This document shows, one piece after another, positions 1-64,000 of a DNA stretch of 64,000 nucleotides. A program made the position numbers and the translations under genes. This DNA comes from Streptomyces sp. NBC_01304 (lineage in GTDB: Bacteria; Actinomycetota; Actinomycetes; Streptomycetales; Streptomycetaceae). Location: contig NZ_CP109055.1 in assembly GCF_035975855.1 (NCBI RefSeq), forward strand, positions 1,550,001-1,614,000. The letters run 5' to 3'. The notes under the pieces are model-generated. The model made no database searches. It saw nothing but the letters and a program-made list of their open reading frames with translations, and was not told where the DNA came from. Within the stretch, counting starts at the first letter, position 1. Each line of letters opens with the position of its first letter.

Positions 1-60
1 CTGTCGAAGTACATGACGGCCCTGGGCATCGCCCCGCCGCAGCCCGCGCAGACGCACTGA
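1..60 (+). CDS. C-terminal end of an unidentified protein
   Basis: The first 60 bases read in frame as 19 codons ending in TGA at 58-60, with a tail ending in PPQPAQTH. A strong terminator follows about 50 bases downstream, which supports this as the true 3' end of a plus-strand gene. The fragment is too short to assign to a family; the rest lies outside the window. Confidence 0.6.
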   Translation: MSKYMTALGIAPPQPAQTH

Positions 61-108
61 ACGGGTTAGCGGCGCCGAGCACCCTGCCGCGCACAAGACG
101 AAGCACGC

Positions 109-141
109 AAGGGCCCGCCCCCGGACAGGGAGCGGGCCCTT
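109..141 (+). terminator. Intrinsic terminator after the first gene
   Basis: AAGGGCCCGC at 109-118 pairs perfectly with GCGGGCCCTT at 132-141 around a 13-base loop. The hairpin sits about 50 bases after the stop codon at 60 and before the convergent lactonase gene, so it may serve both directions. Streptomyces terminators often lack a long U tract, as here. Confidence 0.75.
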
Positions 142-216
142 CGTACGTCCTCAGCGCCTGATGGGAGGCCCGGCATCCACTGATGCCTCCCAGGGGCCCG
201 GCCTCCGCCGAACGTC

Positions 217-1245
217 TCAGCCGAACACCACGCACGAAGCCGCCGGAGCCTCGATCGACCCCGCGCGCTCCGGGATGCCCGTCTGCGGGTCGACGGCGAA
301 CCACGTCACGTCGCCGGAGCGTTCGTTGGCCGCGTACAGGAAACGCCCCGAGGGATGCACCGCCAGGTCCCGGGGCCAGTGGCCGCCGCAGTCCACGGTG
401 GTGACCAGGCGCGGCGCGCGGCCCTCGGCGTCCAGGGCGAGCACCGAGATCGCGTCCTGGCCGCGGGTCGCGGTCCACGCGAAGCGGCCGTCCGGGGCGA
501 TCACGACCTCCGACGGGTAGGCGTCGCCGGTGACTTGACCGGCGAGGACGGGGATCTCGCCGAGCGGTTCGAGCCGGCCGGCCTCGGCGTCCCAGCGGCA
601 GGTGGTGAGGGTGGGGGCGAGTTCGTTCATGACGTACGCGAGGTCGCCGCGCGGGTGGAACGCCAGGTGGCGCGGGCCGCTGCCGGGGCGCAGGGCCACC
701 TCGTGGTGCAGGCGCAACTCCCCCGCCGTCAGGGCGCACACCCGCACGGAGTCGGTGCCGAGGTCGACGCTGAGCACCCAGCGGCCGCTGGGGTCGGGCA
801 GCACCTGATGGGCGTGCGGCCCTTCCTGGCGGGCGGCGACGGGCCCCGTCCCCTCGTGCCGGAGCACGCCGCCGGCGCCGTCGAGTGAGCCGTCCGTGTT
901 CAGGGGCAGCCAACTGACGCTGCCCGAACCGTAGTTGGCCGTCAGCACATGTCCTTGCGCGAGCGCGAGGTGTGTCGGCCCGGAGCCGCCGACGAGGGCG
1001 GGCGCGCCGAGCAGTTCGGGCTTGTCGCCGCGCACGCCGAACGCCGCGGCCTGCCCCTCGTCCGTCTCTCCGACCGCGTACAGGACGTCGCCGTCCGGGG
1101 CGAGCGCGAGGTAGGAGGGGTCGGAGAGCGCGTCCGTGGCGCCGAGCACGCTCAGCGCCCCGGTGTCCTGGTCGACCGCAGCCATGAGGATGCCCCGGCC
1201 GCCCGCCGAGGTGAACGAACCGATGTACGCCCGAACGCCGCCCAC
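217..1245 (-). CDS. Lactonase family seven-bladed beta-propeller protein
   Basis: The protein (342 aa from the chosen start) belongs to the lactonase_10 family, which includes cycloisomerase-type 6-phosphogluconolactonase. It opens with YIGSFTSAGGRGI, typical of the first blade, and has recurrent blade motifs such as LALAPDGDVLYAVGE, HLAFHPRGDLAYVMNE and DLAVHPSGRFLYAANE. The last of these carries the family's conserved end signature. I chose the GTG start at 1245 because AAGGGG lies seven bases upstream; a GTG at 1269 would add eight residues. The substrate is unknown: many members of this family are annotated as 6-phosphogluconolactonase without proof. It lies downstream of the nitric oxide synthase gene in the same direction, about 110 bases away, but there is no evidence of a joint role. 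Confidence 0.8.
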   Translation of the reverse strand: MGGVRAYIGSFTSAGGRGILMAAVDQDTGALSVLGATDALSDPSYLALAPDGDVLYAVGETDEGQAAAFGVRGDKPELLGAPALVGGSGPTHLALAQGHVLTANYGSGSVSWLPLNTDGSLDGAGGVLRHEGTGPVAARQEGPHAHQVLPDPSGRWVLSVDLGTDSVRVCALTAGELRLHHEVALRPGSGPRHLAFHPRGDLAYVMNELAPTLTTCRWDAEAGRLEPLGEIPVLAGQVTGDAYPSEVVIAPDGRFAWTATRGQDAISVLALDAEGRAPRLVTTVDCGGHWPRDLAVHPSGRFLYAANERSGDVTWFAVDPQTGIPERAGSIEAPAASCVVFG

Positions 1246-1355
1246 TGGATTGCCCCTTCGTCCCGGCACGCGGGTCCCCGCGTGTCACGGCGCCGACCGT
1301 AGCAGGCGGTCTAGACCAGGATCGGCAGACCCTCGGCCTCGCTTGACCGCGCCCC

Positions 1356-2645
1356 TCAGCCGTCCAGGTCGCCCCGCGCCCGGGCATGCGCCTCGGCGTG
1401 GTGGACGTACGCGGGACGGCGCTCGGTCGGGTCGTAGGTGCGGTGGAAGACGGGGGTCGCGCTGCCGGAGATCGGCGGCACGATCCAGGACCAGTCGGCG
1501 CCCACCGGACGGCCGTGGCGCTCCTCGCGTCCCATGTGGGCGAGGAAGCGCCGCGACTCGGTGTGGTGGTCGGTGACGGTGACGCCCGCCCGGTCGAAGG
1601 AGTGCAGGACGGAGCGGTTGAGCTCGACCAGGGCCCGGTCCTTCCACAGCGAGCGGTCGACGCCGGTGTCGAGGCCCAGGCGGTCGGCGATGCACGGCAG
1701 CAGGTCGTAGCGGTCGGTGTCGGCGAAGTTGCGGGCGCCGATCTCGGTGCCCATGTACCAGCCGTTGAACGGCGCGGTGGGGTAGCAGACACCGCCGATC
1801 TCCAGGCACATGTTGGCGAGTGCGGGCACCGCGTGCCAGCGCAGCCCGAGCTCCGCCCACCATGCGTACTCCGGGTGCTCGATGGCCACTTCGAGCACGG
1901 CGTCCGCCGGCAGCGGGTAGCAGCGGGGCTCCTCCCCCGCGCCCTGCACCACGAGCGGCAGCACGTCGAAGGGCGTGCCCGCGCCGCCGGGCCAGCCGAG
2001 GCGGCGGGCCAGTGCGGTGATCCCGACGTTGCGCGGATCGCCGCACACAGCGCCGTCGGGGGCCTCGTAACCCGCGTACCGGATCAACTGCTCGTTCCAG
2101 ATCCGCGGCCCCGGGCGGCCCGGCTCGTCGGGGGCGAACACCGTGATCAGCGGGCGGATCCGGCCGTCGCGGCCGGCCGCCTCGCGCAGGTGGTCGGCCG
2201 ACTCCGCGGCGATGTCCGCGCCCCGGGTGACCTGCCGTCGATCGCGTACGCGCAGGGAGCGCCAGTAGAGGCGGCCGATGCAGCGGTTGGCGTTGCGCCA
2301 GGCGACGCGGGCGCCGAAGGTGAGTTCTTCGGCGGTGTGGCGGTACGTTCCCGTCGCGTCGATCTCGGCGCGGATCACCTCGGTGCGGTGGGCCGGGTCG
2401 GCGCCGTCGAGTTCCTCGCGGTGGTGCAGGGCGATGAACTCGACGGCCTCCTGCCACCTGGCGATCGGCTCCGGGTGGCCGCCCGCGCATCGGCTGCCCG
2501 GAGCCGTCACCGCCGCCCTGTCGTGGCGCTCACCGGTCTCCGGCAGGGCGGCGGCCCTGCAGGTCACGGTCTCCTGGTCACGGCGCAGGAACTTCCGCAC
2601 GGCGAACACCCCCAGGCGGCTGCGGGACGCGAACCGCTCCCGCAC
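1356..2645 (-). CDS. nos: Nitric oxide synthase oxygenase
   Basis: This is a bacterial nitric oxide synthase oxygenase, which makes NO and citrulline from arginine using heme and a pterin. It has the heme-thiolate segment WRNANRCIGR (residues 116-125, Cys122) and the arginine-site block CYPTAPFNGWYMGTEIG, with the substrate-binding Glu near residue 301. The C-terminal core signature PPISGSATPVFHRTYD is also present. At 429 aa it is longer than the roughly 360-residue bacterial enzymes because of an N-terminal extension of about 55 residues; a GTG around residue 16 with GGGGGTG upstream is an alternative start. There is no reductase domain, so electrons must come from separate proteins, as in other bacteria. 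No thaxtomin-type biosynthetic genes are nearby. Confidence 0.93.
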   Translation of the reverse strand: MRERFASRSRLGVFAVRKFLRRDQETVTCRAAALPETGERHDRAAVTAPGSRCAGGHPEPIARWQEAVEFIALHHREELDGADPAHRTEVIRAEIDATGTYRHTAEELTFGARVAWRNANRCIGRLYWRSLRVRDRRQVTRGADIAAESADHLREAAGRDGRIRPLITVFAPDEPGRPGPRIWNEQLIRYAGYEAPDGAVCGDPRNVGITALARRLGWPGGAGTPFDVLPLVVQGAGEEPRCYPLPADAVLEVAIEHPEYAWWAELGLRWHAVPALANMCLEIGGVCYPTAPFNGWYMGTEIGARNFADTDRYDLLPCIADRLGLDTGVDRSLWKDRALVELNRSVLHSFDRAGVTVTDHHTESRRFLAHMGREERHGRPVGADWSWIVPPISGSATPVFHRTYDPTERRPAYVHHAEAHARARGDLDG

Positions 2646-2854
2646 GGTCCGCGCGTGACTCCCGTGTGTGTCGCGGGATTACCCTCCGCTCCCCCTGATC
2701 CACCCTGTATGTGCCCGGTGAATGTGCCTCATTCACGGGCGGGTTGTACATGTCGCAGGTCAGGGTCGGGAGTTGCGCGGGAGTGCGTGCCGGGCGCGTG
2801 CGCCGGGCCGGGAGCGTGCGTGCCGGGCGTCGGGGTGCCGGCGGCAGCAAGCCC

Positions 2855-3238
2855 TCAGGCCGCGCTGTCGGCCTCGGGCGGGCGGTCGCCGTCCGCCAGG
2901 GCCGCCGGATACCGGTCGACGAAGGTGAACGCGGCCTCCAGGCGGGCGAGTTGGATCACCTTCATCACGGACGGTCCGCCACGTACGACCCAGAGCGTGC
3001 CGCCGCGCTCGGCGACCCGGGACCGGATCCCCGACAGCAGGCGCAGACCTGCGGGATCCAGGAACGTCACGGCGGTCAGGTCGACCACCACCTCGGGACA
3101 GCGGCGGACCATCAGTTCCGCCGCGTGTGGTGCGAGCGCCACCGCGGCCTGGATGTCCATCTCCCCGTGGAGTTCCAGGACGGTGGTCGGTCCCACGACT
3201 TGCGCGTACATCGCGTAGGCCGGTTCATCGGCGCTCAT
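2855..3238 (-). CDS. STAS-domain protein (anti-sigma factor antagonist-like)
   Basis: This 127-aa protein is a single STAS domain of the SpoIIAA/RsbV type, with the usual core VVVDLTAVTFLDPAGLRLL. In phosphorylatable antagonists this loop reads D-S-S/T-G; here it is D-P-A-G, so the regulatory serine is missing. That suggests the protein is not switched by a partner kinase in the usual way. The start at 3238 is chosen because AGGGGG lies six bases upstream of ATG. An upstream ATG at 3256 would add six residues but lacks a good ribosome site. It follows two GAF-ANTAR genes in the same direction across a 248-base gap, in which I see no gene. Confidence 0.85.
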   Translation of the reverse strand: MSADEPAYAMYAQVVGPTTVLELHGEMDIQAAVALAPHAAELMVRRCPEVVVDLTAVTFLDPAGLRLLSGIRSRVAERGGTLWVVRGGPSVMKVIQLARLEAAFTFVDRYPAALADGDRPPEADSAA

Positions 3239-3486
3239 CGCGAACCCCCTGCACATTTCTCAGGACAGACAGAAAATGGGCGAGGCCTCGATGCGGGATC
3301 GCAGCGGGGCGTCACCACCACCGAGGTCCAGGGCGATGGCCAACTCTTACACCGGTTGCAGAGCCCGGTGCCACCTCTCGTCCCCCAAGGGACCGAAGCC
3401 GATTCAAGGGTGCCCACGATCGATCGGCCGCGATCGAGTTCGACCGTTCCTGCCCCGCGCGCGACACAACTGCGGTATGCGTACGG

Positions 3487-4230
3487 TCAGTTGAGGAGGG
3501 AGAGCACCGAGTTCGCGTCGAGGTCACGGCGGACCAGGGCCTGGGCGGTGTCGGTGAGGCGCAGGCCGTTGGCCCTGCAGTAGCTCTGCAGGGCGTGCAG
3601 GGCCCGGGTGAGGTCGAGCCCGCCCCGTTCGGCGAGCATCCCCGTGGCCATCTCGACGGCCGCCTTGCCCGCCAGCGCGGACTGTACGCGGGTGAGGATG
3701 TCACCGGTACCGGCCTGATCGGCGCGGTAGTGGATGAGGGCCAGGGCCGCCACATCGGCGAGGGCCTGGGCCAGCCGCAGGTCGGCGGCGGGCAGACCGC
3801 CGGGCGCGGCGAGCAGGAGGTTCACCGCACCGATGGTCCGGTCCCCCGCACGCAGCGGCAGCGCATGCGCGGCGCGGTAGCCGGCCCGCACCGCGAGGGG
3901 CACCAACTCCGGCCAGCGGTCGGCAATTCCACCCAGGTCGGCGACGTCCACGGGCCGGCCGGTGCGGTAGCAGTCCAGGCACGGCCCCTGCCCGCTCTGC
4001 AGCCGGAACATCTCGACGAGCGCCGCACTCTCGCCGGAGACCGCCATGGTGCGCAGGCCGCCACGGGCCGTCGCCATCATGATGCCCACGTCATGCGCCC
4101 CGACGATCTCGACGCAGTGCCGTGCCAACCGGTCCAGGAGGACCACCGGGTCGAAGTCCTCGGCGAGGGTGTCGGTCAGACCGACGAATGCCTCGGCGAG
4201 CTGCTGTTCCCGGTTCATGTGACCGTTCAC
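3487..4230 (-). CDS. GAF-ANTAR domain regulator
   Basis: The protein (247 aa) has a GAF sensor domain at about residues 20-165, including the segment GQGPCLDCYRTGRPV, and a C-terminal ANTAR RNA-binding domain at about 180-240 (for example AVEMATGMLAERGGLD). ANTAR proteins act as antiterminators that bind paired RNA hairpins in nascent transcripts. The GTG start at 4230 overlaps the TGA stop of the upstream gene in the sequence GTGA, so translation of the two is probably coupled. The ligand of the GAF domain is unknown. Together with its neighbour it forms a tandem pair of similar regulators. Confidence 0.88.
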   Translation of the reverse strand: MNGHMNREQQLAEAFVGLTDTLAEDFDPVVLLDRLARHCVEIVGAHDVGIMMATARGGLRTMAVSGESAALVEMFRLQSGQGPCLDCYRTGRPVDVADLGGIADRWPELVPLAVRAGYRAAHALPLRAGDRTIGAVNLLLAAPGGLPAADLRLAQALADVAALALIHYRADQAGTGDILTRVQSALAGKAAVEMATGMLAERGGLDLTRALHALQSYCRANGLRLTDTAQALVRRDLDANSVLSLLN

Positions 4231-5108
4231 CGTCCCTCTTCATTCGTGCTGCGCCGCCTGGGCTCAGCGTCCGGGACTGTCTCCGCCTGGAAGCGGAGTG
4301 CCCGGTCGACGACGTCTCGGGCCACCTCGGTGACCGTGCGTCCCTCGGCGAAGGCGTGCGCCCGCAGCCGGTCCAGGGCCTGCTGCGGGTCGGTTTCCAA
4401 CTGTGCCATGACCATGCCGACGGCCTGGTGGACCTCGGTGTGGTCGGCCTCCGCAGCCTCTACCCATGACGCTACTCCGCTCCCGTCCACCGGGTCATGG
4501 CCGTCGGGTTCGGCAGCGAACTGCAGGTCGGAGCCGTGGCGCGGATTCAGCTCGAAGTCGTGGTGCAGATTCAGGACGGCGAAGGTGAGCGCGTCCCGCA
4601 CCATGAGCGCGAGCCGCAGCTCCCGCTCGGACAGCGCGCCCACGCTGTCGCGGTACAGGTCGAAGGTGCCGATCGCCAGTACGCCGGTGCCGAGCGGCAG
4701 GGAGAACACCGCCCGCGCGCCCAGCTCCACGGCCTGCTGTGCGAAGACCGGCCATCTGCGGAAGTCGGGCCCGCCGGTGAGGTCCGCGGCCAGCACCGGC
4801 GCGACCAGCTCCAGCGCCGACCTGCAGGGCCCTTCACCCAGGGTGTACTGGGCCTCGGCCAGCCGGCCCGCGACCGGGTCGCTGGCGCACCACAGGGCCT
4901 GCACCGCGCCGGGCGCGGTGAGGGACACCGAGGCCCCCGTCACGGGGAGCAGGTCGAGGCAGGCCCGGCACAGCGCCAGGGGAACATCCCGGCGCGCGAC
5001 GCCCGCGGCAGCCGCCGCCAGGGCGGCCGTGATCTGCTGACGCCCCTCGGAAACGCGGCCGGAGGCTCCGTCGCCCTTGTCGTCACCACCAGGTTGCTCA
5101 CGCCGCAT
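4227..5108 (-). CDS. GAF-ANTAR domain regulator, first of a coupled pair
   Basis: This 293-aa protein has a GAF-like domain at about residues 25-200, containing TLGEGPCRSALELVAPV, and a C-terminal ANTAR domain (HQAVGMVMAQLETDPQQALD). It is therefore a likely sensory transcription antiterminator. The ATG at 5108 is chosen because GGAGG lies seven bases upstream. Reading further upstream gives an Arg/Pro-rich stretch that does not look coding. Its stop overlaps the start of the next GAF-ANTAR gene by four bases, so the pair may work together or form a heterodimer. The last 30 residues are polar and probably disordered. Confidence 0.85.
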   Translation of the reverse strand: MRREQPGGDDKGDGASGRVSEGRQQITAALAAAAAGVARRDVPLALCRACLDLLPVTGASVSLTAPGAVQALWCASDPVAGRLAEAQYTLGEGPCRSALELVAPVLAADLTGGPDFRRWPVFAQQAVELGARAVFSLPLGTGVLAIGTFDLYRDSVGALSERELRLALMVRDALTFAVLNLHHDFELNPRHGSDLQFAAEPDGHDPVDGSGVASWVEAAEADHTEVHQAVGMVMAQLETDPQQALDRLRAHAFAEGRTVTEVARDVVDRALRFQAETVPDAEPRRRSTNEEGR

Positions 5109-5333
5109 CGCCACACCTCCGCCCGTCCCACACAGCCGGCCGACATGATCCACCAGTATGGGCCACGACCCGGGCCCCGGACGGAAACATGCCCTGGGCG
5201 TAACGGCGTACGCCGTCGGATGCCCGCGAACGGCGCGCGGCACCGAACGCTCCGGGGCCCACCGGGGTCGGCTGCGGACACGGGGCGGCGACGGGCCCGG
5301 CGGGCCGCCTCAGGGGATGCGGTCGAGCGCCGC

Positions 5334-6824
5334 TCAGGCGCCTTCCACACGGGCACGTACCGAGCCGCGCAGGGGCACGGCGAGATGGGTGAGCGCCCGC
5401 TCCAGGGCGTGCAGATGGGCCAGCGCCTGCTCGGCGCCGGGGTGATGGTCCGCCGCGGTGGCGGGCTCGGGCAGCCGTCCTGCGGCCTCGGTTCCGACCA
5501 GGGCGTGTACGGCCGTGGCGACGCGTTCGCACGCGGCGGTGAGGCGGGCGTCGTGGGAGGCGTCGGGGTCCGCGGCCACGGCGGCGAGGCCGCGCACCTC
5601 GCGGGCGCAGTCGTCGAGCAGGACCAGGATCTGGCGGGCCCGCGCCTTGCGGGCCCGGTAGGGGCTCAGCGGGTGCACCAGCGGGGCGAGGGCCATACGG
5701 ACGCGGCCGAGCAGGATCTCGAGTTCGGCGGCGTGCGGGGCGGGGTCGGCGCGGTCGTCGCCCGCGAGCCGGCGGGCGGCCTCGGTGGTGCAGCGGTGCA
5801 CGCGCTGCAGGGCGCGGCCGACCCAGGCGTCGGTGGCCGCGTGCGTGGTGATCGGCAGGATCAGGGCGACGGCCAGGGCCGCGCCGAGCGCGCCGATGCC
5901 GGTCTCGACGAAGCGCAGGGCGAGCAGTCCCGGGTGCAGCACGCCGAGGAGCCCGTACAGCAGTCCCGCCATGACGGTCACGAAGAACATCATCCAGGAG
6001 TACGACGGCGCGGCGGTGTAGAAGATCCCGAAGACGCAGACCGCGACGAGCGCGGCGGTCGGCGCGGGTGCCCCGTGCAGGGGTACGGCGATCAGCAGCC
6101 CGGCCGCGATGCCGACGACCGTGCCGACGACGCGGCGGAAGCCCCGGACCAGGGTCTCGCCGCGCGAGGCGGTGTTGACGAAGATCCACCAGGCAGTGCC
6201 GACGGCCCAGTACCAGCGGTCGCCGGACACGAACTGCCCGACGGCGATGGCGAAGGCGCAGGCGGCGCTCGCCTGGAAGGCCTGCCGGGTGCTCGGCCGG
6301 GCGAGGCCGAGTCCGGCCAGCGGCGCGGGCTGCGCGGCGGGCGGGGTGCGGCGCTCGATGGGCCAGAGCACGAAGCGGACGGTGCCCGCGGCGGCGAGGG
6401 CCAGCGCGACGGCGGCGTACAGCTGGGGCAGCTCGGCCGGGGCGGCGTGCAGGAACTGGATGACGAAGAACTGCATGAACGCGAAAATGCCGAGCGCATG
6501 CCCGCGAGCACCCCAGCGCCGCGCGTACACGCCGCAGAACACCACGGTCACGAAGGCGACGTCGCGCAGCAGCGGCAGTGCGTGCAGCGAGGCGGCGAGG
6601 GCGAGCACCGGGAAGCCCGCGGCGGGCAGCAGCGCGGTGGTGACGGCCTGCCGGCGCACCGTGGGGTCGGCGACCGTGAACAGCGCGAGCAGCGCGGCGA
6701 GTCCGCCGGTGATGGACGCGGTCAGCGACAGCCCGGCGAGCTCCGCGGCCGCGACCGCGAGTCCGACACCGAGCACCGCACGCAGCGAGACCCGCAGGCG
6801 CAGACGCCCCGGATCCGGCGCCAC
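5334..6824 (-). CDS. FUSC-family membrane protein (putative aromatic acid exporter)
   Basis: The protein (496 aa) has the two-block arrangement of the fusaric acid resistance (FUSC) family. Two hydrophobic clusters of about five or six helices are separated by a polar linker, and a cytoplasmic helical tail of about 130 residues follows. The second cluster begins around QAFQASAACAFAIAVGQF, followed by WYWAVGTAWWIFVNTASRGE, which resembles the FUSC core. FUSC relatives export aromatic carboxylates, but no substrate can be read here. The GTG at 6824 is chosen because GGAGG lies six bases upstream. It is divergent from an AsnC/Lrp regulator, a common arrangement for a locally controlled exporter. 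Confidence 0.82.
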   Translation of the reverse strand: MAPDPGRLRLRVSLRAVLGVGLAVAAAELAGLSLTASITGGLAALLALFTVADPTVRRQAVTTALLPAAGFPVLALAASLHALPLLRDVAFVTVVFCGVYARRWGARGHALGIFAFMQFFVIQFLHAAPAELPQLYAAVALALAAAGTVRFVLWPIERRTPPAAQPAPLAGLGLARPSTRQAFQASAACAFAIAVGQFVSGDRWYWAVGTAWWIFVNTASRGETLVRGFRRVVGTVVGIAAGLLIAVPLHGAPAPTAALVAVCVFGIFYTAAPSYSWMMFFVTVMAGLLYGLLGVLHPGLLALRFVETGIGALGAALAVALILPITTHAATDAWVGRALQRVHRCTTEAARRLAGDDRADPAPHAAELEILLGRVRMALAPLVHPLSPYRARKARARQILVLLDDCAREVRGLAAVAADPDASHDARLTAACERVATAVHALVGTEAAGRLPEPATAADHHPGAEQALAHLHALERALTHLAVPLRGSVRARVEGA

Positions 6825-6991
6825 AAACATCCTCCGCACTGCTGTGCCCCGCCCCTTCTCCTCAGCCGTTGATCACTTCTGGCGACCGCGCCCGGCTTTC
6901 GACATGAAAAAGCGCCACGGGACCCTTCCCGCAGCGCCATCGATGAGGTAAGGAAAACATCAGGTGGCCCACTGGCTCAACTCGACCTCTG

Positions 6992-7016
6992 ACAACTGCG
7001 CCATTGGTACAGTTGT
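6992..7016. promoter_or_regulatory. Inverted repeat upstream of the AsnC/Lrp gene
   Basis: ACAACTG at 6992-6998 and CAGTTGT at 7010-7016 form a perfect seven-base inverted repeat with an 11-base spacer. The spacer and right arm contain a -10-like TACAGT. It lies in the 229-base gap between the divergent FUSC gene and the AsnC-type regulator, 38 bases before the regulator start. It is a reasonable operator for autoregulation; binding has not been shown. Confidence 0.5.
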
Positions 7017-7053
7017 GGACGATCATGCAGGACGCACAGGAGGCCAACGGACC

Positions 7054-7560
7054 ATGGCGGTGGACGAGCTCGACACCCGGATTCTGCGGCTGCTCCTGGA
7101 GCAGCCGCGCACCAGCGTGCGGGAGTACGCGCGGATTCTGGGCATCGCCCGCGGCACCCTGCAGGCCCGGCTCGACCGACTGGAGCGGGACGGCGTGATC
7201 ACCGGCACGGGCCCCACGCTGTCGCCGGCCGCGCTCGGCCACCCGGTCCTCGCGTTCGTGCACATCGAGGTCACCCAGGGGCACCTGGACGAGGTGGGGG
7301 AAGCGCTCGCCGCCGTGCCGGAGATCATCGAGGCCTTTTCGATCACCGGGGGCGGGGATCTGCTGACCCGCGTGGCCGCCCGCGACAACGCGCACCTCGA
7401 AGATGTGATCCAGCAGCTGATCCAGCTGCCCGGCGTGGTCCGCACCCGGACCGAGATGGTGCTGCGCGAACGGGTGCCGCACCGCCTGTTGCCGCTGGTC
7501 GAGGCGGTGGGCCGGGCCTCGGCGTCCGCGGGCCGCGCGGCGGACGAAAAGCGGCTTTGA
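7054..7560 (+). CDS. AsnC/Lrp family transcriptional regulator
   Basis: The protein (168 aa) has an N-terminal winged helix beginning DELDTRILRLLLEQPR, whose recognition region includes ILGIARGTLQARLDRLER. A C-terminal RAM effector-binding domain covers about residues 65-145, including ITGGGDLLTRVAARD. Such proteins respond to amino acids or related small molecules and form octamers. The ATG at 7054 is preceded by AGGAGG ten bases upstream; a longer reading to 6964 has no support. It is divergent from the FUSC exporter and probably controls it. The effector is unknown. Confidence 0.9.
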   Translation: MAVDELDTRILRLLLEQPRTSVREYARILGIARGTLQARLDRLERDGVITGTGPTLSPAALGHPVLAFVHIEVTQGHLDEVGEALAAVPEIIEAFSITGGGDLLTRVAARDNAHLEDVIQQLIQLPGVVRTRTEMVLRERVPHRLLPLVEAVGRASASAGRAADEKRL

Positions 7561-7585
7561 TCGGCGTATTGGCATGCTTGGGGGC

Positions 7586-8314
7586 ATGAGCACTGCGAAC
7601 GCCCCGCGCGGCACCGGCGACCACCACACCGGACTCAACGGCACCACGGTCATCTTCGACCTCGACGGGACGCTCGTCGACAGCGAACCGAACTACTTCG
7701 AAGCGGGCCGTCAGGTGCTCGCCTCGCAGGGCATCACGGACTTCACCTGGGAGGACCACGAGCGCTATGTCGGCATCTCCACCGCCGAGACGCTGGAGCT
7801 GTGGCGCGAGAAGTACGGCCTGACGACTCCCCTCGCAGAGCTCCTCGCCGACAAGAACCGCCGCTATCTGGAGCTGGCCCGCACCTCGACGCACGCCTAT
7901 CCGGAGATGCGCCAGTTCGCCGACATGCTGCACGCGGACGGGGTGCCGATGGCGGTGGCGTCCGGCTCCTCGCTCGACGCGATCCACGCCATCCTCGAAG
8001 GCACCGGCCTCGACTCCCTCCTGACCACCGTGATCTCCGCCGACGAGGTCGAGCGGGGCAAGCCGGCGCCGGACGTGTTCCTGGAGGCGGCCCGCCGGCT
8101 CGGGGCGGCGCCCGCGGACTGCGTGGTCATGGAGGACGCGGCGCCGGGCGCCCTCGCGGCGCAGCGCGCGGGGATGGCGTGCATCGCGATTCCGTACGTC
8201 GCCGCCGACGCGGGCGACGCGGCGTTCGAGGCGGCGGGGCTGCTCTTCCCCGGCGGCCAGTCGGAGTTCAGCGCGCGGGCGGCGTACGACTGGATCGCGG
8301 GCCTGCAGAGGTAG
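7586..8314 (+). CDS. HAD-superfamily phosphatase (beta-phosphoglucomutase-like)
   Basis: The protein (242 aa) is a haloacid dehalogenase family member of subfamily IA. Motif I is IFDLDGTLVDSE with the nucleophile Asp, motif II is the VASGSS region, motif III lies in ERGKPAPDVF, and motif IV is VVMEDAAPGALAA. A helical cap follows motif I. This set resembles beta-phosphoglucomutase and 2-deoxyglucose-6-phosphate phosphatase relatives; the substrate cannot be inferred. An ATG at 7574 would add four residues. Neither start has an ideally spaced ribosome site, and a short or leaderless transcript is possible. Confidence 0.88.
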   Translation: MSTANAPRGTGDHHTGLNGTTVIFDLDGTLVDSEPNYFEAGRQVLASQGITDFTWEDHERYVGISTAETLELWREKYGLTTPLAELLADKNRRYLELARTSTHAYPEMRQFADMLHADGVPMAVASGSSLDAIHAILEGTGLDSLLTTVISADEVERGKPAPDVFLEAARRLGAAPADCVVMEDAAPGALAAQRAGMACIAIPYVAADAGDAAFEAAGLLFPGGQSEFSARAAYDWIAGLQR

Positions 8315-8321
8315 TTGCGCG

Positions 8322-8693
8322 TCAGCTCTCCAGGAGCCGCTTGAGGACCGAGGTGTGGCTGACGGCCGGGTCCTTGGCGGCGGTGACCAGGGTGAGCTGC
8401 TCGCCGTCGCGGACCCGGGCCCCGAGGGCGGCCAGCGCCTCGGCCGCTGCGGGCTCGGCCAGTTCGGCCTCGTAGCGGCGAACGAATTCGTCGTACGTTC
8501 CCTCGTCGCCGTGGTACCAGCGGCGCAGCTCGGTCGACGGGGTCAGCGACTTCGGCCAGGCGTCGAAGTGGGCGTCGCCCTTGCTGAGGCCGCGGGGCCA
8601 GAGGCGGTCGACCAGGACTCGGGTGCCGTCGGCGGGTGTGGGGGCGTCGTAGGCGCGGCGTACGCGGACGGTGGGGGCGGTGGGCGGCGTCAT
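8322..8693 (-). CDS. DUF488 family protein
   Basis: This is a small protein of 123 aa with the DUF488 hallmark DGTRVLVDRLWPRGLSK near its start and the C-terminal ARVRDGEQLTLVTAAKDP. DUF488 proteins are widespread and of unknown function. The gene converges on the HAD gene with only seven bases between stops. Starts at 8693 and 8702 are both possible; the GAGGA between them is poorly spaced for the shorter form. Confidence 0.85.
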   Translation of the reverse strand: MTPPTAPTVRVRRAYDAPTPADGTRVLVDRLWPRGLSKGDAHFDAWPKSLTPSTELRRWYHGDEGTYDEFVRRYEAELAEPAAAEALAALGARVRDGEQLTLVTAAKDPAVSHTSVLKRLLES

Positions 8694-8771
8694 GGTCCTC
8701 ATGCTGGGCGTGCGGGCCCGGCGGGGCAGGGAGGCGAGGCCGGTCGGGTGACTTCGGTCGGGCCCGCGGGG

Positions 8772-8834
8772 TCCGAGTTGCGGGTGGATGGATCCGAGTT
8801 GCGTGTGGCGGGGTCCGAGTTGCGTTCTGCGGGG
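8772..8834. repeat. Three tandem 21-bp intergenic repeats
   Basis: The 11-base core TCCGAGTTGCG occurs at 8772, 8793 and 8814, exactly 21 bases apart. The remaining ten bases of each unit are similar, especially the second and third (both end GCGGGG). The array lies between the divergent DUF488 and cupin genes. A spacing of two helical turns would place each core on the same face of the DNA. A related array occurs at 10336-10406. Confidence 0.75.
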
Positions 8835-8889
8835 CACCCGTAAGGCTGGTGGCACCGGCCGCCACAGCCAACCCTCCCAGGAGACCGCC

Positions 8890-9228
8890 ATGGAAGACCG
8901 CACCACGGACCTCATCGCCGCCGCCGACGAGCACCTGGCCCAGGCGCGCACCGACCCGCACGGACGCAGCGCCCAACTGATCGTGCACGACGGCGCGTTG
9001 CGGCAGAGCGTCATCGCGCTGACCGCGGGCACGGCCCTCGACGAGCACAACACCCCGCCCGCCGCCAGCCTTCAGGTGCTGCGCGGCCGGGTCCGGCTGA
9101 TGACCGCCGCCGGGGCCGGCACCGACCTGGCGGCGGGGCAGGTCGGGCCGGTCCCGAAGGAGCGGCACGGGCTCGCGGCGCTGGAGGACTCGGCGGTGCT
9201 GCTGACTGCGGTCACCGCGGTCGCGTAG
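8890..9228 (+). CDS. Small cupin-fold protein
   Basis: This 112-aa protein looks like a single small cupin. The segment IALTAGTALDEHNTPPAAS fits a divergent first cupin motif, and the LQVLRGRVRL strand and DLAAGQVGPVPKERHG turn resemble the second. Such proteins may bind a metal or a small ligand. ATG at 8890 is preceded by AGGAG at a six-base spacing. It stands alone downstream of the 21-bp repeat array and converges with the lipoprotein gene. Its function is unknown. Confidence 0.7.
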   Translation: MEDRTTDLIAAADEHLAQARTDPHGRSAQLIVHDGALRQSVIALTAGTALDEHNTPPAASLQVLRGRVRLMTAAGAGTDLAAGQVGPVPKERHGLAALEDSAVLLTAVTAVA

Positions 9229-9267
9229 GGGGCTGACCGTACGCCCTCCTTTGCCGGGCCCGGCCGC

Positions 9268-10194
9268 TCAGCCGAACTTCACCGAGCTGATCCTGTTGTC
9301 GAATCCGATGGCGGCCAAGTCGGCGACATCGCCGCTGACCACCTTCGACTCGCCCTTGCAGTTCGGCTTCGACCAGATCTTCAGACTGCCGCTCGCGGAC
9401 AGGGAGGACGTCACGCCGGGGCGTGCGACGTTCTGGCAGCCGGGACCGGCGACGCCCTGGGCGGGGCCGTTGTCGGAGAAGTTCGCGTCGTCGAAGAGGA
9501 CCACGCTGGAGGCCGGGGCGTTCTGCGGCTCGGCGGGATCCTGACCCTGCTCCTGCTCCTGCGGTGCCCCCGACTTCTGGCCGTCGGGCGTGACGCCGAA
9601 CCAAGTGCCGCCCACGCCCTGGCCGTTGGTGTCGCCCGGCTTGGTGTCCTTGCTGAAGCGGTAGACCGGCCAGCCGCCGATGGTGACCTGGTGCGTGCCG
9701 TCGTCGCGGGTGATGACGCCCACCGCGGAGGGCTGTACGCCGTCCACGAAGATCTTGCCGCGCGGGTCGACGAGGACCGGCGGCCAGGTGGTGGCGCACG
9801 CGCCGCTGCAGTTGGACTTCGAGGGCGAGGCGGTGTCCTTGTCGAACCGGTAGAGCGTGAAGCCCGCCCCGTTGACGACGACCGGGTTCAGATTGCCCGC
9901 CTGCGCGGCCGACAGCTGAACCCACTTGCGCTGCACGGGCTTTGTCGCGGGGGCACCCGGCGCGTTGGCCCAGTCGCCGGTGTTCTTGGGCGCGTTGTTC
10001 TGCCGGGCCGTGCCCGACTTGAAGGCGAGGTCCATGGAGCCGGCGCCGTCCGCGGCGGCGGGTGCCCCGGCGGCGGACGAAGAGGGCGCGGAGCCGGTGG
10101 ACTTCGAGGCGTCGCCACCCCCGCCGCAGGCGGTGAGGAGCAGGGCTCCGGTCGCGGCGAGGGAGGCGAAGAGGGCGGTGTTCTTCTTGAGCAT
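9268..10194 (-). CDS. Lipoprotein with two secreted repeats and a crystallin-like tail
   Basis: The 308-aa precursor has a lipoprotein signal ending LLLTAC with Cys23. Two copies of the secreted repeat family PF03640 follow: one around FTLYRFDKDTASPSKSNC and one around WPVYRFSKDTKPGDTNG. A Gln/Glu/Pro-rich linker then leads to a C-terminal domain of about 80 residues (from SSVVLFDDANFSDNG to ISSVKF). This tail resembles a beta/gamma-crystallin or peptidase-inhibitor I36 fold, with four cysteines that could form disulfides. ATG at 10194 has GGAGA six bases upstream. The repeats occur in cell-envelope lipoproteins of actinomycetes and have no firmly known job. The crystallin-like tail is my inference from the pattern. 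Confidence 0.78.
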   Translation of the reverse strand: MLKKNTALFASLAATGALLLTACGGGGDASKSTGSAPSSSAAGAPAAADGAGSMDLAFKSGTARQNNAPKNTGDWANAPGAPATKPVQRKWVQLSAAQAGNLNPVVVNGAGFTLYRFDKDTASPSKSNCSGACATTWPPVLVDPRGKIFVDGVQPSAVGVITRDDGTHQVTIGGWPVYRFSKDTKPGDTNGQGVGGTWFGVTPDGQKSGAPQEQEQGQDPAEPQNAPASSVVLFDDANFSDNGPAQGVAGPGCQNVARPGVTSSLSASGSLKIWSKPNCKGESKVVSGDVADLAAIGFDNRISSVKFG

Positions 10195-10335
10195 CGGAGG
10201 TCTCCTCGGGTCGGTCGCCGGGGTGCCCCGGCGTTCGACCTGTGAGTACGGGGCCCACCGCCGGGCACGTTCAGCCCTTCGGCGACCGAGACCAAACCGA
10301 GACAATGTCCAGACTGGGAACCTATCCGGAACGCG

Positions 10336-10406
10336 GAGCCCGCCACGCACGACGCAGAGCCCGACACGTACCACCAGAACCCGCCACGACGACCAGAGCC
10401 CGCCAC
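10336..10406. repeat. Four degenerate tandem repeats of about 20 bp
   Basis: GAGCCCGCCAC and close variants occur at 10336, 10357, 10377 and 10396, giving spacings of 21, 20 and 19 bases. On the opposite strand the units read GTGGCGGGCTC followed by a G/T-rich stretch. That resembles the units of the 8772-8834 array (GTGGCGGGGTCCGAGTT), so the two arrays look like members of one repeat family. Confidence 0.6.
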
Positions 10407-10432
10407 ATACGCCGAACGCCCCGCCCCGCCCC

Positions 10433-10465
10433 GCCCCGCCCCTGGGGAGAGTCCAGGGGCGGGGC
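10433..10465 (-). terminator. Terminator of the dhaK-dhaL-dhaM transcript
   Basis: GCCCCGCCCCTGG at 10433-10445 pairs perfectly with CCAGGGGCGGGGC at 10453-10465 around a seven-base loop. It lies 30 bases after the stop codon of the fused dhaL-dhaM gene on the minus strand, the expected place for its intrinsic terminator. Confidence 0.75.
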
Positions 10466-10494
10466 GCCGGCAAGGGCGAACTCGGCGAACTCGC

Positions 10495-11628
10495 TCAGCC
10501 CTTGCGGTAGTTCCGCGCGTCCTCGCCGGCCGCCAGGACCATGGCCAGGTCCCCGCCGACCGAGGCCGTGACGACCACGCCGACCGCACCCTCGACGAAC
10601 GGGGCGTCCACGATGCGGGTGTCGGCGGGCATCGCGCGCTCGTCGCCGTCGCCGAGCAGGGCCTGGACGGTGAGGACGGCGCTGCCCATGTCGCACAGCA
10701 CCGCGACGCCCCTGCCCTGGTCCACCTTGAGGGCCGCGGCGTGGATGAGTTCGGCGCTGGTGCCGATCCGGCCGTCGTCGGTGCCGCCCGCCGCGAGGAC
10801 CGGGGCGACATCGCCGGAGCCGACCATGGCCTTGGCCAACTCGGCGGTGGCCTCGGCCACTTCACGGCTGTGCGAGACGAGGACGACGCCCACGCGAGGG
10901 TCCGCCTCGGGCGCCGGGACCTCGGCCTCGGCGGGCTGCTCCACGGCGGCCGCCACCGGCTCCGGCGCCCACGAGGCGTCCGCCGCGACGGTGAAGGCGT
11001 CGAAGAGCAGCACCACGGAGTTGGCACCCGCGTCCTGGTGCCCGACGCTGCGCTCGCCGAGGTAGCTGGCCCTGCCCTTGCGGGCCTGCATCGGCTCGGT
11101 GGCGTCGGCGCCCGCCCGGGCCGCCGCACGGGCCGCGTCGAGGGCCCCGGTCACCGGCGTACCGGCGGCCAGTTCCCTGTCCAGGGCGTCCAGGGCGGGC
11201 AGCAGCGCGTCGAGCAGGGTCGCGTCGCCGGGTGCGGCGCCGCCCAGCTTGCCGACCGCCTCGGCGCCCGCCCGCAGGGACGCCGCCAACTGCGCGCCGG
11301 ATACCGCAGGTTCGGCCCCGAGCCGCTTGCCGGTGCGGCGCAGCGCCATGCCGAAGAGCGGTCCTGACGCGCCGCCGACGGAGTTGGTGAGGGTGGTGCC
11401 GGCCAGGCCCAGGAGCTCGCCGGGGGTGGCCGGCGACGCCTGGTCGGCCGCGGCGCGGGCGGCGCCGAAGCCCCGCACCATGTTGGCGCCGTGGTCGCCG
11501 TCGCCGATCGCCGCGTCGAGGGCGGTCAGCCGGGCCCCGTCGCGCGCGAAGAGCTCGGAGGCGGCGGCGAGCCAGCGGCCGAAGTAGGCGGCGTCGAGGA
11601 CGAGTTCGGAGGAGGGGTGCGCAGTCAC
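10495..11628 (-). CDS. dhaL-dhaM: Fused dihydroxyacetone kinase subunits DhaL-DhaM
   Basis: The protein (377 aa) joins two subunits of PEP-dependent dihydroxyacetone kinase. Residues 1-215 are DhaL, the ADP-binding subunit, with AIGDGDHGANM (Asp43, Asp45, His46), GGASGPLFG and KGRASYLGERSVGHQDAG. After an Ala/Pro/Glu-rich linker (220-245) comes a DhaM/EIIA-mannose-like domain, with VVLVSHSREVAEA and the phospho-acceptor His253. The HPr and enzyme I-like modules found in long DhaM proteins are absent, so phosphate should come from the general PTS. It follows dhaK by about 76 bases in the same direction. Confidence 0.9.
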   Translation of the reverse strand: MTAHPSSELVLDAAYFGRWLAAASELFARDGARLTALDAAIGDGDHGANMVRGFGAARAAADQASPATPGELLGLAGTTLTNSVGGASGPLFGMALRRTGKRLGAEPAVSGAQLAASLRAGAEAVGKLGGAAPGDATLLDALLPALDALDRELAAGTPVTGALDAARAAARAGADATEPMQARKGRASYLGERSVGHQDAGANSVVLLFDAFTVAADASWAPEPVAAAVEQPAEAEVPAPEADPRVGVVLVSHSREVAEATAELAKAMVGSGDVAPVLAAGGTDDGRIGTSAELIHAAALKVDQGRGVAVLCDMGSAVLTVQALLGDGDERAMPADTRIVDAPFVEGAVGVVVTASVGGDLAMVLAAGEDARNYRKG

Positions 11629-11704
11629 GGGACTGTACTTCCTGTCTTCCTGGAGAGGGGAGGGTGTCAGGATCGGGGGTGGGCGGTCGGGGAGGCGCCG
11701 GGCC

Positions 11705-12700
11705 TCAGGCGCCCCAGCGCAGCGACGGCGTGTGCACGGGCGCGTCCCACAGCCGCAGCATCTGCTCGTCGGCGCGGCACACCGTGATCGTGCAGCCGGC
11801 CATGTCGAGGCTGGTGACGTAGTTGCCGACGAGGGAGCGGGCGACGGCGATGCCGCGGGCGGCGAGGATGCGCTCGACCTCGGCGCGTACGACGTACAGC
11901 TCGATCGGCGGGGTCGCGCCGAGGCCGTTGACGAGGACGATCACCGGGGCTCCGGCGGCCTCGGGAAGGTCCTCGAGGATGGCGTCGAGCATGATCTCGG
12001 CGGTCTCGGCGGCGGTGGTCAACCGGGCACGGCGGCGGCCGGGTTCGCCGTGGATGCCCACGCCGATCTCGACCTCGTCCGGGCCGAGTTCGAAGTTGGG
12101 GGCGCCGTTGGCGGGCGTGGTGCAGGAGGACAGGGCCACGCCGAAGCTGCGGCTGTGCTCGTTCACCTTGCGGGCCAGCGCGGCGACCTCGGCGAGCGGT
12201 GCGCCGGTCTCGGCGAGGGCGCCCGCAAGCTTCTCCACGAACAGGGTGGCGCCGGTGCCCCGGCGACCCGCGCCCTCGCCGCGGGCGACGGCCACGTCGT
12301 CGTCGACCACGACGGTCTCGACCTTGATGCCTTCGTCGTCGGCGTCCTCGGCGGCCATGCCGAAGTTGAGGATGTCGCCGGTGTAGTTCTTCACGATGTG
12401 CAGCACACCGGCGCCCGAGTCGATCGCCGCGGTGGCCGATCCGATCCGGTCCGGCACCGGGGAGGTGAAGACGGGGCCCGCGACGGCGGCGTCCAGCATG
12501 CCGCGGCCGACGAAGCCGGCGTGCAGGGGCTCGTGGCCGCTGCCGCCGCCGGAGAGGATGCCGACCTTGCCGGGGACCTTGCCGCCGGCCCGGGTGACGA
12601 TGCCTGCCTCGGCGTCCACGGTCAGTTCGGGGTGGCTGACCGCCATGCCCCGCAGCGCATCGGCGACCACGGTCTCCGGGGTGTTGATGAGCTTCTTCAC
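11705..12700 (-). CDS. dhaK: Dihydroxyacetone kinase substrate-binding subunit DhaK
   Basis: The 331-aa protein aligns along its whole length with E. coli DhaK. It starts (V/M)KKLINTPETVV, has GGGSGHEPLH with His56, NYTGDILNF with Asp109, and VGIHGEP with His218, the residue that binds dihydroxyacetone covalently. It ends LWDAPVHTPSLRWG, also typical. GTG at 12700 is chosen because GGAGAGG lies just upstream; the longer reading to 12757 is AT-rich leader. With DhaL-DhaM it should convert dihydroxyacetone to dihydroxyacetone phosphate. Confidence 0.94.
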   Translation of the reverse strand: MKKLINTPETVVADALRGMAVSHPELTVDAEAGIVTRAGGKVPGKVGILSGGGSGHEPLHAGFVGRGMLDAAVAGPVFTSPVPDRIGSATAAIDSGAGVLHIVKNYTGDILNFGMAAEDADDEGIKVETVVVDDDVAVARGEGAGRRGTGATLFVEKLAGALAETGAPLAEVAALARKVNEHSRSFGVALSSCTTPANGAPNFELGPDEVEIGVGIHGEPGRRRARLTTAAETAEIMLDAILEDLPEAAGAPVIVLVNGLGATPPIELYVVRAEVERILAARGIAVARSLVGNYVTSLDMAGCTITVCRADEQMLRLWDAPVHTPSLRWGA

Positions 12701-13095
12701 GGCGGGCCTCTCCTCGAATTGAATACCAAATAGAAATGCCGACGGCACGGAAAGCAATATCTCTTCCCATGCCCCCGCACCAGCAGTGCCTTTACGTGAA
12801 AATTACGCGAACGGCAGGGCGCGTACAGGGGTCTTTGGTCCCGCAAAATCACGCAGAAGGGCCCGGGTTCACGCACGTTAGCGCAGCTCGTGAGCGATGT
12901 GTAAGAAATCTCGGCCACCCCGCCCGACCTACCCACCCAGCCCGAATTTCCAGAATTTCGAAATTCACAATTCCTGTGGCACACTCCGGTCAACGCCATC
13001 GGATCACCATTCGGAGGCGCTTCGCCAGATCTTCCGCTATTTCTTCAGCGAAGCAGGAATAGGCCGCCGCCGCGGCCTTATGAGGAGGTCCCGTC
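12701..13095. promoter_or_regulatory. Divergent control region between dhaK and gldA
   Basis: This 395-bp gap holds no gene and is clearly richer in A/T than its surroundings. It must carry the promoters of both glycerol-pathway units. The notable element is a perfect 14-bp palindrome, GAATTTCGAAATTC, at 12953-12966. It is preceded by another GAATTTC at 12943-12949, so that heptamer recurs ten bases apart. The gldA ribosome site AGGAGG is at 13083-13088. No regulator gene is adjacent, so the cognate protein is unknown. Confidence 0.6.
12943..12966. promoter_or_regulatory. Palindromic operator candidate GAATTTC
   Basis: GAATTTC occurs at 12943-12949 and 12953-12959, and the second copy continues into its own reverse complement to give a perfect palindrome at 12953-12966. 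The ten-base spacing puts the copies one helical turn apart. In such G/C-rich DNA this is unlikely to be chance, and it suggests a repressor or activator site shared by gldA and dhaK. Confidence 0.5.
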
Positions 13096-14217
13096 ATGAA
13101 CACCGTCGCCACCCGCATGATGATCAGCCCGCCCAAGTACGTTCAGGGCGCCGGCGCCATGCAGCAGCTGGGCGACCACCTCTCGCGCCTGGGTGAGAAC
13201 GCCGTCGTGCTCGCCGACAAGGGCGTCTGGGGCTTCGTCGACGAGACGGTCACGAACTCCCTGTCCGCGGCCGGGGTCAAGCTCACCAAGGAGACGTTCG
13301 GCGGACTGTGCACACAGCGGGAGATCGACCGGATCACCGCCGTCGCCAAGGCGGCCGGGGCGGACGTCGTCGTGGGCATCGGCGGCGGCACGGCCATCGA
13401 CACCGCGAAGGCCGTCGGCCACGCCTGCGGCGACATCGCGGTGGTGAGCGCCCCGACCGTCGCCTCGACGGACGCGCCGACCAGCGCCCTCGCCGTGATC
13501 TATACCGAGGAAGGCGCCTTCGAGCGCTATTCGTTCTTCACCCGCAACCCGAACCTGGTCCTGGTCGACACGGCCCTGGTCGCGGGCGCCCCCAGCCGGT
13601 TCATCGTCTCCGGCATGGGTGACGCGCTCGCCACCTGGTACGAGGCGCGGGTCTGCGTCGCCGCCAACCGGACCGCGATGGCCGGCGGCCTCGCCACCGA
13701 GGCGTCCCTGAGCCTTGCGCGGCTCTGCTGGGAGACGCTCATGGAGTACGGACCGCAGGCCAGGCTCGCCGCCGAACAGCACGTCGTCACCCCGGCGTTG
13801 GAGAAGATCACGGAGGCCAACACGCTGCTGTCCGGCCTCGGCTTCGAGAGCTGCGGCCTGGCCGCCGCGCACGGCATCCACAACGGTCTGACCGTCTCGC
13901 ACCATGTGCACGGCATGATGCACGGCGAGAAGGTCAACATCGGCACCCTCGCCCAGCTGGTCCTGGAGGGCGCCCCCACCGACGAGTTGGAGACCTACCT
14001 CCGCTTCAGCCGGGAGGTCGGCCTGCCCACCACACTCGCCGAGATCGGCCTGGTGGACCCGGACCGCGAGGAGCTCCTCGCGATCGGCCGCGCCTCGACC
14101 GCCGAGGGCGAGACGACGCACAACATGCCCTTCCCGGTGACGCCGGGCATGGTGGCCGACGCGCTGATCGCGGGGGACGCGTACGCCCGCGCGTACGCCA
14201 AGAAGCACTCCCACTAA
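13096..14217 (+). CDS. gldA: Glycerol dehydrogenase
   Basis: The 373-aa protein is an iron/zinc-type glycerol dehydrogenase that oxidises glycerol to dihydroxyacetone with NAD. It has the NAD-binding VVGIGGGTAIDTAKA and the metal ligands Asp in VSGMGDALATWYEA, His in AAHGIHNGL and His in HHVHGMMHGEKVN. The PTVASTDAPTSALAVIYTE loop is also typical. The start has AGGAGG seven bases upstream. Its product is the substrate of the divergent dhaK/dhaL-dhaM unit, so the locus forms a complete glycerol to dihydroxyacetone phosphate route. Confidence 0.95.
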   Translation: MNTVATRMMISPPKYVQGAGAMQQLGDHLSRLGENAVVLADKGVWGFVDETVTNSLSAAGVKLTKETFGGLCTQREIDRITAVAKAAGADVVVGIGGGTAIDTAKAVGHACGDIAVVSAPTVASTDAPTSALAVIYTEEGAFERYSFFTRNPNLVLVDTALVAGAPSRFIVSGMGDALATWYEARVCVAANRTAMAGGLATEASLSLARLCWETLMEYGPQARLAAEQHVVTPALEKITEANTLLSGLGFESCGLAAAHGIHNGLTVSHHVHGMMHGEKVNIGTLAQLVLEGAPTDELETYLRFSREVGLPTTLAEIGLVDPDREELLAIGRASTAEGETTHNMPFPVTPGMVADALIAGDAYARAYAKKHSH

Positions 14218-14305
14218 GAACGCCGCGGGCGCCGTCCGAGGCGCGGCATCACGGGCACCCGCCCGAGCAGCAACCTACGGGCCACGCCCGGCCGTTCGGC
14301 GGCGA

Positions 14306-14340
14306 CGCCCGGCACCTCCCCGTCGAGGTCCGGGCGTTTT
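14306..14340 (+). terminator. Terminator after gldA
   Basis: CGCCCGG (14306-14312) and ACCTC (14314-14318) pair with GAGGT (14325-14329) and CCGGGCG (14330-14336), with one bulged C, and the stem is followed by TTTT at 14337-14340. It lies about 90 bases after the gldA stop and just before the convergent hydrolase stop at 14349. Confidence 0.75.
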
Positions 14341-14348
14341 GCCATTCC

Positions 14349-15203
14349 TCACAGCGATCCGAGCCCCTGGGCAATCGCCCGCCCGGTCTCCCGCGCCGTG
14401 AGATACGGCCGTACGTCATGCGCCTTGGCGCCATTGTGGATCCGGACATCCTTGACACGGTCCCCGAACCTCGAACCGAGCTCCTTCACCAGCGGGACCA
14501 CATCGCCCTTGTCAGCGACGTTGACCCAGCGTTTCACGGACGCGGGCCAGCGCCCGCGGCCGCCGGCGGGGGCCGGCACCAGCCGGTCGAAGACCAAGTT
14601 GCGTACACCCAGGGGGGATCCCAGGGAAACGAAGGTCAGGTCCTGCCACTCCGGATGGGCGCACAGGGCCTCGTAGGCGGCGACCGTACCCAGGGAATGG
14701 GCGACGATCACCTCGGTCTGCGGCGTGATGCCGCGCTCAACTCTCTCCCGGACCAAGGCCCTTACGTCGGGTTCGGTGAAGTAGAGGCGCACCTGCCTGG
14801 CGCTCCAGATGAGCAGTCGCTCGCTGAGCCCGGCGAAGAACGTGGAGTGGCTGAGCGCGTCGAGCGCGCGCTGCACGAGGTGCGGCGTCCGGAGCCGGGC
14901 GGGGGCGTCCGGGCCTGGCACCCGGGCCTCGATCTCGGCTGCGGCCCGCCACCACTCGATCAGCAGCTCGCGTTCCAGGTCGTCGTGGACGTCGGAGGCG
15001 TCCAGCTCCGGGATACCGAGCCCGCGGTGGCCCGCAGGCCGGAAGAGGTCCCCGTAGAAGGCCATCGACACCTCCTCGCCCGGGATTTGGAGGCCCCCGG
15101 CCCGGGCGATGCCGTCGCTCAGTGCCGGGCGCCAGTCGGCGAGGAGCGTTTCCGCGCCCAGGTACTGCTTGCCGATGCCGTGCACGAGCACCACCCGCGT
15201 CAT
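14349..15203 (-). CDS. Alpha/beta hydrolase coupled to the caspase/STAND gene
   Basis: The 284-aa protein is a serine alpha/beta hydrolase with no signal peptide, so it should act in the cytoplasm. It opens with MTRVVLVHGIGKQY, an oxyanion-hole HG motif. The nucleophile elbow is VIVAHSLGTVAAYEAL (Ser170), a likely acid is in NVADKGDVVPLV (Asp231 or Asp234), and the His is in AHDVRPYL (His262). The start ATG overlaps the stop of the caspase-like gene in ATGA, with GAGGAGG six bases upstream inside that gene. The two are therefore almost certainly made together. The substrate is unknown: lipid, peptide or ester are all possible. In this setting it could be an effector that the protease or NTPase controls. 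Confidence 0.85.
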   Translation of the reverse strand: MTRVVLVHGIGKQYLGAETLLADWRPALSDGIARAGGLQIPGEEVSMAFYGDLFRPAGHRGLGIPELDASDVHDDLERELLIEWWRAAAEIEARVPGPDAPARLRTPHLVQRALDALSHSTFFAGLSERLLIWSARQVRLYFTEPDVRALVRERVERGITPQTEVIVAHSLGTVAAYEALCAHPEWQDLTFVSLGSPLGVRNLVFDRLVPAPAGGRGRWPASVKRWVNVADKGDVVPLVKELGSRFGDRVKDVRIHNGAKAHDVRPYLTARETGRAIAQGLGSL

Positions 15204-18200
15204 GACGCACCTCCTCTGCCCTCGGGCTGCCGCTCGGGATAGAGGTGGAGCGTGACCACACCCATGTCGGTCGCGACGCAGACCCGACCGGCGCTGTCGG
15301 CGGAGATGCCTCGGATGGAGCTGCCGATGTCCAGCTCGGCTTTCCACGCGGGCGAATCGACCGTCCAGACCCGCATCAGTCCGTAGCGGTCGGCGGCCAC
15401 CAACGTGGGGGTGCCCGCGATGTCCACGAAACGAATGGCCCGGATCGCGGACGGGAAGGGCTCGAGCTCCACGCCGGCGTCGCTCCCGTCGTCGATGTTC
15501 CAGAAGCGCAAGGCGCCGTTGCCCGCACCGGTGATGATCATGTCGCGGTCGGTGCGGGCGAACTCCAAACCGTACGCCCCCATCTCATGGCCGCTGAGAG
15601 GCGACCCGACAGGAGCCCCGGTCCGCAGATCCCAGATCCGCACCGTGCCGTCCACCGAGGCGCTCGCCACGAGTTGGCGGCCACCGACGGTCGCGGCGCG
15701 CACCGTCATCACAACCGCGGTGTGCCCGGTCATCGGAGGGCACACCGGCGCCTGAGTGATCAGGTCCCAGGCGTGCAGGGAGTAGTCACCCGCGACGTTG
15801 ATCACCACCGTGCTGTCCCCGGTCGAGTGCACACAGGCCCGCCATGACGCCCCCGAGCGCTTACTGAGCCGAGTGCGGGACTCCAGGCTCCACACCTCTG
15901 TCTCGGCCCAACCGCTGCGCACGGTCACGCTGTCGCGATCCAGCGAGACGGTCGTCACGTCGTGGGCCACCTGCGCACCCGAAGTCAGATGGGCCGCCAC
16001 CTGGCGACCGTCCTCCAGGTCGTGGGTGCGCACGACCCCGTCGACGCCACCGGTGGCAACGACTTCCCTGCCGTCCCGGGTCCGCAGGATGTCGGCCGAC
16101 ACCAGGCTCTGTTCCGCCCCGCACAGCGGCTCCCCGACGGACCGCATGGTGGTGAGGTCCCAAACGCGCACTTCCCGCGAGGTGGCGACGGCTGCCACCG
16201 GCACCCCGTCGAGCTGCCCGAGGGCCGGCGCGGCCCGGTCGGCCAGCGTTCCCAATCGGGTGAAGCCCTCCATCGGGGGTCCCAGGGGCTCCGCCGATTC
16301 CAGGTCCCAGGCCCGCGCCGTGTCGTCAACGGCCATGGTGGCCACGAGGGTTCTGCGCCCGACGCGCGCGAGGGCACCCACCAGAACCAATTCGGCGTGG
16401 CCGGTCAGCGGCCCGGCAACCACCGTTCGGCTCTCCACGCCGTGCACGTACACGTTGTTGCCTTCGAGCACGGTCAGGACGACCGGCCGGGCCTCGTGGA
16501 ACGCCACTCCCACCGCCCGCGCCGAGGGGGTGAGATCCTCGACGTTGAAGTGAGCCTTGGGCTGCACCCGGCCAGGTGCGGTGCGGCTCTCGATGTGCCA
16601 GACGTACGCGTGATCCAGCGTGGTGGCCAGGACGATCTCCATGCCGTCGTGGACCTTGCGAACGGCAAGGTGCCGGATCCCGCCGATGTGCCCCACAAGC
16701 GGCCGGCCGACCGGCTCCCCGGTCAGGACGTCCCAGAGGCGGACGGTCCCGTCCTCGCCGCCACTGACCACGACCGGGGCGTCGCCCAACTCGCCGAAAG
16801 CGAGGCAACGTACCGCATTGGTATGCCCCCGCAGAGGCTGCCCGAGAGCCGCCTTCGCGAACGGATCCCACAGCCGGACCGTGGTGTCGGCCCCCGCCGT
16901 CGCCGCGACGGTCTTTCCGTGCACCGTGCCGAGCGCCACGGCGAGCACCTGCCCCGAATGCCCCTCCATCGGAGGGCAGACCTGGGTGTGTGTGCCGGGG
17001 TCCCACAGCCGAGCCGTTCCGTCCTCGCCGCCCGTGAGCACCAGTGACCGGCCCCGAACCGTCACCAGGGCCGTGGAACAGACGGGCCGGGCATGCCCCT
17101 CGACGGGCTGATCAGCCGTCAAGTCCCAGACACGTGCCGTTCGGTCCTGGCTGACGGTGACCGCCATCGAAGCATCCGCGCGGTCGGTGAGGGCCGCCGC
17201 CGTGATGTCCTCGACATGGCCGCGCAGCGGGTGTCCCAACTGCTGCAGGGTGCGCAGATCCCACAGGCGCGATTCCCTGCGCCCGCTGGTCAGTGCCACG
17301 GGCCGGCCGTTGAACTCGCCGACCACCGCGGACGCGACCCCGCTCCGGACGTAGTAGACGTGTGCCATGACCGGCTCGCCGATCTGCCGCCGCGACTCGA
17401 GATCCCAGCGGCTGAGCATGCCCGTACGATCGCCGACCAGCGCCACGGCCCGTCCGTCGAGCCGTGCCGCGCACACCGCGGTGACCGCCTCCGCCGGCCC
17501 GACGAGCGGGCTGCCGTGGACGCGCGCGTCCCCGCCCTCGAGCACCTCGCTCAGGTCCCAGACGTAAACGGACTTGTCGTCGCCGCCCGTGATGGCGATG
17601 GGACGCCCGTCCAACTCGCCCAGATCGGCGTCCCATACGGTGCGCCGGTGGGCGCTGAGGTCGGCGCCCAACTGCTGCCTCGTGACCAGGTCCCAGACAC
17701 GGGCCGTCCCGTCAGCGCTGGCGGTCAGTACCACCGGATGACCGCCGATGGCGCCCACCACGATGCTCTCGACCTGATTGGTGTGCCCCGTGAGCGGCGG
17801 GCCGTGCTCCTGACCCGCCGAGAGGTCCCAGATCCGAACGGTGCCGTCTTGACCTCCGGTGAGCGCGACGGTGTAGTCCCCGAGGTCCCCGATGGCGATG
17901 GCGCTCACGGCGATGTCCACCGGGAGCGGATCTCCGATCTGCCGCTGCGACGTCAGGTCCCAGACGCGGGCCGTCCCGTCGAAGCTCCCGGTCACCGCGA
18001 TCGGGCGACCGTCGAGATCACCGACGGCCACACAGCCGATCGTCTTCGCGTGGGCGCTGAGGAGACGATGCACACCACTCGTGGACCACCAGGCCCACTT
18101 CGCCGACCAGGGCAGTGCGACGCCAAGCTCCTCGATCCGGTCGGCCAGCCGGTCGGCCTCACAGCGGCGGGCCGAGAGCTGAAGGTCGGCCGCCCGCTCG

Positions 18201-20446
18201 CCGATCGGGCGATCGGCCGTCAGACGATGTGCCACCTGCTCGTACGATCCGCGGATGCGGCGCGGCTCCTCGCCCTCGATGGACGAGAACGCGCGCAACA
18301 GGGACAGTGGTTCACCGGCCAGCAGAAACCCGGGGTCCTCGATGAGGCCGGCGAGCAGGCCCGCCGCTGCGGCATGCGTGGCCAGGTGTTGACGCACATA
18401 GGGCACCGCCGCGAACCACTCCAGGCGGCCGTCCGGCGAGATGGGGACCAGCGAGCGGAGCGCCTCCACGACCGAGCCCTGGATGTCTTCGGGAGGACGG
18501 TCCGCAGTGGCGCGCAGATGCTCGGCGAGAGCCTTGTGGTACAGCCGGTAGACCGAGCGGTGGTCGTCGTCGATGACTTCGGCGATGTACGCCTCGGCCA
18601 CGTCCAGGACCCAGGTGACGTCCTCCTCCGTGCAGGCCTGGCCGGAGATGACCGAGCTCAGCGCCGTCCAGACCCTGCCTCGCGGCAGACCCTTTCCCTC
18701 CGAGAAGGCCAGGGCGAGCAGCATCCGGCGCACGCGTGGTTCATCGGGGCCGAAGCGCGCGAGATAGTCGTCGAACGCCTCACCGACCTCACTCGGCAAC
18801 TTGTCGGCCCACCCGGGGCTGTTGACGTCGACGGCCGCCCGGTCCGAGCGCAGGGTGCGGGCCGTCGTGCGCGCGTAGAGGTAGACGCCGGCGGCCTTCT
18901 CCCCGACACCCCTGGCGACCATCGCGGCCAGCTCGGGGCGGTCTCGGTAGGGGGTGCGTACGTCGGCCTCTTCAGAAGCGAGGAGCACCCGGGTGACATA
19001 GCCCGCGACGTCATCATCACCTGCCCGGTATCCGGCCCGGTCCAGGTCGATGACGGTGAAGGTGGGGCCGAGCGGTGCGACCAGCTCATGGCGGGTCCCC
19101 ACCAGGAGCCGGACCCCGGGTATCTCGGACATGGGGCGAAGCAGTTCCCGGGTGATCCGGCGGGGCTCCCCATGTCCACCCGCGTCCGCGGCGGTGTCCG
19201 ATCCCGCCTCGTCGACGGCGTCCACCACGATGACCGAGGTGTGCCCGAGCCGCCCCCTCCTGGTGAGTTCCTGCAGGAGCGCTGCCGCGCCGTCCGCTTC
19301 CGTGCCCAGTGCCGTGGCGATCCGCACGACCACCTCCTCGAGCCGCTTGTGCCGCGCGTGCACCGCGGCGGTGACGCAGCCTTCGGGGACCACGGTGTCC
19401 GGGTCGACGCTCAAGAGGTCGAACTTCGATCGATAGCGCCCGTCCGACAGGGCGACGATCCTGCCCAGAACCGCCGACTTCCCACAGCCCGGACTACCGG
19501 TGACAACACGTCCCCGGCCGTCCTCGTCCGCCGTCTCGGCCGTCAGCCAGCCGACCAGCTCGGACAGCACCCGTACCCGTCCACTGAAGTACAGGCCCTG
19601 CTCCGACTCGAACTCGACTCCTCGCGAGCGCGGACCGAAGTGCTCCGTGAGGTCCCGGGCGGCCACACGGCGCTGCACCTCGAGGTCCGAACCGATGGGC
19701 GGCAGCCCTTCCTGGTAGCCGGAGTTGGGCAGGAAGGGGGCGAGCCCGGTGACCAGGCCACTGGCCAGCTCGGCCCGCTGCCCCCGGCTGTCGGCCTCGA
19801 AGCGTTCGTTGATCGCCTTCACCAGTTCGGTGAGGTCGAGGAACTCCTGTCGTTGCCCGGTACGCCCGGTCGTCGTGTGCACCGCATCGGTGAGAGCGGT
19901 GACGAAGGCGCCGTCCTCGGCGATGTCCTTCCGGCGTGCGGCAGCTAGGAACCACAGCCCCGACGACGCCACCGTGCCCGCGTTGCGGTAGGCGATCGAC
20001 TGCAGCGCCACAGCGGAGGCCTCGGCGCTGCCCGCCCCGCCGGAGCAGGTGTCCAGGACCAACAGCAAGTGCCGCAGCCTGCCCCGGCACAGAATCCGCA
20101 GCAGGTCCTCGGTGGCCAGGGCCGTGGTCGCCAGGTCCTCGTCCTGCGAGTCCCAGCAGAGCAGATAGTGCCGGTCCCGCTCCTCGACCACGCCATGCCC
20201 GGCGAAGTAGACGACCACCACGTCGTCGGCCGTCAACTCGGCATCCGCCGACCAGTGCCGCAGCTTCTGCCGGATCTGCTCGGCTCCGTCGTACTCACCC
20301 AGGCCCGGGAGTACGGTCTGGTACCCGAAGGACTTGAACAGCTCGGTCATCGTGCGGACATCACGCGGCACGGATCCCAGTTGTGCGTCCGCGGGAAGGT
20401 GCCGGTACCGACCGCTCCCCAGCGCAACGAAGAATCGTCGCCCCAC
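15200..20446 (-). CDS. Caspase-like / STAND NTPase / WD40 protein
   Basis: This 1748-aa protein has three parts. Residues 1-240 form a caspase-fold (peptidase C14) domain with the dyad His84 in YFAGHG and Cys134 in LDTCSGG. Residues about 280-640 form a STAND/NACHT-type NTPase: an entry motif YFSGRVRVLSELVGWL, Walker A GSPGCGKS (317-324) and Walker B VIVVDAVDEA (405-414). A helical region follows, then about 21 WD40 repeats to the C terminus (for example DGTARVWDL and DGTVRIWDL), enough for three seven-bladed propellers. In known relatives the propeller senses, the NTPase oligomerises and the caspase cuts a target. The GTG at 20446 (VGRRFFVALG) gives the domain a natural N terminus; an ATG at 20521 or 20614 would add residues of poor coding quality. 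It is coupled to the downstream hydrolase. Confidence 0.9.
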   Translation of the reverse strand: MGRRFFVALGSGRYRHLPADAQLGSVPRDVRTMTELFKSFGYQTVLPGLGEYDGAEQIRQKLRHWSADAELTADDVVVVYFAGHGVVEERDRHYLLCWDSQDEDLATTALATEDLLRILCRGRLRHLLLVLDTCSGGAGSAEASAVALQSIAYRNAGTVASSGLWFLAAARRKDIAEDGAFVTALTDAVHTTTGRTGQRQEFLDLTELVKAINERFEADSRGQRAELASGLVTGLAPFLPNSGYQEGLPPIGSDLEVQRRVAARDLTEHFGPRSRGVEFESEQGLYFSGRVRVLSELVGWLTAETADEDGRGRVVTGSPGCGKSAVLGRIVALSDGRYRSKFDLLSVDPDTVVPEGCVTAAVHARHKRLEEVVVRIATALGTEADGAAALLQELTRRGRLGHTSVIVVDAVDEAGSDTAADAGGHGEPRRITRELLRPMSEIPGVRLLVGTRHELVAPLGPTFTVIDLDRAGYRAGDDDVAGYVTRVLLASEEADVRTPYRDRPELAAMVARGVGEKAAGVYLYARTTARTLRSDRAAVDVNSPGWADKLPSEVGEAFDDYLARFGPDEPRVRRMLLALAFSEGKGLPRGRVWTALSSVISGQACTEEDVTWVLDVAEAYIAEVIDDDHRSVYRLYHKALAEHLRATADRPPEDIQGSVVEALRSLVPISPDGRLEWFAAVPYVRQHLATHAAAAGLLAGLIEDPGFLLAGEPLSLLRAFSSIEGEEPRRIRGSYEQVAHRLTADRPIGERAADLQLSARRCEADRLADRIEELGVALPWSAKWAWWSTSGVHRLLSAHAKTIGCVAVGDLDGRPIAVTGSFDGTARVWDLTSQRQIGDPLPVDIAVSAIAIGDLGDYTVALTGGQDGTVRIWDLSAGQEHGPPLTGHTNQVESIVVGAIGGHPVVLTASADGTARVWDLVTRQQLGADLSAHRRTVWDADLGELDGRPIAITGGDDKSVYVWDLSEVLEGGDARVHGSPLVGPAEAVTAVCAARLDGRAVALVGDRTGMLSRWDLESRRQIGEPVMAHVYYVRSGVASAVVGEFNGRPVALTSGRRESRLWDLRTLQQLGHPLRGHVEDITAAALTDRADASMAVTVSQDRTARVWDLTADQPVEGHARPVCSTALVTVRGRSLVLTGGEDGTARLWDPGTHTQVCPPMEGHSGQVLAVALGTVHGKTVAATAGADTTVRLWDPFAKAALGQPLRGHTNAVRCLAFGELGDAPVVVSGGEDGTVRLWDVLTGEPVGRPLVGHIGGIRHLAVRKVHDGMEIVLATTLDHAYVWHIESRTAPGRVQPKAHFNVEDLTPSARAVGVAFHEARPVVLTVLEGNNVYVHGVESRTVVAGPLTGHAELVLVGALARVGRRTLVATMAVDDTARAWDLESAEPLGPPMEGFTRLGTLADRAAPALGQLDGVPVAAVATSREVRVWDLTTMRSVGEPLCGAEQSLVSADILRTRDGREVVATGGVDGVVRTHDLEDGRQVAAHLTSGAQVAHDVTTVSLDRDSVTVRSGWAETEVWSLESRTRLSKRSGASWRACVHSTGDSTVVINVAGDYSLHAWDLITQAPVCPPMTGHTAVVMTVRAATVGGRQLVASASVDGTVRIWDLRTGAPVGSPLSGHEMGAYGLEFARTDRDMIITGAGNGALRFWNIDDGSDAGVELEPFPSAIRAIRFVDIAGTPTLVAADRYGLMRVWTVDSPAWKAELDIGSSIRGISADSAGRVCVATDMGVVTLHLYPERQPEGRGGAS

Positions 20447-20680
20447 TTCAACCGCCCTGTTGTCAAAGCCAGTTACCCTCGGAAGACTGTAGCCAAAGGG
20501 CCCGTGGCCGGTGCTGGGCATTGCCAAGACTGATCGTCGTCGACCGTCGACCGGGGCCCGCCCGTGCGCCGTCGACTCCCGCACTTTCCGCGGCGTCGTG
20601 GCCGACGTGCGCACCGACCCGCCACCGCGATGCCCGAACCGGGGCGCCGAGTCCGGGACTCCGGCGGGCCGCCCTTCCGC

Positions 20681-22324
20681 TCACCGCCCGCTGTCGTCGA
20701 CCGGACTGCGGCGATACCCCTTCAGCCAGTCGACAAGGCGCTCCTCCGGGTCGTCACGGAGGACGAGCCCGCACAGGTGGTCCGCCGGGGCGCAGGCATG
20801 GCCGGACATCGCGTCCGGGTCGTCGGGGTCGTCGGGGTCGAAGTCTTCGTCGTCATCGTCGAGTTCGTCCTCCTCCAGGTCCGGCTCGACGACCGTCGGC
20901 GCACCGTAGAAAGAGTCGGGTTCGGGATCGGGGGCGAATGTCCAGCGGGCGCCGCAGTGGACGACCTGCACCTCCCCGAAGTACCAGGACGCGCCGAGCA
21001 GGAACGGATCCTCCGGCGTGGCCTTCATCTCCTCGTACGTGGCGAACTTCTCCCGCACCACGGCCTGCAGGCGGTCCAGGCTCGCGGGTGAGAAGTCCCA
21101 GTCGGCGGTGGACCCGCCGGCCTGCCCGACCCAGTCGGCGAAGGACGCGCGGCGTGCGTCCAGCCAGGCGGTCAGGCGCGGGTTGTCGTGCCAGTCGGGG
21201 TCCTTGAGGTCCGGGTCTGCCGCCAATTCCCGGTGCTCCTCGGCCAGTTGCTCCCGCTCCTCGTCGGTCAGGGGCGCCGGCAGATGCTCCGGGGCGACGA
21301 GCGGCCACAAGGCCCTGGGCCAGGGTTCATCGGTGGCCCCGTCGGGCACGACCGCGGGCGCCGGGTCCGGGAAGCGGTCCACGACCGCGCGCAGGGTCTC
21401 GCCTTCGAGCACGGCGCGCAGCATCTGCGTGGGATGCTCGGCATGGCCGCCGTACCGCATCCGCTGGTCGACGAAGACGGTGTCGGTCCAGTACGAGTCC
21501 GCCGCGTACCAAGTCCCGGGCGGGGCCTCGGGGTTGGACTTGCGGAACTGCCAGGCGGCGTCCTTCCTGCGGACCACGTACTCGGCGGCGTACCAGGCCG
21601 CCTGGACCCAGAAGGGTTCGCCCGCGACCTTGTCGTACTGCTCGACCGTCCCCAGGCGCTCGCGCAGCAGAGCCTCCAGGGCGTCGAGCGACGCGGGCCC
21701 GAAGTCCCAGCGCTCCCGGCCGCCGCCCGCCCCGTCGGCCCACCAGGTCAGGTAGTCGTGGAAGCGTTCGTTCGGCCAGTACTTCCACAACGCGCCGACC
21801 TCGTCCAACTCACCGAAGCGCACCCATGGTGTGCGCACCCGCTCGGGCCTCCACCCGGGGTGCGCCGCCTTGTGCCGGACGACCGCCCGGCGCAGACGCA
21901 GGGCGACCGTGGCGAAGACGTTCTGCGTCTTCTCGTAGACGGCCTGCCCCACCAGCAGAATCGGCACGACGGTCTCGAGGCCGAGCTCCGGATCGGGCTC
22001 GACGGCGGGCAGACCCACGGATCCCGCACTCTCGTCCCACACCCAGCGCCCGCCCCCTTCCGCGAGCAGCACTTCACCCAGATATCCCGCCAGGGCTTCC
22101 ATGTACAGGGCGGTCGAGTCCTGACCGTCATCGGTCCCGTAGAGGGTCGCCAGATCCTCCTCCAAGAGCCTCAGGGAGCCGATCGAGTAGTCGTGGTCCC
22201 AGCCGTCTGCGGTGAACTGGGCGAGGAGCAGGTCCATCCGCTGGTGCAGCGACTCGATCCATATGTACAGGGCATGGGCGGGGGTGCCCACCGGGGCGTC
22301 CTTGCCCGCGAGATACGCGTCCAT
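20681..22324 (-). CDS. Uncharacterised protein with three internal repeats
   Basis: I do not recognise this 547-aa protein. It contains three related units of about 60-70 residues. Two are clear: DFGPASLDALEALLRE followed by AAWYAAEYVV, and DFSPASLDRLQAVVRE followed by ASWYFGEVQVV. A more divergent one near the N terminus reads DYSIGSLRLLEEDL, then YLGEVLLAEGGGRWVWD. Each runs from a SLxxLE-type helix to a W/Y-rich strand. The C-terminal part has a strongly acidic tract rich in Asp and Glu. A GTG at 22423 with GGAG upstream would add 33 residues. It lies 234 bases upstream of the caspase/STAND gene in the same direction and could share its transcript. Confidence 0.7.
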   Translation of the reverse strand: MDAYLAGKDAPVGTPAHALYIWIESLHQRMDLLLAQFTADGWDHDYSIGSLRLLEEDLATLYGTDDGQDSTALYMEALAGYLGEVLLAEGGGRWVWDESAGSVGLPAVEPDPELGLETVVPILLVGQAVYEKTQNVFATVALRLRRAVVRHKAAHPGWRPERVRTPWVRFGELDEVGALWKYWPNERFHDYLTWWADGAGGGRERWDFGPASLDALEALLRERLGTVEQYDKVAGEPFWVQAAWYAAEYVVRRKDAAWQFRKSNPEAPPGTWYAADSYWTDTVFVDQRMRYGGHAEHPTQMLRAVLEGETLRAVVDRFPDPAPAVVPDGATDEPWPRALWPLVAPEHLPAPLTDEEREQLAEEHRELAADPDLKDPDWHDNPRLTAWLDARRASFADWVGQAGGSTADWDFSPASLDRLQAVVREKFATYEEMKATPEDPFLLGASWYFGEVQVVHCGARWTFAPDPEPDSFYGAPTVVEPDLEEDELDDDDEDFDPDDPDDPDAMSGHACAPADHLCGLVLRDDPEERLVDWLKGYRRSPVDDSGR

Positions 22325-22485
22325 GGGGTTCGAACGTAGGGCATGGCACTGACAGTTGGGCCGCCGAGGAGGCCTCCCGCCGGGGTCATCTCGGGGATCT
22401 TCACGTTCCGCCACATCCTTCACCTTCGCTCCATACGATCAACATCGGCCTCCAGGGGGAGGCTTCGCACGATCTGGAGGGGAAC

Positions 22486-22857
22486 ATGAAGAACGTCTCG
22501 AGGCGGACCCTGCTGGGTTACTCGGGCACTGCGGCAGCGGGCGCCGTTCTGACCGGCGCCGGTTCCGCGACGGCGACCGAGAAGGAGGCCGCCGCGCCGG
22601 ATGCGGCCACGGCCCAAGCAGCAGGCGCCGCCCAGGAACCCGTCGAATGGGGACCCGGGGCCGAGTTCAACGGATCGACAAGCATCGGCGACATCGACGC
22701 GTACATGGAAGTGAAGTTCAGCATCCGCGTCGAGCAGGCCCCGGCCGCCAACAACATCACGGCCCTGGAGGTCGCGAACGCGCTCAACGAGCTCGCAGCG
22801 GCGCGCGGCTGGCCGCGCATCCAGTTCAACGGAACGATCAGCGCACCGCTGAACTGA
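22486..22857 (+). CDS. Small Tat-exported protein of unknown function
   Basis: This 123-aa precursor starts MKNVSRRTLLGYSGTAAAGA, a twin-arginine signal (Arg6, Arg7) with a cleavage region near SATA. The mature part of about 85-90 residues has no recognised family. It contains VEWGPGAEFNGSTSIGDID and ends NGTISAPLN, and has no cysteine. ATG has GGAGGGG just upstream. It is divergent from the three-repeat protein gene, which leaves a 161-bp shared promoter region. Confidence 0.75.
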   Translation: MKNVSRRTLLGYSGTAAAGAVLTGAGSATATEKEAAAPDAATAQAAGAAQEPVEWGPGAEFNGSTSIGDIDAYMEVKFSIRVEQAPAANNITALEVANALNELAAARGWPRIQFNGTISAPLN

Positions 22858-22903
22858 CCTGACCCGGCACACCGGTGAACCGGTGAACCGACCGGACCCG
22901 CCT

Positions 22904-22940
22904 GCGCCCCGGCCGCCCGCACCGTACGGGACCGGGGCGC
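22904..22940. terminator. Bidirectional terminator between convergent genes
   Basis: GCGCCCCGG at 22904-22912 pairs with CCGGGGCGC at 22932-22940, with a further inner CCCG/CGGG pairing. It lies between the Tat-exported protein (stop 22857) and the convergent membrane protein (stop 22981), so it can serve both. Confidence 0.6.
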
Positions 22941-22980
22941 GGGTGCGTCATGGCCGACCTGGCCGGCACCCCGCCCGCCC

Positions 22981-23436
22981 TCAGCCGGAAGTCGCAGCCT
23001 TCCTGCGCCGGTACACCAGTACGCCGCACACCGCGAGGAGGACCGAGACCCCGGTCACACCGAGCACGGCATGCTCGGCGAACAGCCGCGACAGGACTTC
23101 CAGCACGCCGATCCCGACGGTCGCGTAGATCAGCGCCCAGCACGCTCCCCCCACGAAGAGTGCCGGGAGGTAGCGGGAGAGCGGCATGCGCATGCTTCCG
23201 GCGAGGAAATTCGCGACGGTCTGGAACCCGACGGTCAGGAAGGACACGGCCACCACGGGCGCTCCCCACCGCTGAATCGCGCGTTCTGCACGCACGAACT
23301 TGGCCGAGGAGATCCGCTCGGCGAACCTGCCGCGCCGGGCGCCGGTGCCGGCCAGCCACCCCACGGCGAATGTCCCGCCGGCGCGCAGCAGGACGATGAC
23401 GTAGAGACCCGCAGCGGTGAGCGCGACCTTATCCAC
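22981..23436 (-). CDS. Small DedA/VTT-like membrane protein
   Basis: The 151-aa protein has about four hydrophobic segments and a core resembling the SNARE-associated/VTT domain of the DedA family: SFLTVGFQTVANFLAGSMRM, then YLPALFVGGACWALIYATVG. DedA relatives are lipid scramblases or transporters. This one is shorter than typical DedA proteins (about 200 aa) and lacks part of the N-terminal helix set, so the assignment is tentative. It lies at the left edge of the proposed island and appears to be outside it. Confidence 0.65.
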   Translation of the reverse strand: MDKVALTAAGLYVIVLLRAGGTFAVGWLAGTGARRGRFAERISSAKFVRAERAIQRWGAPVVAVSFLTVGFQTVANFLAGSMRMPLSRYLPALFVGGACWALIYATVGIGVLEVLSRLFAEHAVLGVTGVSVLLAVCGVLVYRRRKAATSG

Positions 23437-23812
23437 GACGCCTCACCCTCGGCGCCGGACCTCCGTCGTGACCGGCCGACCGCCGACCCGGCCCTCGTCG
23501 CGGGCGCGCGACGAGCACGGACCTGGTCTCCATCTCTCACCTGCATCCGCTTCAGCCCGTTTCGTCCCTGCACGAGTGCGGGGACGGCGCCGGTTCCCGA
23601 GCCCGACGCAGATCACGGACGCATCCTAGTTCCCGCAGGTACGACCCAGGTAAGGGCCACCTGACACAGCTCCAGGTTAAGCGAACACATGTGCCTCACG
23701 GGCACTGACGGGCACGGTTCAGCCGAGGGACGACAGGCTTAGCTGACGGTCCGGATTGTCCATGTTCGTATCCACCCGAGTCGGGCCGTTGCGCAACGTC
23801 CCGTCCACCCGG
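23437..23812. other. Gap holding a displaced YjbQ 3' end
   Basis: This 376-bp gap has no intact gene. At 23719-23775 it holds the last 18 codons and stop of a YjbQ-type gene in the minus orientation, described separately. The promoter of the DedA-like gene should lie at 23440-23700; I see no strong consensus there. Confidence 0.55.
23719..23775 (-). pseudogene. Detached 3' end of a YjbQ-family gene (att-like repeat)
   Basis: On the minus strand these 57 bases encode VDTNMDNPDRQLSLSSLG and a stop. They match, codon for codon and without gaps, the end of the intact gene at 32037-32459 (VDTNRDNPHRQVRLSFLA and stop). The best block, 23753-23776, matches 32071-32094 at 23 of 24 bases. Similarity stops abruptly upstream of the GTG codon. 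This is the pattern left when an element integrates into the 3' end of a gene and displaces the old end. Confidence 0.65.
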
Positions 23813-26641
23813 TTACTTTGGTCCGGCCTTCAGGCACAGCTTCCGGTAAGCGGGGCCGGCAGGTACATAAGCGCGCCACCGGTCGGCGGTGAATGCACCG
23901 CTTGCCCACACGCACAGCGAGTGCACCGGATCCACCGTCGCGTTGACATCCCATAGCCGCACCGTACTGTCGCCGCTCCAGCTGATAATCCTCTTGCCGT
24001 CAAGGCCGAAGGCCACACCGGTGACGCCGGCGCCGTGCCCTTCGAGCGGCACGCCGATCTGCCGCCGGGAAGCGACGTCCCAGAGCCTGACCGTCCCATC
24101 CATACTGCCGGTGCCCAGCGTTTTCCCATTGGGGCTGAACGTTACGGAGTACACACCGCTGCGATGGCCCGTCAGTGATTCCCCGATCTGTTTACGCGTG
24201 GCCACGCTCCAGAGCCGAACGGTGTTGTCGCGGCTCGCGGTGGCGAAGACCGTGCCGTCCGGACTGAAGGCGATATCGCTGATCTGCGCGGTGTGGCTGG
24301 GGCGAGTCTCGCCGATACGGTGACGTGTGGCGGTGTCCCAGAGCACCACTGTGTTGTCCGCGGTGCTGGTGGCGAAGGTGCGGCTGTCAGGGCTGAACTC
24401 GAGGTTCCATCCCTCGGCATGGATTGGCGTGCCTATCTGACGCTGTGTTGCCGGATTCCACATACGCAGGGAGTCCTCGCCGGAACTGATGAGAGTCTTG
24501 CCATCGGGGCTGAAATCCAAGGCGAATATGTCGCCGGTGTGGCCGGGCATGGACTTGCCGATCTGACGGCGCGTTCTGACGTCCCAGAGTTTCACACGGG
24601 GTCTTGTCTCGCCCGAGTCGGTGGCAAGCACAGTGCTGTCGGGGCTGAAGGAGATCGCGGGGCTCAAGTCCAGCACACTGTGCTCCAGCGGAGCACCGAT
24701 CTCGCGCCGTGCGGCAACGTCCCAGAAGCGCACGCCGGTGTCGGAGTCGGTTGCAGCCAAGGTTCGGCCATTTGGACTGAGCGCCGTCGAACCGCTGCTC
24801 CCGGTATTGATCGATGGTCCGATCTGCCGTTGTGCGCGGACATCCCACAACCGAACTGTGGTGTCCTCACTCGCACTTGCCAGGGTCGATCCGTCCGGGC
24901 TGAAAGCCACAGACCGGACCGTACTCGTATGACCGGTGAAGGGCGGTCCCATCCGGCTGTGCCGAGAGACGTGCCAGAGGTGCACGCTGCCGTCCTCGTG
25001 GGAGGCGGCGAACATCGCGCCATCGGGGCTGAATTCCACCGAGTCGACCGGCCCGGCGTAGGAGTTGAACGGCTTCCCGACCGGCCTTCCAGTGGAGGCG
25101 TCCCAGATACGGACGCTGCCGTCGGCATGGGCGGAGGCGATGGTCGTGCCGTCTCTGTTGAAGGAGACCGATGAGACGCTGTCGTTCGGTGTCCCCAGTG
25201 CCTTGCCAAGCGGTACATGGGAGTTGACGTCCCAGAGCCGTAGGCCGTCTGTGCCTCCGGCGGCCAAGGCCTTGCCGTCGGGGCTGAAGGCCACTGCGTA
25301 GACAGCGGTGATACGCCCTCCGAGCGGCTTGCCGATCTGGCGATGTGTCGCCACGTCCCACATCCGTACGGCCGCCCCGGAGTCGCTCTCGCCACCGGCG
25401 GCGAGAATCCTGCCATCAGGGCTGAAGGCGACCGAATAGAGCATCCCGGACCGGGGGCGGAACGCGTCACCGATCTGTGTGCGCTCGGCGATGTCCCAGA
25501 GCCGGACAGTTCCGTCGAAACTTGAGCTGGCCAAGGTCTTGCCGTCTGGTCCGAAGGCCACTGATGTGACGCCTCGGTTGTGCCCGATGAACGAGTCACC
25601 GATCTTCTGCTGCTTAGCCGCATCCCAGAGGCGCACGATGCCGTCGTCGCTGCCGGAGGCAATTGTCTTGCCGTCCGGGCTGAAGGCCACCGATCTCATG
25701 GGCCAGGAATGCGCGAGCAACCCGGTCTCCGGGTTGACGGCTGCGTTGAGAACTGCGAGGCGGGATTCCGGAGTTGGATCGATCCGCCATGCCGCCAACG
25801 CTTTCAATCGGGCGCCGAAGGGGTCACGGGTAGCGAGGAAGGAACTCTGACTGATCAACTGCTGTGCGACGGCATGGTCACGCTGGCGGGTGGCCTCAGC
25901 GCGTTGGACCAGCGCGATTACTGACACCGTACTGGTGATCAGGAGGAGCAAACCCAATATGGCCGCGATGATCCTGGCGGTTCGCAGGTTGCGCCTCGTG
26001 TCGCGCACACCCTCCGACTTCAGGTCATCCTCGGGAAGGCCGCGTAGAACGGACGCGATGCCAACCGCAACGCTGTCGACATCCGGCAGCAGATCCGTGC
26101 CGTTGTCGGGGCGGCGCAGGTCGACGGATTTCCAGACCGGTTGCTGCTCGAAACGTCCGAACAAGCGAGTAGGGAGCGCTGTCGAGAGCTCCGAATTCCA
26201 GTCGCACTGCTGCTCGTCCCACACCAACCGTCCGGCGGACACAACGAGCAGGATATTGTCGACCGACCTGTGTTTCAGCCACCATTCGATTTCCCGGTCG
26301 ACCCATTCCGATTCTTTCGACTCCGGCGACGCCATGACGACGAGCCATTCGGAGCGCGCAAGGCCAGCCTCGATCTTTCCCCAGAGCTGCGGACCGATCG
26401 ATATACCACTGCCATCGAGGAATACTCTGATGCGAGGCGGCTTGTACCAGGGACGGGACTGCTTTTCGATGGCCCGCTGCAGGTGCGGCAGCCATTGTCG
26501 GTCGCGATCCCCACTGTAGGAGAGAAAGGCGCCGTACCCGAGTTCGGCTCTTATCCGCCTACCGGGGGCTATGCGTGTCCGCAACCGGTTGAACGTCAGG
26601 CCGAGTCTCCGAAGCCACGAGGGAAACCGACTCCGCGTCAT
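23813..26641 (-). CDS. TIR - transmembrane - WD40 protein
   Basis: The 942-aa protein has a TIR domain at about residues 35-145 (GAFLSYSGDRDR, IRVFLDGSGISIGPQLW, WLVVMASPESKESEWVDREI). A single membrane helix lies at about 223-245, and 14 WD40 repeats run from about 308 to 925, such as VRSVAFSPDGSTLASASED. Fourteen repeats would make two seven-bladed propellers. TIR domains in bacteria often cleave NAD+ or act in assembly; whether this one keeps the catalytic Glu cannot be settled by eye. The start ATG overlaps the stop of the upstream lipoprotein gene in ATGA, so the two are coupled. Base composition is visibly lower in G/C than in the flanking genes, a sign of transfer. It lies within the direct-repeat-flanked segment. 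Confidence 0.9.
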   Translation of the reverse strand: MTRSRFPSWLRRLGLTFNRLRTRIAPGRRIRAELGYGAFLSYSGDRDRQWLPHLQRAIEKQSRPWYKPPRIRVFLDGSGISIGPQLWGKIEAGLARSEWLVVMASPESKESEWVDREIEWWLKHRSVDNILLVVSAGRLVWDEQQCDWNSELSTALPTRLFGRFEQQPVWKSVDLRRPDNGTDLLPDVDSVAVGIASVLRGLPEDDLKSEGVRDTRRNLRTARIIAAILGLLLLITSTVSVIALVQRAEATRQRDHAVAQQLISQSSFLATRDPFGARLKALAAWRIDPTPESRLAVLNAAVNPETGLLAHSWPMRSVAFSPDGKTIASGSDDGIVRLWDAAKQQKIGDSFIGHNRGVTSVAFGPDGKTLASSSFDGTVRLWDIAERTQIGDAFRPRSGMLYSVAFSPDGRILAAGGESDSGAAVRMWDVATHRQIGKPLGGRITAVYAVAFSPDGKALAAGGTDGLRLWDVNSHVPLGKALGTPNDSVSSVSFNRDGTTIASAHADGSVRIWDASTGRPVGKPFNSYAGPVDSVEFSPDGAMFAASHEDGSVHLWHVSRHSRMGPPFTGHTSTVRSVAFSPDGSTLASASEDTTVRLWDVRAQRQIGPSINTGSSGSTALSPNGRTLAATDSDTGVRFWDVAARREIGAPLEHSVLDLSPAISFSPDSTVLATDSGETRPRVKLWDVRTRRQIGKSMPGHTGDIFALDFSPDGKTLISSGEDSLRMWNPATQRQIGTPIHAEGWNLEFSPDSRTFATSTADNTVVLWDTATRHRIGETRPSHTAQISDIAFSPDGTVFATASRDNTVRLWSVATRKQIGESLTGHRSGVYSVTFSPNGKTLGTGSMDGTVRLWDVASRRQIGVPLEGHGAGVTGVAFGLDGKRIISWSGDSTVRLWDVNATVDPVHSLCVWASGAFTADRWRAYVPAGPAYRKLCLKAGPK

Positions 26642-27339
26642 GCCGTCGGCAGGTATTCGTGACCGTTCCAGTGCAGCGTGACGTTCGAAGTGGCGCCCTC
26701 GGCGCAGCTGGGGTCGCAGTTGTTGTTGGACTTGACTATCGCGTACCGACCGTCTCCGCCGGGACCGACGAGTCGCGCATCATAATAGGCTAGCCTCCCG
26801 CCACGATAGTGATCGTCCGGACTTTCCCAGGCAATGTCCTCGAACCCGCCTTTTTCAGGCACGAGAACCAGCACCCCGTCATAGCGGCCCGGGTTGTAGA
26901 TCACGAAGGTGTTTTTGGTGGTGTCGGATGCAGGATCCGCGAAACGCAGTGCGTTTTCGCCGATGTTCACGTCAATGTCCACGCCGATGGCTTCCAGCGC
27001 GCGACCGCTGCCCGTGACGGCTGCGATGCACCCGTTGGGAGTGCTTGAATCGGTCCGCCGGATCAGGAATACGCGGACCGCTCCGAGGTTTGGGTGCTTG
27101 ATGTCCCGATGATCGAGCACTTCACCTGGGCACTTCGCGGAATCTGGTGGACTGGATGGAAACGAAGCGGGTGACGGAGTTTCCGTTGACGAATCGGGCA
27201 ACCTGCTCGCACCTTCTGTACACCCGCTGGCCAATACCAAAAGGAGAGCCGAGGCCAGCACCGCCATGCGGGCCTTGAGCGACCCGCATATGCACTCTGA
27301 AAGCTGCCGACGTAACGCCCCGGAAGTACTGACAGGCAT
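26638..27339 (-). CDS. Lipoprotein coupled to the TIR-WD40 gene
   Basis: The 233-aa precursor has a lipoprotein signal ending LLLVLASGC (Cys40), followed by a Ser/Thr/Pro-rich linker and a domain of about 170 residues. I do not recognise the domain. It includes GAVRVFLIRRTDSSTPNG, FVIYNPGRYDGVLVLVPE and, near the end, TLHWNGHEYLPTA, with a Cys pair in NNNCDPSCAEG. Many actinomycete surface lipoproteins end in a similar strand. ATG at 27339 has AGGGGG seven bases upstream. Its stop overlaps the start of the TIR-TM-WD40 gene by four bases. That makes it the likely external partner of a membrane-anchored intracellular TIR protein. Confidence 0.78.
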   Translation of the reverse strand: MPVSTSGALRRQLSECICGSLKARMAVLASALLLVLASGCTEGASRLPDSSTETPSPASFPSSPPDSAKCPGEVLDHRDIKHPNLGAVRVFLIRRTDSSTPNGCIAAVTGSGRALEAIGVDIDVNIGENALRFADPASDTTKNTFVIYNPGRYDGVLVLVPEKGGFEDIAWESPDDHYRGGRLAYYDARLVGPGGDGRYAIVKSNNNCDPSCAEGATSNVTLHWNGHEYLPTA

Positions 27340-27489
27340 GGAATTCCCCCTGCGCCAAACGAGTCCGATCCAGTGGACAGCAACGCGGGATTCTACCCAG
27401 GTGGATGTGACGTAAGGGAGGGCTTCCATCAAATCCAGCCACAGGAGGCTCATCCGCCACCCTAGGGCTCGGGGCCATCCGCATCGCGC

Positions 27490-30387
27490 TCAGCGGCAGG
27501 GCGCCTCCACATCCAGGCCCTCCAGGTAACGGTCCCGTTCCCGGCTGGGTAGAGGCTGGCCGACCAGACCGCACAGCAGGTCCCGCCACGCCTCCACGCC
27601 GACCGTGCGGCGGACGACCTTGCGGTCCGGGCCGAGGGTGAGGATGTCGTCGGCGGGGCCGGGAACCACCTGCACGCCGGCGTCGGGCTTCGTGGAGCCG
27701 ACCGGTGGATCCGTGCGCCAGACGTCGAGCTGGTCGCCTGTGGCCGCGTCCAGGATGCGCACACCCTGGTCGGTCTTAGTGCTGAAGCCCTGCAACAGCA
27801 GACTGCCGTCCCTGCTGAATGCCACGTCATGGGTATCGCGCGGTAGGTGCCCAGTGGCACGCACACGCTGTCCGGAGTCGAGGCGTACGACGTACACGTG
27901 ACTCTCCTCGTCAGCGAAGGCCGCCTGGTTCCCCTCGTGGTCGACTCCGATGCCAACGGGCTGGGCCTCACCCGGCAGGGTGGTGTGGACGGCGCGCTCG
28001 AAGGCGTGGTCGCCGTCCCAGCGCCAGATGTCGACGTCGTTGCTGGTCTGGTCGAGAACAACCAGGGACTTACGGTCGCCGCTCAGGGCGATGGCGAGGG
28101 AGCCGTACTTCGGCTCCGGCATCACCGTGCTGCGGGTGCAGGCCCTCGTGTCGAGCACTTCCACGGCGCCGTTCCAGAAGCCGACCACGTACCGGTCGCC
28201 CGGGAGGAAGTAGACCGCGGGGCGAACCCGATCCCCGTAGGCACTATTGATGGCCACGCCGCAGCCCGTCCGTTTCCCGGTTCGCAGATCCCAGATGTCG
28301 AAGCGCCCCTTGTCCTCAGCACCGCGCCGCACACTCTGCATGCCGACATACCGCTTGTCTCCGCTGAGTGCGTAAGCAGTGTCCTCCAGGTTCACGGACA
28401 GGTTGGCGTACGGAATCTCGCCGAGCCGGCGGCCGGTGCGCGGATCCCGGAACTCGGTGTGCCCCTCGGTCCGGCGCACTGCCATTCGTCCGTCGGGGGT
28501 CAGTTCCCCGTAGGTGAACTCTCCGACGCCAAGGGGGATTTGCTGCCCCCGCCGGACTCCTGTGGTGAAGAGATTGAACTCGCCGCCATACGAGGCGACG
28601 GCCACCTGGGCGCCGTCGGCCGACATGGCAAGGGTGTTGGCCGTCCGTGCCAGCCGGCCCAGTGTCGTTCCGGGCCGCAGCGTGGCGTCGTAGAGCCGGA
28701 CCTCACCGTGCTGCCCGCCCACCACGAAGTTCCCCTCGCCGTCGGCGACCGCCATGTCCTGGTGCACACCCAAGGACCGTGCGGCGATGCGGCGGCGGCG
28801 TTCCAGGTCCCACACCTCGGCGCGCTCCTCGGTCCTGGCCAGGGCCTTGCCCGCCCCGTCGAAAAGCAGGACCTCGCTGTACTTCCAGGGGTCCGAGGTG
28901 TCGCCGGTCATTCCGGGCAGGGACCTGGCGGCCGCCCAACTCGCCGATTCCGTCCGGAACTCCCGGACCTGCTGACGCCCGCTGTCGACCAGGGTCATAC
29001 GGGAGCCGTCCCGGGAAAACCCGAGCCCGAGCCGGGCCCTGCTCACCCGAAGCCGGGTGACCTCGCGGCCGTCGGACGCACGCCACACGACTACGAATGC
29101 CTTGAGCTCGGGGGTGACATGCGAGGCCGCGACCCACCGTCCGTCGGGCGAGAGAGCAAGGCTCGAGAGCCCGTGCGCGGCATTGGGCAGGTCCTCCGTG
29201 TGCCCCGCAGCCATCGTGCGCAGGAGCTTGCCAGTCCGGGTGTCCCACAGCTGGACCCGGTTGAGGTAGACCTCCGTGGCCAGGACGCGGCCGTCCCGGC
29301 TCAGCGCTCTGGGTTTGCCATCGGCGCGCAGTACGCGCGACTGCCGGGCAGATCGCACGTCGTAGAGGCGTACGCGTCGGGTCTGATCGAAGTCGGAGAG
29401 GTAGGCGGCGGTCGAACCGTCCGCGCTGAGGACGACGTCCGTGGCGGCTGGCCTGCCCGCGCCTTCGTATCCCGTCACCGAATCGGCATCCGCGCGCAGG
29501 CGCCGCTTGGCGTACGGCGCGGCGGCCACGGCTTGGGCCAGGGCACGCCGGGACTCGGGCGTGGACCGGGTCTCCTCGGCGTAGAGGGCGTACTGCGCAG
29601 CCTGGTTGGGACTGGTCGCGAGCAGTTGTCCGGAGCGGGCGGCCAGTGCCTGTGACGCGGAGATGCGAGCCTGTGCCACGGCCTCGTCACGCTGCCTGCC
29701 CGCGTCGAAGAAGCCGTATACCGCGAGGACGAGCAGCGCCATGAGCAGGGCGACGCCCGACCAGCTGAGCCGTTTGACCAACCGGAGTTGCCTGAAGTCG
29801 TCGTGCTCCAGCTCTTCCTTGGGACGGCCGTGCAACGGCGCGGCGAGGGTGGCAACCGCGGCGCGGAACGGTGGGTACCGCAGCGAGTGGTGGCCTCGTT
29901 CCTCGATCTCGCGGAGGTCCACCCAGAGCGGCATGGACGTGAAGTGGCCCGCCAGGTTCCGTGGCAGACATGTGGTCTTCTGCCAGTCGAAGTCGCCGGC
30001 CCTGTCGTCCCATGCGATCTCACCACTCGCCACGGCGATGAGCAGGTGCTCGGCGTCACGCTCGCGCAGCCAGTAGTCGACTTCCCTGGCCACCCACGGC
30101 GAAGCAGCGGCCTCTGGGGAGGCGAGCAGGATGAGATGGCGGGAGCGTGCCAGTTCGCGCTGGATCGACTTCCACAGGTCGTGGTTTGCGGACAGGCCGG
30201 TGACGTCGCGGAACACGCTCATCCGCATGGGCCGGAAGCGCGAGACGGCCAGCCGCTCCAGGCCTCGCTGGAGCTGTTTCGCAAGCGGCCTGTTCTTGCT
30301 CTGGCTGTACGAGATGAAGGCATCGCGCTGTTTCACGCTGTCCGACGCCGCGGCTCGCACCTCAGCCTCATCTACGGCATCACTCAT
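27490..30387 (-). CDS. Second TIR - transmembrane - propeller protein
   Basis: The 965-aa protein has a TIR domain at about residues 20-130 (DAFISYSQSKNRPLAK, SVFRDVTGLSANHDLW, LILLASPEAAASPWVAREV). A membrane helix lies at about 209-227 (SGVALLMALLVLAVYGFF), followed by a long, degenerate WD40-like propeller region with units such as LALSPDGRWVAASHV and VQLWDTRTGKLLRT. It has the same plan as the 23813-26641 protein but its repeats are much more divergent, so it is not a recent copy. ATG at 30387 is preceded by GGGGGA; a GTG at 30414 would add nine residues. It is divergent from the two-TM protein gene. Confidence 0.87.
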   Translation of the reverse strand: MSDAVDEAEVRAAASDSVKQRDAFISYSQSKNRPLAKQLQRGLERLAVSRFRPMRMSVFRDVTGLSANHDLWKSIQRELARSRHLILLASPEAAASPWVAREVDYWLRERDAEHLLIAVASGEIAWDDRAGDFDWQKTTCLPRNLAGHFTSMPLWVDLREIEERGHHSLRYPPFRAAVATLAAPLHGRPKEELEHDDFRQLRLVKRLSWSGVALLMALLVLAVYGFFDAGRQRDEAVAQARISASQALAARSGQLLATSPNQAAQYALYAEETRSTPESRRALAQAVAAAPYAKRRLRADADSVTGYEGAGRPAATDVVLSADGSTAAYLSDFDQTRRVRLYDVRSARQSRVLRADGKPRALSRDGRVLATEVYLNRVQLWDTRTGKLLRTMAAGHTEDLPNAAHGLSSLALSPDGRWVAASHVTPELKAFVVVWRASDGREVTRLRVSRARLGLGFSRDGSRMTLVDSGRQQVREFRTESASWAAARSLPGMTGDTSDPWKYSEVLLFDGAGKALARTEERAEVWDLERRRRIAARSLGVHQDMAVADGEGNFVVGGQHGEVRLYDATLRPGTTLGRLARTANTLAMSADGAQVAVASYGGEFNLFTTGVRRGQQIPLGVGEFTYGELTPDGRMAVRRTEGHTEFRDPRTGRRLGEIPYANLSVNLEDTAYALSGDKRYVGMQSVRRGAEDKGRFDIWDLRTGKRTGCGVAINSAYGDRVRPAVYFLPGDRYVVGFWNGAVEVLDTRACTRSTVMPEPKYGSLAIALSGDRKSLVVLDQTSNDVDIWRWDGDHAFERAVHTTLPGEAQPVGIGVDHEGNQAAFADEESHVYVVRLDSGQRVRATGHLPRDTHDVAFSRDGSLLLQGFSTKTDQGVRILDAATGDQLDVWRTDPPVGSTKPDAGVQVVPGPADDILTLGPDRKVVRRTVGVEAWRDLLCGLVGQPLPSRERDRYLEGLDVEAPCR

Positions 30388-30592
30388 GGCGTCCCCCGTC
30401 TCCCTTCCCTGCACTCAAGCCGTTCCCGGCGCACCACACCAACTTCCTTACTTAACATGCCTGTTGGTCCGGCTCGGCGCGACTCCGCTCTGGCGCTCTG
30501 CGTCCAGATGATCAAAGATTGTTCGAGTGTCGGGGCCAACTACTCTCTTCGCCGCCGTGACGCTATTTTCTTTTCACCTGTACACGTGACGC

Positions 30593-31402
30593 GTGCGAAC
30601 AATGGGGGCGAACGGGCGGATGAGTGGACAGCTAGGCCGTCCCGGTGCTGGACAGGTACGTCGTTGGCGGAGCAACGGCATCCTGACCGCCCGGCTGGCC
30701 GCAGCAACGGTCGTCGGCTCGCTCGCGGGGCTGGGAGTCTTCAGCCTCACACAGGTGACCAGCCGCATCCTGTTCGTGATCGCGGGTGGCGCAGTAGGCG
30801 CTGTGACCGTCGTCGCGGTGCAGTGGTACCGGCGCCTCGCCCAGGTCACCGAGGTGAAGGTCGCGATCCCACAACTGAGCGAGGTCACCTTCGCAGTCAA
30901 CAACGACTCCCGCCAGGTCGCCTGGCGCATGTTCGTCGAGACCGCGACCCGAGTCTCGACGCAGCCACTCGCCAGTGATGAGGGCGTTCTCCGCGAGGCG
31001 CTCACGTCGATGTACGGGCTGTTCGCCACAGCGCGAGAGACACTGAAGGTCGCCCGGCCCTCCGCCCCGGTGCCGGGCGGTCAGACGGTCGAGTACTTCG
31101 CGATCACCATGCTGAACCGGGAGTTGAGGCCGTTCCTGTCCCAATGGCACCCACGGCTGAGGGAGTTCGAACGGACGAACCCCGACAGCCCGGAATCCGA
31201 CTGGCCGGACAACGCCGCCTGCCGGGCCGAACTCCAGCGAGTGCAGCACGCCATCCACGACTACGCGATCGGCTTCGCCCGTCTCGCCGGGGTCCGTGAA
31301 CCAGAGCCCCTCCTGCGATACGTCCCCGCCCCCCGGGCCTCCGACGGCAGTCCCGAGGAGAGCACTATGCCCGACGCCGGCAACGGTCCCGCCGCGCGGT
31401 GA
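30593..31402 (+). CDS. Two-TM protein with a helical cytoplasmic domain
   Basis: This protein of up to 269 aa has a basic N terminus and two membrane helices (around LAAATVVGSLAGLGVFSLT and ILFVIAGGAVGAVTVVAV). A largely helical cytoplasmic region of about 190 residues follows, including VAWRMFVETATRVST. I know no function for it. Possible starts are GTG 30593 and ATG 30602 or 30620; none has a clear ribosome site. It is followed after 31 bases by a broken TIR gene on the same strand, so it may once have been the membrane partner of that TIR protein. Confidence 0.65.
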   Translation: MRTMGANGRMSGQLGRPGAGQVRRWRSNGILTARLAAATVVGSLAGLGVFSLTQVTSRILFVIAGGAVGAVTVVAVQWYRRLAQVTEVKVAIPQLSEVTFAVNNDSRQVAWRMFVETATRVSTQPLASDEGVLREALTSMYGLFATARETLKVARPSAPVPGGQTVEYFAITMLNRELRPFLSQWHPRLREFERTNPDSPESDWPDNAACRAELQRVQHAIHDYAIGFARLAGVREPEPLLRYVPAPRASDGSPEESTMPDAGNGPAAR

Positions 31403-31433
31403 CTCGCCCGGTGACGGCGACGGGCGTGGGACG

Positions 31434-31726
31434 GTGAGCGGCAAGCCCAGCAGGGAAGTCGCCCACGTGGGTGAGGCAGGCGACTACGACGCGTTCATCT
31501 CGTACAGCCACGTCTGGGACAAAGACGTCGCGACGGCCTTCCAGAGCGCGTTGCAGAGCTTCGACCGCCCCTGGCACCGGCCCAGGAGCCTCCAGCTGTT
31601 CCGGGACGAGACCAACCTGGTGGCAAGACCCCACCTTTGGCGGGAGATCGAGGAGGGGCCGGCCCGCTCGTGGTGATGGCGAGCCCACAGGCAGCCGTGC
31701 CCCCATGGGTGCGGCAGGAGATCCGC
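31434..31726 (+). pseudogene. Broken TIR-domain gene
   Basis: From a GTG at 31434 the frame gives a good TIR N-terminal half: YDAFISYSHVWDKDVATAF, LQLFRDETNLVARPHLW, REIEEGPARSW, then a stop at 31674-31676. Just before this stop the next TIR block continues in another frame (LVVMASPQAAV, then PWVRQEIR), so a small deletion has shifted the frame. After VRQEIR at 31726 the similarity is lost. The other two TIR genes nearby have intact versions of these blocks. This is a decayed third TIR gene. Confidence 0.75.
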
Positions 31727-31742
31727 CTCGCGCCCGTCTCGG

Positions 31743-31850
31743 GTATTCATCGGCACCCGCGACATCTTCCACCCCGACGTATGCCGTCTGCGCGAGCGCG
31801 CGCCGCCACCGACGTGACGGTGTGCGCCGGCGTCGTGCACGTCCACTCTC
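31743..31850 (+). pseudogene. Possible fragment of an alpha/beta hydrolase C terminus
   Basis: VFIGTRDIFHPDVCRLRERA followed, after a frame change, by RAATDVTVCAGVVHVHS looks like the end of an alpha/beta-hydrolase fold-3 esterase, where a GTRD-type acid loop precedes a V-H-V His. It abuts the broken TIR gene directly, so a deletion may have fused the two remnants. The fragment is short and the call is tentative. Confidence 0.4.
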
Positions 31851-32036
31851 ACATCCGAAGGCCGGGCCGCGGCCACCCCGCGTGGTGAAGGACATCTCTC
31901 ATTAGCTGGGAGGTCTTGCCTGCCAGCACCTCTCCATCGTTCACCACGAGGTGCGATGCCAATGCGCGCGAACTGCGAAGTCCGCGCCAGAATCGATTGG
32001 TACGGCCGACCTTCAGACCTGGAGTCGGCCCCCTCG
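31851..32036. other. Non-coding edge between gene remnants and yjbQ
   Basis: I see no convincing gene here. With the two preceding remnants it makes a decayed stretch of about 600 bases at the right edge of the TIR segment, ending at the stop codon of the YjbQ-family gene. Confidence 0.5.
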
Positions 32037-32459
32037 TCACGCAAGGAACGACAGCCGGACCTGGCGATGAGGATTGTCCCTGTTCGTATCCACCAGACAC
32101 ACCGACTGCCAAGTCCCCAGCTCCAGCCCCCCGTTGACCACCGGAAGCGTCGCATGCGGTGGCACGAGTGCGGGCAGGACGTGGTCCCGGCCGTGGCCCG
32201 GGCTGCCGTGCGCATGCTGCCACCGGTCGTCGGCCGGCAGCAGGGTGTGCAGTGCGGCGAGCAGGTCGTCGTCGCTGCCCGCACCGGTCTCGAGCACCGC
32301 GATGCCGGCGGTGGCATGCGGGACGAAGATGTTGAGCAGGCCGTCACGGCCCGCCGCCACGGCGCGCAGGAACTCGGCGCACTCGTGGGTGAGGTCGACG
32401 ACTCGTTCCGAGGAGCCGGTGGTGATCTGCAGCACACGCGTGGTGAAGGCATCGGGCAT
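32037..32459 (-). CDS. YjbQ/UPF0047 family protein
   Basis: The 140-aa protein belongs to the YjbQ (UPF0047) family, with conserved LLNIFVPHATAGIAVLE, GHGRDHVLPAL and GGLELGTWQSVCLVDTN. E. coli YjbQ has a weak thiamine-phosphate synthase side activity; the physiological role is unclear. ATG at 32459 has AGGA at a suitable distance; 32477 would add six residues. Its 3' end is repeated at 23719-23775, which makes this gene the probable integration target of the TIR segment. The reading frame is intact, so the insertion has kept or restored a complete C terminus. Confidence 0.85.
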   Translation of the reverse strand: MPDAFTTRVLQITTGSSERVVDLTHECAEFLRAVAAGRDGLLNIFVPHATAGIAVLETGAGSDDDLLAALHTLLPADDRWQHAHGSPGHGRDHVLPALVPPHATLPVVNGGLELGTWQSVCLVDTNRDNPHRQVRLSFLA

Positions 32460-32556
32460 ACGGCCATCCTGGCCCATCCGGCACCGCTCGGCGCCCGCCG
32501 GTCTCCATGGGCGTCCACATGCTGTCCATATGAGCGTCCGCAGAGCGAGACGCCGA

Positions 32557-32586
32557 TTGACCGTCGATGGACGATCTCGCTACGTT
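32557..32586 (+). promoter_or_regulatory. Promoter of the sulfonate-gene leader peptide
   Basis: TTGACC at 32557-32562 and TACGTT at 32581-32586 are separated by 18 bases and resemble vegetative -35 and -10 boxes. A start about seven bases after the -10 box falls at or next to the ATG of the leader peptide at 32594, which predicts a leaderless transcript. Confidence 0.6.
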
Positions 32587-32593
32587 CTGCGGC

Positions 32594-32677
32594 ATGTTGC
32601 GTTCAGTCATGCTCACCACGCGCGGTCACATCGACCTGCTGCGGGTGGCCTCCGCCGCGTGTCGCCGCGGCTGCTGA
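32594..32677 (+). CDS. Cysteine-type leader peptide upstream of the ssu genes
   Basis: A 27-codon frame begins MLRSVMLTTRGHIDLLRVAS and ends ACRRGC before TGA. Short peptides with the pattern RxHxDLxRxxSAxC precede sulfur-assimilation genes in many actinomycetes. The two Cys codons near the end, TGT and the final TGC, would let ribosomes stall when charged Cys-tRNA is scarce. The gene is too short for ordinary gene finding, but the motif, the promoter and the position 148 bases before ssuC all agree. It probably links expression of the transporter to cysteine supply. Confidence 0.8.
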   Translation: MLRSVMLTTRGHIDLLRVASAACRRGC

Positions 32678-32825
32678 CGCCCTCTCAGCTCTCTCCCTCT
32701 TTCTTTACGCACTCGCTGCCCACCGCAGCCTGAGTCCGGCACGCCACCACGCGTGATCGGCCCCTGAGTCGCGCTCCACCGCTGCCTTCGTGCGCCCTTC
32801 CCGCCCACTCCTGCCCTGGAGCCCC

Positions 32826-33719
32826 ATGAGCATCAGCCATGCCCCACCACCCGACATCGGCGAAATATCACTGGAAAAGGAGTCGCCCGGAAAGGACGAC
32901 AACGGCTCCGCCGCCCCCGCTCTCGAACGCCTCATCTCCTCCCGGACCCGCCGCACCCGCGTCCCCCGCTGGCTGCGCCGCACCTCGGGCCCTCTCCTGC
33001 TGCTCGCCCTGTGGCAACTCCTCAGCGCCACCGGGGTGTTGCCCGCCGAGACGCTCGCCTCGCCCGGCACCATCGCCCGGGTCGGCCGCGATCTGATCGC
33101 CGACGGGTCGCTCACCTCCGCGATGGGGGTGTCCGTGCAGCGGGTCGCGCTCGGGCTGCTGCTCGGCACGGTCGTGGGCACGTTGCTCGCGCTGGTCTCC
33201 GGGCTGTTCCGGGTCGGCGAGGACGTGGTCGACGCGAGCGTGCAGATGCTGCGGACGGTGCCGTTCGTCGGGCTGATCCCGCTGTTCATCATCTGGTTCG
33301 GCATCGGCGAGACCCCGAAGATCGCCATCATCACGATGGGCGTGACCTTCCCGCTGTATCTCAATGTGTACGCGGGTATCCGCGGCGTCGACTCGCAGCT
33401 GATCGAGGCCGGGCAGTCCCTCGGCCTGTCCCGCTGGGGCCTGGTCCGCCATGTCGTGCTGCCGGGGGCGCTGCCCGGCGCGATGACGGGCCTGCGCTAC
33501 TCGCTCGGGGTGGCGTGGCTGGCGCTGGTCTTCGCCGAGCAGGTCAACGCCGACGCGGGCATCGGGTTTCTGATGATGCAGGCCAGGGACTTCCTGCGGA
33601 CCGACGTGATCGTCGTCTGCCTCATCGTGTACGCCTTCCTCGGCCTGCTCGCCGACCTCGTCGTCCGTACCCTCGAAAGGCTGTTGCTGCAATGGCGACC
33701 GACATTCACGGGCCAGTGA
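32826..33719 (+). CDS. ssuC: Aliphatic sulfonate ABC transporter permease
   Basis: The 297-aa protein is a permease of the SsuC/TauC type with about six membrane helices. It has the cytoplasmic loop EAGQSLGLSRWGLVRHVVLPGALP that contacts the ATPase, and the typical RTVPFVGLIPLFIIWFGIGE. The N-terminal 45 residues are polar and poorly conserved. The stop of this gene lies 28 bases inside the following ssuB gene. Together with SsuB, SsuA and SsuD it forms a complete uptake and desulfonation set. Confidence 0.92.
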   Translation: MSISHAPPPDIGEISLEKESPGKDDNGSAAPALERLISSRTRRTRVPRWLRRTSGPLLLLALWQLLSATGVLPAETLASPGTIARVGRDLIADGSLTSAMGVSVQRVALGLLLGTVVGTLLALVSGLFRVGEDVVDASVQMLRTVPFVGLIPLFIIWFGIGETPKIAIITMGVTFPLYLNVYAGIRGVDSQLIEAGQSLGLSRWGLVRHVVLPGALPGAMTGLRYSLGVAWLALVFAEQVNADAGIGFLMMQARDFLRTDVIVVCLIVYAFLGLLADLVVRTLERLLLQWRPTFTGQ

Positions 33720-34444
33720 CCCGGACGGCGGCCGCCGAGGCGGCGGTGCACGTCTCGGGCCTGTCCCGCACCTTCGACGGCAAGCGCGTCGTCGACGGGC
33801 TCGAACTGTCCGTCCGGCCCGGCGAGTTCGTGGCCCTGCTCGGCCGCAGCGGCTGCGGCAAGTCGACCCTGCTGAAGATCCTCGCCGGTCTCGACCGCGA
33901 CATCGAGGGCACCGTCCTGGTGCCGCGCCGCAAGGCGACCGCGTTCCAGGCGCCGCGCCTCATGCCCTGGAAGAAGGTCTGGCGCAATGTGCTGCTCGGC
34001 CTGCCGGGCAGGCCTGAACGGGCGCTCGCCGAACGTGCGTTGGCGGAGGTCGGCCTCGACCACCGCTCGGACGCCTGGCCCAAGACGCTCTCCGGGGGTG
34101 AGGCCCAGCGGGCCTCACTGGCCCGCGCCCTGGTCCGCGAGCCCGATCTGCTGCTGCTCGACGAGCCGTTCGGCGCGCTCGACGCACTCACCCGGATCAA
34201 GGCCCAGCGCCTGGTCGGCGAGTTGTGGCAGCGCCGCGGCTGCGCCGTGCTGCTCGTCACGCACGACGTCGAGGAGGCGGTGCTGCTCGCGGACCGGGTC
34301 CTGGTGATGGACGACGGCGTCATCGCCCACGAGGTGACGGTCGACCTGGACCGCCCCCGCGACATCTCCGACCCCCGCTTCGCTCAACTACGGGCCCGCC
34401 TGCTCGACCTGCTCGGCGTCGACACCTCGGCCGGAGCCGCCTGA
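33692..34444 (+). CDS. ssuB: Aliphatic sulfonate ABC transporter ATPase
   Basis: The 250-aa ATPase has Walker A GRSGCGKST, the Q-loop in FQAPRLMPWKKV, signature LSGGEAQRASLARAL, Walker B LLLLDEPFGALD and the H-loop LLVTHDVEEAV. The RLMPWKKVWRNV stretch is typical of nitrate, sulfonate and taurine importers. It overlaps the ssuC stop by 28 bases, so translation is probably coupled. Confidence 0.93.
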   Translation: MATDIHGPVTRTAAAEAAVHVSGLSRTFDGKRVVDGLELSVRPGEFVALLGRSGCGKSTLLKILAGLDRDIEGTVLVPRRKATAFQAPRLMPWKKVWRNVLLGLPGRPERALAERALAEVGLDHRSDAWPKTLSGGEAQRASLARALVREPDLLLLDEPFGALDALTRIKAQRLVGELWQRRGCAVLLVTHDVEEAVLLADRVLVMDDGVIAHEVTVDLDRPRDISDPRFAQLRARLLDLLGVDTSAGAA

Positions 34445-34574
34445 CTCCCCCACCACAGACCTGACTCCCGTACGGCGTACGCGACTTCAGCGACGTAGAC
34501 GTACCGCCGGAAGAACTCCCCCGCGCACACCGAACTCACACGTGCCACCACCTGCCCACAGATACGGACACACC

Positions 34575-35615
34575 ATGCGACCACACCGTTTGCTCCCCGC
34601 CCTGCTCGCCCCGCTGACCCTGCTGCTCGCGGCCTGCGGCGGCTCCTCGTCGGCCCAGACCTCGGCGGGCGGTGCCGGTGACGGCGTCGACGGGAAGGGT
34701 TCGCTCACGCTCAACGTCGGGGACCAGAAGGGTGGTTCCGAGGCCGTGCTGCGTGCGGCCGGGGAGCTGAAGGACCTCGACTACAAGATCAAGTGGTCGA
34801 CGTTCACGTCCGGGCCGCCGCTCCTGGAGGCGGTCAACGCCAAGGCCGTCGACATCGGCGCGGTCGGCAACACCCCGCCGGTGTTCGCGGCGGGCGCCGG
34901 GTCGAAGATCACGGTGGTGAGTGCGAGCCACGGCAACGCGGACGGCGAGGCGATCCTCGTCCCCGAGGACTCCTCGCTCAAGAAGCCCGCGCAGCTCAAG
35001 GGCAAGTCGGTGGCCGTGGCCCAGGGCAGTTCGGCGCACTACCAGCTGATCGCGGCCCTCAAGTCGGCGGGCCTGTCCATCAAGGACGTCAAGGTCAGCT
35101 ATCTGCAGCCGGCCGATGCCCTGGCCGCGTTCAACAGCGGCAAGGTGGACGCCTGGGCGGTCTGGGACCCGTACACCTCGCAGGTGCTCGGCTCGAAGAA
35201 GGGCCGCGTGCTGATCGGCGGCGAGGGCCTGGTCAACGGCCTCAACTTCCAGGTGGCCGCGCCCAGCGCACTCGCGGACAAGGAGAAGTCCGCCGCGATC
35301 GAGGACTACCTGGCCCGCCTGCGCCGCGCGCAGGACTGGGTCTTCAAGCACCCGGACGCCTGGGCCAAGGTCTGGTCGAAGGAGACCGGTCTGCCGTACG
35401 ACGTGGCGCTCGCCGCGGTGAAGCGCTCGAACGGTACGCGCGTTCCCGTCGCCGTCGACAAGGCGGCGATCGCCTCCGAGCAGAAGATCGCCGACACCTT
35501 CACCGCTCTGAAGCTCATCCCGCGCAAGGTGGACTTCGCCGACTTCGTCGACCCGCGCTTCAACGGCGATCTGCCGCCGTCCACCACCGAGGCCCGCAGC
35601 TACCAGGAGAAGTGA
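34575..35615 (+). CDS. ssuA: Aliphatic sulfonate-binding lipoprotein
   Basis: The 346-aa precursor has a lipoprotein signal ending LTLLLAAC (Cys21) and a periplasmic-binding fold of the SsuA/THI5-like family. Landmarks are LNVGDQKGGSEAVLRAAG, WSTFTSGPPLLEAVNAKAVD, IGAVGNTPPVFAAGAGSK and DAWAVWDPYTSQV. It should capture sulfonates at the outer face of the membrane for SsuBC. A 130-base gap separates it from ssuB. Its stop is eight bases before the ssuD start. Confidence 0.92.
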   Translation: MRPHRLLPALLAPLTLLLAACGGSSSAQTSAGGAGDGVDGKGSLTLNVGDQKGGSEAVLRAAGELKDLDYKIKWSTFTSGPPLLEAVNAKAVDIGAVGNTPPVFAAGAGSKITVVSASHGNADGEAILVPEDSSLKKPAQLKGKSVAVAQGSSAHYQLIAALKSAGLSIKDVKVSYLQPADALAAFNSGKVDAWAVWDPYTSQVLGSKKGRVLIGGEGLVNGLNFQVAAPSALADKEKSAAIEDYLARLRRAQDWVFKHPDAWAKVWSKETGLPYDVALAAVKRSNGTRVPVAVDKAAIASEQKIADTFTALKLIPRKVDFADFVDPRFNGDLPPSTTEARSYQEK

Positions 35616-35622
35616 GGACGTC

Positions 35623-36831
35623 ATGACGGTTCATCTGCACTGGTTCCTGCCGACCGGCGGCGACGGCCGCACCCTGGTCGACCGGCACGCCTACACCGAC
35701 GGCGGCATCAAGCGCTCCCGGATCACCCCGGTCAGCGGGGTGCGCGCGCCCGACATCGAGTATCTGGCCCAAATCGCCAAGGCCGCCGAGCAGTTGGGCT
35801 TCGAGGCGGTCCTCACCCCGACCGGCACCTGGTGCGAGGACGCCTGGCTGACCACGGTCGCCCTCGCCCAGCACACCGAGCGCCTCAAGTTCCTGGTCGC
35901 GTTCCGGCCCGGCGTGATCTCCCCCGTACTCGCCGCGCAGATGGCGGCGACGTACCAGCGCATCACCCGCGGCCGGCTGCTCCTGAACGTCGTCACGGGC
36001 GGCGACTCCACCGAGCAGCGGCGCTTCGGCGACCACCTGGACCACGACCGCCGCTATGCCCGCACGGATGAGTTCCTGTCGGTCGTACGGGGGGTGTGGC
36101 GCGGCAAGCCGTACGACTTCGACGGCGAGCACTACCAGGTCGAGGGCGGCCTGACCGCGCTGCCGCCGGACCCGCTGCCGGAGATCTTCTTCGGCGGGTC
36201 CTCGGCCGCGGCGGGGCCGGTCGCGGCCCGGCACTCCGACGTCTATCTGACCTGGGGAGAGCCGCCGGAGCAGGTCAAACAGAAGATCGACTGGATCCGG
36301 GGTCTCGCCGAGGCCGAGGGCCGCACGGTCCGCTTCGGGATCCGGCTGCACACGATCTCGCGGGACTCCTCGGCCGAGGCCTGGGCGACCGCGAACCGGC
36401 TCCTGGACGACCTCGATCCCGACACGATCGCGGCCGCCCAGCAGGCACTCGGCAAGAGCGAGTCGGTGGGCCAGCAGCGGATGCTCGCCCTGCACGGCGG
36501 CTCGCGCGACAAGCTGGAGATCGCGCCCAACCTGTGGGCGGGCGTCGGCCTGGTGCGCGGCGGGGCGGGGACCGCCCTGGTGGGCAGCCATGGCGAGGTG
36601 GCCGACCGGATCGAGGAGTACCACGCGCTCGGCGTGGAGCACTTCGTCCTCTCCGGCTATCCGCACCTGGAGGAGGCGTACTGGTTCGGCGAGGGCGTCA
36701 CTCCGGAGCTCGCCGCCCGGGGCCTGCTGCCGCACGCGCTCACCTCGCCGCTCGCCGGGGTTCCGGCCGCGAACGGGCGGCCCGCCTCGGCTCCGGGCGG
36801 GGCTCCGCTGCTGGTGGGAGGCGGTCGCTGA
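35623..36831 (+). CDS. ssuD: FMNH2-dependent alkanesulfonate monooxygenase
   Basis: The 402-aa enzyme is a luciferase-like TIM-barrel monooxygenase of the SsuD family, which releases sulfite from alkanesulfonates using reduced FMN. Landmarks are HLHWFLPTGGDGR, GFEAVLTPTGTWCEDAW, LKFLVAFRPGVISP, LLNVVTGGDSTEQRRFGD, HYQVEGGL and SDVYLTWGEPPEQV. GAGGA lies four bases before ATG. The C-terminal 25 residues are Gly/Ala/Pro-rich and probably disordered. No obvious SsuE flavin reductase is adjacent. Confidence 0.94.
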   Translation: MTVHLHWFLPTGGDGRTLVDRHAYTDGGIKRSRITPVSGVRAPDIEYLAQIAKAAEQLGFEAVLTPTGTWCEDAWLTTVALAQHTERLKFLVAFRPGVISPVLAAQMAATYQRITRGRLLLNVVTGGDSTEQRRFGDHLDHDRRYARTDEFLSVVRGVWRGKPYDFDGEHYQVEGGLTALPPDPLPEIFFGGSSAAAGPVAARHSDVYLTWGEPPEQVKQKIDWIRGLAEAEGRTVRFGIRLHTISRDSSAEAWATANRLLDDLDPDTIAAAQQALGKSESVGQQRMLALHGGSRDKLEIAPNLWAGVGLVRGGAGTALVGSHGEVADRIEEYHALGVEHFVLSGYPHLEEAYWFGEGVTPELAARGLLPHALTSPLAGVPAANGRPASAPGGAPLLVGGGR

Positions 36832-36857
36832 GCCTCCAGCGGCCTTCGGGAAGATCT

Positions 36858-36903
36858 CGCACCCCGATGAAGTTGGTAGAAGCATGAACAACATCGGGGT
36901 GCG
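36858..36903. promoter_or_regulatory. Perfect 12-bp inverted repeat around the start of the monooxygenase gene
   Basis: CGCACCCCGATG at 36858-36869 is the exact reverse complement of CATCGGGGTGCG at 36892-36903. The 22-base loop contains the start codon at 36884. As DNA it could be an operator; as RNA it is a stable hairpin that puts the start codon in its loop. Either would control the monooxygenase separately from ssuD. I see no clear ribosome site outside the structure. Confidence 0.6.
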
Positions 36904-37981
36904 GGACGCGGTACGCGAAGTCGAGGTCGTGGTGATCGGCGCCGGGCAGGCGGGCCTGTCCGCCGCCCACCATCTGCGCCGCACCGGCTACGAGCCCGAC
37001 CGGGACTTCGTGGTCCTGGACCGCTCGCCGCGTCCGGGCGGAGCCTGGCAGTTCCGCTGGCCGTCACTGACGTACGGCCGCGTCCACGGCATGCACGCGC
37101 TACCCGGCATGGAGCTCACGGGCGCGGACGACACCCGGCCCTCGTCCGAGGTGATCGGCGAGTACTTCGCGTCCTACGAGGAGACCTTCGACCTGCACGT
37201 GCACCGGCCGGTCTCGGTACAGGCGGTACGGGAGGGCGAGGGCGGGCGACTGCTCGTCGAGTCCTCGGAAGGTACGTACGCCACCCGCGCCCTGATCAGC
37301 GCGACCGGCACCTGGGACCGGCCGTTCTGGCCGCGCTACCCCGGCCAGGAGACCTTCCGCGGGCGGCAGTTGCACACCGCGAACTACCCCGGGCCCGAAG
37401 AGTTCGCCGGGCAGCGCGTGGTGGTCGTGGGCGGTGGCGCCTCCGGCACCCAGCACCTGATGGAGATCGCGCCGTACGCGGCCTCGACCACCTGGGTCAC
37501 CCGGCGCCCGCCCGTCTTCCGCGAGGGCCCCTTCGACGAGAACTGGGGGCGCTCGGCCGTCGCGATGGTCGAGGAGCGGGTACGTCAGGGACTGGTGCCG
37601 CGCAGCGTCGTCTCGGTCACCGGACTGCCGGTCAACGACGCGATCCGCGAGGCCCGCGCGAACGGCGTCCTGGACCGGCTGCCGATGTTCGACCGCATCA
37701 CCCCGGACGGAGTGGAGTGGGACGACGGCCGCCGGGTCGCGGCGGACGTCATCCTCTGGGCGACCGGATTCCGGCCGGTGACCGGGCATCTGGCGCCGCT
37801 CGGGCTGCGCGAGCCCGGCGGGGGCATCCGCCTGGAAGGCACCCGCGTCGCGCTCGATCCACGGATCCACCTGGTCGGGTACGGGCCTTCGGCGTCGACC
37901 ATCGGCGCGAACCGGGCGGGGCGGGCCGCGGTGAGCGAGATCCGCCGACTCCTCGCCGGGAAGCGTGAGTTGGTGGGCTGA
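36884..37981 (+). CDS. Flavin-containing monooxygenase-like oxidoreductase
   Basis: The 365-aa protein is an FAD/NADPH oxidoreductase of the flavin-monooxygenase type. The FAD-binding motif is VVVIGAGQAGLSAAHHL and the NADPH-binding motif is VVVVGGGASGTQHLMEIA. Further landmarks are DRSPRPGGAWQFRWPSLTYG and the late ILWATGFRP signature. The substrate is unknown. It follows ssuD by 52 bases and may help break down sulfur compounds, but it could equally act on something unrelated. Its start is inside a perfect inverted repeat. Confidence 0.85.
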   Translation: MNNIGVRDAVREVEVVVIGAGQAGLSAAHHLRRTGYEPDRDFVVLDRSPRPGGAWQFRWPSLTYGRVHGMHALPGMELTGADDTRPSSEVIGEYFASYEETFDLHVHRPVSVQAVREGEGGRLLVESSEGTYATRALISATGTWDRPFWPRYPGQETFRGRQLHTANYPGPEEFAGQRVVVVGGGASGTQHLMEIAPYAASTTWVTRRPPVFREGPFDENWGRSAVAMVEERVRQGLVPRSVVSVTGLPVNDAIREARANGVLDRLPMFDRITPDGVEWDDGRRVAADVILWATGFRPVTGHLAPLGLREPGGGIRLEGTRVALDPRIHLVGYGPSASTIGANRAGRAAVSEIRRLLAGKRELVG

Positions 37982-38011
37982 GCCCGGTCGGCACGAATGG
38001 GCCGATCCAGT

Positions 38012-38863
38012 TCAGCGAGCCGCGTTCGCCTGCTCGCCCTTGCGGGCCTGTGCGCGGATCTGGTTGAACTCGGCGACGTTGCGCTGCTGTTCCGCGTAGT
38101 CGGCCGTGAAGCGGGTGTCGCCCGGCTTGACCGTCACGAAGTACAGCCAGTCCCCCGCCGGCGGACTGATCGCCGCCTTGACGGCGGCCTCGCCGGGGTT
38201 GGCGATGGGCGTGGGCGGCAGGCCCATGCGCTCGTACGTGTTGTAGGGGCTCTTGAGCTTGGTGTCGGCGGCCGTCGTGTCCAAGGTGGAGCGGTTCAGG
38301 GCGTAGTTGATGGTCGAGTCCATCTGCAGCGGCATGCCGCGGTCCAGGCGGTTGTAGACGACCCTGGCCACCTTGCCCATGTCCTTCTCGTTCTCCGCCT
38401 CGGCCTGCACGATGCTCGCGATGGTCACCGTCTGGTACACCGACACCGCGTTGCGGCCCGCGCCCGCGGCCACCTGGCCGGTGCCGAACTTCTGGTTGGC
38501 GGTGTTCACCATGTACGAGAGCACGGAGGCGGGCGTCGACTGCTTGCCGATCGGATACGTCGCCGGGAAGAGGTAGCCCTCCGGGTTGCCGGACGCCTCG
38601 CCCGGGAGCTTCAGGCCGACGGCGGCCTTCTTGGCGGTCCCGGGTGGCGCCCCGAGGGCCTTCTCGATGGCCGCGTACACCTGCCCGGCGCGCCAGCCCT
38701 CGGGAATCAGCAGGGACTCGGACTGCTTGTCGGCGTCGGACCCGCTTTGCAGCAGGGGCACCGCCACCGCGGCGCCGGCCGCGACGGCCCCGGTCAGGAG
38801 GAGCGCCGCCTTGCCGCGGCGGGTCAGCCGGATCTTGCCCCGGCGCGGTGACTTGTTCAGCAT
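38012..38863 (-). CDS. MltG/YceG-like endolytic transglycosylase
   Basis: The 283-aa protein has one N-terminal membrane anchor (about residues 20-38) and a YceG/MltG catalytic domain. Landmarks are GYLFPATYPI, ASIVQAEAENEKDMGKVA (Glu155 aligning with the catalytic Glu of E. coli MltG), RLDRGMPLQMDSTINYAL and SPYNTYERMGLPPTPI. MltG cuts nascent glycan strands in the cell wall. At 283 aa it is shorter than usual and lacks most of the LysM-like part. It lies outside the usual aroE/ruvX neighbourhood, so it is probably a paralogue of the housekeeping copy. Confidence 0.87.
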   Translation of the reverse strand: MLNKSPRRGKIRLTRRGKAALLLTGAVAAGAAVAVPLLQSGSDADKQSESLLIPEGWRAGQVYAAIEKALGAPPGTAKKAAVGLKLPGEASGNPEGYLFPATYPIGKQSTPASVLSYMVNTANQKFGTGQVAAGAGRNAVSVYQTVTIASIVQAEAENEKDMGKVARVVYNRLDRGMPLQMDSTINYALNRSTLDTTAADTKLKSPYNTYERMGLPPTPIANPGEAAVKAAISPPAGDWLYFVTVKPGDTRFTADYAEQQRNVAEFNQIRAQARKGEQANAAR

Positions 38864-38924
38864 GCGGGCACGGTAACCCGCACCGCCCGTTAATTCCGGT
38901 ACATCCGGAATGTCTTGAATATTG

Positions 38925-40808
38925 TCATCCCGCCGGCGCGAGTTGGGCGTCCCGGCGGACGAGCGCCGCGTACCGGCCGTCGGCGTCCATCAGCGCCTCG
39001 TGCGTGCCGCGTTCGGTGATCCGGCCGGTGTCGAGGACGACGATCTGGTCGGCGCCGCGGACCGTGGAGAGGCGGTGCGCGATGGTGATCGTGGTGCGGT
39101 TGGCGGACAGCGCGTCGATGGCCTGCTGCACGGCCTGTTCCGTCTGGTTGTCCAGGGCGCTGGTCGCCTCGTCGAGGATGAGGACGGGCGGGTCGCGCAG
39201 GATGGTGCGGGCGATCGCCAGGCGCTGCTTCTCACCGCCGGAGAAGCGGTGTCCGCGCTCGCCGACGACGGTGTCGTACCCGTCGGGCAGGCCCGCGATG
39301 TGGTCGTGGATCTGGGCCGCGCGGGCCGCCTCGTGGAGCTCCTCGTCGGAGGCGTCCGGCTTGGCGAAGCGCAGGTTGTCGGCGACCGAGGCGTGGAAGA
39401 GGTACGTCTCCTGGGAGACGACGCCGACCGCACGGGCCAAGGTGTCGAAGTCGAGGTCGCGTACGTCGACGCCGTCGATCGTGACGCGGCCGCCGGTGAC
39501 GTCGTACAGCCGGGGCACCAGATAGCTGAGGGTCGACTTGCCTGAGCCGGTGGGGCCGACGACGGCGAGGCTGTTGCCCGCGGGGACGTCCACGTCGATG
39601 GCGTGCAGGATCGGGGCGCCCTCGGTGTCGTAGTGGAACTCGACCTTCTCCAGGCGGACTTCACCCTTGACCTTGTCGAGACGGACCGGCTCGTCCGGTT
39701 CGGTGATGTCGATCGGCAGGTCGAGGTACTCGAAGATGCGCTGGAACAACGCGAGCGAGGTCTGGATCTGTACGCCGGTGGAGAGCAGGCTGACCGTCGG
39801 CCGGAACAGGCCCTGCTGCAGCGAGACGAAGGCGACCAGGGTGCCGAGCGAGATGGCGGGGCCGCCCACGTGGAGGGCCATGCCCGCGGTCCAGTAGATG
39901 AAGGCCGGCATGGCGGCCATGACGATGCCGATGACCGACATCCGCCAGCGCCCTGCCATGTTGGAGCGGACTTCGAGGTCGATGAGGCGCTCGGACTCGT
40001 CCGAGAAGGACTTGGTCAGGGAGTCGGAGCGGCCCATGGTGCGGCCGAGCAGGATGCCGCTCACCGACAGCGACTCGGTGACCGTGGCGGCCATCGTGGC
40101 CATCTGCTTCTGGCGCTGCGTGGCGATCTTCTTGCGCTCGCGGCCGACCTTGCGGCTGATCCACACGAAGACGGGGAGCAGCAGCAGCGACACGACGGTC
40201 AGGCGCCAGTCCAGGGCGAGCATGGCGACGACGGTCGCCACGACGCTGGTGAGGTTCGAGACCAGCGAGGTCGCGGTGGAGGTCACGGTCGCCTGCATGC
40301 CGCCGATGTCGTTGGCGATGCGGGACTGGACCTCGCCGGTGCGGGTCCGGGTGAAGAAGGCGAGCGACATGCGCTGCAGCCGGTCGTACACGGCGGTGCG
40401 CAGGTCGTGCATGACGCGCTGGCCGACGGTCGTCGAGATCAGGGTCTGCAGGACGCCGAAGACGCTGGTCAGGACCGCGCTGGCGATCATGCCGAGGGCG
40501 AGCAGGGTGAGCAGTCCGGTGCGGCCCTCGGGGATCGCGGTGTCCAGCGTCTCCTTGAGCAGGAACGGGGTGGCGACACCGACGAGCGACGAGGCCGCGA
40601 CGAGCAGACCGACAACGGTCAGACGGGCGCGGTAGGGGCGGAAGAGACGCAGGATCCGGCGCACCTCGCGGGGCGGCTCGGGATCGGCCGGATTCTTGGC
40701 GGGTGGGGTCCACCCGGGTTCTCGGGGATGCAATGGGCCTCCTGGACGGCCGGGCCGAAGCGCCGGGCCTGGGTGTGAGAACTCTATGACCTGAGGAGCA
40801 TAGCTCAT
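38925..40808 (-). CDS. ABC exporter with fused membrane and ATPase domains
   Basis: The 627-aa half-transporter has a six-helix exporter domain (about residues 60-350) and a C-terminal ATPase. The ATPase carries Walker A GPTGSGKST, Q-loop VVSQETYLFHAS, signature FSGGEKQRLAIARTIL, Walker B VLILDEATSALD and H-loop TIAHRLSTVR, so it should work as a homodimer. Its substrate is unknown; many such genes under MarR control export drugs or lipids. The start codon at 40806-40808 lies within the left arm of an inverted repeat, so the local MarR regulator probably controls it directly. Confidence 0.9.
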   Translation of the reverse strand: MSYAPQVIEFSHPGPALRPGRPGGPLHPREPGWTPPAKNPADPEPPREVRRILRLFRPYRARLTVVGLLVAASSLVGVATPFLLKETLDTAIPEGRTGLLTLLALGMIASAVLTSVFGVLQTLISTTVGQRVMHDLRTAVYDRLQRMSLAFFTRTRTGEVQSRIANDIGGMQATVTSTATSLVSNLTSVVATVVAMLALDWRLTVVSLLLLPVFVWISRKVGRERKKIATQRQKQMATMAATVTESLSVSGILLGRTMGRSDSLTKSFSDESERLIDLEVRSNMAGRWRMSVIGIVMAAMPAFIYWTAGMALHVGGPAISLGTLVAFVSLQQGLFRPTVSLLSTGVQIQTSLALFQRIFEYLDLPIDITEPDEPVRLDKVKGEVRLEKVEFHYDTEGAPILHAIDVDVPAGNSLAVVGPTGSGKSTLSYLVPRLYDVTGGRVTIDGVDVRDLDFDTLARAVGVVSQETYLFHASVADNLRFAKPDASDEELHEAARAAQIHDHIAGLPDGYDTVVGERGHRFSGGEKQRLAIARTILRDPPVLILDEATSALDNQTEQAVQQAIDALSANRTTITIAHRLSTVRGADQIVVLDTGRITERGTHEALMDADGRYAALVRRDAQLAPAG

Positions 40809-40831
40809 TGTTACCTATATTCACAATGAGC
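40803..40831. promoter_or_regulatory. MarR operator candidate
   Basis: GCTCATTGT at 40803-40811 and ACAATGAGC at 40823-40831 form a perfect nine-base inverted repeat with an 11-base A/T-rich spacer. It lies between the divergent ABC exporter and MarR genes and covers the exporter's start codon. This fits the size of MarR sites and predicts joint repression of both genes. Confidence 0.7.
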
Positions 40832-40854
40832 GTAGTCCTGCTAGTCTCGGAGCC

Positions 40855-41376
40855 ATGACCTCGCCCGACGCCCGCACCGTTGCTGCGGACGGCCACGCCC
40901 CTGCTCAGGACACGGGCGGCCACACCCGAGCCCGCGCCTCCGACGCGGGTGACGCGGACGGCCTGCTGGCCGAGCAGCTGCTCAGGCTCACCCGCAGGCT
41001 GCATCGCATCCAGAAGCGACACCTCGAACCGGTCGGCATCACGCCCGCCCAGTCCCGGCTGCTTCGCACCCTCGCCCACTTCGACGCACCGCCGCGCATG
41101 GCCGATCTGGCGCAGCGCCTGGAGGTGGTGCCGCGCGCGGTGACGACGCTGGTGGACGGCCTGGAGGGCGCCGACTGCGTGCGTCGCGCACCCGACCCGG
41201 CCAACCGCCGGGTGATCCGGATCGAGCTCACCGATGAGGGCCGCAAGGTGCTCGGTTCGCTGCGCAGCGCGCGCCGGGCCGCCGCAGAGGACATCCTGGC
41301 TCCATTGACCGCCGGACAACGCAGTGCGCTCGGCGGTCTGCTGTCCGCGCTGCTCGACGATCCCGGGCGGTGCTGA
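40855..41376 (+). CDS. MarR family transcriptional regulator
   Basis: The 173-aa protein has a polar N-terminal arm of about 35 residues and a MarR winged helix. Landmarks are GITPAQSRLLRTLAHFD, RMADLAQRLEVVPRAVTTLV and the wing DPANRRVIRIELTDEG. MarR proteins are dimeric repressors released by small phenolic or drug-like ligands. It is divergent from the ABC exporter with a perfect inverted repeat between them, the classic efflux-regulator layout. Confidence 0.92.
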   Translation: MTSPDARTVAADGHAPAQDTGGHTRARASDAGDADGLLAEQLLRLTRRLHRIQKRHLEPVGITPAQSRLLRTLAHFDAPPRMADLAQRLEVVPRAVTTLVDGLEGADCVRRAPDPANRRVIRIELTDEGRKVLGSLRSARRAAAEDILAPLTAGQRSALGGLLSALLDDPGRC

Positions 41377-41420
41377 GACGGCACAAGCGGTAGCGGAAGA
41401 CGACGCCGGAGGAGTCCGCC

Positions 41421-44360
41421 ATGCCCCTGCTGGAGCCGAACCCCGACCGCCTGCGCCCCGAACCGGGCCGGGCCGCCCCGTCACCCGACCGGGTGCAGGA
41501 CCGGCAGGCGCAGGGGACTCCGGAGCCGCTGCGCGGCGAGCTGATCGCACTGCTCGGCGAGGAGAAGGTGCTCAGCAAGGTCTCGGACCTGGTGCGGTAC
41601 GCCTCCGACGCCAGCCCCTACCGCTTCCTGCCGCAGGTCGTCGTGGTTGCCGAGGACATCGACGACGTCTCGGCGATCCTGTCGTACGCGCACGGGAAGG
41701 GCCGCGAAGTCGTCTTCCGCGCGGCCGGCACCAGCCTGAACGGGCAGGCACAGGGCGAGGACATCCTGGTCGACGTGCGCAAGCACTGGGCGGGCGTCGA
41801 GGTGCTCGGCGACGGCGCGCAGGCCCGCATCGGCCCCGGCACCACGGTGGTGCGGGCCAATGCGACGCTGTCCCGGTACGGCCGGGTGCTCGGCCCCGAC
41901 CCGGCGAGCGCGATCGCCTGCACGCTCGGCGGGGTCGTCGCCAACAACGCCTCCGGGATGACGGCGGGCACGACCCGCAACTCCTACCGGACACTCGCCT
42001 CGCTCACCTTCGTCCTGCCGTCGGGCACGGTCGTCGACACCGGCGAGGACGCTGCCGACGAACAGCTCGCGCACGCCGAACCGGCGCTCTGCGAGGGCCT
42101 GTTGGCCATCAAGCGGGAGATCGAGGCGGACCCGGATCTCGTCGCCCGGATCCGCGCCAAGTACGAGATCAAGAACACCAACGGCTATCGCCTCGACGCC
42201 TATCTCGACGGCTCGACCCCGGCGGAGATCCTGCGCGGCCTGATGGTCGGCTCGGAGGGCACCTTCGGCTTCATCTCCGAGGTCGTCTTCGACACACTGC
42301 CGCTCGACCGGCAGGTGTCCTCGGCGCTGTTGTTCTTCCCCTCGCTGCCGGCGGCGGCTGCCGCGGTGCCGCTGTTCAACGAGGCCGGCGCGATCGCCGT
42401 CGAGCTGATGGACGGCAACACCCTGCGCGCCTCGGTCAGCGTCCAAGGCGTGCCCGCCGACTGGGCGGAGCTGCCGAAAGGGACGACGGCACTGCTCGTG
42501 GAGTTCCGGGCGCCGGACGAGGCGGGGCAGGCGGCGTACGAGGGGGCCGCGGCCCGCGCCCTCGAAGGGCTCGAACTGGTCAAGCCGGTCGTGTCGGTGA
42601 CCAATGAGTTCACCCGGGACGCCAAGACGATCGGCGGGTACTGGAAGGCACGTAAGGCATTCGTGACGGCGGTGGGCGGGTCGCGGCCCGCCGGCACGAC
42701 GCTGATCACCGAGGACTTCGCGGTGCCGCCCTCACAACTGGCCGACGCCTGCTCCCAGTTGCTGGAGCTGCAGACCCGGCACGGGTTCGACGCGGCCGTC
42801 GCGGGGCATGCCGCGCACGGCAATCTGCACTTCCTGCTCGCCTTCGACGCGAGCAAGGAGGCGGACGTCGGGCGCTATGCCGCGTTCATGGACGACTTCT
42901 GCCGCCTCACCGTCGAGCGCTTCGACGGCTCGCTCAAGGCCGAGCACGCCACGGGCCGCAACATCGCGCCGTTCCTGGAGCTGGAGTGGGGCCCGAAGGC
43001 GACCGAGTTGATGTGGCGCACGAAGCAGGTCATCGACCCCGACGGGGTGCTCGCCCCGCGAATCGTCCTGGACCGCGACCCCAAGGCGCATCTGCGCGGC
43101 CTGAAGACCATCCCGAAGGTCGAGGCGATCGCCGACCCGTGCATCGAGTGCGGCTTCTGCGAACCGACCTGCCCCAGCCACGACTTGACCACCTCGCCAC
43201 GTCAGCGGATCGTGCTGCGCCGCGAGGTGATGCGGCAGGCCGCGGACTCCCCCGTCGAGGACAAGCTGCTCGAGGCGTACGGATATGACGCCGTGGACAC
43301 CTGCGCAGGCGACTCGACCTGCAAGCTGGCCTGCCCCGTCGGCATCGACACCGGCATGATGATGAAGGACTTCCGGCACGCCCGGCACACGCCGCGCGAG
43401 GAGCGGATCGCGGCCCTCGCGGCGAAGAACTTCAAGGCGGTGGAGGTCTCGGCCCGGCTCGCGGTGGCCGCCGCCGACAAGATCAGCGACCGGTTGCTCA
43501 CGGCCGTGACGCGTACCGCCCGCAAGGCAGTACGCCCCGACCTGGTCCCCGAGTGGCTGCCCCAGATCCCGGGCGCGGCCGCCCGCAGGCTGCCCACCAC
43601 CTCACGGGTCGGAGCGAGCGCCGTGTACTACCCGGCGTGCGTCAACCGCATCTTCGGCGGGCCCGAGGCGAAGGGCGGGCCCTCGCTCGCGCAGGCCGTC
43701 GTCGCGGTGTCGGCGCGGGCGGGAAAGCCGGTGTGGATCCCCGGTGACGTGGCCGGCACCTGCTGCGCCACCATCTGGCACTCCAAGGGGTACTGGGACG
43801 GCAACAAGGTCATGGCCAACCGCATCGTCGAGGCGGCCTGGGGCTGGACGGCGGGCGGGCGGCTGCCGCTCGTGGTGGACGCCTCCTCGTGCACGCTCGG
43901 CATCGCGGACGAGATCGTGCCGTATCTGACCGACGCCAACCGCGAGTTGCACGCCGAACTCGCCATCGTGGACTCCCTGGTGTGGGCCGCCGAGGAGCTG
44001 CTGCCGCAGCTGACCGTCCTGCGCAAGGTCGGCTCGGCCGTCGTGCACACCACCTGCTCCATGCGCCACCTCGGCGACGGCCCGCAGCTGCGCGCGGTCG
44101 CCGAGGCCTGCGCCGAAGAGGTGGTCACCCCCGACGACGAGGCCTGCTGCGGCTTCGCCGGCGACCGGGGCATGCTGCACAAGGAGCTCACCGAATCGGC
44201 CACGGCCCGCGAGGCCGCCGAGGTCACCTCGCGGCACTACGACGCCCATCTGTCGGCCAACCGGATGTGCGAGGTCGGCATGGACCATGCGACGGGGCGC
44301 AGTTACTACTCCGTGCTGATCGAACTCGAGCGGGCGACGCGGCCCGCGTCGCGGAGTTGA
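41421..44360 (+). CDS. FAD and Fe-S oxidoreductase (D-lactate dehydrogenase-like)
   Basis: The 979-aa protein combines an FAD-binding GlcD-type half with a C-terminal iron-sulfur half. The flavin domain includes REVVFRAAGTSLNGQAQG and LGGVVANNASGMTAGT. Near residue 573 is CIECGFCEPTCP and near 626 is CAGDSTCKLACPVGID, two ferredoxin-like clusters. A CCG-type domain then carries CCATIWHSKGY and ACCGFAGDRG. This layout is typical of quinone-linked D-lactate or D-2-hydroxyacid dehydrogenases. GGAGGAG precedes the ATG. Its last 55 bases overlap the convergent DUF3817 gene. Exact substrate specificity cannot be read. Confidence 0.88.
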   Translation: MPLLEPNPDRLRPEPGRAAPSPDRVQDRQAQGTPEPLRGELIALLGEEKVLSKVSDLVRYASDASPYRFLPQVVVVAEDIDDVSAILSYAHGKGREVVFRAAGTSLNGQAQGEDILVDVRKHWAGVEVLGDGAQARIGPGTTVVRANATLSRYGRVLGPDPASAIACTLGGVVANNASGMTAGTTRNSYRTLASLTFVLPSGTVVDTGEDAADEQLAHAEPALCEGLLAIKREIEADPDLVARIRAKYEIKNTNGYRLDAYLDGSTPAEILRGLMVGSEGTFGFISEVVFDTLPLDRQVSSALLFFPSLPAAAAAVPLFNEAGAIAVELMDGNTLRASVSVQGVPADWAELPKGTTALLVEFRAPDEAGQAAYEGAAARALEGLELVKPVVSVTNEFTRDAKTIGGYWKARKAFVTAVGGSRPAGTTLITEDFAVPPSQLADACSQLLELQTRHGFDAAVAGHAAHGNLHFLLAFDASKEADVGRYAAFMDDFCRLTVERFDGSLKAEHATGRNIAPFLELEWGPKATELMWRTKQVIDPDGVLAPRIVLDRDPKAHLRGLKTIPKVEAIADPCIECGFCEPTCPSHDLTTSPRQRIVLRREVMRQAADSPVEDKLLEAYGYDAVDTCAGDSTCKLACPVGIDTGMMMKDFRHARHTPREERIAALAAKNFKAVEVSARLAVAAADKISDRLLTAVTRTARKAVRPDLVPEWLPQIPGAAARRLPTTSRVGASAVYYPACVNRIFGGPEAKGGPSLAQAVVAVSARAGKPVWIPGDVAGTCCATIWHSKGYWDGNKVMANRIVEAAWGWTAGGRLPLVVDASSCTLGIADEIVPYLTDANRELHAELAIVDSLVWAAEELLPQLTVLRKVGSAVVHTTCSMRHLGDGPQLRAVAEACAEEVVTPDDEACCGFAGDRGMLHKELTESATAREAAEVTSRHYDAHLSANRMCEVGMDHATGRSYYSVLIELERATRPASRS

Positions 44361-44599
44361 GTGATCCGCCGCAGGGCCAGCAGTCCGCCGGCTCCGGGGA
44401 TGAGGGCTCGCCATCGGGCTCCCGACGAGGCGCCCGCAGGAATCATCCAAGTGGTCGCGATGACGACGAGGTAGGCGCTGCCGTGCAGCGGGCCGCAGAG
44501 CGAGGAGATCGCCTGTACGTGTGCGGTGAGCAGGTTGGCAAGGAGGGCCAGCAGCGACACTGCCTCCACGTGGGCTGCGATCCGCAGCGTGCGCACCAT
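44306..44599 (-). CDS. DUF3817 small membrane protein
   Basis: The 97-aa protein has about three hydrophobic helices and the DUF3817 pattern: AAHVEAVSLLALLANLL, then CGPLHGSAYLVV. The function of the family is unknown. The start lies two bases after the stop of the upstream membrane protein gene, so the two are surely co-transcribed. Its 3' end overlaps the convergent dehydrogenase gene by 55 bases. Confidence 0.8.
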   Translation of the reverse strand: MVRTLRIAAHVEAVSLLALLANLLTAHVQAISSLCGPLHGSAYLVVIATTWMIPAGASSGARWRALIPGAGGLLALRRITQLRDAGRVARSSSISTE

Positions 44600-44601
44600 G
44601 G

Positions 44602-45147
44602 TCAGGCACCCGTGGTGGAGCCGGGGCGGACGATCATCAGGACGACCACGGCCGCCCAGAGCACGTTGAAGATGCCGGTGAGCATCGTCAGGCGGGACGC
44701 GGTGGGACGCGCCGTCTCCCGGGGCGGCGCGTCCTCGGACAAGCTCCCGGACGAGCTCTCCGCCAGGGCGAGCAGGCGCTGCTGGCCGGGCAGGATGGCC
44801 AGGGCCAGCAGGGCCGCGGCGATCGTGGTCAGGGCGAGCGAGGCGATCAGCCAGGCGTCGGTGAGGACGCCGAGTTGGGCGCCGGTGGCGATGCCGAACA
44901 CCGGCACGGCGAGACCGGCGAGCGCGTAACCGCGGCAGACCCGGTGCAGCAGTGCGGCGATCCCGGCGGCGCGGCCGTCCGGCCCCTGACCTCCTGCCTC
45001 CCCCTGGCCTTCCGCCTCCCCCTCCCCTTCCCCTTCGATGCCGACTGCCTGGAGCGCATAGCGCGGGAACATCGAGGCGGCCACGGTGATCGATCCGACC
45101 GCCAGGATCGCGACGAGGACATGTACGGACAACAACAGCTTGGTCAC
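44602..45147 (-). CDS. Four-helix membrane protein (DUF2269-like)
   Basis: The 181-aa protein has about four membrane helices, starting LLLSVHVLVAILAVGSITV. The first two are separated by an unusual acidic Gly/Glu-rich loop (EGEGEGEAEGQGEAGG). The pattern resembles DUF2269 integral membrane proteins, of unknown function. GTG at 45147 has GGAGG eight bases upstream. It is divergent from a PadR regulator gene with repeated half-sites between them, so PadR control is likely. Confidence 0.75.
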   Translation of the reverse strand: MTKLLLSVHVLVAILAVGSITVAASMFPRYALQAVGIEGEGEGEAEGQGEAGGQGPDGRAAGIAALLHRVCRGYALAGLAVPVFGIATGAQLGVLTDAWLIASLALTTIAAALLALAILPGQQRLLALAESSSGSLSEDAPPRETARPTASRLTMLTGIFNVLWAAVVVLMIVRPGSTTGA

Positions 45148-45200
45148 TGCGGGGACCTCCGGGTCCGAGCACAAATATGTTGGCTGCCAATACATACACT

Positions 45201-45254
45201 GCCTACATGATTTTTGGGTAGGCGGCCTACATATCGCGGCGGATTTGGGTAGGC
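45201..45254. promoter_or_regulatory. Cluster of GTAGGC half-sites in the PadR control region
   Basis: GCCTAC occurs at 45201-45206 and 45225-45230, and its complement GTAGGC at 45218-45223 and 45249-45254. They form overlapping inverted repeats between the divergent membrane protein gene and the PadR gene. The stretches TTTGGGTAGGC at about 45213 and 45244 also repeat directly. This is a plausible PadR operator. Confidence 0.55.
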
Positions 45255-45263
45255 TGCCGACCC

Positions 45264-45617
45264 ATGAAGCCGGATGCGGTGCGAGGGCACCTGGATGGAC
45301 TGCTGCTTGCCGTACTGGAGCCGGGTCCGCTGCACGGGTACGCGATCATCGCCGCGGTACAGGAGCGCAGCGGGGGCGCGCTCGAACTGCGTACGGGCAC
45401 GATCTACCCGGCCCTGCAGCGACTCGAGCGGCTCGGACTGCTGAGCAGCAGCTGGGAGTCGACCGGCGAACGGCGCCGGCGGTGCTACGCGCTGACCGAG
45501 GCCGGTCAGCGCACCCTGGCCGGCGAGCGGACGGCGTGGAGCGAGTTCACCGCCGCGATCGGCTCGGTCCTGAACCCCGCAGCGCCGCCCAACACCTCGG
45601 CAGGGCTTGCCACATGA
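45264..45617 (+). CDS. PadR family transcriptional regulator
   Basis: The 117-aa protein is a PadR winged helix (LLAVLEPGPLHGYAIIAAV, LRTGTIYPALQRLERLGLL, RRRCYALTEAGQRTLA) with a short C-terminal dimerisation helix. PadR proteins repress nearby exporter or membrane-protein genes. Its TGA overlaps the ATG of the next gene in ATGA. It is divergent from the DUF2269-like/DUF3817 pair. Confidence 0.92.
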   Translation: MKPDAVRGHLDGLLLAVLEPGPLHGYAIIAAVQERSGGALELRTGTIYPALQRLERLGLLSSSWESTGERRRRCYALTEAGQRTLAGERTAWSEFTAAIGSVLNPAAPPNTSAGLAT

Positions 45618-46324
45618 GCGACGCCGGCCCGACCAGCGGCTCACACACCGACCCGATCGCGGACCATGTGGCGGCCCTCGATGCCGCCCTGCACGGACCG
45701 GCCCGGGCCAAGGCCAGGATGATCGACGAGATTCGCGACGGCCTCACGGACACGGCGGCGGCGTACACCGACGACGGGCTGCCCCACGAGCAGGCCGCGC
45801 ACCTCGCGGTGCGGGAGTTCGGCACGGTCGAGGAGCTCGTGCCCAGCTGCCAGGGCGAACTGACCGTCGCGCAGGCCCGGCACACCGCACGGGCCGTCGT
45901 GCTGACCGCGCCCTTCCTGATCGCCTGCTGGTATCTGTCCTGGACGGTCGAGCACGGCCAGGCGTGGCAACTGCCGCGCACCGCTCAGCTGTTGGCCGTG
46001 CATCTCGCCGGCGTCGCGACCGTCGCCGCGCTGCTCGCCGCGGCGACGCTGGCCGCCACCGGTACCCTCGCCCGCCGGCTTCCCACGCCCGACCGGCTGC
46101 CGCTGGTGGTCGGCTGGGCGGGCACCACGGCCAGTGTCTCCATGGCGGTCACGACGCTCGCGCTCGCCACCGCCGCCGCGCTCGCCACGAGTTGGCCGCT
46201 GCTCGCCCTGGCCGGCGCACTCGCGGCCGCCTCGCACGCCTCGGTGGCCGGTTCGGCCCGCGCCTGCCGTCGCTGCGCCGGGCTGCCCCTCGCGCGGCCC
46301 GCCCTCGCCGGGGTGCGCGGCTGA
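45614..46324 (+). CDS. Permease-prefix-domain membrane protein
   Basis: The 236-aa protein begins with a soluble segment like the permease prefix domain (YTDDGLPHEQAAHLAVREFG), followed by four or so membrane helices. Such proteins commonly sit directly after PadR genes and may serve as its partner or as a small membrane sensor. The start overlaps the PadR stop by four bases, so translation is coupled. Its function is otherwise unknown. Confidence 0.82.
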   Translation: MSDAGPTSGSHTDPIADHVAALDAALHGPARAKARMIDEIRDGLTDTAAAYTDDGLPHEQAAHLAVREFGTVEELVPSCQGELTVAQARHTARAVVLTAPFLIACWYLSWTVEHGQAWQLPRTAQLLAVHLAGVATVAALLAAATLAATGTLARRLPTPDRLPLVVGWAGTTASVSMAVTTLALATAAALATSWPLLALAGALAAASHASVAGSARACRRCAGLPLARPALAGVRG

Positions 46325-46513
46325 CGCGACCACCGGTCACGCAGGCGGCACTCCGGCTCGGCGAGACACCCGACCTTTGGGCACGCAGTGCCGCTTGATC
46401 GCGCGGTGCGGGAAAGTCCAACTCTCTGGCCACTTCGGCCTCTTGCGTACCGCTGATCGCACCGTCAGGGTGGCTTCCGCCGTTGCTCAACCGCCCCCAT
46501 AGACGGAGGTCCG

Positions 46514-47980
46514 ATGCACGACGAGAACGCCACCCCACTGCCCGACGAGTCCGCCGCGACCACCCCCGAAACCTCCACGTCATCCGACCCTTCCCGTAGG
46601 TCGGTGCTCCGCACCGCCTCGATCGCCGGTGCCGCCGGGCTCGGCATCGGCGCCCTCGGCAGCGGTACGGCGAGCGCGGCGCCCGAGCAGAGCGCGGCCA
46701 CGGCCGCTCAGGCCGCTCAGGCGCCGGCCCGGCAGGGCGAGACCATGATCGGCGTACCGTTCGAGAAGCGCAGCACGGTGCGGGTCGGGATCGTCGGCCT
46801 AGGCAATCGCGGCGGCAGCATGATCGACCTCTTTCTCGCCCAGCCGCAGGTCAAGGTCGTGGCCCTCTGCGACCCGGTCAAGGACAAGACGGCCGCGGCC
46901 GCCAAGAAGGTCACGGACGCGGGCCAGCCCGCCCCGGCGACGTACACCAAGGGCGAGCACGACTTCGAGAACCTGTGCAAGCGCACCGACATCGACTTCG
47001 TGTACGTCGCCACGCCCTGGGACTGGCACTTCGAGATGGCCAAGACGGCGATGCTGAACGGGAAGCACGTCGGCGTGGAGTGTCCGATCGCGCTGCAGCT
47101 GGACCAGCTGTGGGAGCTGGTCGATCTGTCCGAGCGCACCCGCAGACACTGCATGCAGCTGGAGAACTGCTGCTACGGCAAGAACGAGATGCGGGTCCTG
47201 CGCATGGCGCACGCCGGGCTCTTCGGCGATTTGCTGCACGGCGCGGGCGCGTACAACCACGATCTGCGCGGCCTGATGTTCGACCCCGACTACTACGAAG
47301 GTCCGTGGCGGCGCCTGTGGCACACCCGGCTGCGCGGTGACCTGTACCCCAACCACGGGTTCGGGCCGGTCTCCAACTACATGGACATCAACCGCGGCGA
47401 CCGCGTCACCCACATATCCAGCTACGGCACCCCGGCGCTCGGCCTCGCCGCGTACCGCAAGGCCAACATGCCGCCCGGTGACCCGAGTTGGAAGGAGACC
47501 TACATCGAGAGCGACCGGACGATCAGTCTGGTCCAGACGGCGAAGGGCCGCGTCATCCGGCTCGAGCACGATGTGTCGACGCCGCACCCCTACAGCCGGA
47601 TCAACAACCTCGGCGGCACCAAGGGCGTGTTCGAGGACTACCCGGCGCGCATCTACCTGGAGCCGGACCACAGCGACGACGCCTGGCACGACTTCGGCGG
47701 GTACGCCGACTGGGACCACTGGCTGTGGAAGGAGCACGCCAACCCGCCCGGCGGACACGGCGGCATGGACTACATGCTGGTGTTCCGGCTGATGCAGTGC
47801 ATGCAGCTCGGCCTGGTGCCGGACTTCGACGTGTACGACGCGGTGACCTGGACGGCGCCGGTGCCGCTGAGCCATCTGTCGATCAAGGCGAACGGTGCGC
47901 CGCAGCCGATTCCGGACTTCACGCGCGGGCTGTGGAAGAAGACACGGCCGGGGATGGACTCGGAGAAGCCCAAGGCCTAG
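46514..47980 (+). CDS. Tat-exported Gfo/Idh/MocA protein, GH109-like
   Basis: The 488-aa precursor has a long polar N-terminal leader and a twin-arginine signal ([15 protein letters not shown], Arg28-Arg29). The mature part has an NAD-binding fold, [19 protein letters not shown], and the features of glycoside hydrolase family 109: [36 protein letters not shown] and [19 protein letters not shown]109 enzymes remove alpha-N-acetylgalactosamine through an NAD-dependent redox mechanism. Tat export fits a protein that folds with its cofactor inside the cell. GGAGG lies shortly before ATG. It converges on a PNGase A-like gene, which also points to glycoprotein use. Confidence 0.85.
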
Positions 47981-47990
47981 TGGGGTGACG

Positions 47991-48055
47991 CCACTTGGGG
48001 CCGGACCACACAGGTGCATGTGTGGTCCGGCCCCATGCGGTCCGGCCCCAAGTGG
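47991..48055. terminator. Bidirectional terminator with two alternative hairpins
   Basis: GGGGCCGGACCACAC (47997-48011) pairs perfectly with GTGTGGTCCGGCCCC (48020-48034). The overlapping left segment CCACTTGGGGCCGGACC (47991-48007) can instead pair over 17 bases with GGTCCGGCCCCAAGTGG (48039-48055). The sequence GGTCCGGCCCC occurs twice, so two stable structures compete. It lies between the convergent stops at 47980 and 48071. Confidence 0.8.
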
Positions 48056-48070
48056 CTGGGAACCACGCGG

Positions 48071-49681
48071 TCAGCAGCGCAGCCGGTTCTCCGTCAGGAT
48101 TCCCTGCTCGGTGGCGAGGGTGCGGTCGTAACAGCCCGTGTCGCCCGTCAGCCGGTAGCGCTCGCGGGAAGTGCCGACGGCGTGCCGCTGGTCGCGGGGC
48201 ACGTTCGCGGTGTAGGTGGCGTCGCCGGAGTAACTGTCGTCCAGGTACGCCCAGTTGAGGCGTCGCCCGCCTTGATGCGTGACCGTCTTCTCGCGGTCGC
48301 CGAGGTCGATGGCGGTGCGCAGCCGGTCGCCCGCGCCGAGCGTCGTGGTGCCGTCCATGGTGTACGTACGTTGGGTGCGGGTCGTCGTGGCGGGACCGCG
48401 CCCGTCCCGGACGACCGTCTCGTGGTCGGTCCAGGTGCCGTCCAGTGCGTCCATCGCCTCGCCCTCGGTCCAGCGGTGCACGGAGGTGGCGGTGAGCTCA
48501 CGCGTGACGGTGGTGGTGACCCGGCCGTGCGAGGTGTCGAGGTAGCCGGCGGTGGTGAGCCGGTGGCCGCCCTCGGTGACGACGCGGTGTTCCGAACCGG
48601 GCGTGTGCTTGGACGAGTTGGCAGTTTCGCCGACCTTGTGCCCGGTCAGTCTGCCGGTGACCTGCTCGGCGCCGTGGTCCTGCCAGACCAGCACATTGAC
48701 CGGGGTGCTCCAGCCGGTCTGACCCTCAGGGACGCCGACGACGGAGACGTCGACGCGGTGCGCGCGACCGTCGTTCAGGAGGCCCGCGAAGGGGGTGAGG
48801 TCGTAGGTGATCGGCTTGATGTCGAAGGCGCGCGGGCCGGGGATCACGTACCAGAGAAAGGGGTTGGACCAGCCGCCGGTCCACACCGTCGGGAACGGCG
48901 CGGCGATCCCCGCGAGCTTCCCGTCGACGCTGATCTGCACCTCCCGGTAGGGGCCGTCCGGGGTCTTGCACGAGTAGGGTGCGGGGTCCGGCACGGACAG
49001 GTACCAGTACTCCTCGCAGCCGCCGCCCGAGCCGGTGGCGTAGACCTCGGCGACGATGCGCTCGCTGTTGCGCGGGGTGGTCAACTTGCCGTCGTCGAGG
49101 GTCAGTACGCGATCGGGAGTCTTCGCGGGCTTGGCTCGGCCTTCGGCGGCGTAGAAGGTCAGCGTCGCCTTGACGTCGATGATGCCGGTGTAGGTGTCGT
49201 TGACGACGTTGCCGATCAGCATCTCGACCCGCTGGTCGGAGCGCAGGGTGTCGGCGTAGCGCGTGACGTCCTTCTCGACCTGCCAGGCGATGCCGTCCGG
49301 CGAGGGCTGCGGCGTCGACGTACGCAAGACTTCGACCCCGCCGATGTGCAGATAGCCGAGGCGGTCGTACTGCCGCCCCTTGACCTTGCCTTCGAGGCGC
49401 AGGACGACCTTGCTCCAGTTGTCGCCGCAGCCCTTCGGCGGTGCGTACGCGCCCTGATAAGGCGTGAAGTCCTTGAACTGGGCCTCGGCGACGGTCACTT
49501 GGCAGGACTTGGCGTCCGGCTTCGGTATCGGGGGTGCGGCGGTGAGCGGGTCGTGCCAGTCCGTGCCGAACTCCGCCGGCACTTCGTCGGCCGCCTGTGC
49601 GGCGGCGGCCGGGCCGAGCAACGTGCCTGCGGCCAGGGCGAATCCCGCGCACAGGGACGGGAGGGTCCTTCGTCGTCTCAT
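48071..49681 (-). CDS. Secreted PNGase A-like glycopeptide amidase
   Basis: The 536-aa precursor has a Sec signal (MRRRRTLPSLCAGFALAAGT, cleavage near AQA-ADE). It matches the peptide-N-glycosidase A family: CQVTVAEAQFKDFTPYQG, SKVVLRLEGKVKGRQYDR, RYADTLRSDQRVEMLIGN and WYVIPGPRAFDIKPITYDL are typical. Such amidases release N-glycans from glycopeptides. Several cysteines could form disulfides in the secreted form. With the adjacent GH109-like enzyme it suggests a small extracellular glycoprotein-degrading pair, though the two genes are convergent and not one operon. Confidence 0.85.
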   Translation of the reverse strand: MRRRRTLPSLCAGFALAAGTLLGPAAAAQAADEVPAEFGTDWHDPLTAAPPIPKPDAKSCQVTVAEAQFKDFTPYQGAYAPPKGCGDNWSKVVLRLEGKVKGRQYDRLGYLHIGGVEVLRTSTPQPSPDGIAWQVEKDVTRYADTLRSDQRVEMLIGNVVNDTYTGIIDVKATLTFYAAEGRAKPAKTPDRVLTLDDGKLTTPRNSERIVAEVYATGSGGGCEEYWYLSVPDPAPYSCKTPDGPYREVQISVDGKLAGIAAPFPTVWTGGWSNPFLWYVIPGPRAFDIKPITYDLTPFAGLLNDGRAHRVDVSVVGVPEGQTGWSTPVNVLVWQDHGAEQVTGRLTGHKVGETANSSKHTPGSEHRVVTEGGHRLTTAGYLDTSHGRVTTTVTRELTATSVHRWTEGEAMDALDGTWTDHETVVRDGRGPATTTRTQRTYTMDGTTTLGAGDRLRTAIDLGDREKTVTHQGGRRLNWAYLDDSYSGDATYTANVPRDQRHAVGTSRERYRLTGDTGCYDRTLATEQGILTENRLRC

Positions 49682-49754
49682 GGGACAGGAGTGAAGCGTG
49701 AGACGGGGGCGTGCGCCAGAGGGCGAAGCCCGGGTGAGCGCCGGTGAGCGCCGC

Positions 49755-50510
49755 TCAGGCGCCGAGATTCGCCTTGTCGCCCATCACGATCACCGGGTGC
49801 TGCTTCGGGTCGAGGGTGCGCAGGAGGTACGTCATCGCCTGCTTGGACACGCTCACACAGCCCGAGGTGCCGCTGCCGTGGTCCATGTGCAGCCAGATGT
49901 AGCCGCCCTTGGACTGGCCCTGGGGGCGGGTGGGGTCGTTGGGCGAGGTGCCCTTGGCGCGGTTGTAGTCGATGGCGACGACCAGGTCGAAGTCGTGCCA
50001 GTGGGACTTGGGCCAGGAACGGGACGCCTGGAAGGCCGAGGACTGGGTGTACGGCAGCTTCGCGCCGGGGTCGGCGAGGACGCCGCCCGCGTCGGACAGC
50101 GTGAAGACGCCCACGGGGCTGCGCTTGTCGCCCTCGCGGTGGTCGGTGGTCCAGCCCTTCTTGCCGTTGTGGGCGGGCCAGCTGCGGGTGCGGTCCCAGG
50201 TGGCGCCGTCCTTGGTGTAGAGGGCCACGGTGGCGTCCGCGGAGTCCTTGCCCGCGCCCTGGACGGCGACGACCTGGCGGGCGTTATCCGGGATCTGCCG
50301 CTGCAGACGGTCACCCACCTCGGGGATGCGCTTGAGGTCGGTGGTGGGCGGCGCGGCGTTCCCGGCGGCCTTCTTGTTGTCGGAGCCCGGGCCGCTGGAC
50401 GAGCTGCCGTCGGCGGAGCTCCCGCAGGAGGTGAGCAGCGTCAGGCATGCCGCCGCCGCGAGTGCCGTACGTGCCGTGTGTGCCCGTCCCCATATGCGCA
50501 TACGTGCCAT
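49755..50510 (-). CDS. L,D-transpeptidase-family lipoprotein
   Basis: The 251-aa precursor has a lipoprotein signal ending LTLLTSC (Cys29), a Ser/Gly-rich linker and a YkuD-like domain. The catalytic motif is HMDHGSGTSGCVSVS, with the active Cys near residue 218; SPVGVFTLSDAGG precedes it. L,D-transpeptidases make 3-3 cross-links in peptidoglycan. The start at 50510 is chosen because the longer reading to 50657 lacks a signal. It is divergent from the ABC exporter pair. Confidence 0.85.
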   Translation of the reverse strand: MARMRIWGRAHTARTALAAAACLTLLTSCGSSADGSSSSGPGSDNKKAAGNAAPPTTDLKRIPEVGDRLQRQIPDNARQVVAVQGAGKDSADATVALYTKDGATWDRTRSWPAHNGKKGWTTDHREGDKRSPVGVFTLSDAGGVLADPGAKLPYTQSSAFQASRSWPKSHWHDFDLVVAIDYNRAKGTSPNDPTRPQGQSKGGYIWLHMDHGSGTSGCVSVSKQAMTYLLRTLDPKQHPVIVMGDKANLGA

Positions 50511-50710
50511 CGTCGCACCCCGCCCCGGGACGGCCGCGGCGCCCCCTGCGGGTACGGCGGAAGAAGGCCCGTTCTTTGCCCGCGGCCGGAAAATCGTTTG
50601 CTTCGGGCCTCGTCGGAGCGTCAGCCTTGCACGGCTTCCGCTTTCCGTTTCCCCCACGTTCCGGGCCCCGACGCGCGGCCCCGTCGTCCACCCCCTGCCT
50701 TTGGGATGTC

Positions 50711-52618
50711 ATGCAGATCAGTCACCTTCCGTATCCGGATCCGGGTGTGCCCGACGCACGCTCGGGTCCCCGATTCCTGCTGTGGCTCGGGCGGAACCAG
50801 CTGGCCGGTCAGCTGAAGTCACTGGCGTGGGGTCTGCTGCACTTCACCTCCGTGATGGCCCTGCCGTACGGCGTCGGCCTCGCGGTGCAGGCCGTGGTGG
50901 ACCGCTCCGGGGTGCGGCTCGCGCTCGCCGGTGGACTGCTTGCCGTGACCGGTGTGGCCATCGCCTGCGGCGAGGTCATGCTGCACCGTACGGCCGTCAC
51001 CAACTGGATCACCTCGGCGGCCCGGGTGCAGCAGCTGCTCGCCCGCAAGACGGCCCAGCTGGGGGCCGCCCTCACCCGCCGCGTCGCCGCTGGTGAAGTG
51101 GTGGCCGTATCAACAGGTGACGTAGAGAAAATTGGATGGTTCGTAGAGGCGCTCTCCCGGTTCACGGCGGCGGCCGTCACCGTCGTCGTGGTCTGTGTGA
51201 GCCTCCTCGTGTACGCGCCGGAGCTCGGCCTGGTCGTCGCGGTGGGCGTGCCCGTCGTGGCGCTCGGCGTGCTGCCGCTGCTGCCGCGCGCCACCAAGCT
51301 CGCCGACGTGCAGCGCGAAAAGGCGGGCAAGGCAACCGAGTTGGCGTCCGACACGGTGGCCGGGTTGCGGGTGCTGCGCGGCATCGGCGGCGAGGAGCTG
51401 TTCCTCAGCCGCTACCGGAGCGCCTCCCAGGAGGTCCGCAAGGCGGCCGTGCGCAACGCCAGGATGTGGTCGCTCATCAGCGCCGTCCAGATCCTGCTGC
51501 CCGGCCTGATGCTCATCGCGGTGGTCGGCTACGGACTGGGGCTCGTGCGGGACGGCCGCATCGAGGTCGGTGAACTGGTCACGGTCTACAGCGCGGTGAT
51601 GCTCCTGACGTATCCGCTGCGCCACTTCGAGGAGATCGCCATGGCGTACTCCTTCTCCCGCCCGTCGGCACGGCGCGCGGCTCGGGTCCTTTCGCTGGAG
51701 CGGGTCTCGTACGCGGACGGGGACGAGCGCGGTGCGGACGTCGGGGCCGACTCCGTCGACGTACCGGAAAAGGGTCTCGCACAGGTACCGGCAGGGGGTC
51801 TGTCCGGCGATCTGTACGACCCGGCGACCGGGCTGCTCGCGCCGAGCGGGCGGCTGACCGCCGTGGTGTGCGGCGACCCGGACGAGGCGGGGCGGCTCGC
51901 GGAGCGGCTCGGCGGGCATGCGGCGCTGGAGGAGCGGACGGCGTCCGTTCTGCTCGGGGGCGTTGCCCTCGACGAAGTGCCGCTGGACGCCGCGCGCGGC
52001 GCGGTGCTCGTGCAGGACAAGGACCCGGTGCTGCTCTCCGGGACCCTGACGGAGCTTCTCGACGTGCCCGCTTCGGGGCAGGTGACGGCCGAGGACGCGC
52101 TGTCCGCCGCCGAGTGCGCGGATGTGCTCGAGGCGCTGGCGCAGGCGTCCGTGGACGACGATCCGATGGCGGCGCCGATCACGGAGCGGGGCCGGTCGCT
52201 CTCCGGCGGTCAGCGCCAACGGCTCGCCCTGGCACGGTCGTTGGTCACCGACCCCGAGGTCCTGGTGCTCGACGAGCCCACGTCCGCCGTCGACTCGCAC
52301 ACGGAGGCGCGGATCGCCGAGGGGCTGCGGGCGCTGCGGAAGGGACGTACGACCGTCGTCCTCACGTCCTCGCCGCTGCTGCTCGACCGGGCCGAACGCG
52401 TCGTCCTCGTGACCGAGGGCGAGGTCGTCGCGGTGGGCGTGCACCGGGAGTTGGTGCACACCGACCCGCGCTACCGGGCCGTGGTCACCCGCGAGACGGA
52501 CGAGGAGCAGGCAGAACACGCAGAGCACGTGGAGCACGCACCACAACAGACCAAGGCTGAACAGGGCTCCTTCGTGGGCGAGTTCGGCTCCGCCTACGAC
52601 ATCGAGGAGACGGCATGA
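50711..52618 (+). CDS. ABC exporter subunit with a lost Walker A
   Basis: The 635-aa protein has an N-terminal exporter membrane domain and a C-terminal ATPase. The ATPase has a normal signature LSGGQRQRLALARSL (about residue 497) and Walker B EVLVLDEPTSAVD. Where Walker A should be (about residue 385) it reads VVCGDPDEAGRLAERL, without the glycines and lysine of a P-loop. It cannot bind nucleotide normally at that site. Its partner, encoded next in a four-base overlap, has the opposite defect. A Glu/His-rich tail (EEQAEHAEHVEHAPQ) precedes the stop. The substrate is unknown. Confidence 0.9.
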   Translation: MQISHLPYPDPGVPDARSGPRFLLWLGRNQLAGQLKSLAWGLLHFTSVMALPYGVGLAVQAVVDRSGVRLALAGGLLAVTGVAIACGEVMLHRTAVTNWITSAARVQQLLARKTAQLGAALTRRVAAGEVVAVSTGDVEKIGWFVEALSRFTAAAVTVVVVCVSLLVYAPELGLVVAVGVPVVALGVLPLLPRATKLADVQREKAGKATELASDTVAGLRVLRGIGGEELFLSRYRSASQEVRKAAVRNARMWSLISAVQILLPGLMLIAVVGYGLGLVRDGRIEVGELVTVYSAVMLLTYPLRHFEEIAMAYSFSRPSARRAARVLSLERVSYADGDERGADVGADSVDVPEKGLAQVPAGGLSGDLYDPATGLLAPSGRLTAVVCGDPDEAGRLAERLGGHAALEERTASVLLGGVALDEVPLDAARGAVLVQDKDPVLLSGTLTELLDVPASGQVTAEDALSAAECADVLEALAQASVDDDPMAAPITERGRSLSGGQRQRLALARSLVTDPEVLVLDEPTSAVDSHTEARIAEGLRALRKGRTTVVLTSSPLLLDRAERVVLVTEGEVVAVGVHRELVHTDPRYRAVVTRETDEEQAEHAEHVEHAPQQTKAEQGSFVGEFGSAYDIEETA

Positions 52619-54408
52619 TCGGCCTGGCGCCGCCGGAGTACGATCCGGCGGCCCCTCGTACCGCCACCACCCTGCCGGTGGGCGGGCCCGCGACCGTGCG
52701 CGCCTATGTGCGCGAACTGCTGCGCCGCCACCGCAAGGCGTTCGCGCTGCTCGTCGCCGTGAACGCGGTCGCGGTCATCGCTTCGATGGTCGGCCCCTGG
52801 TTGCTCGGGTCGCTCATCGAGAAGGCGTCGACGGCATCCGAGGGTGCCGCGGCGGATCTCCATCTGACGCGTACGGTCGCGGTGTTCGCGGGTGCGCTCG
52901 TGGTGCAGGCCCTGTTCGTGCGACTGGTACGGCTGCGTGGCGCGATGCTCGGCGAGCGGATGCTGGCCGACCTGCGCGAGGACTTCCTGATCCGGTCGGT
53001 GGGGCTGCCCCCGGGCGTCCTGGAACGGGCCGGCACCGGTGACCTGCTCTCCCGGATCACGACCGACATCGACCGTCTGGCGAACGCCATGCGGGAGGCC
53101 GTGCCGCAGCTGACGATCGGCGTGGTGTGGATCGCGCTGCTCCTCGGCGGGCTCGTGGTGACCGCGCCGCCGCTGGCGCCCGCGGTGCTGCTCGCGGTGC
53201 CGCTGCTTGTGGTCGGCTGCCGCTGGTACTTCAAGCGGGCGCCGTCCGCGTACCGTTCGGAGGCCGCCGGGTACGCGGCCGTGGCCGCCGCGCTCACCGA
53301 GACGGTGGACGCGGGGCGGACGGTGGAGGCCCACCGGCTCGGCGAGCGGCGCATCGCGCTGTCCGACCAGCGGGTAAAGGAGTGGACGGCGTGGGAACGC
53401 TACACGCTGTGGCTGCGGTCCGTGCTCTTCCCGGTCATCAACTTCACGCATGTGACCGTGCTCGGCTCGGTCCTGATGGTCGGCGGCGTCTTCGTGCTGC
53501 AGGGCTGGATCGGGGTCGGGCAGCTGACCACGGGTGCCTTGCTCGCGCAGATGATGGTCGACCCGGTCGGTCTCATTCTGCGCTGGTACGACGAACTCCA
53601 GGTCGCCCAGGTCTCGTTGGGCCGCCTGGTCGGTGTGCGGGAGATCGAGCCGGGCGAGGGCGACGCCTCGCTCGCGCCCGAGGGGCGCCAGGTCGACGCC
53701 GACAAGGTGAACTTCGGGTACCGGCCGGGTGTGGACGTGCTGCGCGAGGTGTCGCTCAAGGTGGCGCCGGGCAGCCGGGTCGCGCTGGTCGGGCCTTCCG
53801 GCGCGGGCAAGTCGACGCTCGGGCGGCTGCTCGCCGGGATCTACGCACCGCGCACCGGGTCGGTCAGCCTCGGCCGGGCCGAACTGTCACAGATGCCGCC
53901 GGAGCGGGTGCGTGAGCATGTGGCGCTGGTCAACCAGGAGCATCACGTGTTCGTGGGCTCCCTGCGCGACAACCTGCTGCTCGCCCGCTCGGGCGCCGAG
54001 GACGCCGAACTCTGGGCGGCGCTCGGGGCGGTGGACGCGGACGGCTGGGCGCGGGCCCTGGACGAGGGGCTCGACACCGAGGTCGGCTCGGGCGGGCTCG
54101 CGCTGACTCCGGCGCAGGCGCAGCAGATCGCGCTGGCCCGCCTTGTCCTCGCGGACCCGCACACGCTGGTCCTGGACGAGGCGACATCGCTCCTCGACCC
54201 CCGGGCGGCCCGCCACCTGGAGCGCTCGCTCGCGCGGGTCCTCGAAGGACGGACCGTGGTGGCCATCGCCCACCGCCTGCACACCGCGCACGACGCGGAT
54301 GTGATCGCGGTGGTGGAGCGGGGGCGGATCGCCGAGCTGGGCAGCCATGACGAGTTGGTGGCGGCGGACGGGGCGTATGCGGCGCTCTGGAGGTCTTGGC
54401 ACGGGTGA
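52615..54408 (+). CDS. ABC exporter subunit with intact Walker A and degenerate signature
   Basis: The 597-aa protein has a six-helix exporter domain and an ATPase with Walker A GPSGAGKST (about residue 396) and Walker B TLVLDEATSLLD. The H-loop AIAHRLHTAHDAD is also intact. The signature that should read LSGGQ is LTPAQAQQIALARL (about residue 497). Its ATG overlaps the stop of the previous subunit gene. The two should form a heterodimer with one working ATP site, made from this subunit's Walker A and the partner's signature. Confidence 0.92.
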   Translation: MIGLAPPEYDPAAPRTATTLPVGGPATVRAYVRELLRRHRKAFALLVAVNAVAVIASMVGPWLLGSLIEKASTASEGAAADLHLTRTVAVFAGALVVQALFVRLVRLRGAMLGERMLADLREDFLIRSVGLPPGVLERAGTGDLLSRITTDIDRLANAMREAVPQLTIGVVWIALLLGGLVVTAPPLAPAVLLAVPLLVVGCRWYFKRAPSAYRSEAAGYAAVAAALTETVDAGRTVEAHRLGERRIALSDQRVKEWTAWERYTLWLRSVLFPVINFTHVTVLGSVLMVGGVFVLQGWIGVGQLTTGALLAQMMVDPVGLILRWYDELQVAQVSLGRLVGVREIEPGEGDASLAPEGRQVDADKVNFGYRPGVDVLREVSLKVAPGSRVALVGPSGAGKSTLGRLLAGIYAPRTGSVSLGRAELSQMPPERVREHVALVNQEHHVFVGSLRDNLLLARSGAEDAELWAALGAVDADGWARALDEGLDTEVGSGGLALTPAQAQQIALARLVLADPHTLVLDEATSLLDPRAARHLERSLARVLEGRTVVAIAHRLHTAHDADVIAVVERGRIAELGSHDELVAADGAYAALWRSWHG

Positions 54409-54421
54409 GGCGTGCGCCGCC

Positions 54422-54961
54422 TCAGTGGTTGGCGTGCAGCCAGGCGTCGAGCGCCGCGAAGTCGGCGTCCGTGAGCCCGAAGCACGGGTCCACGCGGTGC
54501 AGCAGGGCACGGCCCGGGTGATGCTCGGCCACCCAGGCCCGGTCGGCGTCGCTGATCTCGTCGTCGACCCAGGCGAAGGTGCGGCCCGCTGCCCGGTGGA
54601 CGAGGGGTCGGGTCTTCCAGTGGAGCCCGGCCCGCTCGTCCGCCCGGGTCGGCTCGGGCCAGTCCAGGACCGGCAACGCCGGCAGGCCCAGCCTGGGCGC
54701 GACGCAGTCGTTCGCGTCGGCCATCCAGGTCGTGGCCCACACCAGGTCGCAGGGCAGGGCGGCCAGCCGGGAGCCGTGCTTCGGATTGATCCTGGCGAGC
54801 AGTGGGTTCGCTGCGGAGTCGTCGCCCGCATGCCCATCCGCGTCGACGTCCGTCGCGTACGTCGGGTATCCGTCCGGCAGTTGACGGGAAGTGGCCCCGA
54901 ACGGAATCAGCGGCCCGTCCACATCCAGGAAGAGCACCGGACGGTGCGCGGCGTCGGTCAT
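54422..54961 (-). CDS. HAD-like protein
   Basis: The 179-aa protein begins with a HAD-type motif, VLFLDVDGPLIPFG, whose first Asp would be the nucleophile. It has a WATTWMADAN stretch where motif II residues are expected and TFAWVDDEISDADRAW with the late acidic motif. It resembles small HAD hydrolases of unknown substrate common in actinomycetes. It converges on the ABC subunit gene with a 13-base gap. Confidence 0.75.
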   Translation of the reverse strand: MTDAAHRPVLFLDVDGPLIPFGATSRQLPDGYPTYATDVDADGHAGDDSAANPLLARINPKHGSRLAALPCDLVWATTWMADANDCVAPRLGLPALPVLDWPEPTRADERAGLHWKTRPLVHRAAGRTFAWVDDEISDADRAWVAEHHPGRALLHRVDPCFGLTDADFAALDAWLHANH

Positions 54962-55079
54962 GGCAGCACGATAGACGGACGCCGCGGCGGGCACCGCGCC
55001 GCGGTCGTGTGGTCCATCCTCGCGAAGCCACCCGGACGCGGCCTGCGGCAACCGGGCCCGGTGGTCGTCCGGGACGACA

Positions 55080-55766
55080 ATGCGCCATGTGGACAACACC
55101 GACAAAGTGACAACCTCGGCAGCCGAGGCGATCTCCGCCGTCAAGGCGGGCAGCGTGCTCGTCCTGGGGGACGCTGTGGACGGCACCCATCCCGATGCGC
55201 TGCTCGTTGCCCTGGCCGAGGCCGGGCCCCGGGAGCTGGCGGTGGTCTGCGCACGGCCCGACCGGGCGGGCGTGGGCCTGGGGCTTCTGCTCGGCGGGGG
55301 CGGCGTCGCGCGGCTGGTCCACTCGACGGAGGAGGCGGGGCAGGAGCTGCCTCAACTCGGCTCCGCGTCCGCCCAGTTCGTGCCGCTGCGCCTCCTGGAG
55401 GAGCGGCTGCAGGCGGGCGGTGCGGGCGCCGCGACCTTCTACGCCCAGGTGGGCACGTATGCCGAACCCGCCGCGGACGAGAGCCACGCCGTCTATTTCG
55501 GCGGTGACGAATACGGCCCCGTCCCGGCCCTCACCGGCGATCTCGCCCTCCTGCGCGCGGAACGTGGCGACCGGCGCGGCAATCTCGCCTTCGCCGACGA
55601 GGGCCGCGAGTTCGCCGTGCTCGCGGCGAAGGCCTGCGCGAGCACCCTCGCCGAGGTCGGTCAGCTCGTCGACCGCCTCGAACCGCACGAGACACATCTG
55701 AGCGGCACCCATGTCACCTGCCTGCTCGCGCCCCGTCCCACTCACCAGCACCACCACGGGGGCTGA
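55080..55766 (+). CDS. Orphan CoA-transferase alpha-subunit-like protein
   Basis: The 228-aa protein follows the 3-oxoacid CoA-transferase A-subunit pattern. TSAAEAISAVKAGSVLVLGD stands where the GGF motif is normally found, and LRLLEERLQAGGAGAATFYA and LTGDLALLRAERGDRRGNLA follow. The substrate-binding glycine motif is altered (GDAVDGTHP), and there is no B subunit next to it. It may be a non-catalytic relative or pair with a B subunit elsewhere. A GTG at 55089 is an alternative start. Four bases separate it from the antiporter gene. Confidence 0.7.
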   Translation: MRHVDNTDKVTTSAAEAISAVKAGSVLVLGDAVDGTHPDALLVALAEAGPRELAVVCARPDRAGVGLGLLLGGGGVARLVHSTEEAGQELPQLGSASAQFVPLRLLEERLQAGGAGAATFYAQVGTYAEPAADESHAVYFGGDEYGPVPALTGDLALLRAERGDRRGNLAFADEGREFAVLAAKACASTLAEVGQLVDRLEPHETHLSGTHVTCLLAPRPTHQHHHGG

Positions 55767-55769
55767 GCC

Positions 55770-57509
55770 ATGGAACTGACCCTCATCGCGGTCGTCGGCG
55801 TCATCAGCATCGTCGCCGTCGCCGCCTTCTCGGACCGGCTCGGACTCGCCGCGCCGCTGAGCCTCGTCGTGGTGGGCATCGCCCTCAGCTTCATCCCCGG
55901 CATGCCGCATCCGATGGCCGAGCCCGAGTGGATCCTCGCCGGGGTGCTGCCGCCCCTGCTCTACTCGACGGCGGTGAACATGCCCGCCCACGACTTCCGC
56001 CGCAACTTCAAGGCGATCAGCGGGCTCGCGGTGGTGCTCGTCGCCGTGACGACGCTCGGGGCCGGCTGGCTGTTCCACTGGCTGCTGCCCGACCTGGGCT
56101 GGCCCACCGCCTTCGCGCTCGGCGCGGTCATCAGCCCCACCGACGCGGTCGCCGCCACCTCCGTCGGCAAGAAGCTCGGCCTTCCCTCGCGCCTGGTGAC
56201 CGTCCTGGAGGGCGAGGGCCTGGTCAACGACGCGTCGGCCCTGGTGCTCCTGCGGTCGGCGATCGCGGCGATCGCGGGGTCGGTGTCCGTGTGGGGCATC
56301 GCCGGGGACTTCCTGTACGCCGTGGTGATCGCGATCGCCGTCGGCCTCGTCGTCGGGTACGTCAACGTACGCATCCGGGCGCTGCTCGACGACACCGTCC
56401 TCAACACGGCGATCTCCTTCGTCATCCCCTTCATCGCGTTCGTGCCGGCCGAGGAGTTCGAGGCCTCCGGGGTCCTCGCGGTGGTCGTGGCGGGCCTGGT
56501 CACCGGGCATCAGAGCCCGCGCTATCTGCGGGCACAGGACCGCATCGCCGAGGCGACGAACTGGCGGACCCTCGCGTTCCTCCTGGAGAGCGCGATCTTC
56601 CTGCTGATGGGGCTCGGCCTGAAGCGGCTCATCGACGAGGTCCACGACGACGGGCTCGGCGCCTGGCGGGCACTGACCATCGGTCTCGTGGCGTCGGCAC
56701 TGGTGATCGTGGTGCGGATGGTCTTCTGCTGGCCGCTGGTCGAGGCGCTGCGCAACGACCGGAAGAAGGCCGCCCAGTCCGTCCCGAAGCTGGAGCAGAT
56801 CCAGGCCCGCATCGATGCCGCCCCCGCGGATGACGAACGGTTCGGCACCAAGCGGTTCGAGCACATGAAGACGCGGGTGACCCGGGTCAGCGCCGATGTG
56901 CAGTTCCAGCTCAATGAGGCGCTGGGCTGGCGCGGCGGGGTCGTCCTCGCCTGGTCGGGGATGCGCGGGGCGATCACCCTGGCCGCCGCGCAGAGCCTGC
57001 CGGAGGACGTGCCCGACCGGCCGCAGCTCATCCTGATCGCGTACGTCGTCGCGGTGACGACCCTGCTGCTGCAGGGCCTGAGCCTGCCGTGGGTGATCCG
57101 CACGGTGAAGGTGCCGGGCGACGACGAGGACCGGCTGCGCCAGGAGTACGTCGACCTGCTCGGGGAGCTGTCCGCCGCCGCCTCCGACGTACTCGACGAC
57201 CCCGACCTGACCAGCCCGGACGGGCATCCCGTGGACCCCGAGGTGCTGAACCGGGTGCGGGACACCAGCCTGATGCGCGCCCGGCCCACGCCCGCCGAGG
57301 ACGAAGAGGCCACGCCGGACCTGGCGGCCAAGGCGGACCAGCGCGAGCAGTACCTCACCCTGCGGCTCGCCGTCCTGGACGCCGAACGCCGCCGTCTTCT
57401 CGCGCTCCGCTCGCTCGGCACCTACAGCTCCCGCGCGCTCGGCAACGCCCAGAAGATGCTCGACGTGGAGGAGGCCCGGATGCAGCAGCTGAGCGACGCC
57501 GGCCGGTGA
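55770..57509 (+). CDS. CPA1-type Na+/H+ antiporter
   Basis: The 579-aa protein has about 12 membrane helices in residues 1-420 and a soluble tail of about 160 residues. It has the CPA1 ion-site motifs GAVISPTDAVAATSVGKKLG and EGEGLVNDASALVLL (Asn-Asp pair), and the late WSGMRGAITLAAAQSLPED. It should exchange Na+ or K+ for protons. It follows the CoA-transferase-like gene by three bases, so the two are co-transcribed. Confidence 0.92.
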   Translation: MELTLIAVVGVISIVAVAAFSDRLGLAAPLSLVVVGIALSFIPGMPHPMAEPEWILAGVLPPLLYSTAVNMPAHDFRRNFKAISGLAVVLVAVTTLGAGWLFHWLLPDLGWPTAFALGAVISPTDAVAATSVGKKLGLPSRLVTVLEGEGLVNDASALVLLRSAIAAIAGSVSVWGIAGDFLYAVVIAIAVGLVVGYVNVRIRALLDDTVLNTAISFVIPFIAFVPAEEFEASGVLAVVVAGLVTGHQSPRYLRAQDRIAEATNWRTLAFLLESAIFLLMGLGLKRLIDEVHDDGLGAWRALTIGLVASALVIVVRMVFCWPLVEALRNDRKKAAQSVPKLEQIQARIDAAPADDERFGTKRFEHMKTRVTRVSADVQFQLNEALGWRGGVVLAWSGMRGAITLAAAQSLPEDVPDRPQLILIAYVVAVTTLLLQGLSLPWVIRTVKVPGDDEDRLRQEYVDLLGELSAAASDVLDDPDLTSPDGHPVDPEVLNRVRDTSLMRARPTPAEDEEATPDLAAKADQREQYLTLRLAVLDAERRRLLALRSLGTYSSRALGNAQKMLDVEEARMQQLSDAGR

Positions 57510-57535
57510 TCGCGCGTGCCGGGGCGCCGCCCGCG

Positions 57536-58327
57536 TCAGATGAAGTTCATGGCGGCCGCCCCGCCCACTCCCCCGAGCAGCATGAACACCGGCATGAGGA
57601 CCTTCAGCTCGATCCAGCTGCCGGCCCGGAACCGCATCATCTTCGGCGGGCCCAGCGGGTACCAGCGCTTGCCCGCGATCGGGATGGGCCAGAGGACCGG
57701 GCAGCCGGAGACGGTCAGCGCGTCGCCGATGTCGTGGACCAGGGCGCCGAGGACGATCGGCAGGCCGAGCCACAGATACTCCTGGCCCGGGGCGTCGAAC
57801 AGCCAGCTCGCACCGTTGCCCGGCTTGTCCAGGACTCCCGCGAGGATCCAGGCGCTGGTCGCGCCGAGCAGCCACACCAGGACGTCGCTGGACATCCGGG
57901 CCGCCCGCCACAGCAGGCCTTCCACGGCGAGCACCAGATGGACGAAGAGGATCGCCAGGACCGCCCAGCGGCCCCCGGTGATCGCCGCGACCGAGGCGCC
58001 GGCGCCGATCAGGACGGCCCACACCCAGGTGTGGGTGAGGGTGCGGTGGCCGCCGGAACGGCGCGGGTCGCGGGTCGAGCGGGTCGCCTTGTAGACGGCG
58101 TACGAGAGCTTGTCGACGATCTCGCACAGGCCGCGCGAGAGCGGGCCGAAGGCGCGGGAGATGGTCGCCGACTTGTGGTCCAGGTCGGGGGCGAGGGCCG
58201 CGCCCGCGCAGATCAGGGCGCCGACGACGAGGACGGGCCAGGGCATCTTGTGACCGGCGGCGGCCGCCGCCGCGCCCACCCCCAGCCAGGCCGCTGCTCC
58301 CGACAGTGAGTGTGCAGGACCCATCAT
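57536..58327 (-). CDS. YdjM-family membrane-bound metal-dependent hydrolase
   Basis: The 263-aa protein has several membrane helices and the YdjM/PF04307 metal-site motifs: GPAHSLSGAAAW near the N terminus, GAALAPDLDHKSATISR, GGHRTLTHTW and LVHDIGDALTVSGC. Members are induced by DNA damage in E. coli and are predicted zinc-dependent hydrolases of unknown substrate. ATG at 58327 follows GGGGA at a suitable distance. It converges on the antiporter gene and is divergent from the helicase gene. Confidence 0.87.
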   Translation of the reverse strand: MMGPAHSLSGAAAWLGVGAAAAAAGHKMPWPVLVVGALICAGAALAPDLDHKSATISRAFGPLSRGLCEIVDKLSYAVYKATRSTRDPRRSGGHRTLTHTWVWAVLIGAGASVAAITGGRWAVLAILFVHLVLAVEGLLWRAARMSSDVLVWLLGATSAWILAGVLDKPGNGASWLFDAPGQEYLWLGLPIVLGALVHDIGDALTVSGCPVLWPIPIAGKRWYPLGPPKMMRFRAGSWIELKVLMPVFMLLGGVGGAAAMNFI

Positions 58328-58472
58328 GGCCGTTCCCCGCCCCATTTCCCGTTACGCCCAAGCCCAGTTGACGGCCTGGTGGAGTGCCGATCGACGGCAC
58401 AGCGTAGCGCTCATGATCTTCGTGTGAACCGCCGGTTCCCTGATCCGTACCCGGGAGAGGCAAGATGGGGGG

Positions 58473-60986
58473 GTGACCCTTATCGATCAGCTGCCGCCGG
58501 ATGCCGACCCCGATGCCCTCTTCGACGCCTTCTCGTCGTGGGCCGAGGACCAGGGGATCACCCTCTACCCGGCTCAGGAGGAGGCGCTGATCGAGGTGGT
58601 CTCCGGGGCGAATGTGATCTTGTCCACGCCGACCGGCTCGGGCAAGTCGCTGGTCGCGGCTGGTGCGCACTTCGCGGCGCTGGCCCAGGACAAGGTCACC
58701 TTCTACACGGCGCCGATCAAGGCGCTGGTGTCGGAGAAGTTCTTCGACCTGTGCAAGCTCTTCGGCACCGAGAACGTCGGCATGCTGACCGGCGACGCGT
58801 CCGTCAACTCGGACGCGCCCGTCATCTGCTGCACCGCCGAGGTGCTCGCCTCCATCGCGCTGCGCGACGGCAAGCACGCCGACATCGGCCAGGTCGTGAT
58901 GGACGAGTTCCACTTCTACGCGGAGCCGGACCGCGGCTGGGCCTGGCAGATCCCGCTCCTGGAGCTGCCACAGGCGCAGTTCATCCTGATGTCGGCGACG
59001 CTCGGCGACGTCGCGATGTTCGAGAAGGACCTGACCCGCCGCACCGGCCGCCCGACCTCGGTGGTCCGCTCGGCGACCCGGCCGGTGCCGCTCTCCTACG
59101 AGTACCGGCTCACCCCGATCACCGAGACCATCACCGAACTGCTGGAGACCAAGCAAGCGCCGGTGTACATCGTGCACTTCACGCAGGCGCAGGCCGTCGA
59201 GCGGGCGCAGTCGCTGATGAGCATCAACATGTGTACGCGCGAGGAGAAGGACCAGATCGCCGACCTGATCGGCAGCTTCCGGTTCACCACCAAGTTCGGC
59301 CAGAACCTCTCGCGTTACGTACGGCACGGCATCGGCGTGCACCACGCCGGCATGCTGCCCAAGTACCGGCGTCTGGTGGAGAAACTCGCCCAGGCCGGTC
59401 TGCTGAAGGTCATCTGCGGCACCGACACCCTCGGCGTGGGCGTCAACGTCCCCATCCGTACGGTGCTGTTCACCGCGCTCACCAAGTACGACGGCACGCG
59501 TGTACGCACCCTGCGCGCCCGGGAGTTCCACCAGATCGCCGGCCGTGCGGGGCGGGCCGGCTTCGACACCTCCGGCCTTGTCGTCGCCCAGGCGCCCGAG
59601 CACGTCATCGAGAACGAGAAGGCACTGAGCAAGGCGGGCGACGACCCGAAGAAGCGCCGCAAGGTGGTCCGCAAGAAGGCCCCGGAAGGCTTTGTCGCGT
59701 GGTCGGACACCACCTTCGAAAAGCTCATCGGCGCCGACCCGGAGCCGCTGACCTCCCGCTTCCGGGTCACCAACATCATGCTGCTCTCGGTGATCGCCCG
59801 ACCCGGCGACGCCTTCAAGGCGATGCGCCACCTCCTGGAGGACAACCACGAGCCGCGCAAGGCGCAGCTGCGGCACATCCGCCGGGCCATCGCCATCTAC
59901 CGCTCGCTGCTCGACGGCGGCGTCGTGGAGCAGCTGGACACCCCCGACGCCGAGGGCCGCAGCATCCGGCTCACCGTCGACCTCCAGCAGGACTTCGCCC
60001 TCAACCAGCCCCTGTCGACGTTCGCGCTGGCCGCCTTCGACCTCCTTGAGCCGGAGTCGCCGTCGTACGCACTCGACATGGTCTCCGTCGTCGAGTCGAC
60101 CCTCGACGACCCGCGCCAGATCCTCGCCGCCATGCAGAACAAGGCGCGCGGTGAGGCGGTCGGCCAGATGAAGGCGGACGGCGTCGAGTACGAGGAGCGC
60201 ATGGAGCGCCTCCAGGACATCTCGTACCCGAAGCCGCTGGAAGAGCTGCTCTGGCACGCCTACAACGTCTACAAGAAGTCGCACCCCTGGGTCGCCGACC
60301 ACCCGGTCTCCCCCAAGTCCGTCATCCGCGACATGTACGAACGGGCGCTGACCTTCACCGAGTTCACGTCCTGGTACGAGCTGGCCCGCACCGAGGGCAT
60401 CGTCCTGCGCTACCTCGCCAGTGCCTACAAGGCTCTTGAGCACACCATCCCGGACGACCTGAAGTCCGAGGACCTCGAAGACCTCATCGCCTGGCTCGGC
60501 GAGATGGTCCGCCAGGTCGACTCCAGCCTCCTCGACGAGTGGGAGCAGCTCGCCAATCCGGAGGTCGAGACCGCCGAGCAGGCCCAGGAGAAGGCCGACG
60601 AGGTCAAGCCGGTGACCGCGAACGCGCGCGCCTTCAGGGTCCTGGTCCGCAACGCCCTGTTCCGCCGGGTCGAACTGGCCGCGCTGGACAACGTCGACGC
60701 GCTGGCCGAGATGGACGCCGAGTCCGGCTGGGACGCCGACGCGTGGGGCGAGGCGATGGACAAGTACTGGGACGAGTACGAGGACCTGGGCACCGGCCCG
60801 GACGCCCGCGGTCCCAAGCTGCTCGCCATCGAGGAGGACGCGGCGCACGGTCTGTGGCGCGTCCGGCAGACCTTCGCCGACCCGAACGGCGACCATGACT
60901 GGGGCATCAGCGCGGAGGTGGATCTCGCGGCCTCCGACGAGGAGGGCCGCGCGGTCGTCCGCGTCACGGATGTCGGCCAGCTCTGA
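58473..60986 (+). CDS. Ski2/Mtr4-like DEAD/DEAH-box helicase
   Basis: The 837-aa protein has a two-domain helicase core. Walker A is PTGSGKS at 53-59, the DEAH-type motif II is VVMDEFHFY, motif III is ILMSATLGD and motif VI is HQIAGRAGRAGFD. The C-terminal half, of about 400 residues, matches the DUF3516 type found in actinobacterial relatives of Ski2/Mtr4 RNA helicases. It probably unwinds RNA, although a DNA role is not excluded. The start is GTG at 58473, preceded by a run of G residues. Confidence 0.9.
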   Translation: MTLIDQLPPDADPDALFDAFSSWAEDQGITLYPAQEEALIEVVSGANVILSTPTGSGKSLVAAGAHFAALAQDKVTFYTAPIKALVSEKFFDLCKLFGTENVGMLTGDASVNSDAPVICCTAEVLASIALRDGKHADIGQVVMDEFHFYAEPDRGWAWQIPLLELPQAQFILMSATLGDVAMFEKDLTRRTGRPTSVVRSATRPVPLSYEYRLTPITETITELLETKQAPVYIVHFTQAQAVERAQSLMSINMCTREEKDQIADLIGSFRFTTKFGQNLSRYVRHGIGVHHAGMLPKYRRLVEKLAQAGLLKVICGTDTLGVGVNVPIRTVLFTALTKYDGTRVRTLRAREFHQIAGRAGRAGFDTSGLVVAQAPEHVIENEKALSKAGDDPKKRRKVVRKKAPEGFVAWSDTTFEKLIGADPEPLTSRFRVTNIMLLSVIARPGDAFKAMRHLLEDNHEPRKAQLRHIRRAIAIYRSLLDGGVVEQLDTPDAEGRSIRLTVDLQQDFALNQPLSTFALAAFDLLEPESPSYALDMVSVVESTLDDPRQILAAMQNKARGEAVGQMKADGVEYEERMERLQDISYPKPLEELLWHAYNVYKKSHPWVADHPVSPKSVIRDMYERALTFTEFTSWYELARTEGIVLRYLASAYKALEHTIPDDLKSEDLEDLIAWLGEMVRQVDSSLLDEWEQLANPEVETAEQAQEKADEVKPVTANARAFRVLVRNALFRRVELAALDNVDALAEMDAESGWDADAWGEAMDKYWDEYEDLGTGPDARGPKLLAIEEDAAHGLWRVRQTFADPNGDHDWGISAEVDLAASDEEGRAVVRVTDVGQL

Positions 60987-61026
60987 ACGCTCCCGCCGCT
61001 TCGCACCCTGAACCGGAGAACACACG

Positions 61027-61950
61027 ATGACTGATTCCGCCGAGGCCACCTCCGCCGCGCCGAATCCCGCCGAAAGGCTCGTCGATCTGCTCGACCTGGA
61101 GCAGATCGAGGTCAACATCTTCCGTGGCCGCAGCCCGCAGGAGTCCCTGCAGCGCGTCTTCGGCGGACAGGTCGCCGGCCAGGCGCTCATCGCCGCGGGC
61201 CGCACCACCGACGGGGACCGGCCGGTGCACTCGCTGCACGCGTACTTCCTGCGCCCGGGCCACCCCGGGGTGCCGATCGTGTACCAGGTCGAACGGGTGC
61301 GGGACGGGCGCTCCTTCACCACCCGCCGGGTCACCGCGGTGCAGCAGGGCCGCACGATCTTCAATCTGACCGCCTCCTTTCATCAGCCGGAAGAGGGGAG
61401 CATCGAGCACCAACTGCCGCCGCGGCTGACCGCGCCGGACCCCGAGTCGCTGCCGAAAGTCACCGACGAGATCCGTGAGCATCTGGGCGCGCTGCCCGAG
61501 CAGTTGGAGCGCATGGCCCGCCGTCAGCCGTTCGACATCCGCTATGTCGACCGGCTGCGCTGGAGCTCCGACGAGGTCAAGGCCGCCGAGCCGCGCAGCG
61601 CCGTATGGATGCGCGCCGTCGGCAACCTCGGTGACGACCAGCTGATCCACACCTGCGCGCTGACGTACGCCAGCGACATGACGCTCCTCGACGCCGTACG
61701 CATCCCGGTCGAGCCCCTGTGGGGCCCGCGCGGCTTCGACATGGCCTCGCTCGACCACGCGATGTGGTTCCACCGTCCCTTCCGTGCCGACGAATGGTTC
61801 CTCTACGACCAGGAGTCCCCGATCGCGACGGGCGGCCGGGGCCTGGCCCGGGGCCGCATCTATGACCGCGAAGGGCGGCTCCTCGTCTCGTGCGTGCAGG
61901 AGGGCTTGTTCCGTCCGTACGACGCGCGGGACAAGGGCGGCACTCCTTGA
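61027..61950 (+). CDS. tesB: Acyl-CoA thioesterase II
   Basis: The 307-aa protein is a double hot-dog thioesterase of the TesB type, releasing free fatty acids from acyl-CoA. Landmarks are RVFGGQVAGQALIAAGRT, SLHAYFLRPGHPGVPI, TCALTYASDMTLLDAVRIP and MWFHRPFRADEWFLYDQE. The next gene begins in a TTGA overlap with its stop, so the two are coupled. Its exact chain-length preference is unknown. Confidence 0.93.
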   Translation: MTDSAEATSAAPNPAERLVDLLDLEQIEVNIFRGRSPQESLQRVFGGQVAGQALIAAGRTTDGDRPVHSLHAYFLRPGHPGVPIVYQVERVRDGRSFTTRRVTAVQQGRTIFNLTASFHQPEEGSIEHQLPPRLTAPDPESLPKVTDEIREHLGALPEQLERMARRQPFDIRYVDRLRWSSDEVKAAEPRSAVWMRAVGNLGDDQLIHTCALTYASDMTLLDAVRIPVEPLWGPRGFDMASLDHAMWFHRPFRADEWFLYDQESPIATGGRGLARGRIYDREGRLLVSCVQEGLFRPYDARDKGGTP

Positions 61951-62459
61951 GCACGGACTTGACCACGGACGACCGGAGCGGCCGGCTGGCCGAGGCCGTG
62001 CGGCTGCGGGAGGCCGGGCGCCGCGAGGAGGCCCGGGTGCTGCTCGTCGCGCTCGGCGAGGAGTTCCCCGACGACCCCGACGTCGCCTACCAAGCCGCCT
62101 GGGTGCACGACACGCTCGGCCTGGAGGCCGAGGCGGTGCCGTACTACCGGCGGGCCGTCGGCGTTCCCGGCCTGTCCGACGAGGACCGCGCCGGGGCGCT
62201 GCTCGGGCTCGGCTCGACCTACCGGGTGCTCGGGCAGTACCCGCAGGCCGTCGAGACCCTCACCGCGGCCGTCGCCGAATTCCCGGACGACGGAGCTCTT
62301 CGGACGTTCCTCGCGATGTCCCTGTACAACTCCGGCCGCACGCACGACGCGATGGAGCTGCTGCTGAAGCTGCTCGCGGCCACCAGCAGCGATCCGGGCA
62401 TCGCCGGATACCGCGCGGCGATCGAGCACTACGCCGCGGACCTCGACGCGACGCAGTAG
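61947..62459 (+). CDS. Tetratricopeptide-repeat protein
   Basis: The 170-aa protein contains about four TPR units: EAVRLREAGRREEARVLL, AAWVHDTLGLEAEAVPYYR, LGSTYRVLGQYPQAVETL and AMSLYNSGRTHDAMELL. These usually mediate protein contact. I chose the TTG at 61947, which overlaps the tesB stop in TTGA and has AAGGGCGG upstream. The partner is unknown. Confidence 0.8.
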   Translation: MSTDLTTDDRSGRLAEAVRLREAGRREEARVLLVALGEEFPDDPDVAYQAAWVHDTLGLEAEAVPYYRRAVGVPGLSDEDRAGALLGLGSTYRVLGQYPQAVETLTAAVAEFPDDGALRTFLAMSLYNSGRTHDAMELLLKLLAATSSDPGIAGYRAAIEHYAADLDATQ

Positions 62460-62487
62460 CACTCCAGTACGCCACCGGCCTCAGCGG

Positions 62488-63726
62488 TTACGTCACCGCA
62501 CGGCGGACACACCGGTCCAGAGCGGGGCGGGGCCTGCGCCGGAAGCGCCGCAACAGGGAGCGCGGCGCAGGGGTGTTGGCGCTCCTCGCGGCCTTGGCCA
62601 CCTGGCCGTCCGGCGCCCGGAGAGGGCGGGGGCGGTCCATGGAGTCGGCCGCGGCGGGCAGGCGTGGCTCCGTCACGGGGCCGACCTCGGCGGCCGGGCG
62701 ACGCCCGACCGCACGGTCCTCACCCCCGCCGCCGGAGCACTGCCCGGCCACACGATCGACCCCCTCGACCGAAGCCGGCCCTGCCACTCGCCCGCCCCGG
62801 TCAGCCGGGCGGGGCCGCGGCGCTGGATCGGCCCCGCCATCCGGGCACAGCGCGGCCACTCGGCCGCCCGCCTCGTCGTGCGTCCCGGGCACGCCGTCCG
62901 TCACGACGGCCGTGCCGGAGGCGGCCACCCGGACCGTGCGGTCCCCCATGGGCCGAGGCGCGGCCCGTTCCTGGCGTGCCGCGTCGAGTTCCAGGCCGAG
63001 CACCGCCCGCAGCCAGCGGATCTCGTCCGGAGCGTCCGCGTACAAGATCCTCGCGGTGGCCTGAGCGGCGGCTGAATCGGGCCTGCTGGGCGTGCCGAAC
63101 GGATCTGGCTGCAGTCGGCGCAACTCGGCGCGTTCATAGGGATCCGGCACGAGCTCGGCGACCTGGATCGTGTCGAGCATCGAGGCCGCGACGGCCGCCC
63201 GCTCCCACGAGTCCCCGGCCGTCTTCAGCAGGAACCCGCAGCGCCGCGCCCGCCAATTCCTGGCCCGCAGGTCCTCCCCCGCCGCGAGCCGGCTGCGCAT
63301 CGTCTCCGGGGCCTGTCCGGTGAGCAGCGCGGCGTTGGCATCGGCGAACTGCCCCACGTCGTCGGCGAGATAGAGCCAGACCACAGCCCTGTAGCGATTC
63401 AGATACCACTTCACCGGCACCAGCAGACCGGCCCGGGCCAGCCGGGTGAAGCGCCCCGTGCTCACGCCGAGGAGCTCGGCGCCCTGCGCCGTGCCGACCA
63501 TGCGGACCCGCTCGCGCAGGGTGCCGGGAAAGCCGTCCGCCGCACGCAGCCGGTCGAGTTCGGTCCTGGTGACGCGGCGCCGTCCGCTCTCCTCGCCTGC
63601 GACGGTACGGACGCAGCCGAGTTGTACGGCCAGTTCGAACTCGCCGCGCTTGAGTTCCAGTTCTCTGGCCGCGCGCCCGGTGGCGTACGACTCAACTGGC
63701 GTGTGGGTGCCTGCACTTGCAGCCAT
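62488..63726 (-). CDS. Actinomycete protein with DNA-binding-like N terminus (DUF6397-like)
   Basis: The 412-aa protein begins GRAARELELKRGEFELAVQLG, followed by RRRVTRTELDRLRAADGF and later GTAQGAELLGVSTGRFTRLA, a stretch like the excisionase/MerR type of helix-turn-helix. The middle segment VKWYLNRYRAVVWLYLADDV is well formed. The C-terminal 150 residues are Pro/Arg/Gly-rich and likely disordered. It resembles a Streptomyces family annotated DUF6397, though I cannot confirm the number. Function unknown. Confidence 0.7.
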   Translation of the reverse strand: MAASAGTHTPVESYATGRAARELELKRGEFELAVQLGCVRTVAGEESGRRRVTRTELDRLRAADGFPGTLRERVRMVGTAQGAELLGVSTGRFTRLARAGLLVPVKWYLNRYRAVVWLYLADDVGQFADANAALLTGQAPETMRSRLAAGEDLRARNWRARRCGFLLKTAGDSWERAAVAASMLDTIQVAELVPDPYERAELRRLQPDPFGTPSRPDSAAAQATARILYADAPDEIRWLRAVLGLELDAARQERAAPRPMGDRTVRVAASGTAVVTDGVPGTHDEAGGRVAALCPDGGADPAPRPRPADRGGRVAGPASVEGVDRVAGQCSGGGGEDRAVGRRPAAEVGPVTEPRLPAAADSMDRPRPLRAPDGQVAKAARSANTPAPRSLLRRFRRRPRPALDRCVRRAVT

Positions 63727-63834
63727 GACGGTCTCCCCCGTGAGATGCGATTACTCTCGGTGAAGACCGTAGCCCGATTCGCGAAATCCCGCCGAGCCTG
63801 TGGATAACTCTGTCCACGAGACCGTACTGGCAGG

Positions 63835-64000
63835 TCAGAGGTCTATCACCGGCGTTCGCTGCGGCTGCCGTGCCCCGACTTTGAGGTGCTCGCCGACGCG
63901 ATTGACGAGCAGCGTCATCTCGTAGGCCACCTGCCCGATGTCCGCGTCCGACGAGCTCAGGACGCACAGACAGCTGCCGTCGCCGGCCGCCGTCACGAAC
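63835..64000 (-). CDS. C-terminal part of a roadblock/LC7 (CvnB-like) protein
   Basis: The minus-strand frame ends at 63835 and runs off the window. It encodes FVTAAGDGSCLCVLSSSDAD, then VAYEMTLLVNRVGEHL, characteristic of the C-terminal half of roadblock/LC7 domain proteins. In Streptomyces these are the B component of conservons, usually encoded with a histidine-kinase-like protein, a small DUF742 protein and a GTPase. Those partners would lie outside this window. Confidence 0.8.
   Translation of the reverse strand, partial: FVTAAGDGSCLCVLSSSDADIGQVAYEMTLLVNRVGEHLKVGARQPQRTPVIDL

What the first reader, a model, noticed from the sequence alone, without database searches (positions are those of the whole stretch)
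14349..20446. Caspase-like/STAND/WD40 protein coupled to an alpha/beta hydrolase
Seen: the protease has an intact His84-Cys134 dyad and the NTPase intact Walker motifs, followed by about 21 WD40 repeats. Its stop overlaps the hydrolase start in ATGA, with a GAGGAGG ribosome site inside the protease gene, and the hydrolase keeps Ser170 and His262. Known: effector-STAND-WD40 proteins are predicted bacterial conflict systems in which sensing triggers oligomerisation and effector activation. Inference: the hydrolase is the downstream effector or the protein the caspase cuts, giving a two-gene death or defence module.
Basis: partly seen in the sequence, partly recalled or inferred. Interest (0 to 1): 0.82.

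Follow-up and report, generated by a model that had tools for sequence, protein, structure and literature searches.

The report
Caspase-NLR paired with lipase-like hydrolase
Next to a bacterial gene that joins a caspase-like protease to an infection-sensor-type switch sits a small enzyme built like a lipase, and the two stay together across distant bacteria, which suggests that they form one protease-plus-lipase self-destruct or defence unit.

Summary
In detail: window 15200-20446(-) encodes caspase (H84/C134), STAND NTPase and about 21 WD40 repeats; 14349-15203(-) encodes a 284-aa alpha/beta hydrolase (S170/D234/H262), overlapping by ATGA. The hydrolase lies beside a caspase gene at 35 of 38 contig loci, 22 of 23 loci in 101 same-genus genomes (sets overlap), 4 of 8 further phylum loci and 21 of 24 opened plasmid loci. 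Gene order flipped at least four times. Conversely, 13 of 20 caspase/STAND-type loci carry it; two carry an LCAT-family hydrolase instead. Near-tied fold matches are phospholipases, lipases and esterases; the caspase resembles MALT1. Kaur et al. 2020 already reported caspase-alpha/beta-hydrolase pairing in VMAP systems, where this family also occurs. So: a STAND-WD40 variant of a known pairing. Likely mechanism: sensing, oligomerisation, caspase activation, then switching on a lipid hydrolase. Coupling is shown comparatively; cleavage, substrate and defence are inferred.

The parts
15200..20446 (-). Gene A: caspase-like (C14) + STAND NTPase + about 21 WD40 repeats, 1748 aa
19724..20446 (-). 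[not shown]
20195..20197 (-). Catalytic His84; H in 57 of 57 alignable rows (59 rows, 2 gaps)
20045..20053 (-). Asp132 - Thr - Cys134: catalytic Cys and the Asp two residues before it (C 58 of 58, D 58 of 58 alignable rows)
18077..19639 (-). STAND NTPase region (about residues 270-790); Walker A 19475-19498, Walker B 19211-19234
15203..18049 (-). WD40 region, about 21 blades (three 7-blade propellers inferred)
15210..15216 (-). GAGGAGG ribosome-binding site for gene B, inside gene A
15200..15203 (-). ATGA stop/start overlap of genes A and B; 4-bp overlap also at 19 of 20 related contig loci with this gene order
14349..15203 (-). Gene B: alpha/beta hydrolase, 284 aa; no Pfam family reaches its cut-off; AF2 pLDDT 92.6; near-tied best fold matches are phospholipases, lipases and esterases
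14694..14696 (-). Nucleophile Ser170 (AHSLG elbow)
14502..14504 (-). Asp234, invariant, likely catalytic acid
14418..14420 (-). Catalytic His262, invariant
14883..14918 (-). Lid loop (residues 96-107) with candidate basic cleavage residues R103/R105 (inference)

Best explanation
A two-gene NLR-like module. The WD40 propellers of gene A hold or sense a ligand; the STAND NTPase then oligomerises and brings the N-terminal caspase domains together; the activated caspase, probably cutting after Arg/Lys, switches on the co-encoded alpha/beta hydrolase (by cutting or displacing its lid loop, or releasing it), and the hydrolase attacks membrane lipids, killing or arresting the cell. Shown here: architecture, intact catalytic residues in both enzymes, tight evolutionary coupling of caspase and hydrolase across several scaffolds, lipase-like fold. 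Inferred: the trigger, oligomerisation, Arg/Lys specificity, cleavage of the hydrolase, lipid substrate, death or defence outcome.
Confidence: 0.45

Rival explanations
1. The hydrolase is switched on by docking to the assembled caspase-STAND complex, not by cleavage; caspase and lipase are parallel effectors of one sensor.
For: No universal cut site; protease and hydrolase occur fused in one chain with trypsin or CHAT domains, which suits co-assembly as well as cleavage; AF2 puts the hydrolase in a compact, confident fold with only short loops of lower confidence.
Against: The catalytic dyad of the caspase is kept in all alignable rows of L009-L071 and the window, so a purely scaffolding caspase is unlikely; fusions do not show whether cleavage occurs.
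Confidence: 0.25
2. The caspase is the killer and the hydrolase is a regulator, for example removing an acyl group from gene A or the sensed target, or licensing or restraining the caspase.
Against: An LCAT-family enzyme stands in its place at two loci, which fits an interchangeable effector better than a specific regulator; catalytic residues are conserved, so it is no simple inhibitor.
Confidence: 0.15
3. The module serves development, signalling or kin recognition in mycelial bacteria, not defence.
For: Many hosts here are filamentous; conflict systems of this type are enriched in multicellular bacteria (PMC7159879, passages).
Against: Patchy presence (20 of 101 genomes of the genus), several different neighbourhoods although subsets of loci share one, copies on plasmids near recombinases, integrases or transposases, and presence in Sinorhizobium and Hymenobacter.
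Confidence: 0.12
4. Accidental neighbours in an operon.
For: None found.
Against: Adjacency kept through at least four order flips and across phyla.
Confidence: 0.01

Closest known systems
Caspase + alpha/beta-hydrolase pairing in VMAP (vWA-MoxR) ternary conflict systems (Kaur et al. 2020, PMC7159879; passages read)
   Same: N-terminal caspase plus a separate neighbouring alpha/beta-hydrolase gene; the hydrolase family of the window stands beside VMAP-M2 proteins at L075, L105, L107, L109, L111; the last four carry the caspase H and DTC motifs by direct reading.
   Different: In the window the caspase is fused to STAND and WD40, without VMAP; no MoxR or vWA among the ten neighbouring frames tested.
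Metacaspase-NACHT-WD40 proteins (Asplund-Samuelsson et al. 2012, PMC3501461; section 8 and passages read)
   Same: Architecture of gene A; described there as widely distributed.
   Different: In what I read there, operon partners are surveyed only in general terms ('different hydrolysases'); this pairing is not described in those parts.
Protease-activated pro-nuclease pairs and canu (Tuck et al. 2025, PMC12799240; passages and outline read)
   Same: A protease attached to varied immune scaffolds, a separately encoded enzyme next door, joint inheritance, a MALT1-like caspase in canu.
   Different: The partner there is an MBL-fold nuclease; here an alpha/beta hydrolase. Activation by cleavage is shown there, not here.
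EACC1-caspase two-gene systems (PMC7159879, passages)
   Same: Two-gene caspase system common in Actinomycetota.
   Different: NCBIfam NF047832 76.8 bits, cut-off 140; the gene 5' of A matches no Pfam family (EACC1 not tested by a model of its own); the partner here is an enzyme.
Antiviral STAND (Avs) and bacterial NACHT proteins; CARD-NLR systems with gasdermin or phospholipase effectors (PMC13236601, passages; Wein et al. 2025 not held)
   Same: Sensor-STAND-effector logic; protease plus membrane-attacking effector.
   Different: No CARD or gasdermin was recognised here; phage defence untested.

Membership tests
Peptidase C14 (caspase) | C14 profile match with His-Cys dyad | tested here: met
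   [not shown]
STAND NTPase with C-terminal sensor (Avs-like architecture) | N-terminal effector, central P-loop with Walker A/B, C-terminal repeats | tested here: met
   Walker motifs read; nSTAND1/NACHT/AAA_16 hits are below their cut-offs; WD40 strong
STAND NTPase with C-terminal sensor (Avs-like architecture) | Phage-triggered protection | not testable with these tools
   needs phage assays
Alpha/beta-hydrolase superfamily | Nucleophile elbow with Ser, acid, His and the fold | tested here: met
   [not shown]
Alpha/beta-hydrolase superfamily | Lipid or phospholipid substrate (lipase/phospholipase) | not testable with these tools
   fold similarity only
VMAP ternary system | VMAP middle/C-terminal domains in the caspase protein | tested here: not met
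   no VMAP domain among the ten Pfam hits to residues 1-820 (E up to 0.1) or the best 25 of 43 shown for the whole protein
VMAP ternary system | Adjacent MoxR ATPase and vWA genes | tested here: not met
   none among ten neighbouring frames scanned; the rest of the window was not scanned
VMAP ternary system | Caspase with neighbouring alpha/beta-hydrolase gene | tested here: met
   same hydrolase family beside VMAP-M2 elsewhere
EACC1-caspase system | EACC1-associated caspase type (NF047832 above cut-off) | tested here: not met
   76.8 bits, cut-off 140
Canu / nuclease-protease pairs | Partner is an MBL-fold nuclease | tested here: not met
   partner has the alpha/beta-hydrolase fold
Canu / nuclease-protease pairs | Partner is a pro-enzyme activated by cleavage of an active-site loop | tested here: inconclusive
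   lid loop with R103/R105 is a candidate only

The most novel reading that the evidence does not exclude
Caspase plus alpha/beta hydrolase is a portable protease-gated lipase cassette: a pro-phospholipase unlocked by its partner protease, shared by STAND-WD40, STAND-TPR, VMAP and compact caspase systems (and CHAT or trypsin variants). It would be a further class of protease-activated bacterial death effector beside gasdermins and pro-nucleases, with LCAT-type enzymes as interchangeable payloads.
Probability: 0.38. Interest if true: 0.85.

Novelty: new variant of a known kind. Interest (0 to 1): 0.62.

Why it matters
Caspases in bacteria are common, but the targets of most are unknown to me. 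A partner gene that stays with the caspase through scaffold changes, order flips and phylum boundaries names a candidate target directly. If the partner is a protease-gated phospholipase, it would parallel caspase-to-gasdermin death in animals with an enzyme in place of a pore, and would explain the caspase-hydrolase pairing noted in 2020, for which the papers found here report no experiment.

Tried and rejected
Considered and rejected: accidental adjacency; VMAP or EACC1 membership of the window copy; canu membership (partner fold); a dead protease or hydrolase; phage-borne origin (no match in 50,697 phage records).

Led nowhere or weak: Pfam, NCBIfam and PADLOC gave no family for gene B (best Pfam E 0.028, below cut-off); sequence search of solved structures gave nothing convincing for gene B (best E 0.098) and nothing up to 0.1 for gene A residues 1-820. 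The K/R count in the lid loop (76 of 85) is not above composition by my estimate; only R/K103 (57 of 60) and R105 (50 of 60) stand out, beside T106 and P107, which are at least as conserved. One search scored at most 10 candidates per genome, at most 24 and at most 12, so misses are likely. A Cyanobacteria-wide genome search was not possible. STAND and WD40 parts of gene A were not folded or searched alone; the fold list for gene A is filled by its caspase domain, and NLR-type folds are not among the 50 rows shown, which says nothing either way. The CHAT-like gene at L101 was recognised by eye only. Paper searches for this pairing outside VMAP listed nothing that I recognised as describing it; I saw titles and abstract starts of the listings and passages of eight fetched papers. 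Most subscription journals and bioRxiv are not held.

These repeats mean that the 38-locus set and the 101-genome set overlap by at least three loci. L061 (genes on opposite strands) was left out of the order count. One search prints AB for L040 and L045 because their open frames begin early; by the aligned starts both are hydrolase-first, and I counted them so. Two rows (L036, L041) were left out of the entropy but not of the residue counts. 8 of 32 plasmid records were not opened.
Full report
WHAT IS THERE. The window lies in an unnamed 11-Mb genome; the named closest relatives of gene B's protein are almost all Streptomyces, so I take the genus to be Streptomyces. Gene A (15200-20446, minus strand, 1748 aa from GTG 20446) has a caspase domain, a STAND-type NTPase and a long WD40 region; gene B (14349-15203, minus, 284 aa) is an alpha/beta hydrolase whose ATG overlaps the stop of A in ATGA, with GAGGAGG at 15210-15216. 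Both active sites are complete: H84/C134 in A; S170/D234/H262 in B. No Pfam, NCBIfam or PADLOC family fits B; the nearest NCBIfam caspase model (EACC1-associated type) stays well below its cut-off for A.

IS THE PAIR MORE THAN CHANCE? A genome-contig scan with B gave 38 loci. A caspase gene is adjacent at 35: 20 in the window's order (A then B), of which 19 keep the 4-bp overlap, and 15 in the reverse order. Of the other three, L022 is cut by its contig end after a WD40 frame that overlaps B by 4 bp, L042 holds broken pieces of both genes, and L046 has only a 49-residue hydrolase remnant. The scan was seeded with B and finds close relatives only, so I also searched 101 genomes of the genus, own included. 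Hydrolase at E<=1e-20: 24 rows, 23 loci, 20 genomes; 22 loci sit beside a caspase gene (L061 on opposite strands) and the 23rd, L047 in the window's own genome, is fused to a CHAT protease domain. In the other direction, A residues 2-804 at E<=1e-40 gave 21 rows, 20 loci, 17 genomes: 13 with B beside them, 2 with an LCAT-family alpha/beta hydrolase instead (L055, L056), 2 without a caspase hit (L057, L058), 3 with caspase and no hydrolase seen (L052, L053, L054). L053 ends in a GT4-conflict domain. In the own genome, three other caspase genes (L049-L051) show no such hydrolase in stretches of 10-12 kb, while a second caspase-STAND-WD40 plus hydrolase set lies at L048, there with gene A in two overlapping frames.

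HOW FAR IT REACHES. Of 198 genomes of the phylum searched with a hydrolase profile, 10 had a match; 8 new loci were opened: caspase adjacent at 4 (L072; L075 with VMAP-M2 and TPR; L076; L077), fusion to a trypsin-like protease at 2 (L073, L078), neither at 2 (L074, L079). Of 32 plasmid records with a match, 24 were opened: caspase adjacent at 21, including compact caspase proteins in Sinorhizobium and Hymenobacter, STAND forms in Actinomycetota, a caspase protein in Leptolyngbya, and four VMAP-M2 operons (L105, L107, L109, L111) whose N-termini carry the caspase H and DTC motifs by direct reading; a CHAT protein at L110 with a 4-bp overlap; a CHAT-like gene by eye, divergent, at L101; no partner at L099. 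In L090 and L095 caspase and hydrolase lie on opposite strands. For L096 and L108 the caspase label is the record's own annotation (for L096 the H and C motifs were also read); for L107 and L109 it rests on the motifs. 8 records were not opened. No phage record matched. Among close relatives the pairing is thus near-constant; among distant ones it loosens.

CO-INHERITANCE. For 57 pairs, hydrolase and caspase trees give distance matrices with r 0.84 (0 of 2000 label permutations as high, highest 0.43), and gene order needs at least 4 changes on either tree (quick trees with several weak forks and long branches). Adjacency that survives reordering points to function, not only to shared transcription. 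Co-transfer as a unit explains the correlation as well as physical interaction would.

HOW IT MOST LIKELY WORKS. Sensor engagement, STAND oligomerisation, caspase activation by proximity, activation of the hydrolase, membrane attack. [quoted passage not shown] A possible cut site is the lid loop 96-107: R/K at 103 in 57 of 60 and R at 105 in 50 of 60 close relatives (column entropy 0.82 against 1.9-2.8 for residues 99-102 and 104), in the 10-residue block of lowest model confidence, 101-110, mean pLDDT 74. Against it, T106 and P107 are at least as conserved, and seven caspase partners in the wider set of 85 have no basic residue there. I give cleavage about 0.4 and the whole chain 0.45.

WHAT IS KNOWN. 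Kaur et al. [quoted passage not shown] Asplund-Samuelsson et al. 2012 describe metacaspase-NACHT-WD40 proteins as widely distributed (PMC3501461, section 8 and passages). So both halves are known kinds; their union in a two-gene STAND-WD40 module, its reversible gene order, the LCAT replacement and the trypsin and CHAT fusions were not found in the papers searched. CARD-NLR systems are said to use phospholipases in place of gasdermins (PMC13236601, passages). Verdict: new variant of a known kind, with an unusually clear and testable protease-effector hypothesis.

Noticed in passing
window 23813-30414 (-): Two genes that look like N-terminal TIR-type domain, a hydrophobic segment and WD40/propeller C-terminus (942 and 974 aa), with a 271-aa unknown protein between them that overlaps the next gene by 4 bp. 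Pfam TIR_2 7.9e-9 for the 974-aa protein; for the 942-aa one the TIR-like N-terminus is by eye and the WD40 by Pfam.
   Followed up: partly
G000:C1:9650700-9655800 (L047 6762-11732): 1255-aa protein joining a hydrolase-like N-terminus with the nucleophile Ser changed to Gly, a ParA/MinD-type NTPase, Rho_N and a C-terminal CHAT protease; the next gene encodes a hydrolase-like protein with intact AHSLGG. Looks like the same pairing with CHAT and an inactive built-in hydrolase copy.
   Followed up: partly
L048 5539-11297 (-), L065 2988-9078 (+), L066 773-6707 (+), L091 5753-10239 (+): In these relatives the caspase-STAND part and the STAND-end/WD40 part lie in two overlapping frames, broken at about the same place of the STAND profile (390 of 542); at L065 the hydrolase gene stands between the two parts, and at L091 the record annotates two genes with a 4-bp overlap. 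A natural split of gene A is possible.
   Followed up: no
L073 1794-3860 (+), L078 6014-8158 (-): Hydrolase of this family fused behind a trypsin-like protease domain (Trypsin_2, about 6e-22).
   Followed up: partly
L094 402-989 (-): A further caspase-profile hit (8e-17) on this Hymenobacter plasmid locus falls in a gene annotated DEAD/DEAH box helicase, near the caspase-hydrolase pair.
   Followed up: no
L052 and L054: Caspase-STAND genes without a hydrolase, both beside an acyl-CoA-dehydrogenase-like gene (by eye), with a long C-terminus that matches no Pfam family up to E 0.01.
   Followed up: no
window 20681-22423 (-): 580-aa protein just upstream of gene A with no Pfam or PADLOC match up to E 0.01.
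   Followed up: no
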